DNA from: a virus
Strand: one strand, 5' to 3'
IMG/VR virus record: IMGVR_UViG_3300021356_000204
Span: 1 to 21,108 of that record
DNA: 21,108 nucleotides
This document shows, in pieces, positions 1-21,108 of the stretch. The notes under the pieces are model-generated. The model did not search any database, was not told the origin of the DNA, and saw only the letters and a program-made list of their open reading frames with translations. The translations under genes were made by a program, and so were the position numbers. The stretch's first letter is position 1, and each line of letters begins with the position of its first letter.

Positions 1-914
1 TTATTTGCTACCGAAGAATTATCTTTTACGCCGTATCTAAACTTTTTTTCACCTAATTTGAAATCAAAACCTTTGAAATCTTGGTTAAAATAGTTTTTTG
101 TGCGACTTTGGAAATCTTCAGTACGCTCCTTTATAAGCTGCTGCTCTTCGTTATATCGATTGAAAAACTCAACTGCTTTTTGTTGTTCCTGAGTTACGCC
201 TGGTCTCAACTTGATCTCATCGTAATATTTATTTTTCAGTCCCTCTAAAAAGCCTTTGGCTTTTGCAACTTCTTCTTTGTACGCAATTTTTTTCTTGCGT
301 ATATCTTTTTCATCATCTACATCTTCGTCCCACGTAAAATCTTCTAATAAAATACTCACGTCTTCAGAATCTAAATGAGGTTTGCTTTGGCGATAGTATT
401 CCCGCAAAAGCGTATTATTATCTACATTAGAATAATCAGCATTTAATCTAACATAATCTTCTAATGTTCCGCCAGTTTCATCCATAAAGTCTACAACCTT
501 TTGAATGTTTTCTGGTAATGGTTTGCCAGACTCTTTTAATTGCTGAACCTCCTCTTTAACTTGTTCTTGCAAATTTCCAGTCTGCTCTTGTACTTCTTCT
601 TCTGTTATTTCCTGTATTACAGGTGTTTCTTCTACCGTTTCTTCGGGCTGCCGTACTTCTTCAACCACCTCTTCGCTACTCTGCGAGTTTCCGGATTCTT
701 CGACAGGAGCATTGCTCTCATCTGCTGTATTGACTTGAACGGCATCTTCTTCTTTTTTTTCGGTAAGGTCTACCTTAATGGTATCACCTGTTTTTTCTTT
801 TTCTTCCGCTTTTTGAGACAAATCTACTTTAATAGTTTCAGGTGTCTCAGAAAGTTTTTTCATTTTGCGAGGCTTTACTTTAAATTCGCCTTCTTGCTTG
901 ACTACTTCTGCCAT
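1..914 (-). CDS. Scaffold-like head assembly protein, partial (runs off the left edge)
   Basis: This reading frame opens with ATG at 914 and stays open for 304 codons to the window edge, so its C-terminus is missing. Residues 1 to about 120 are very rich in Glu, Lys, Val and Thr and look disordered; they include two copies of TIKVDL followed by Lys/Glu runs. From about residue 150 the sequence becomes ordered and acidic, with DYVRLNADY, LLREYYRQSKPHLDSEDV and WDEDVDDEKDIRKKKIAYK. Highly charged, partly helical proteins directly after the portal gene are usually capsid scaffolds, and this pattern resembles scaffold proteins next to capsid genes in marine phages; that is from memory, not a search. 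It is 32 bases downstream of the portal gene. A structural protein with a disordered tail is the alternative. Confidence 0.65.
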   Translation of the reverse strand, partial: MAEVVKQEGEFKVKPRKMKKLSETPETIKVDLSQKAEEKEKTGDTIKVDLTEKKEEDAVQVNTADESNAPVEESGNSQSSEEVVEEVRQPEETVEETPVIQEITEEEVQEQTGNLQEQVKEEVQQLKESGKPLPENIQKVVDFMDETGGTLEDYVRLNADYSNVDNNTLLREYYRQSKPHLDSEDVSILLEDFTWDEDVDDEKDIRKKKIAYKEEVAKAKGFLEGLKNKYYDEIKLRPGVTQEQQKAVEFFNRYNEEQQLIKERTEDFQSRTKNYFNQDFKGFDFKLGEKKFRYGVKDNSSVAN

Positions 915-946
915 GATAAAATATTATAAAATTAATAAAAAAAATA

Positions 947-3352
947 TTACTTAGGCTCAAACTGTCCTAAGCTAAATCCACCAAGAACATCAAATCCAGA
1001 AGATTCAAATTTCTTAGGGGCTGTATCGTTTTTTCTCTGATCGATAAGCTCAGATTGCTGTGTTGCTTGTATTTTAGTTCTATCGTCTTTGCGATCTTCC
1101 TTATAAGCGTCTTTTGCTTGAATTACTTTTGCTTGCTCTTCGGCTAATTGTTTATTAAATTGGAATTCTAATTCCATTAAACGCATTTTAATTTCTGCTT
1201 CACGCTCAAGTTTGTTTATTTCAAATTGAGATTTACCTTGCTCAAGTTGTAATTTACTTTCAGTAAGTGCTTGTTGTTTTTGCAATTCTGCAAGAGCGGC
1301 TGCTTCTGAGGCTTGTGCATTTGCCTGGGCTTGTGCTTCTATATTAGCCTGCTGAGCTGCTTGATCAGCTTCTTGCTTTTTACGGCGCTTAAGCTTTAAA
1401 TATTTATTTGCTAGGTCAATATTTTTAATACGCTGTATTTCTATTACATCGTCTAAATATATCGCGCCAGCTTGTAAAGAAGCTTGTATATTTTGCTGAA
1501 GCTGAGCTTTTTCTTCTTCATCCGGCTCTAATTCTAAATATATGCCAAAATCATGCAAATGTAAATTAGCTATTTCTTTTAGCGTTTCAACATTAAATTG
1601 ATTAATACTTTCAATTAAAGATTCTTCTGTTAAAGAAAATTCAAATATATCCTTTGCTTTTAAAGCAACATTTTCACAAACTCTTAAAGTAATATACGAT
1701 GCCGACTGTAAAATATGGCGCGTAGCAGTATTTGAATTCGCTGCCGCAAGTTTTTGTAATCCAACCAAAGCATTTTTATCTGGCTGACTTCCATCTCTTG
1801 CCTCATTTAACCCGGTCACATCGCGTATCATTTGTAAATAATATTGATACGTATTTATAAGTGACGCAATTTTACCTTGCCCTGATGATGTTTGCAGCTC
1901 TTGAATTGGCACTTTACCAGGGTTCATATCACCATCTTGTGTAAATGATCTACCGACAATACTACCGGTTTGGAAATACATATTTAATGCTTCTGCCGCA
2001 TTATAGTTTGTTCCGTTACCAAGATCTACTTCAGCTAAGCCATCAACATCTACGTATACACCATCAGGCACCATACGCGACATTACTTGCTGTAATTTTA
2101 AATGCGTTAATTGAATCATATCTGCAAAGCCAGTAATACGGCTTACTAACGATTCAATTTTACCTTTATACATTCGCGGCGCAACTAAAGTATAATTCAT
2201 TTCTACTTTAGGCGAATCCGAATATGGGCGCGTCATATTTTCCGCTAATTTCCAAGAAAGCATTTTTTCGTGCCCTAATATTTTAGCCCCTGAATATAAT
2301 ACCTCTATGACTCTTTCAACTTTGTCAAAATTATCATTTTCAGGTGGATTGAAATAACTTTCTTTTTGTAAAGCTTTTTCTAATCCAAATTCCGTTTTTT
2401 TAATTTTGAATACCTGCTTATCAAAAGTTTTGTATTCAAAAAATAATACACTAATTGTGTCATTATCATTTTGGCCATAATAATTTCTTATATAATCATT
2501 ATTACCTGGATAATTTTGTATTTCTTCAAGATCTTTTGCTGTAAGATGCGGAAACAATTTAGCAACTTCAGATAATGAAATTTGTTTAACCTCACCTATA
2601 TAATATAAATCATCAAAGTTCGGGTCTTCAGTGTATGAATATACAAGATTTGCGGGGTCTACATATTTAACCTGTAAGCCGTTAGATTTATTATATTGTG
2701 TTTTAGCAGCCCCAATTCCACATACAACTAAATCATAAATAACTCTTTTACGAATTTGATCATATTTATTTTTATCTAAAGAATTATTTATTAGCTGCTC
2801 TACGGCCATTTCAACAGCTTCTTTATAATCAAGCTGCATATGAAGTTCAAACTCTTCTTTATTTTTTGGCAGTTCTTCAGGGTTATTAGAATAAAAATAA
2901 TCTATACCAGTTTGCTGTGATAATTCCATTAACTGATTGTAATGGTTCATATCAAGCATTATATTTTTAGCATATTCTGTTTTTTTCTTTTGAGCTACAG
3001 GGTCTTGCGCAAATGCTTTTATTTCATAATTACGCTGTGACATTCCGTTAACAACAATATCTACAAATTTAGGTATAACAGGAACGGGTTTCCAGTCTAA
3101 GTTTAAATAAGACAAATCACCATTAATAGATAACTCATCTTTATACTTCTGTATTGATTGCTCTCCGCGAGCATATAGTCTACGCCTATGATATTCCTGA
3201 AAATTAGCGGTAAATCGATCACCGCCGCGGTTATTTCTAAACCACTCGCCTTCAATAGCTCTCGCTACTTGCAAACCATACTCTAATGACTGCTTTTCCT
3301 CATTAGGTACCACCTGGTCGGGAAACGAGCTTTTGTAATTAGTATTAACCAT
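947..3352 (-). CDS. Phage portal protein
   Basis: This 801-residue protein would form the dodecameric ring at the capsid vertex through which DNA is packaged and ejected, and to which the tail attaches. The N-terminal part has the conserved run LYARGEQSIQKYKDEL, then LSYLNLDWKPVPVIPKFVDI and the VVNGMSQRNYEI segment, typical of large portals of Bacteroidota and marine phages. The middle is mixed alpha/beta. From about residue 650 to 780 there is a long Ala/Gln/Glu/Lys-rich helix (repeated QAQANAQASEA-like sequence, then LEREAEIKMRLMELEFQFNK), which fits the coiled-coil barrel extension of long portals. It starts three bases after the large terminase gene, the standard terminase-portal order, and is followed by the scaffold-like gene. 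Confidence 0.88.
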   Translation of the reverse strand: MVNTNYKSSFPDQVVPNEEKQSLEYGLQVARAIEGEWFRNNRGGDRFTANFQEYHRRRLYARGEQSIQKYKDELSINGDLSYLNLDWKPVPVIPKFVDIVVNGMSQRNYEIKAFAQDPVAQKKKTEYAKNIMLDMNHYNQLMELSQQTGIDYFYSNNPEELPKNKEEFELHMQLDYKEAVEMAVEQLINNSLDKNKYDQIRKRVIYDLVVCGIGAAKTQYNKSNGLQVKYVDPANLVYSYTEDPNFDDLYYIGEVKQISLSEVAKLFPHLTAKDLEEIQNYPGNNDYIRNYYGQNDNDTISVLFFEYKTFDKQVFKIKKTEFGLEKALQKESYFNPPENDNFDKVERVIEVLYSGAKILGHEKMLSWKLAENMTRPYSDSPKVEMNYTLVAPRMYKGKIESLVSRITGFADMIQLTHLKLQQVMSRMVPDGVYVDVDGLAEVDLGNGTNYNAAEALNMYFQTGSIVGRSFTQDGDMNPGKVPIQELQTSSGQGKIASLINTYQYYLQMIRDVTGLNEARDGSQPDKNALVGLQKLAAANSNTATRHILQSASYITLRVCENVALKAKDIFEFSLTEESLIESINQFNVETLKEIANLHLHDFGIYLELEPDEEEKAQLQQNIQASLQAGAIYLDDVIEIQRIKNIDLANKYLKLKRRKKQEADQAAQQANIEAQAQANAQASEAAALAELQKQQALTESKLQLEQGKSQFEINKLEREAEIKMRLMELEFQFNKQLAEEQAKVIQAKDAYKEDRKDDRTKIQATQQSELIDQRKNDTAPKKFESSGFDVLGGFSLGQFEPK

Positions 3353-3355
3353 TTA

Positions 3356-5569
3356 TTATATTATTTTTGAACTATATCCTTTATTGTTGTATTTTTTAAA
3401 CCCAAGCGGCATAGATTTAATAACTCTTTCTGCCGATGGCCTATATCTATTTTTATTGCAAGCCATAATAGCTAAGCCTGAGCTAATTGTTGCATCAAAC
3501 TTTGTTCTATTGTTTATATTAAATCCCGCCCAATCTTCTAGTGTTTTTTGAAAATACATATCACCATATGTGCCTTCACTTACTTGCCCTATATATGTTT
3601 CTATATAACTTTCAATTGCGGCAGCGTGCGCTTGCTTAATATCTTCAGACGAGTTTGGTATTCCGCCTATATCTTTTTCTGTAACAGATAATTTATTCCA
3701 AAGCTTATCTGGTCTATTCATTGAGAAACCTCTATACCCTCTTCGTTTTAAATAATAAAGCAAGCGAGGCTTATTGTTCTCTGCAAGTATTGGCATTCCA
3801 TAAAACACTAACGCCATAAGCACATCTTCAAAAAATATTTCAGCTGTTTGAGGCCGTGCAATATATTCTAAAAAAAACATATTTGGTGGGGCATCTTCCA
3901 TACTAAACTTAGTCAGCCCATGCAAAGACCCTTTAGATCCTCTTTTATCAACTGTTCCAGATATATCATATGAGTCACACCCAAAGGCACCCACGTGTTC
4001 ATTACCTGGATATTTAACACCATTTTTTACTATTACACGGTTTTGTAAATTTTTTGGCGGTACCCAACTTATTTTAAATCTTCCATTAGAATTTGGCGAA
4101 AAAATAACTTCGGTATCTTGCTGTCCATTTAACCATTGAAAGTTTCCTGTTGAAACTTGCATGCTATTTTGAACTTCCTGATTGTAATCTATTTGTTCGT
4201 AAATCTTAGTTAGATTAAATAAAGATTCTTTTGCTTCATCTCTAAAAGCATGCTGCTCTGTTCTCGGAAACTGACGGTAGTATTCATTTAAACCGTCTTG
4301 ATCATTTTTAAGGCCATCAACTTCATTTTGCCAGTGTTCAATTACTCCTTGGTCAATGAGCTCGCCATATGGGCCTTCAACTGGTTCTGCCGGTGTATCA
4401 AAGACAGGGTATCCATAAGAATCAATAAATCCTTCGTAGTTCCATTCCATAGGTATGAACAAAGAATATAGTCCCGAAGAAGTCTGTCCATTGCGGTTTC
4501 GTTTAGTAACGTCTGAATCTTCATATAACTTTTTGAAGTTTGCTCCACCTTTGTCTAATGCGTTTGATGTTGAGCCCATCATACACTTGCCTACAATTCT
4601 AGATCCTAGCCTAAGCGTTGTTTTTGTAACTCGCCAGTTATTTAATATGTTATCGGGTCTTTCCCATTTACCACTTTCATCGTGTGCAAGTAGTTTTAGT
4701 TTCTCCCCGTCGTACGAGTTGTCGCCTGTGTTCTTCCAGTCGATTGTTGTGTCGAGGCCCTCAAGCTCCTCCGGCCCTTGGCCTTGATCCAATTTTCTTC
4801 GCGTAAGTTTCGACGCTGGTACTCTGTATGCCAACTCTGTTTTTGGCCGGTCCATTCCATCCTGTATTGGTTTGAAAAAGAACGGGTAGTTAACAGATAT
4901 GGGTACAACTTTATCTGTGAACATTTTTTTAGCGTCGGCTCCAGATTTGGACAATATTCCAAACCGTGAATCGGAAGATATTGTAGCTTGATTAACAAGT
5001 TCGGATGATGCCATGAACGAAAAACCAGAGCGTCGGTTTTTGAGATAGCACATTCCATAACATCTTTGATCGGCTTTACATGCTTCCCAGAATATAAAAA
5101 ATAATCTGTTTGACTCTCTGAATTCAGCGGCACCCACGTCAATTTTAGACCACTGCAAGTACATGTAATGAGAACCAGTAATATAAGTAGGAATACCTTT
5201 GTTAACGAATGAAAAGCCTTCATCACGGCGTTTAAACTCTTCGTCAATATAGTCATAATACTTTTCTTTAAAATATTCCGGCATTTGGTTCCACTCAAAT
5301 ACACTTTTTATTTTTTCAAGTTCCTTCGGATAATCTATTCTATCCCAAGTGCCTTTTTTAAATTCGTACGGGTCAGATGTTTTAGGTAAAGCTATTTTAA
5401 GATTTTGTATGCTATACACATCTCCAATCTCTCCGGTTTTGCTAATAACTACAACATCACTTTCTTTGTCATAGCCATATTTCCATTGCTTATACCTGTT
5501 TTTTTTGTTAAGTATCTTCTTGCTTATATAGTCGGGCAGAACTTCAAATAACGTCTGCGTATATTTCAT
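3356..5569 (-). CDS. terL: Terminase large subunit (packaging ATPase and nuclease)
   Basis: This 737-residue motor protein would pump DNA through the portal and cut concatemers. The ATPase half shows a Walker A-like loop at 177-185 (KNRRSGFSF, a variant without the usual GKT/S ending), a Walker B at about 292-298 (LKLLAHDE; D297, E298) and a likely coupling motif GSTSN at 332-336. The RNase H-like nuclease half begins with GAFGCDSYDISG (D532); E597 and D692 are candidate second and third metal ligands. Its ATG overlaps the stop of the small gene upstream by four bases, suggesting translational coupling, and the portal gene follows after three bases. The length is at the upper end for the family. 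Confidence 0.9.
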   Translation of the reverse strand: MKYTQTLFEVLPDYISKKILNKKNRYKQWKYGYDKESDVVVISKTGEIGDVYSIQNLKIALPKTSDPYEFKKGTWDRIDYPKELEKIKSVFEWNQMPEYFKEKYYDYIDEEFKRRDEGFSFVNKGIPTYITGSHYMYLQWSKIDVGAAEFRESNRLFFIFWEACKADQRCYGMCYLKNRRSGFSFMASSELVNQATISSDSRFGILSKSGADAKKMFTDKVVPISVNYPFFFKPIQDGMDRPKTELAYRVPASKLTRRKLDQGQGPEELEGLDTTIDWKNTGDNSYDGEKLKLLAHDESGKWERPDNILNNWRVTKTTLRLGSRIVGKCMMGSTSNALDKGGANFKKLYEDSDVTKRNRNGQTSSGLYSLFIPMEWNYEGFIDSYGYPVFDTPAEPVEGPYGELIDQGVIEHWQNEVDGLKNDQDGLNEYYRQFPRTEQHAFRDEAKESLFNLTKIYEQIDYNQEVQNSMQVSTGNFQWLNGQQDTEVIFSPNSNGRFKISWVPPKNLQNRVIVKNGVKYPGNEHVGAFGCDSYDISGTVDKRGSKGSLHGLTKFSMEDAPPNMFFLEYIARPQTAEIFFEDVLMALVFYGMPILAENNKPRLLYYLKRRGYRGFSMNRPDKLWNKLSVTEKDIGGIPNSSEDIKQAHAAAIESYIETYIGQVSEGTYGDMYFQKTLEDWAGFNINNRTKFDATISSGLAIMACNKNRYRPSAERVIKSMPLGFKKYNNKGYSSKII

Positions 5570-5841
5570 TTTGATCTACCCTCGGCAAAGCCTTTAAATG
5601 TTTTAGCTTTAGCAGCTTGGTTTTCACCTTCAAGCAACGCTCTTTCTTCTTCAATGCGTGTTAATATTTCAAACGCGTCAAAAATAGCTAGCTTTTTGGT
5701 GGCCGCTGCATTTTTAAGCCTGTCCGCTGAAACATCATCGTCGGTGTGCGTTATAATCTTTTCTTCAGCAACGCGTATTAACTCATCAACCGCTTTTTGC
5801 CCAGCTCGGATTATATTCCTCTTCGTGTCCTTTACGTTCAT
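5566..5841 (-). CDS. Probable terminase small subunit
   Basis: This 91-residue, mostly helical protein sits directly before terL and overlaps it by four bases, the usual place for the small terminase, which recognises the packaging site and regulates the motor. The centre reads ADRLKNAAATKKLAIFDAFE followed by an acidic EILTRIEEERALLEG helix, and it ends FKGFAEGRSK. I recall similar proteins in this position in other phages, but no catalytic motif is expected and none is visible, so the call rests on position and general character. The only in-frame ATG lies 56 bases inside the upstream gene; no closer ATG, GTG or TTG start is visible in the frame, so the long overlap appears real. Confidence 0.6.
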   Translation of the reverse strand: MNVKDTKRNIIRAGQKAVDELIRVAEEKIITHTDDDVSADRLKNAAATKKLAIFDAFEILTRIEEERALLEGENQAAKAKTFKGFAEGRSK

Positions 5842-6391
5842 ACTTAATAGCTATATCATTTGATTTCATACAATAAAGACGCTCATCGTCTATAATAAAT
5901 TCCCATTCGCTATTAGGGGTAAACCCTACTAAGTCTCCTGGGGCTATTTTAAGCGCTTCTAACGCTTTATTTCCATACTTTAGTATACCAATATGCTTTT
6001 GCTCTTTTTCGGTTGAATATGAGCTTGTTTCTTTAATAGGCTTTATAAAGCATCTATTATTTACCATGACCCATTTATCATTTTTTTTATAGCCATAAAC
6101 TTGGTCTACATTAACAAAGTACATATCATCTTTAAAATACATACTACCATTTCTTTCAACCCCTTTCATATCGTACCATCTTCTAAATATATTGTGATGT
6201 ATTAAAACAGTATCGCCTATGTTTATGCCTGTATTAAAGGCGGCTGGAGTCGAAACCACTACGGCTTCTTTGTTTATGTGACGAAAGCTTTCTATATTAG
6301 TATTTAATAATAAGCTATTGTCGCCTATTTTTTTTACATTATTATATCTTTCGCCTTTTGGTTTAACTATAAATTGGTATAATGATTTCAT
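5786..6391 (-). CDS. Double GroES-like (co-chaperonin-fold) protein
   Basis: The 201-residue protein reads as two GroES-like halves. Half one (about 1-100) has KPKGERYNN near the start, a VVVSTPAAF strand, then INIGDTVLIHH (G59-D60), matching the GroES pattern of an initial strand, a loop and a 'vGD-V-f' turn. Half two (about 108-185) has NNRCFIKPIKE, GILKYGN, IAPGDLVGF (G152-D153) and ends FIIDDERLYCMKSNDIAIKY, which follows the GroES C-terminal pattern of strand, Asp-Glu turn, strand and 'nDI'. A true GroES is encoded separately at 9685-9945. Phage relatives of this protein are, as I recall, sometimes labelled GroES-like, but binding to GroEL is unproven: no clear mobile-loop hydrophobic tripeptide is visible. 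It overlaps the upstream gene by one base (TAATG) and lies just before the packaging genes, so a role in head assembly is an inference. Confidence 0.65.
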   Translation of the reverse strand: MKSLYQFIVKPKGERYNNVKKIGDNSLLLNTNIESFRHINKEAVVVSTPAAFNTGINIGDTVLIHHNIFRRWYDMKGVERNGSMYFKDDMYFVNVDQVYGYKKNDKWVMVNNRCFIKPIKETSSYSTEKEQKHIGILKYGNKALEALKIAPGDLVGFTPNSEWEFIIDDERLYCMKSNDIAIKYERKGHEEEYNPSWAKSG

Positions 6392-6615
6392 TAGTATTCA
6401 AGGTCGTACTCAACGGAAATTGCCATGTTAGAGTTAAATTTCTTCCATGGCAATACCTCTGAGTTTTTCTTAATGTAGATATTGTATGAAGCGTCCTGGT
6501 CCTCAAATAATATAGCGGATATTTCGTGTCCGCCATAAACCTGCTGACCTACAGAATAATGCATTGCGTCATTTTTATAGTCTGACCCAATACTAATCTT
6601 TCTTATCAGCTTCAT
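6391..6615 (-). CDS. Small conserved phage protein, function unknown
   Basis: This protein is about 74 residues long from the chosen start. The N-terminus MKLIRKISIGSDYKNDAMHY followed by VGQQVYGG resembles a small family I recall from marine phages; the remainder alternates beta-like strands (ISAILFED, YNIYIKKN) and ends in an acidic tail. I do not know its function. The frame also has ATGs at 6618 and 6639. I prefer 6615 because the family-like sequence begins there and it shortens the overlap with the upstream coiled-coil gene from 47 to 23 bases. It is joined to the GroES-like gene by a one-base TAATG overlap. Confidence 0.75.
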   Translation of the reverse strand: MKLIRKISIGSDYKNDAMHYSVGQQVYGGHEISAILFEDQDASYNIYIKKNSEVLPWKKFNSNMAISVEYDLEY

Positions 6616-6877
6616 CATTTTCAATTTTAGAATATTCACCTGTTTCTAAATTAATATTTACAGAGCCATATTCTTTTTCGAGTTCTATCTTAAACTCCTC
6701 AATCTCTTTATTAACGCCAGCAACTTCGTGCAACAACGCGTGTTTTTGAGATTCCACAACCCCAATCCTACTTAACAGAGAATTTAAAGATGATTGTTGA
6801 TTTACTAACTTTTCTAATTGTTCGTCTTTAATTTTTGTCATTTGATTTAATTTAAATTGATTATTAACAACTTTCAT
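6593..6877 (-). CDS. Small coiled-coil phage protein
   Basis: This 94-residue protein is predicted to be almost entirely helical between residues 15 and 70: a run of Leu/Ile at heptad-like spacing (LEKLVNQQSSLNSLLSRIGV, then KEIEEFKIELEKEYG). It ends with VNINLETGEYSKIEND, a tail seen, from memory, in short phage proteins of unknown role. The start at 6877 shares one base with the stop of the holin gene (TAATG), which argues for it over the internal Met13. Its place after the holin might suggest a spanin or lysis accessory role, but it has no signal peptide, lipobox or membrane segment, so I give no function. Confidence 0.75.
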   Translation of the reverse strand: MKVVNNQFKLNQMTKIKDEQLEKLVNQQSSLNSLLSRIGVVESQKHALLHEVAGVNKEIEEFKIELEKEYGSVNINLETGEYSKIENDEADKKD

Positions 6878-7275
6878 TAGTTATTATTACTTGATTTTTT
6901 GTTTTTTTCCCACGTCCGCCCCACGAAATATGCGCCGTAAACAGTTATAAGCAGTGATTGAAAAATGGGTATGTAGGCTTCATCTACTTGAAACCCACCT
7001 ATATTACCATCAAAAAAAGCCAGCCCTGTAAATATAACTGTTAAATAAACCAACACAAGTGGACGAATGTTTTTTGAAAGAAAACTATCGCTTTGCATAT
7101 CAAGCTTCCAACGCTCAGTAATTTGAGTTTGCGCATCTTGATCTGCTTTTTCTAAAAGCTCTTGTATCTTTTGCTTAGCAGCTAATCTTTCCTCATCTGT
7201 AGTTGTAAGTTTATCTATTACATTACCTACGTCTTTAATTAACCCACCTGTTAAAAGACTTAAAAGCTTTTTCAT
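6877..7275 (-). CDS. Holin of the 3TM (gene-transfer-agent) type
   Basis: The 132-residue protein has an amphipathic N-terminus, a charged helical stretch (TTTDEERLAAKQKIQELLEK, about 24-43), then RWKLDMQSDSFLSKNIRPLV followed by two clear membrane segments at about 72-88 and 102-119, and a Lys/Asn-rich cytoplasmic tail. This layout, including the 'D-x-x-x-x-K-x-x-RP' approach to the first membrane helix, matches the family known as holin of 3TMs, which forms lesions in the inner membrane so that the endolysin can reach the cell wall. No recognisable endolysin is in the window. The stop overlaps the start of the coiled-coil gene by one base. Confidence 0.8.
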   Translation of the reverse strand: MKKLLSLLTGGLIKDVGNVIDKLTTTDEERLAAKQKIQELLEKADQDAQTQITERWKLDMQSDSFLSKNIRPLVLVYLTVIFTGLAFFDGNIGGFQVDEAYIPIFQSLLITVYGAYFVGRTWEKNKKSSNNN

Positions 7276-7278
7276 TGC

Positions 7279-7665
7279 TTATTTTTTTTCAAATAGCTTT
7301 GCTAAACCGCCTAAGCGTTTATTAATATCCATTTGAATACTTGGGGATAAATTTCTGTGAGCAGTAGCTAATGCTTCTTTTCTTTCTTCAAATGTAGGTA
7401 ATTCTTTACCTATAGTCTCTAAAGACGCTGTTAGATTAACGTCTTGACCTGTAACTGCACTTTTAAGCTCTGATCCCTTTGCCGCCTTTTGGTATTCTTC
7501 AGATAATTTAAGCCACTGATTTTCTGGGCTTATTTTTTTTGGTTTATCGCCAGGACCATCATATGGCAATGGAGATGCGTCGTTCATTCTTAAGCCCGAT
7601 TTACTTTGATTTCTTAGCTTAGGCTCTACTTTACCGATTTGTTTAAATGGTTGCTTATATCCCAT
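7279..7665 (-). CDS. Hypothetical phage protein, 128 residues
   Basis: I do not recognise this protein. The first 50 residues are basic, rich in Pro, Gly and Lys and probably unstructured (MGYKQPFKQIGKVEPKLRNQ, then SPLPYDGPGDKPKK). The rest is helical: NQWLKLSEEYQKAAKGSELK, then LETIGKELPTFEERKEAL and a C-terminal helix ending GLAKLFEKK. No membrane segment, Cys pair or catalytic motif is visible. The KQPFK opening loosely resembles the KPAPFK opening of the neighbouring HExxH protein, so the two may share a small targeting or virion-binding tail. It lies among short genes between the virion-type proteins and the holin. Confidence 0.75.
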   Translation of the reverse strand: MGYKQPFKQIGKVEPKLRNQSKSGLRMNDASPLPYDGPGDKPKKISPENQWLKLSEEYQKAAKGSELKSAVTGQDVNLTASLETIGKELPTFEERKEALATAHRNLSPSIQMDINKRLGGLAKLFEKK

Positions 7666-7676
7666 TATTTTTAGTT

Positions 7677-7985
7677 TTAAGATTTATTATATGCTTCTTT
7701 TTCCCAAGGCAAATTTTTATCGCCTTCTTTAATACTCGATCTTGGAATTATACGACCCTTCCAATATATATAATTGTCATCATAATCAAGATCACCTCTT
7801 TTCATCTGATCTATATGCACTTGCTCGTGCTTAATTACGTCTTTCGCCTGTGCAGGTGATAAATTTTTATCAATTATGATTGTACCATTATTATTAGCTT
7901 TTCCTAAAACGCCATCTTCCATGTCTACATAGTAAACAGGAGTTTCGTCCATTTTAAATGGAGCAGGTTTCATTTTAAAAGCCAT
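7677..7985 (-). CDS. Minimal zincin-like protein with an HExxH motif
   Basis: This 102-residue protein contains HEQVH at 53-57, the zinc-binding and catalytic signature of zincin metallopeptidases. The motif is preceded by a beta strand (GTIIIDKNLS, about 34-43) and a helix (PAQAKDVIK) in the order seen in small zincins, and is followed about 40 residues later by PWEKEAY, where E97 (or E95) could be the third zinc ligand, as in the 'EA' helix of ImmA/M78-like enzymes. The N-terminus MAFKMKPAPFKMDE looks like an extended tail. It is too short for an ordinary secreted protease and has no signal peptide. Possible roles are cleavage of a virion protein or of cell-wall peptide during entry, or a non-catalytic structural domain; none is shown by the sequence. 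Confidence 0.75.
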   Translation of the reverse strand: MAFKMKPAPFKMDETPVYYVDMEDGVLGKANNNGTIIIDKNLSPAQAKDVIKHEQVHIDQMKRGDLDYDDNYIYWKGRIIPRSSIKEGDKNLPWEKEAYNKS

Positions 7986-7987
7986 TA

Positions 7988-8155
7988 TTAATTTTGTTTT
8001 CCGTATGGTACAACTTTGTTAAGATACTCTTGGCGTTTTTTACAACCACAGCCACCGGGTATATTTAAGCCACTTGCAACTTGATCTGCAAATTTGTCAA
8101 TACCCGTTGCCTTCGTTACGCGGGCTATTGTATCGCCTAAGCCTTTATCCTTCAT
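7988..8155 (-). CDS. Cys-Gly-Cys mini-protein, 55 residues
   Basis: A 55-codon frame starts at ATG 8155 and ends with TAA at 7988. It fills the gap between two neighbours almost exactly, with one base after the upstream TGA and two bases before the next ATG. The product begins MKDKGLGDTIARVTKATGID, continues KFADQVASGLNIPGG and has CGCKKRQEYLNKVVPYGK near the C-terminus. I recall short phage proteins with the same 'GDTI-x-K-x-T-x-ATGI' opening and a Cys-Gly-Cys followed by Arg and Leu-Asn, of unknown function. The two closely spaced Cys could bind metal or form a disulphide. The frame stays open upstream to 8285 but has no ATG there, so 8155 is the best start. Confidence 0.75.
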   Translation of the reverse strand: MKDKGLGDTIARVTKATGIDKFADQVASGLNIPGGCGCKKRQEYLNKVVPYGKQN

Positions 8156-8156
8156 A

Positions 8157-8471
8157 TCAACAATTCCATTTTCTTCGTGCCGCTTTACCTCTTTCTGAAG
8201 TCCAGCCCTTAGATCGCGCGCAAAATGACTTTCTGCGTTTCCACGCCTTGCTTCCTTTCTTAAGCTTTGATGGGGGTGTAGTCACAGCTGTTTGTAGCTT
8301 GCTGCCTGGGTTGTCTCTGCGATATTTTTTAACGCCTTTTTCAGTCATACCCCCGCCAGCATCTTTACCTTTGCCGCCGCCCTTTTTTACTTCAGCGTAA
8401 TAGCCTTTTGATTTCTTCCTAGATGGAGCATCGCCTTTTTTAGCAAATGGTGAGTTAGCTTGAACAAACAT
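8157..8471 (-). CDS. Small very basic phage protein with SFCARS motif
   Basis: The 104-residue product is strongly basic. It has a Lys/Gly-rich stretch (AEVKKGGGKGKDAGGGMTEK, about 27-46), then a compact segment with KYRRDNPGSKLQTAVTTPPS, KLKKGSKAWKRRKSFCARSK and a C-terminal RKWNC. The 'SKLQTAVT...KLKxGSKAxxRRKSFCAR' arrangement is one I recall from small proteins of marine phages, probably virion or nucleic-acid-associated; the two Cys (one in SFCARS, one at the C-terminus) may pair or bind a metal. Its charge would suit binding to DNA inside the capsid, which is an inference. It starts two bases after the upstream stop. Confidence 0.75.
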   Translation of the reverse strand: MFVQANSPFAKKGDAPSRKKSKGYYAEVKKGGGKGKDAGGGMTEKGVKKYRRDNPGSKLQTAVTTPPSKLKKGSKAWKRRKSFCARSKGWTSERGKAARRKWNC

Positions 8472-8473
8472 AA

Positions 8474-8659
8474 TTATTGTTTTGCCCGTTGAGTAATAGG
8501 GGGATTTAAGTCATAAGACTTACAAGGGTATTTTTTAATTTGCATACCATTAGCCCCTGAGCTACTTCCTTTTCCCATAGGAAAGCCTGTAGTGTCTAAA
8601 GGTCCATCCCATACAGCTGATTCTCCAACTGTTCCGTGTTTTAGTGGTTGTTTTGCCAT
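8474..8659 (-). CDS. Hypothetical small phage protein, 61 residues
   Basis: I do not recognise this short protein. It is rich in Gly, Ser, Pro and Lys and probably has little regular structure: MAKQPLKHGTVGESAVWDG, then PLDTTGFPMGKGSSSGANGM and YPCKSYDLNPPITQRAKQ. A single Cys sits near residue 46. The gene starts ten bases after the EF-hand protein and ends two bases before the basic SFCARS protein, so it is held in place by tight spacing on both sides; that spacing is the main support that it is expressed. A small virion decoration or internal protein is possible. Confidence 0.65.
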   Translation of the reverse strand: MAKQPLKHGTVGESAVWDGPLDTTGFPMGKGSSSGANGMQIKKYPCKSYDLNPPITQRAKQ

Positions 8660-8669
8660 AACTATTTAT

Positions 8670-9242
8670 TTATTTTTTATATCCTTCTATACGGGCTTTA
8701 ATTACATCTGCTCGTGTTATTTTGCCGTCTCCAGTTTGGTCTTTAAATGTTAGCGGGCCCATATTTGAGCGCTGGCGCATTGTAAACGGTGAAGCCATTA
8801 AAGTGCCAAGTTCATCTGCTTGAGCTGTAGTTGGAGGAGGAACAGGTATTCCAATTCCGCCAATTCCTGAAACTGCATTTCCTGTTTGATCAGCAGCCAT
8901 TGCTTGAGAAGCGGCCGCTTGCGCTTGAGTTTCAACAGGCGCAGCCTCTGCCGGCTGTGCAGCTCCTGCCGCAGCACTTCCCTCTTCTAATGCCGCTAGT
9001 CTAGATTCAATACCTTCAATTCTACCAGACATGCCGCTAGCTCCCGCTGTAGCTACTACAGATGGAACATTGCCTGCTACTCTAGCTACTTTTCTTGCTT
9101 GAGCCGCTCTAACTGCTCCGCCAAGAAGCCCGCTTCTTCCAGCAAGAGCGCTGAAATCTACTTGACCGCTCCTGGCCGCGCCTGCTGCTATTCCAGCTAT
9201 ACTTCCAAAAAATTTATTAGGGGATTTACTATAATTAGACAT
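8670..9242 (-). CDS. Ala-rich virion-type protein with a C-terminal EF-hand loop
   Basis: The 190-residue protein begins with MSNYSKSPNKFFGSIAGIAA, followed by Gly/Ala-rich sequence (about 12-75). A short helix (RIEGIESRLAALEEG) could oligomerise as a coiled coil. Residues 88-150 are low-complexity Ala, Gln, Pro and Gly. The C-terminus carries a classic 12-residue calcium-binding loop, DQTGDGKITRAD at 168-179, with Asp at positions 1, 5 and 12, Gly at 6 and Ile at 8, then a helix, VIKARIEGYKK. A single EF-hand or dockerin-like half would need a partner or dimerisation. No signal peptide or strong membrane segment is seen. The combination suggests a structural protein stabilised by calcium; that role is inferred. 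Confidence 0.75.
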   Translation of the reverse strand: MSNYSKSPNKFFGSIAGIAAGAARSGQVDFSALAGRSGLLGGAVRAAQARKVARVAGNVPSVVATAGASGMSGRIEGIESRLAALEEGSAAAGAAQPAEAAPVETQAQAAASQAMAADQTGNAVSGIGGIGIPVPPPTTAQADELGTLMASPFTMRQRSNMGPLTFKDQTGDGKITRADVIKARIEGYKK

Positions 9243-9244
9243 AT

Positions 9245-9688
9245 CTATCTTTCTTTATCGTTATTTATTCTTTTAATTGCAACCTGAAGCATTCTATCTG
9301 TATACGCTTTGCTTTTAATTACGTTTTGCCTTGCGCTACTTGGAATATCTTCTTCGCCTGTAAGTATTCTATAAACACGAGTTAATAACTGTGTTGTTTT
9401 TAAAGATACTTTATATAAACTGCCTTTGCTATCTGATTTATTACCTCTTCGCCATAATACTATCCAGCCTTCTTTTAAAAGCCGTGAAAACCTATTGTTG
9501 TCCCAGCTGTATGCATATGTATCAAGTTTAAAATCTTTTTTACTAAAAAAGCCTTGACAGTCTAAAAATAAAAGAAGCTCCAGATCTGCATCTTTTATGC
9601 CGTAATTTCTGCATGCCCATCTTCTGACTATACGGTAATGCTTTAATACGTTTGAGTCCCGCAAATCTGAAGCCTTTATTGTTCTCAT
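9245..9688 (-). CDS. Winged-helix DNA-binding protein (predicted)
   Basis: The 147-residue protein looks like a winged helix-turn-helix: helix LKHYRIVRRWACRNYGI (about 15-31), helix DADLELLLFLDCQG (33-46), a short strand and helix FFSKKDFKLDTYAYSWDNNR (47-66), recognition-like helix RFSRLLKEGW and a wing IVLWRRGNKSDSKGSLYKVS (76-95), followed by a helical C-terminal extension. The MarR-like order and the hydrophobic-basic wing are visible; exact family membership is not. The ATG overlaps the groES stop by four bases, so translation is probably coupled to the chaperonin genes. It could regulate phage genes or the cassette itself, but similar proteins also occur among virion genes, so this is uncertain. 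Confidence 0.7.
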   Translation of the reverse strand: MRTIKASDLRDSNVLKHYRIVRRWACRNYGIKDADLELLLFLDCQGFFSKKDFKLDTYAYSWDNNRFSRLLKEGWIVLWRRGNKSDSKGSLYKVSLKTTQLLTRVYRILTGEEDIPSSARQNVIKSKAYTDRMLQVAIKRINNDKER

Positions 9689-9945
9689 AATATAACGACT
9701 ACATCCTGCGCTTTAATTACATTATATACTTTGTTTTCCAATTCAATGGAATGGCCGGCGTGCTTATCATAATAAATAGCATCGCCAGCCTTTATTCCCA
9801 CTATATCGGCGCCCGCTGATATTACGCTTGCTTTTGCGTATCTTATATCTTCACGGGCATTTTCTGCAATTAGCAGACCGTGCTCGGTCTTTTGTACTCC
9901 TTGCTTTTCTTTTTCTACTATTAAGTAATATCCGATTGCCTTCAT
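9685..9945 (-). CDS. groES: Co-chaperonin GroES, short phage form
   Basis: This 86-residue protein would cap the GroEL ring. The core GroES pattern is present: MKAIGYYLIVEKEK strand, a mobile-loop region at about 16-32 with hydrophobic tripeptide LLI at 24-26 (cellular GroES has IVL), ASVISAGADIVGIKAGDAIY and the C-terminal strand IELENKVYNVIKAQDVVVIL. It is about 11 residues shorter than E. coli GroES; the shortening falls between A44 and I51, where the E. coli protein carries its roof hairpin. A missing roof is also known for T4 gp31, which allows a larger cavity. It overlaps groEL (four bases) and the winged-helix gene (four bases). Unlike in most bacteria, it lies after groEL, not before it. 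Confidence 0.9.
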   Translation of the reverse strand: MKAIGYYLIVEKEKQGVQKTEHGLLIAENAREDIRYAKASVISAGADIVGIKAGDAIYYDKHAGHSIELENKVYNVIKAQDVVVIL

Positions 9946-11492
9946 AACTGTTCGATTCTAACATTGTTAATTACACAATCAGTTGATATAATCGTTGTGG
10001 CTACGGAAGCCGCGTTCCTAAGAGCACTTTTAGTAACAAGTAGTGGGTCGATAATTCCAGATTTAATCATATTCACCATACCCCCTGTAACAACATTTAG
10101 CCCTCTGCCCCTAATAGTAGGCTCTTCAAATTCTTCAATACCTGCATTACTAAGTATCGTATGAAAAGGCGCTTTAATTGACTTATAAAGTAGTTCTTCG
10201 CCTTTGCTGCTTGCTTTTATTTTTTGAGCAGCATTTAAAAGGGCTATGCCACCACCTGGTACTATACCTTCTTTAATCGCGGCTTTTGTAGCACATATAG
10301 CGTCTTCAACTCTATCACGCTTTTCTTTTAACTCAACTTCTGAATTAGCGCCGACTTTTACAACGGCAACTTTTGCAGATAATCTTGCAAGCCTTTTTTC
10401 GTACCGGATTTTTGCGCCAGGCATCATTGGCTTTTCAAGCTCTTCTTGTATTGCTTTAATTTTTTCCTCTACCTCTTCTGTTTTGCCTTCAACTTGTAAA
10501 ATAGTTTCTTCTGAGTTTGTTACAGCTTTAACACAAGTCCCAAGCATTTCAATATCTACGAGGTCCATATCGTCACCAAGATCCTCATTAATAATCTTAG
10601 CTCCGGTTAGCATACAAAGGTCCTGCATGACTTCCTTACGAGTTATACCGTAGGTTGGCAAGTCAATTATATTAACCTTTATATTGCCTTTCATTTTATT
10701 CATCGCAAGAGTATTCAGCACTTGCGGCTCAACGTCGGCAATGATTAATAATGATTTATTCTTTTTTATAACATGCTCCAGCACCGATTGAATCCTACGT
10801 ATATTTGGAATTGGTGATTCTGAAATTAATATATAAGGATTATCTAATTCTGCCGAATTTGTATTTTCATTCGTTATAAAGTGATTTGATTTAAGTGGCT
10901 GATCATATTGCACACCATCAACAACATCAATTGTTGTTTCAGGCTCATCTGTTGTTTGCATAATAACAACACCTGTATTACCTACAGATTTAAAAGCATC
11001 ACTTATAAGCTTACCAAGTTCTTTATCGTTATTTGCAGATATAGTTGCCACTTGGTCAATCATATCACCGTCAACTGGTATTGCAATTTTTTCTAAATAT
11101 GCAATTACTTTTTCAACACCATTTGCAATTCCCTCTTTCAGCGTTCGTGAGCTATCTTGCTCTAATGCTTTATAAGCGTTTTTAAGAATGGAATGCGCAA
11201 GTACAGTTGCGGTTGTTGTTCCATCACCGGCTTCTTGTACGGTTTTTCGCGCAGCATCTTTTAAAAGCGTCGCGCCCATATTTTCAACAGGATCACGCAA
11301 AAATATATTGTTTGCTACTGTTACGCCGTCTTTTGTAATTACCGGTTTTCCTTTATCATTTTCTAGTATTACGCTAAGACCGCTAGCCCCTAATGTGGAG
11401 CTAACGGCTTTTGTTAGCTTTTCAATACCTTCGTAAACTTTAGTGCGAGCATCGCTACCAAAGTTTAAGTTCTTAACTATTGCGTCAGACAT
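9942..11492 (-). CDS. groEL: Chaperonin GroEL, divergent phage form
   Basis: This 516-residue type I chaperonin would form the ring that folds proteins with ATP and GroES. ATPase residues are kept: TKDG with D55, GDGTTTATVLA at 89-99 (D90), VEDA with D397, GGG at 413-415 and GIIDP with D482, equivalent to E. coli D52, D87, D398 and D495. Other signatures differ: the near-universal GPKG of the nucleotide site reads GASG (35-38) and apical PGFGDRRK reads PTYGITRK (279-286). At the substrate and GroES-binding face, E. coli Y199, Y203 and L234 align with L200, H204 and Q235. The C-terminus ends VINNVRIEQL, without the GGM tail. It starts 34 bases after the preceding gene; no Shine-Dalgarno motif is seen. 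It probably folds phage virion proteins together with the encoded GroES. Confidence 0.97.
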   Translation of the reverse strand: MSDAIVKNLNFGSDARTKVYEGIEKLTKAVSSTLGASGLSVILENDKGKPVITKDGVTVANNIFLRDPVENMGATLLKDAARKTVQEAGDGTTTATVLAHSILKNAYKALEQDSSRTLKEGIANGVEKVIAYLEKIAIPVDGDMIDQVATISANNDKELGKLISDAFKSVGNTGVVIMQTTDEPETTIDVVDGVQYDQPLKSNHFITNENTNSAELDNPYILISESPIPNIRRIQSVLEHVIKKNKSLLIIADVEPQVLNTLAMNKMKGNIKVNIIDLPTYGITRKEVMQDLCMLTGAKIINEDLGDDMDLVDIEMLGTCVKAVTNSEETILQVEGKTEEVEEKIKAIQEELEKPMMPGAKIRYEKRLARLSAKVAVVKVGANSEVELKEKRDRVEDAICATKAAIKEGIVPGGGIALLNAAQKIKASSKGEELLYKSIKAPFHTILSNAGIEEFEEPTIRGRGLNVVTGGMVNMIKSGIIDPLLVTKSALRNAASVATTIISTDCVINNVRIEQL

Positions 11493-11526
11493 ATTAGATT
11501 ATATTAAATTAAATTAGACGAATGTC

Positions 11527-11820
11527 TTACTCGAAAGTTTTTACAACTACTGGGCCTTTAGCGAAGTCCAACCGTTTTTTGTAATGTTCAATTGAAGCAT
11601 CAATCGCGGCTTCTGCGCCTTTAACAGTTTCTCTTCGCGTTACATCAACCCAATCATTTTCTTTATTTGGATTAAGGTATTCGGTTTGATAATATCCGTT
11701 CGGTAGTTGTACAATTCTCCAGTTCTTTTTTTCAACTAAACTAGTTAAATACTGAAGCTCTTCATCTGTTATCCTTGGCGATGTATTTGCCCAAGAATAA
11801 GTTCTGTAATAAAGTGTCAT
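11527..11820 (-). CDS. Hypothetical phage protein, 97 residues
   Basis: I do not recognise this protein. It is rich in Tyr, Trp and charged residues: it opens MTLYYRTYSWANTSPRITDE, has a helix ELQYLTSLVEKKNWRIV, a beta segment LPNGYYQTEYL and ends in a helix EAAIDASIEHYKKRLDFA followed by KGPVVVKTFE. It looks like a compact soluble alpha/beta domain without membrane or catalytic motifs. It follows an 82-base gap, the longest inside the block, and is 34 bases before groEL, so it may be the first gene of a chaperonin sub-operon and could serve the fibre genes or the chaperonin; neither is demonstrated. Confidence 0.75.
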   Translation of the reverse strand: MTLYYRTYSWANTSPRITDEELQYLTSLVEKKNWRIVQLPNGYYQTEYLNPNKENDWVDVTRRETVKGAEAAIDASIEHYKKRLDFAKGPVVVKTFE

Positions 11821-11906
11821 AAGGTTTTGGTTTTATGTTAATTAATGGTTTGCTCTTTCCCGAGCAGGGTATAAGTTATATATTACCGGTTTTTACTGTT
11901 TTTTAC
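11821..11906 (-). promoter_or_regulatory. Possible internal promoter region before the groEL cassette
   Basis: This is the only sizeable gap in the minus-strand block. Read on the minus strand it has GTAAAAAACAGTAAAAAC (11906-11889), then AATATATAAC (about 11885-11876), then a hairpin with arms TGCTC and GAGCA (11866-11862 and 11855-11851, six-base loop), then an AT-rich leader to the ATG at 11820. A similar double GTAAAAA element lies upstream of the first gene of the block (19464-19448). The hairpin has no T-run, so it is not a clear terminator. A promoter giving separate control of the 97-residue gene, groEL and groES is plausible but unproven. Confidence 0.3.
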
Positions 11907-12277
11907 TTTACAAGATTTGAGGTTTCCGTTGGTAGATTAAGCCACGGAGCACTCTTAGTCACGCTTATTGGTGTGATTTGATCTTCTACCTGTTTGTCTA
12001 GCGAGGCTTTAATGCTGTCTATATCAAGATCACTCGCTTCTAGCCAACCCTCTACATCAGCCTGAGTAAGATCATCAAACACCGTAAAGCTATCTGGGTT
12101 AGCGTCTTCTACAACTTGAGTTCCAATAGCACTAGCTGTATAAGCATTGCCATCAGAATCTGTTTGATCTGAAGTAGCTGTTAATCCCCAGTGGATATTA
12201 TATACTACATCTGAAAGAGAATCTACTGAAGGGTATGTATCCAGCCCGTTGATTGTCCATGAATAAGTGTTTGCCAT
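11903..12277 (-). CDS. Hypothetical fibre-region protein, 124 residues
   Basis: The product begins MANTYSWTINGLDTYPSVDS, continues with LSDVVYNIHWGLTATSDQTD (a beta-rich half), then an acidic helical half with DDLTQADVEGWLEASDLDID, SLDKQVEDQITPI and a C-terminal SAPWLNLP. I recall short proteins with the same 'YSWTI-x-x-L...VV-x-x-HW' and 'Q-x-x-P...PW' arrangement among phage fibre genes, of unknown function. It may be a fibre-associated or chaperone-like protein. The net charge is strongly acidic. It lies 20 bases after the preceding gene and is followed by the 82-base gap before the chaperonin cassette. Confidence 0.8.
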   Translation of the reverse strand: MANTYSWTINGLDTYPSVDSLSDVVYNIHWGLTATSDQTDSDGNAYTASAIGTQVVEDANPDSFTVFDDLTQADVEGWLEASDLDIDSIKASLDKQVEDQITPISVTKSAPWLNLPTETSNLVK

Positions 12278-12297
12278 TTTTTTTATTTTAATTATTT

Positions 12298-12594
12298 TTA
12301 AGATTCAGAAGATGAAGCTTCTGCCTCAAGTTCAGCCATTTTCTGCGCGTGTGCATCCATATCAGCTTGTAATTCATCACGTAAAGCTTCAGTCCACACA
12401 CCCGTCGCATAAGGTTGTATTTCTATAGGCAATTCCGAAATTGAACTTACATTTAATAGCTCATAGCTATCCCTTTCATAAGAAGATGAAACCAATAAGC
12501 CGTCTTCTAAAATATCTGTGCGTTTTCGTACAAGGATTGTTTTCCATTTTCCTACGAACTCAACTTTGTCTATAATTATTTCTTTTGTTAACAT
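12298..12594 (-). CDS. Hypothetical fibre-region protein, 98 residues
   Basis: The protein has an N-terminal beta portion (KEIIIDKVEFVGKWKTILVR, then RTDILEDGLLVSSSYERDSY), a short Pro-containing link and a C-terminal acidic helix (ALRDELQADMDAHAQKMAEL) ending in Ser/Glu. The 'T-x-ILEDG-x-x...R' stretch resembles small proteins found between fibre genes in other phages, as I recall. The C-terminal helix could interact with a fibre tail, and a fibre-assembly role is possible but not shown. Spacing is nine bases after the 351-residue fibre gene and 20 bases before the acidic 124-residue protein. Confidence 0.75.
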   Translation of the reverse strand: MLTKEIIIDKVEFVGKWKTILVRKRTDILEDGLLVSSSYERDSYELLNVSSISELPIEIQPYATGVWTEALRDELQADMDAHAQKMAELEAEASSSES

Positions 12595-12603
12595 AATTTA
12601 AAT

Positions 12604-13659
12604 TTAAGCAGTTGTATAATACGATACTGTGCCCGTAAGCCAGTTTGGTAATGAGGAATAATAAAATCTTTCGGATGGAAACTGTGCGCCCGTTAGTCCT
12701 ATCATTCTATTTAGTGGATATTGGGAAGTAAATCCGCCGTTAAAAGCAATATAACTTCCATAATTACTAAATCCCAAATTTTTAATAATAAACACTTGCG
12801 GTGCAAGATTGGTTATATAGTTACCCGTAAAAGAGTACGTACCCCCCGCTCCGCGTGCCGCATCGGTGGTGTTGGGCTGCACTAACGGAAATGGTAAGTT
12901 AGCAAGTGTTACATACCAGCTTGTGTAAGTATTCCAAGTGGGTAAGCGATATTCTAGCGCTATATGCAAAGTAACAAGCTGCCCGACTTTCGTGTATCTA
13001 CTATAATTGTTAAACGTAGTAAAATTTGCAGCGTCTTGATTATAAGCACCGCCTGTGCTGCTTTCAGGTATTACGTTAAATTTTATGTTGTATACACCTT
13101 CTTCGTAGTCATCTAATTCGTTAGCTGCTGCGTTTGTACCTATTCTTATTGGCACAGATGTATAACTGTAATCTCCATATAGTTTAAAAGAGTTTGTAGC
13201 TACAGGGTCTTGGTATTCTAAATCTAGATATTGATTTGTAGAGTCTAACTTTAGTTTCCCTGTAACTTCGCTACTCTGCCCTTTAAAAATGCGAAGCTCT
13301 GCACCACTTGTGTTGTTTGATCCTGTTCCATACAAAGACACAGTTGAATTTTCACCAAAAGTAACCAAGTCATCTTGGCCATATTTCCAGCTTAAAAAAT
13401 TATTGCTCCCGTCAACTTTTAAATAATACCGGTCAAACAGCCCGGCTATGTCTCCCACTTCAAATACACCAGTTCCTCCGTTTACTGTTAAAAAATCATC
13501 CCCTTGAAAATTCACACTAAACTCATTTGTCGTTCCATTGTTAAAATCAAACGAAAACGTACCGCTTGGACCGCCATTAAATACAGCATCCCCATCATAG
13601 GTAATTCCACTGCTAGCGGTTTTAGCTGAAAGTTTATCTGTTATATATTTTTTCGCCAT
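12604..13659 (-). CDS. Tail-fibre-like protein with a C-terminal DDYEEG domain
   Basis: This 351-residue, strongly beta-forming protein is rich in Gly, Asn, Ser, Thr and Tyr. It starts MAKKYITDKLSAKTASSG, has short strands with Asp/Gly turns (DDFLTVNGGTGVFEVGD, YYLKVDGSNNF), then a link ANELDDYEEGVYNIKF at about 178-193 that opens a C-terminal beta domain with NNYSRYTKVGQLVTLHIAL. The 'LDDYEEG...RYTKVG' module is, as I recall, common at the tips of aquatic phage fibres, where it probably binds the receptor. It ends SYYTTA with no auto-cleavage chaperone domain. Located four bases after the 948-residue fibre gene, it may form the distal tip; this is inferred. Confidence 0.8.
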   Translation of the reverse strand: MAKKYITDKLSAKTASSGITYDGDAVFNGGPSGTFSFDFNNGTTNEFSVNFQGDDFLTVNGGTGVFEVGDIAGLFDRYYLKVDGSNNFLSWKYGQDDLVTFGENSTVSLYGTGSNNTSGAELRIFKGQSSEVTGKLKLDSTNQYLDLEYQDPVATNSFKLYGDYSYTSVPIRIGTNAAANELDDYEEGVYNIKFNVIPESSTGGAYNQDAANFTTFNNYSRYTKVGQLVTLHIALEYRLPTWNTYTSWYVTLANLPFPLVQPNTTDAARGAGGTYSFTGNYITNLAPQVFIIKNLGFSNYGSYIAFNGGFTSQYPLNRMIGLTGAQFPSERFYYSSLPNWLTGTVSYYTTA

Positions 13660-13663
13660 TGTA

Positions 13664-16510
13664 TTACCAATTATTTTGTACTATATTTACCCACTCATAT
13701 GTTGATGCGCCAGTTTGCATACACATATCTACATAACTATTATTACCAGAAGTTCTATATCTTAATGCTCCAACATTTGACGAGGAAGCTGAGTCTGAAT
13801 CATCTGCAACTTTTACGCTTCCATTAAAAGCACCATTACCATTTACATAAAACGGTATCGTAGGTTCGGTTGAAAAACTAGTGCCCAATCTAAATCTATT
13901 AGCCGGATAGCCAGTAGGCGTTCTGGAGTCATTAATTTCAATTCCTGAAAATCTTTGCGCGTCAGAGCCCCAGTCTCTACTCTCTACTCTTATATTTGAA
14001 GAGTGGTCATCAACTTGAACTACGTGTAGTATATTGCTTTTATGACCAGAAGGATTAATACGGTGAGCTGCATGCATTGCAACACCCCAATTTCCGTCAA
14101 TGGAATTATAAACACCAACATAACCACCCCCTAAATAATCACCATCAAAATCAAAAGTTTTATTATAAGTGCCCGGCGCGGTTGGGCTTTCTGAATATGC
14201 TGTTATATAATTAGGATTTTCCCACTGCATTCTTTTACCAGTAGGCGTGCCTATTAATATAGGATTAGATGCTGCTTCTACGGTTAGTTTTCTGGCTGGG
14301 TTAGTCGCCCCAATCCCAACTTTACCGTCATTAATTATTCTAATTGCTTCATTAGAATCGCTGTCCATAATGCGGGTTGCATACCCTTCACCATCCCAAT
14401 CGCCTAAAGTAAGAAGATCTGCGCCAAACTGGGCCCAAGGTTTGTTATCTATTAGATAGCCGTCTCCACCATTAGCATCAATTTCACCAGCAACTTCTAG
14501 AGCACGACCGGGTTGATTAGTCCTAATACCAAGACTGAGAGTTGAGTTATCCCAATATAAATTATTATTACCTGCTATACTGCTAGCGCTATCAAAAAAG
14601 CTTACCTGCCCAGCAGCGCCAGAACCTGTTATCTGATTTGTGTTTTGGGCATCAACGTATGCTTTAGTAGCCGCATCTTGCGCGTCTGTAGGATCAGTAA
14701 CATTTGTAACTTTACCGCCTACTTCTAATGCGCCTGTTAGCGTGGCGTTGCCATTGCTGTAATCTATTGTTAATCTTGGCGTGCCTGCTAAATTTACTAT
14801 AAAATTTTCATAATTACCATAAGATATATAAGAAGACGTATACGGGACAGCGACGCTTGCGGCTTGTAACTTAACGTTTTCTCCATTACCCCACTGCAAA
14901 TATCCTTGTGGAGGAGCAGTCCCGTTGTTATAAGTAGAAAAAATAGTATTCGAACCCTGCGTGTTAGTTTTGTTTAAATACAATTGCCCGCCGCTAGTAC
15001 CGCCGTCAATTCCAGTTCTCCCGTAAACTAATAATTTTCTGCCAGAGTAGTTAGTCGTTCCCCCTATAATAACATTTTTATTAACACCATCAATGTTTAC
15101 AGCCGTAGAGCTATCTATTACAAGGTTAAAATCATAAGACGTAGTTCTTGGTAACTCAATTTTTGAATTGCCGGTTTCTAATCTAACACCTTCATAGCCC
15201 GCTGTTATTGAATTAATCCAGGTTAACTTACCACCTGTTCCATAATTACCTTGATAAGTTGCACCTATTCCCCAAACCGGAACACTATTGCCTGTGTTAT
15301 TTAAAATTAACTCAGGGTTACCTGCCGCTATTGTAATATCAGATCCACTCTCAGACATTATAGAGTCTGTTATTGTATCTGTATCATACCACTTTGTTAT
15401 TGTGCCTGCAGTGCCAGATCCATCTACAGTTACGCCTGGAGTTTCAATTATATTACCATTAGCATCTACTGCTAATGTTTGAGTTGCTGTCCCTGCAAAC
15501 GTTCCGCTGCCATAGCTATTGAGCTGCACCGCCCCAGTTGATTCTGTAAATGTAATTGAGCTTGATTCAATGGTATTACCTGTTGAACCAACCCATATTT
15601 TACCAGGTGTTAAATTAGGTATATCGTTTGTTCTAAGTATAGATGATACAACAAACGTTCCGTCGTTAGATGTACTTACTCTACCAACCTTACCCATATT
15701 TTGAATAAGATTGCTTCCGGTTGGTTTTGTTAAAGTAAGTGCGGCTCCAGTTGTACCGCTTGCTTTTACATATATAACATCGTTAGCTAAAGGCGTTTGG
15801 CCGTCTATTGGCGAAGTAATTAAATTTCTCAATTTACCTGTAACAACCGCAAAGCCTTCTTCGTTTATTCCTAAATCTTGTTTTAATAATCCTACAGCAG
15901 GCATTTTTGCCGCGTTAGAAGCATCAGCTAGTTGAACCTCTAATCTGCCGGAAGCGCCTACGGATCCAGATATATACACAGGGTCACCTTTTGTTAAGGC
16001 TGATCCTTGCAAGTTTTTAACAGGAACTTCTACAACCTCTGCAGACCCTACGGCTATATCAGTTAAATCTGTAAATGTAAGCTCTCCATTTGCATCTGAT
16101 ACCAAAATTTGATCAGCGTCGCCCAGTGTATTAGTTGTATCTTTTATAGGGCCGTTTAAATAAAGTGTGCCATTTTGTGTTATTAAGTCCGCACTTTCGT
16201 CACCTAAATTTACATTGCCATTAAAATCCGCAGTACCCTCGACTTCTATATTTGTGCTAAAGGTAGCATCACTGGTTACAGTCATAGCTCCCGCTACTCC
16301 TATGCTGGCTCCGCTTTGTGTTATTATAGAATCAGTAAGAGCCACTCCCGTAGCGTCAAACATTGGGATAGTATACGGCGTGCCGTTTATAAAATCATCA
16401 AATAGATTATCAACTGTAATATGTATGTTTTGGTTACCGTCGTACCCAACTAAATACATACCCGCCGTGTGGTCGGTCCTTAAATTAAACTGTGAAAACT
16501 TTATTGCCAT
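13664..16510 (-). CDS. Long tail fibre or spike protein
   Basis: This is the largest protein in the window, 948 residues. Residues 1-41 form a small N-terminal domain (MAIKFSQF..., MYLVGYDG, ITVDNLFDDFI) shared in outline with the two upstream fibre proteins. Residues 155-312 form a compact conserved module: VPVKNLQGSALTKGDPVYIS, VGLLKQDL, LRNLITSP, NLIQNMGKVGRVS and ILRTNDIPNLTPGKIWVG. The shaft then has repeats such as TDSIITQSG (59-67) and TDSIMSESG (381-389), the phage-fibre motif ATKAYVDAQ at 614-622 and 'GIGATNPARKLTVE'-type blocks. The C-terminus ends EWVNIVQNNW and lacks a peptidase S74 chaperone domain. It would be trimeric and bind the host surface. Confidence 0.9.
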   Translation of the reverse strand: MAIKFSQFNLRTDHTAGMYLVGYDGNQNIHITVDNLFDDFINGTPYTIPMFDATGVALTDSIITQSGASIGVAGAMTVTSDATFSTNIEVEGTADFNGNVNLGDESADLITQNGTLYLNGPIKDTTNTLGDADQILVSDANGELTFTDLTDIAVGSAEVVEVPVKNLQGSALTKGDPVYISGSVGASGRLEVQLADASNAAKMPAVGLLKQDLGINEEGFAVVTGKLRNLITSPIDGQTPLANDVIYVKASGTTGAALTLTKPTGSNLIQNMGKVGRVSTSNDGTFVVSSILRTNDIPNLTPGKIWVGSTGNTIESSSITFTESTGAVQLNSYGSGTFAGTATQTLAVDANGNIIETPGVTVDGSGTAGTITKWYDTDTITDSIMSESGSDITIAAGNPELILNNTGNSVPVWGIGATYQGNYGTGGKLTWINSITAGYEGVRLETGNSKIELPRTTSYDFNLVIDSSTAVNIDGVNKNVIIGGTTNYSGRKLLVYGRTGIDGGTSGGQLYLNKTNTQGSNTIFSTYNNGTAPPQGYLQWGNGENVKLQAASVAVPYTSSYISYGNYENFIVNLAGTPRLTIDYSNGNATLTGALEVGGKVTNVTDPTDAQDAATKAYVDAQNTNQITGSGAAGQVSFFDSASSIAGNNNLYWDNSTLSLGIRTNQPGRALEVAGEIDANGGDGYLIDNKPWAQFGADLLTLGDWDGEGYATRIMDSDSNEAIRIINDGKVGIGATNPARKLTVEAASNPILIGTPTGKRMQWENPNYITAYSESPTAPGTYNKTFDFDGDYLGGGYVGVYNSIDGNWGVAMHAAHRINPSGHKSNILHVVQVDDHSSNIRVESRDWGSDAQRFSGIEINDSRTPTGYPANRFRLGTSFSTEPTIPFYVNGNGAFNGSVKVADDSDSASSSNVGALRYRTSGNNSYVDMCMQTGASTYEWVNIVQNNW

Positions 16511-16513
16511 TTG

Positions 16514-16726
16514 TTATGATCTATTTGTATAATGTAATGCATCATTGTAGCCCTCTGTGATCATTGTTGGATAACGGTCACCTGGAGGCCACGAACCTTC
16601 TTCTGCTATAATCTCGATAGGCGGATCAGCTGTGCCTAACTCGGTAATCATTTCAAGGGAATTCATATTGCCATGATCATAAAGATCCTGGTCAATAATT
16701 AACCCCATTTGATTGTGAATAGCCAT
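16514..16726 (-). CDS. Hypothetical fibre-region protein, 70 residues
   Basis: This short protein between two fibre-region genes is not one I recognise. It is Asp/Glu-rich with MAIHNQMGLIIDQDLYDHGN, a middle with TELGTADPPIEIIAEEGSWP, a Pro/Gly turn and a C-terminal RYPTMITEGYNDALHYTNRS. It has no Cys, membrane segment or enzymatic motif. The spacing is one base after the upstream stop and three bases before the 948-residue fibre ATG, which strongly suggests co-expression with that fibre. It could be a fibre adaptor or attachment protein; the sequence does not decide. Confidence 0.75.
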   Translation of the reverse strand: MAIHNQMGLIIDQDLYDHGNMNSLEMITELGTADPPIEIIAEEGSWPPGDRYPTMITEGYNDALHYTNRS

Positions 16727-16727
16727 A

Positions 16728-16982
16728 TTATCTTAAATATCCTCTTACAGGCATTGCAACTAAATTTGTAGCTGTAGTATCGGTAGCGTATACTTTGCGT
16801 ATTTGCACCGGCACAAATTGCCCATTGTTTAAATTATAAAATGTAATATCAGAACCCGCGCGCGTTTGCACTTTAACATGCCCTCCGACACCTACATAAA
16901 GCACGCTAACGTTTAAAAGATCGCTAGTGTCGCTCGGTGTTACGGCTACCGCATCAGTCGCTTGTATTATTGGTTGACTCAT
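16728..16982 (-). CDS. Small beta-rich virion protein
   Basis: The 84-residue protein appears to be a single beta domain: SDTSDLLNVSVLYVGVGGHV, KVQTRAGSDITFYNLNNGQF and VPVQIRKVYATDTTATNLVA. The pattern 'LYVG-x-GG-x-VKV...G-x-DITF...F-x-PVQ-x-x-x-V-x-AT-x-TTAT' is one I recall from many phages, where small proteins of this type lie in the structural region, often near tail genes; the exact role is unknown. Its ATG is 29 bases inside the end of the 287-residue fibre gene; no other Met precedes Leu22, and starting later would remove the conserved part. It ends one base before the next gene. Confidence 0.8.
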   Translation of the reverse strand: MSQPIIQATDAVAVTPSDTSDLLNVSVLYVGVGGHVKVQTRAGSDITFYNLNNGQFVPVQIRKVYATDTTATNLVAMPVRGYLR

Positions 16983-17817
16983 CTTGTGTTTGTATTTGTG
17001 ATTCTAATGCTTCAATTCTTGCAAGTAAAGCATCAATTATATTTTGATTGTCTTTAATTCCGGTAACTCGCCCATATTGGTCTACAGTTACACTTGCAAA
17101 TTCGTACCGCCCAACTTTTACATTTGGCACACGCGCAGGGCGTATACTGACTACATCGCCTTTTTCTGATAATGATGTAAGCAAGTATGTTTCGTCTAAT
17201 GATATAACATTATTTACGGTGCCCCCGACTTTTCCGAGATATTCAACTGTTAAGTCGGATCCGACCAGTTTGGTCGTAATACCGTTTCCTCCTTTAATAT
17301 TTATATTACCTTCTTCTGTAATAATATTTTTTGAACCATAATCATCTGAAACGGTAATTCCTGTAACAGTACCTTCATTATTAGTGTACGGAAGTTCAGT
17401 TATATGTAGCTTACCAACTTTGCTAGTTAATTTGTCTTGAACTAAAAACTCTACATTATTAATTGAAGATTTATATTTTTTAGCTCCTTCTACTATATTG
17501 CCAGCACCTTCGTATTTAAGGCTGATTACTGTATTTCTGTCAGTTGTTACACTTTTAATCGCGCCCACGCTTTCTACACTTAATATAGCGTCTTCAATAC
17601 TTGGGCCACTTATTGTTAAGGTGTTATTTTTCCAGCCAAGGGTATATTCATTGTCTGTGTTACTTACTGCAAAATTATCCAATGTATTAATTGAATCTTT
17701 AGCAGCTGCAACAACGCTGGCCATTGTTATTTTTTTAGTTTTACCCTTCGGAGTAACCCCTAAAAAATGATCGCCTGAAGCAACCGCGCCGGAAGGAAAA
17801 CTACTTAATTTTGCCAT
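16954..17817 (-). CDS. Tail-fibre-like protein, 287 residues
   Basis: The N-terminus MAKLSSFPSGAVASGDHFLG with VTPKGKTKKITMASVVAAA follows the same plan as the N-terminal domains of the 446- and 948-residue fibre proteins, so the three probably attach to the same virion site. The rest is beta-rich with Gly/Asn turns (LDNFAVSNTDNEYTLGWKNN, GVVS-like strands, ITVSDDYGSKNIITEEGNIN). The C-terminus forms a short coiled coil, ALLARIEALESQIQTQ (about 263-278), followed by a Ser/Thr/Asn tail, which may trimerise or bind a partner. It is ten bases after the upstream fibre and overlaps the next gene by 29 bases. Confidence 0.8.
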   Translation of the reverse strand: MAKLSSFPSGAVASGDHFLGVTPKGKTKKITMASVVAAAKDSINTLDNFAVSNTDNEYTLGWKNNTLTISGPSIEDAILSVESVGAIKSVTTDRNTVISLKYEGAGNIVEGAKKYKSSINNVEFLVQDKLTSKVGKLHITELPYTNNEGTVTGITVSDDYGSKNIITEEGNINIKGGNGITTKLVGSDLTVEYLGKVGGTVNNVISLDETYLLTSLSEKGDVVSIRPARVPNVKVGRYEFASVTVDQYGRVTGIKDNQNIIDALLARIEALESQIQTQDESTNNTSD

Positions 17818-17827
17818 ATTAATATTT

Positions 17828-19168
17828 TTAACTTAGATCTATAATTCTATAAGTAAATGTTACAATAAAATCCCTATCGCCCGCCGTAATATTAACTGCA
17901 CTAAGCGAGCTTGCTCTGGCTAATATTATATCCGCGCCAGTAGCGCCAGTAGATCCATAATTTGTAGATGTATCTTTAAACCTTATTCCAAACGGGAAAG
18001 AAGTGCTGGTAAGTAGGTTTTGTTCTATAGAATAGGAGGTGGCATATTGATAAAGATTTGTAGTATCTGGATAAATTGCAAGGTTTTGATTTCCACTAAA
18101 TGTATAATTTGTTGTACCCGTGCTGTAATCTACAAAAGTTGTACATTCTATACCCAAAATACACATCTTATCTACGGGAACTTCAATTAAAGTAATTTTA
18201 TCGGTTCCTACCCCGTTAAAAGCATCCCTAAGTTCGTTTCCGGTAAATTTTCTATAAAAAGCTTGCCATGTGGTCGCTTGCGCTTGCCCTGCGTATTCTG
18301 GGATATTTAAAACCCCATTATTTAGCGTGGCAGCTCCAGATGTTCCATTTGTTGTCAAAGACGTCACTACTCCGCCGCCAGGTGGCACTGCCCAAGTATT
18401 GTCACCTCTCAAAAACGTAGTGGCGTCAGTTGTTCCTGTTGCGGAAAGATCCGCTGTTATAGTTACAGCACCGTCTGTTGCTGTGTTGGGGGTTAAGTTT
18501 ATAAACGAGCCATCTGTAGTGGTTACTGTTTCTACAATATTACCTGTTATGTCAATATCGTCTAACCCGGCTCTTGTGAGTGTTAGTGTACCACCGCTAA
18601 TTGAACCACCATCTACGTAGTTGTTAATTCCGCCACCACCAGAGTACTGTGGTATATTTAAAACCCCATTTAAAAAAGTAGCGGCGCCTGATGTTCCTTC
18701 TGTTGTAAGAGAAGTTATTGTGTCGCCTACAACGCTAAATGTTATTTGGTCAGTAGTAGAAACCTTGGCTGTGGTAATTTGAATATTGTTTCCTTGAGCT
18801 AACCTTATAGTGCTTGCTGGATATTGTGTTGAACCGCTATCATTAGATAAATATCTGCGTAACTGAAGATTAACTCCTGTGCCTAAAGATCCGCCAAAAG
18901 TTCCATCGCCAGTTAAAAAAGAAGTTTGTCCATATATAGTTACATTACCCGATGGCGCACTAAGATGTACAGTAGGTTCATTTGTTAGATAATCTAAACC
19001 TACAGATAAAGACGTTACCCCCGGCGCTCCTCCACCTTCATTAATATATGTTTTTAAGGTTTCTAACTCCAAACTTTTTGTAGCATCATTATTTGACGAG
19101 TCAGAAATGACAAAAAGATCCTGGTCTGTAACCGTTGTTATTAGTGGATAACTACTTATTTTTGGCAT
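17828..19168 (-). CDS. Tail-fibre-like protein, 446 residues, with internal repeats
   Basis: The first domain (1-42: MPKISSYPLI..., DQDLFVISDS, LELETLKTYI) is shared in outline with two other fibre proteins. The shaft contains two near-identical units, TSLTTEGTSGAATFLNGVLN (about 152-171) and TSLTTNGTSGAATLNNGVLN (about 269-288), each followed by IP-x-Y, plus the common fibre motif TFLRGDNTWAVPP at 251-263. Residues 300-446 form a separate beta-rich domain, from WQAFYRKFTGNELRDAFNGV to FTYRIIDLS, a likely receptor-binding or tip domain. It abuts the upstream small basic gene: TAA is immediately followed by ATG. Confidence 0.85.
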   Translation of the reverse strand: MPKISSYPLITTVTDQDLFVISDSSNNDATKSLELETLKTYINEGGGAPGVTSLSVGLDYLTNEPTVHLSAPSGNVTIYGQTSFLTGDGTFGGSLGTGVNLQLRRYLSNDSGSTQYPASTIRLAQGNNIQITTAKVSTTDQITFSVVGDTITSLTTEGTSGAATFLNGVLNIPQYSGGGGINNYVDGGSISGGTLTLTRAGLDDIDITGNIVETVTTTDGSFINLTPNTATDGAVTITADLSATGTTDATTFLRGDNTWAVPPGGGVVTSLTTNGTSGAATLNNGVLNIPEYAGQAQATTWQAFYRKFTGNELRDAFNGVGTDKITLIEVPVDKMCILGIECTTFVDYSTGTTNYTFSGNQNLAIYPDTTNLYQYATSYSIEQNLLTSTSFPFGIRFKDTSTNYGSTGATGADIILARASSLSAVNITAGDRDFIVTFTYRIIDLS

Positions 19169-19411
19169 TTATTCGTTTTTTGTTCCGTTCTTACGCGGGT
19201 TCATACCGCCTCTATTCCTATGCGCAGTAACAAAAGTACCAGTATAGTGGTCATAGTCCTTGCCGTCTATATTTCTACCAGCCTTTTTAGCTGCACGGCG
19301 CTTTTTTTGGCTATCTGCTCGCTTTTTCTTGCGGTCATCACTGTTAGCATACCGCAAATCACGTTCTTTCTTACGCTTAGCCGCTGCTGGAGATAACTTT
19401 TGCTTACCCAT
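19169..19411 (-). CDS. Small basic conserved phage protein
   Basis: The 80-residue protein is dominated by Lys and Arg (SPAAAKRKKERDLRYANSDD, RKKKRADSQKKRRAAKKAGR) and ends DGKDYDHYTGTFVTAHRNRG plus GMNPRKNG. I recall short phage proteins with the same helical basic half and 'GKDYDH...NRG' end, occurring near structural genes, of unknown function. It may bind nucleic acid or be an internal virion protein. It is the first gene of the minus-strand block, with the divergent intergenic region upstream and the 446-residue fibre gene directly after its stop. The ATG at 19411 is preceded by an AT-rich leader with no Shine-Dalgarno motif. Confidence 0.8.
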   Translation of the reverse strand: MGKQKLSPAAAKRKKERDLRYANSDDRKKKRADSQKKRRAAKKAGRNIDGKDYDHYTGTFVTAHRNRGGMNPRKNGTKNE

Positions 19412-19490
19412 TTATTGCATTTTTTGTATATAATACTAATTTACACGCTTTTTACCGTTTTTACACTCCTAAAAGCGACAATAGCTACCT

Positions 19491-19520
19491 ATTATATATA
19501 CCTTAAGAGGCTAACGTCAC
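19491..19520 (-). promoter_or_regulatory. Candidate promoter for the minus-strand block
   Basis: On the minus strand GTGACG (19520-19515) and TATAAT (19496-19491) are separated by 18 bases, close to a sigma70 layout; transcription would start near 19484 and leave a leader of about 70 bases before the ATG at 19411. Bacteroidota housekeeping promoters normally have TAnnTTTG instead, so the match may be to a phage or chance AT-rich sequence. The same DNA also forms the downstream half of a plus-strand TTTACA/TATTATATAT match, so orientation is ambiguous. Confidence 0.3.
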
Positions 19521-19745
19521 ATATTTTAGGTACCAAATAATTTAAGGGGGTGTGTTTTTAAAAAAAGTGTCAGATATTTAGAGTTTTGGGGTTATATACT
19601 CATTTTTAAGTTAATATAAAAATATAAAAACGTTTAAATTTTACCCGGTTCCCCGTATTTTTTCAGGTTTTTCTAGGATTTTTTGGCTTTTTCCGAAAAC
19701 GGCGCCTGGCCTGGAAACTATGCGCGGCACACGGCAACTACCCGG

Positions 19746-19770
19746 TGCATAACCCGCAGGGTGTATAGCA
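19746..19770 (+). repeat. Hairpin ending in GTATAGCA (copy 1)
   Basis: A 25-base imperfect hairpin: arms TGC-ATA-ACCC and GGGT-TAT-GCA pair over ten positions around a GCA triloop, with two single-base bulges on the 3' side. The 3' arm contains the octamer GTATAGCA (19763-19770), which recurs four more times to the right. It is followed by TTTTACAG, which contains the TTTACA box of the first promoter-like leader. Confidence 0.6.
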
Positions 19771-19771
19771 T

Positions 19772-19811
19772 TTTACAGCCCGAGCACGGTACTACTCCGA
19801 TATTATATATG
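19772..19811 (+). promoter_or_regulatory. Promoter-like leader 1
   Basis: TTTACA (19772-19777), 21 bases, then GATATTATATATG (19799-19811). The same two boxes at exactly the same spacing precede the genes at 20191 and 20595. An AT-rich leader of 17 bases follows before the ATG at 19829. TTTACA matches five of six bases of a -35 box, but the spacing is longer than a normal sigma70 promoter. Confidence 0.55.
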
Positions 19812-19828
19812 AATTTAAAATTAAAATT

Positions 19829-19990
19829 ATGAGTTACGAATCACCGAACCGCGAGTGGCTAATAGCCGAGATAGAGTCCGAGCTGGGCAACCCGATCGAC
19901 CTGAGTGCCTGGGATACCAGCGAGCTGGAGGACATGTACAACAACCTGGTCGGGTCAATGTATAACGGAATAATCTGGAACAGATGTTAG
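19829..19990 (+). CDS. Small acidic plus-strand phage protein, 53 residues
   Basis: The frame runs from ATG 19829 to TAG 19990. The product MSYESPNREWLIAEIESELG, NPIDLSAWDTSELEDMYNNL, VGSMYNGIIWNRC is acidic and helical, and I do not recognise it. Support comes from the promoter-like leader immediately upstream, a start context (ATTATGAG) identical to the two later plus-strand genes, and strongly GC-ending codons (GAG, CTG, GAC, AAC, ACC), unlike the AT-rich minus-strand genes. The stop overlaps the next ATG region by seven bases. Small early proteins of this kind often modify the host, but nothing here shows that. Confidence 0.6.
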   Translation: MSYESPNREWLIAEIESELGNPIDLSAWDTSELEDMYNNLVGSMYNGIIWNRC

Positions 19991-20139
19991 TCCGCATTGA
20001 TAAGCGCAACTGGACTGGCAGATACACCAGCACGGTCCGACACTTCCAGGGTCAGCGCCATCTGGATAACTACCTGGCCTACATGGCTAAGCGTGAGGCT
20101 ACAACTAAAGTAACTGGAGTTGAAGTTTTACAAGACTAA
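19984..20139 (+). CDS. Small plus-strand phage protein, 51 residues
   Basis: Starting at ATG 19984, seven bases inside the preceding gene, and ending TAA 20139, the product is MLVRIDKRNWTGRYTSTVRH, FQGQRHLDNYLAYMAKREAT, TKVTGVEVLQD. The layout of a short strand with Asn-Trp, then 'HF...HLDNYLAYM' helix and a final strand resembles small phage proteins I have seen without known function. It is basic and shares the GC-ending codons of its partner, suggesting they form one unit. The opposite strand is also open here, but that product would be Cys, Pro and Arg-rich and improbable. Confidence 0.6.
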   Translation: MLVRIDKRNWTGRYTSTVRHFQGQRHLDNYLAYMAKREATTKVTGVEVLQD

Positions 20140-20166
20140 TACGAAGTAAAGTAGATAATATAAATG
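20127..20166 (+). promoter_or_regulatory. Promoter-like leader 2
   Basis: TTTACA (20127-20132), 21 bases, GATAATATAAATG (20154-20166). Over 40 bases it matches leader 3 (20535-20574) at 34 positions, including the shared block ACGAAGTAAAG. The TTTACA box lies inside the last codons of the 51-residue gene. The gene at 20191 starts 24 bases after the second box. Confidence 0.6.
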
Positions 20167-20190
20167 TATAATAAATTAAATTAAATCATT

Positions 20191-20439
20191 ATGAGTACTA
20201 AAAAGAAAGTTCAAGACCTAATCAGTAAAAGATTCATCATCCGCAAGTCGTTAATCGGCAAGGGAGTAATCGTAAGCTTCACAGACTACGATGGCAAGAC
20301 GCATCGCTACAGCCACGATAAAGTCTACGAAGGTAACAAAGAGCGCTTCGACAACATGGCGTGCTTCAAGAAGTACAAGTATTACAGCCAAACGTTCGCG
20401 CTACCTAAGTTCGTGCGAGAGATGGATGAAATCATCTAA
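20191..20439 (+). CDS. Small basic plus-strand protein, paralogue A
   Basis: The 82-residue protein is basic and probably alpha/beta: MSTKKKVQDLISKRFIIRK, SLIGKGVIVSFTDYDGKTHR, YSHDKVYEGNKERFDNMACF and KKYKYYSQTFALPKFVREMD. Its neighbour at 20595 is the same protein with about 12 differences over 73 aligned residues. I do not recognise the family; a nucleic-acid-binding or host-modifying role is possible from charge and position only. It favours C- and G-ending codons (CGC, GGC, TAC, AAG), unlike paralogue B. It has its own promoter-like leader and is followed by a structured segment and two GTATAGCA copies. Confidence 0.85.
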   Translation: MSTKKKVQDLISKRFIIRKSLIGKGVIVSFTDYDGKTHRYSHDKVYEGNKERFDNMACFKKYKYYSQTFALPKFVREMDEII

Positions 20440-20486
20440 GCTGATGCAGCCAGGGTATTAAAAGCGGTATAACCGCGCCCTGGCGC
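20440..20486 (+). other. Structured intergenic segment after paralogue A
   Basis: Several inverted repeats nest here: GCTG-ATG-CAGC (20440-20450), GCCAGGG (20449-20455) pairing with CCCTGGC (20478-20484), and inside it GCGGT-ATA-ACCGC (20464-20476). GCGCC/GGCGC (20475-20486) offers an alternative fold. There is no T-run after it, so it is not a standard intrinsic terminator. It abuts the GTATAGCA repeat pair, as do the hairpins at 19746 and 20850. Confidence 0.55.
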
Positions 20487-20506
20487 GTATAGCAACGCGT
20501 ATAGCA
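20487..20506 (+). repeat. Twenty-base repeat with two GTATAGCA units (copies 2 and 3)
   Basis: GTATAGCAACGCGTATAGCA occurs here and again, identically, at 20922-20941. It contains two GTATAGCA octamers whose starts are 12 bases apart. The flanking bases differ between the two sites, so the conserved unit is exactly this 20-mer. The role is unknown; binding site, RNA element or replication iteron are possible. Confidence 0.8.
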
Positions 20507-20534
20507 AAATCACCGTACTTAACTTGTAATTCCA

Positions 20535-20574
20535 TTTACAAACCAAACACGAAGTAAAGAAGATAATATATATG
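20535..20574 (+). promoter_or_regulatory. Promoter-like leader 3
   Basis: TTTACA (20535-20540), 21 bases, GATAATATATATG (20562-20574), with the shared ACGAAGTAAAG block between them. The gene at 20595 starts 20 bases downstream in an ATTATGAG context. Here the TTTACA box lies in non-coding sequence, which argues that its conservation in leader 2 is not caused by coding constraint. Confidence 0.6.
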
Positions 20575-20594
20575 AACATTTAAAAATAGAAATT

Positions 20595-20843
20595 ATGAGT
20601 AAAGTACAAACATTAGTAAGTAAGAGATTTATCATTAGAAAGTCACTAATCGGTAAAGGAGTAACAGTCGAGTTCAAAGACTATGACGGTAAAGTACACA
20701 AGTATTCACATGACAAAGTATATGAGTTATGTAAAGAAAGGTTTGACAACATGAAGTGTTTTCAAAAGTACAAGTACTACTCTCAAACTTTTGCACTACC
20801 TAAATTTGTAAGAGAGTTAGGTGATGAGGTTCTAGTCAAATAG
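20595..20843 (+). CDS. Small basic plus-strand protein, paralogue B
   Basis: The 82-residue protein begins MSKVQTLVSKRFIIRKSLIG, continues KGVTVEFKDYDGKVHKYSHD, KVYELCKERFDNMKCFQKYK and ends with YYSQTFALPKFVREL plus a short variable tail. Differences from paralogue A are clustered at a few surface-like positions (for example GN to LC before KERFDNM). Codons end mostly in A or T, as in the minus-strand genes, so many synonymous sites differ from paralogue A although the protein is nearly unchanged. Function is unknown. It has its own promoter-like leader and is followed by a second structured segment. Confidence 0.85.
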   Translation: MSKVQTLVSKRFIIRKSLIGKGVTVEFKDYDGKVHKYSHDKVYELCKERFDNMKCFQKYKYYSQTFALPKFVRELGDEVLVK

Positions 20844-20849
20844 AACTTC

Positions 20850-20923
20850 ACACTCGGACGGGTCTAAGAAAGTAAGAAGTGAGCTAATCTGACAGCAAGT
20901 CTCACTCGCCCTACCCCGAGTGT
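20850..20923 (+). other. Structured intergenic segment after paralogue B
   Basis: An eight-base stem ACACTCGG (20850-20857) / CCGAGTGT (20916-20923) closes a 74-base segment. GGT (20861-20863) and ACC (20913-20915) can extend it, and an inner hairpin AGTGAG (20878-20883) / CTCACT (20901-20906) has a 17-base loop. The size recalls a tRNA, but there is no T-loop sequence or D-arm, so it is not one. Its last two bases begin the 20-base GTATAGCA repeat. It may be a structured RNA or a DNA element. Confidence 0.5.
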
Positions 20924-20941
20924 ATAGCAACGCGTATAGCA
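20922..20941 (+). repeat. Twenty-base repeat with two GTATAGCA units (copies 4 and 5)
   Basis: This is an exact second copy of the 20-mer at 20487-20506, 435 bases away, again directly after a stem-loop. It is followed by GTGAAGTAAAGTAAAG, which echoes the GAAGTAAAG block of leaders 2 and 3, but no GATAWTATA box follows. Confidence 0.8.
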
Positions 20942-21108
20942 TCGGTGAAGTAAAGTAAAGAAAAGAGACACTGTTCCTAGAACAAGTATAGATCAGGTTA
21001 GTAAGCAAGAGAGTAGTAGCGAATAGTGCGACACTAGCCTGTTATATATATTTAATTAAGTACCTAATGTCACACTTTTTGACTAACCTGCACTTAGAGG
21101 TGTGGTGT
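20942..21108. other. Non-coding right edge rich in inverted repeats
   Basis: No gene is visible. A perfect nine-base inverted repeat CAGGTTAGT (20994-21002) / ACTAACCTG (21082-21090) encloses a small hairpin TAGTG-CGA-CACTA (21024-21036), a TTATATATA run (21042-21050) and CTAATGTCACA (21064-21074), a near copy of CTAACGTCACA at 19511. Another triloop hairpin TGTTC-CTA-GAACA is at 20972-20984. The segment looks regulatory or structural and may continue past the window. Confidence 0.5.

Follow-up and report, generated by a model that had tools for sequence, protein, structure and literature searches.

What is the function of a short sequence that recurs between the first small genes of an uncultured phage? 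The window, the whole stretch of DNA analysed here, is a 21-kb virus record. An earlier note on its sequence pointed to the octamer GTATAGCA attached to hairpins, and proposed a functional RNA or protein-bound DNA element rather than drift after duplication. That proposal is supported by the occurrence of the element in 41 viral contigs and by signs of selection on the site. We estimate at roughly one in two the probability that the element is a one-directional signal at which transcripts would end, with the box standing in place of the U-tract, and that it would both separate small early genes and suppress antisense RNA.

The portal, TerL and GroEL proteins of the window match phage families, and the closest named phages infect Flavobacterium, Cellulophaga, Tenacibaculum and Maribacter. 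The late genes are on the - strand, up to position 19411; from 19829 onward, the + strand carries the first of the small early genes. The end of the window falls inside the early head zone.

Copies and hairpins in the window

The five copies of GTATAGCA described between the small genes are all present on the + strand, at 19763, 20487, 20499, 20922 and 20934. The window holds seven copies, compared with 1.0 +/- 0.98 in shuffled sequences, none of which attains seven. Only one copy had been noticed elsewhere, in terL at about 5409. It is real (5410), but another exists at 14573; both are on the - strand and sense to their - strand host genes. In terL, the copy supplies the codons for V-Y-S-I within a conserved GDVYSIQ.

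Box 1 is single (GTGTATAGCAT, 19761-19771, + strand) and lies between the start of the late operon on the - strand and the first early promoter. Directly 5' of it is a weak 4-bp hairpin, ACCC-GCA-GGGT (19752-19762, + strand), in a region that folds no better than shuffled sequence (z = 0.30). The early promoter-like sequence GATATTATATATG (19799-19811, + strand), which matches the family consensus, is located 3' of the box.

At the second site, the stop codon of the gene at 20191-20439 is followed by a bulged RNA hairpin, GCCAGGGT...GCCCTGGC, with an inner GCGGT/ACCGC stem (20449-20484, + strand), and here the fold is better than in shuffles (z = -3.19). Its 3' arm ends at 20484, two bases ahead of the octamer at 20487. 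Boxes 2 and 3 are in tandem, GC-GTATAGCA-ACGC-GTATAGCA-A (20485-20507, + strand), and the GCGT/ACGC around the first octamer is able to pair. The early promoter-like GATAATATATATG (20562-20574, + strand) begins 55 nt after box 3 and precedes the gene at 20595-20843.

At the third site, a stem formed by ACACTCGG and CCGAGTGT encloses a second hairpin (20850-20923, + strand), and here folding differs only marginally from that of shuffles (z = -0.72). The 8-bp 3' arm (20916-20923) shares with box 4 the first GT of the octamer at 20922. Boxes 4 and 5 (20920-20942, + strand) repeat the 20-mer GTATAGCAACGCGTATAGCA, which is identical at 20487 and 20922, as had been reported. The octamer had also been described as always 3' of a stem-loop; this holds for the first box of each cluster, but no strong hairpin is associated with the second box of either pair.

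The genes at 20191-20439 and 20595-20843 (both + strand) encode two copies of the same 82-aa early-head protein. The early promoter-like GATAATATAAATG (20154-20166, + strand) has no preceding box and provides an internal contrast.

An 11-nt box shared by uncultured phages

The exact 20-mer GTATAGCAACGCGTATAGCA was found in 41 other contigs of IMG/VR, often in multiple copies per contig, and in no contig of the GTDB genomes. Across these relatives the stems that precede the same box are completely different in sequence while the pairing is kept, which bears out the earlier observation of differing stems beside one octamer. A gapped search recovered further lineages with other inter-box spacings, mostly 1-7 nt among true carriers. 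The carriers are a group of uncultured podoviruses of Bacteroidota, probably of flavobacteria. The box count is zero in six cultured or complete relatives.

Nine other bacterial genomes, several of them Bacteroidota, showed no clear excess of boxes over the reversed pattern; one of the nine, a MAG with 23 boxes versus 11 reversed, holds a phage-like contig. A host-derived signal was rejected on the basis of these nine genomes and the absence of the 20-mer from GTDB contigs. A literature search with the octamer returned primers, probes and loxP only, and no phage motif. In Rfam, the window gave no match at the gathering score and weak matches at chance level, and a known RNA family was rejected for this reason.

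The maps and statistics cover all or most of 25 contigs and five lineages added later, with genes called by our own hexamer script. These are about 30 metagenomic contigs of related phages, and given the common ancestry of the carriers the counts below are of non-independent events. One of the contigs, G062 (L321-L327, 129.5 kb), has two divergent units of early and late genes and resembles a fusion of two related phage genomes.

Intergenic, tandem and in-gene copies have flanks in common, with R at -2, Y at -1 and no G after the final A. The real unit is thus one asymmetric 11-nt box, RYGTATAGCAH, that serves all places. We rejected the idea that the octamer is the loop of its own hairpin (TG-TATAG-CA), as the flanks vary against pairing (for example, C at -1 and A at +8). 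The excess of T 3' of the box is only mild, and the place of a U-tract is held by the box itself.

Boxes at the head of the early operon

The same map is repeated across the 25 contigs and five further lineages. Where the early operon starts, divergently from the late one, there are three to seven intergenic boxes in the early direction; they lie after a stop codon and before the early promoter that follows, usually immediately 3' of an RNA hairpin. A GATAATA-type promoter is found within 160 nt downstream of 119 of the 147 early-direction intergenic boxes, compared with 8.4% of random positions. The distance from box to promoter is variable (median 42 nt), so a separator fits better than an activator site.

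The early promoter-like sequences have the consensus [TC]ACG[AG]-N9/10-GATAATATATATG, found in the window at 19785-19811, 20143-20166 and 20551-20574. Bacteroidota promoters have the form TAnnTTTG, which this consensus does not resemble. The sequence GATAATATA is present in 95 copies upstream of early genes in 27 contigs.

A stem of at least 5 bp ends at the first tandem box in 71% of cases, versus 25% of control positions. Antisense boxes inside genes have no hairpin association (25% versus 20% in controls). Overall, hairpins are found at 112 of 537 unique boxes, compared with 15.0 in shuffles, and their loops include 12 GNRA tetraloops (0.13 expected) and two UNCG tetraloops (0.13 expected). 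Tetraloops of this kind are a property of RNA, and the strand on which they are read is that of the box, early-sense in the head zone; the hairpin thus appears to work as RNA of the early transcript.

Like intrinsic terminators, these sites have a GC-rich RNA hairpin that follows a stop codon and precedes the next promoter; it is present 3' of genes at the first boxes of clusters and is itself followed by a fixed sequence of ~8 nt. They differ in that GTATAGCA, often in tandem, replaces the U-tract, which is not found directly after the hairpin, and in that the box also occurs alone and antisense inside genes. Conventional terminators with a hairpin and U-tract are not enriched in the window (19 versus 13.1 +/- 3.8) or in a relative (12 versus 11.0 +/- 3.1). 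Where small, singly promoted genes of the head zone end, an RNA hairpin has one to three boxes 0-4 nt further on, at the place of the U-tract. Under the transcript-ending reading, RNA polymerase would stop at the hairpin and box, or the RNA would be ended there, ahead of the next early promoter.

Promoters and stem-loops also occur together in the PeSL elements of T4-type phages, which consist of a stem-loop and an early promoter between small variable genes. To our knowledge, PeSL elements have neither a conserved box nor antisense copies in genes. A cassette for recombination or mobility has been proposed for such elements, and here the box would be a homology stretch for the shuffling of small genes. 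This would account for the presence of box, hairpin and promoter together between variable small genes in the box carriers, but it leaves unexplained both the antisense boxes inside conserved genes and the selection at synonymous sites described below, and we regard it as very improbable.

Boxes inside genes and candidate factors

The larger part of the pattern, antisense copies within early genes, lies outside the window and was invisible to the earlier note. Through the early operon, antisense boxes are located inside genes every 0.5-4 kb (maps of the 25 contigs and five further lineages). Early genes contain 108 antisense boxes, compared with 12.7 +/- 3.0 under synonymous-codon shuffling (the direction of one contig, G002, was assumed; that piece carries no boxes). 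When each gene family and position is counted once, there are 50 antisense boxes and eight sense boxes (p = 1.6e-8). In several contigs a single antisense box is located in late genes, a few kb short of the convergence of the two operons. Along the ~40 kb of the late operon, boxes that point in its own direction are very scarce.

Between homologous genes the sites come and go while their direction is kept. The octamer is retained at homologous positions in 33% of pairs of genes for proteins that are 65-80% identical, versus 9% for background 8-mers. A roughly threefold retention combined with turnover in a fixed direction is as expected for a dispersed signal under selection. In gene frames, the antisense box encodes few peptides (xAIH, xLYT), in unrelated genes (on L050, L059, L066 and other contigs), and in its most frequent frame it includes an ATA codon.

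Early genes show no depletion of sense boxes (eight versus 1.0 expected in synonymous shuffles); a box on its own therefore cannot be an absolute stop where the mRNA is translated. Sense in-gene copies mostly encode [VT]YS, chiefly VYS, as in GDVYSIQ of terL and LVYSI of an early gene that is probably thyA. The tolerance of sense copies in translated genes suggests that the box is recognized in untranslated nascent RNA. We propose that the box, placed alone and antisense about once per kb in the remaining early genes, would act there on antisense RNA only, which is not translated; that it would be read by a phage factor; and that ribosomes would shield the rare sense boxes. A weakness of the transcript-ending reading is that it calls for about ten stops per operon against antisense transcription.

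Recognition in untranslated RNA would equally explain the tolerated sense copies if the box were an RNA processing site, at which a nuclease would cut GUAUAGCA, the upstream hairpin would protect the 3' end and antisense RNAs would be destroyed. The polarity and hairpin evidence is the same for both. We consider processing improbable: we identified no candidate nuclease, and where a promoter directly follows the box only read-through RNA would contain it.

The strongest alternative is that the functional strand is the other one, with TGCTATAC[AG][CT] as a -10-only promoter of a phage sigma factor. Transcription would then start within the early genes and run along them, and from the head zone it would run toward the late operon. 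TGCTATAC resembles an extended -10, and a sigma-70 family protein is encoded in 23 of 25 large carriers and was not found in three boxless relatives (MW202828, elemoA and phi38:1). One such factor has 253 aa (L081:2877-3638, - strand), matches regions 2 and 4 above the Pfam cut-offs and resembles cyanophage proteins annotated as sigma factors. T4 gp55-type late promoters provide a precedent, being an octamer without a -35, and they likewise combine a short strand-specific word with a phage sigma factor. However, the sigma factor here has a region 4, the box is mainly in early genes and the RNA hairpins are on the opposite strand; with their RNA-type loops, these hairpins would span the start of transcription. 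We found no -35 or other second element at a fixed distance, and no start-site conservation, on examining 134 in-gene and 75 intergenic sites. The in-gene boxes are in the middle of genes rather than near their ends, the late operon is poor in boxes of its own direction, and a separate late-direction promoter in two parts, GTAGCTTT-N-GTAATTA (12 of 14 in the late direction), is present in one subgroup. We judge a promoter unlikely; if it is one, the box map is the promoter map of these phages.

A third possibility is a stoperator-like DNA site, where a phage protein such as the 82-aa early-head protein would bind the asymmetric duplex and block RNA polymerase from one side. Mycobacteriophage L5 stoperators are found at promoters and in intergenic regions and follow transcription (PMC9283540); like the box, they are short asymmetric sites, many per genome, with an orientation tied to transcription. 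In contrast to them, the box is not confined to intergenic regions or to the direction of transcription (121 antisense in-gene sites, and most in-gene boxes oppose their gene). Moreover, the intergenic boxes are accompanied by hairpins of RNA type, which a DNA roadblock does not need. The family of the 82-aa protein accompanies the boxes, with members in 20 of 25 large carriers, and was not found in the same three boxless relatives or in a phage collection, making it a candidate box factor. As a recognisable binder it was rejected, since its AlphaFold model (pLDDT 87.9) gave no fold match in the PDB, including no DNA-binding fold (best E 0.98). We consider a stoperator more doubtful still than RNA processing.

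The T7 RNA polymerase class II terminator ATCTGTT is a short asymmetric stop that needs no hairpin (PMC9624206). The box is similarly short and asymmetric, but its core, RYGTATAGCAH, is unrelated to ATCTGTT. In one near-complete carrier, no single-subunit RNA polymerase is among the best 25 of 38 Pfam and the best 25 of 106 PHROG families. A virion RNA polymerase was rejected as reader of the box because the giant late proteins have no polymerase match in the PDB and no shared DxDxD motif.

The box would thus work like a terminator, with site statistics like those of L5 stoperators or the T7 class II terminator, while departing from each in a defining feature. Taken together, the sequence comparisons suggest that it may be an undescribed "stop transcribing here" mark. 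More tentatively, these phages may use a punctuation code, in which the 11-nt word would end transcripts, would separate the first early genes when combined with hairpins, and, antisense about once per kb, would stop only antisense RNA. If the transcript-ending reading is true, the box would be a new type of terminator, one that lacks a U-tract, and would clearly exemplify a virus that encodes the suppression of antisense transcription within its own genes. Early transcription units would become easier to find in this large, uncultured group of Bacteroidota phages, and Bacteroidota genetics would gain a unidirectional stop element.

The carriers have a second conserved element, the dyad TGTGAC[AG]TTAGCC-N-GGCTAA[CT]GTC[AG]CA, located in the window at 19475-19525 and 21030-21075; its part GTGAC[AG]TTAG is on the - strand at 19511-19520 and 21064-21073. 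Its core has 61 matches across about 30 contigs, most of them located in head zones and close to an early gene of ~200 aa. The dyad may be a promoter, an operator or an origin. The late-direction promoter of the subgroup mentioned above, GTAGCTTT-N11/12-GTAATTA, is found on L055 (10125-17236), L056 (7705-15585), L084, L116 and L075. Boxless relatives have repeated words of their own: in MW202828 (L045, 13749-25158) the palindrome GTGTCGTTAACGACAC occurs 13-14 times, mostly between early genes, and in Cellulophaga phage phi38:1 (L320) AACACTATCAAA-type words are repeated some 11-14 times across the early region, in many cases immediately ahead of a start codon.
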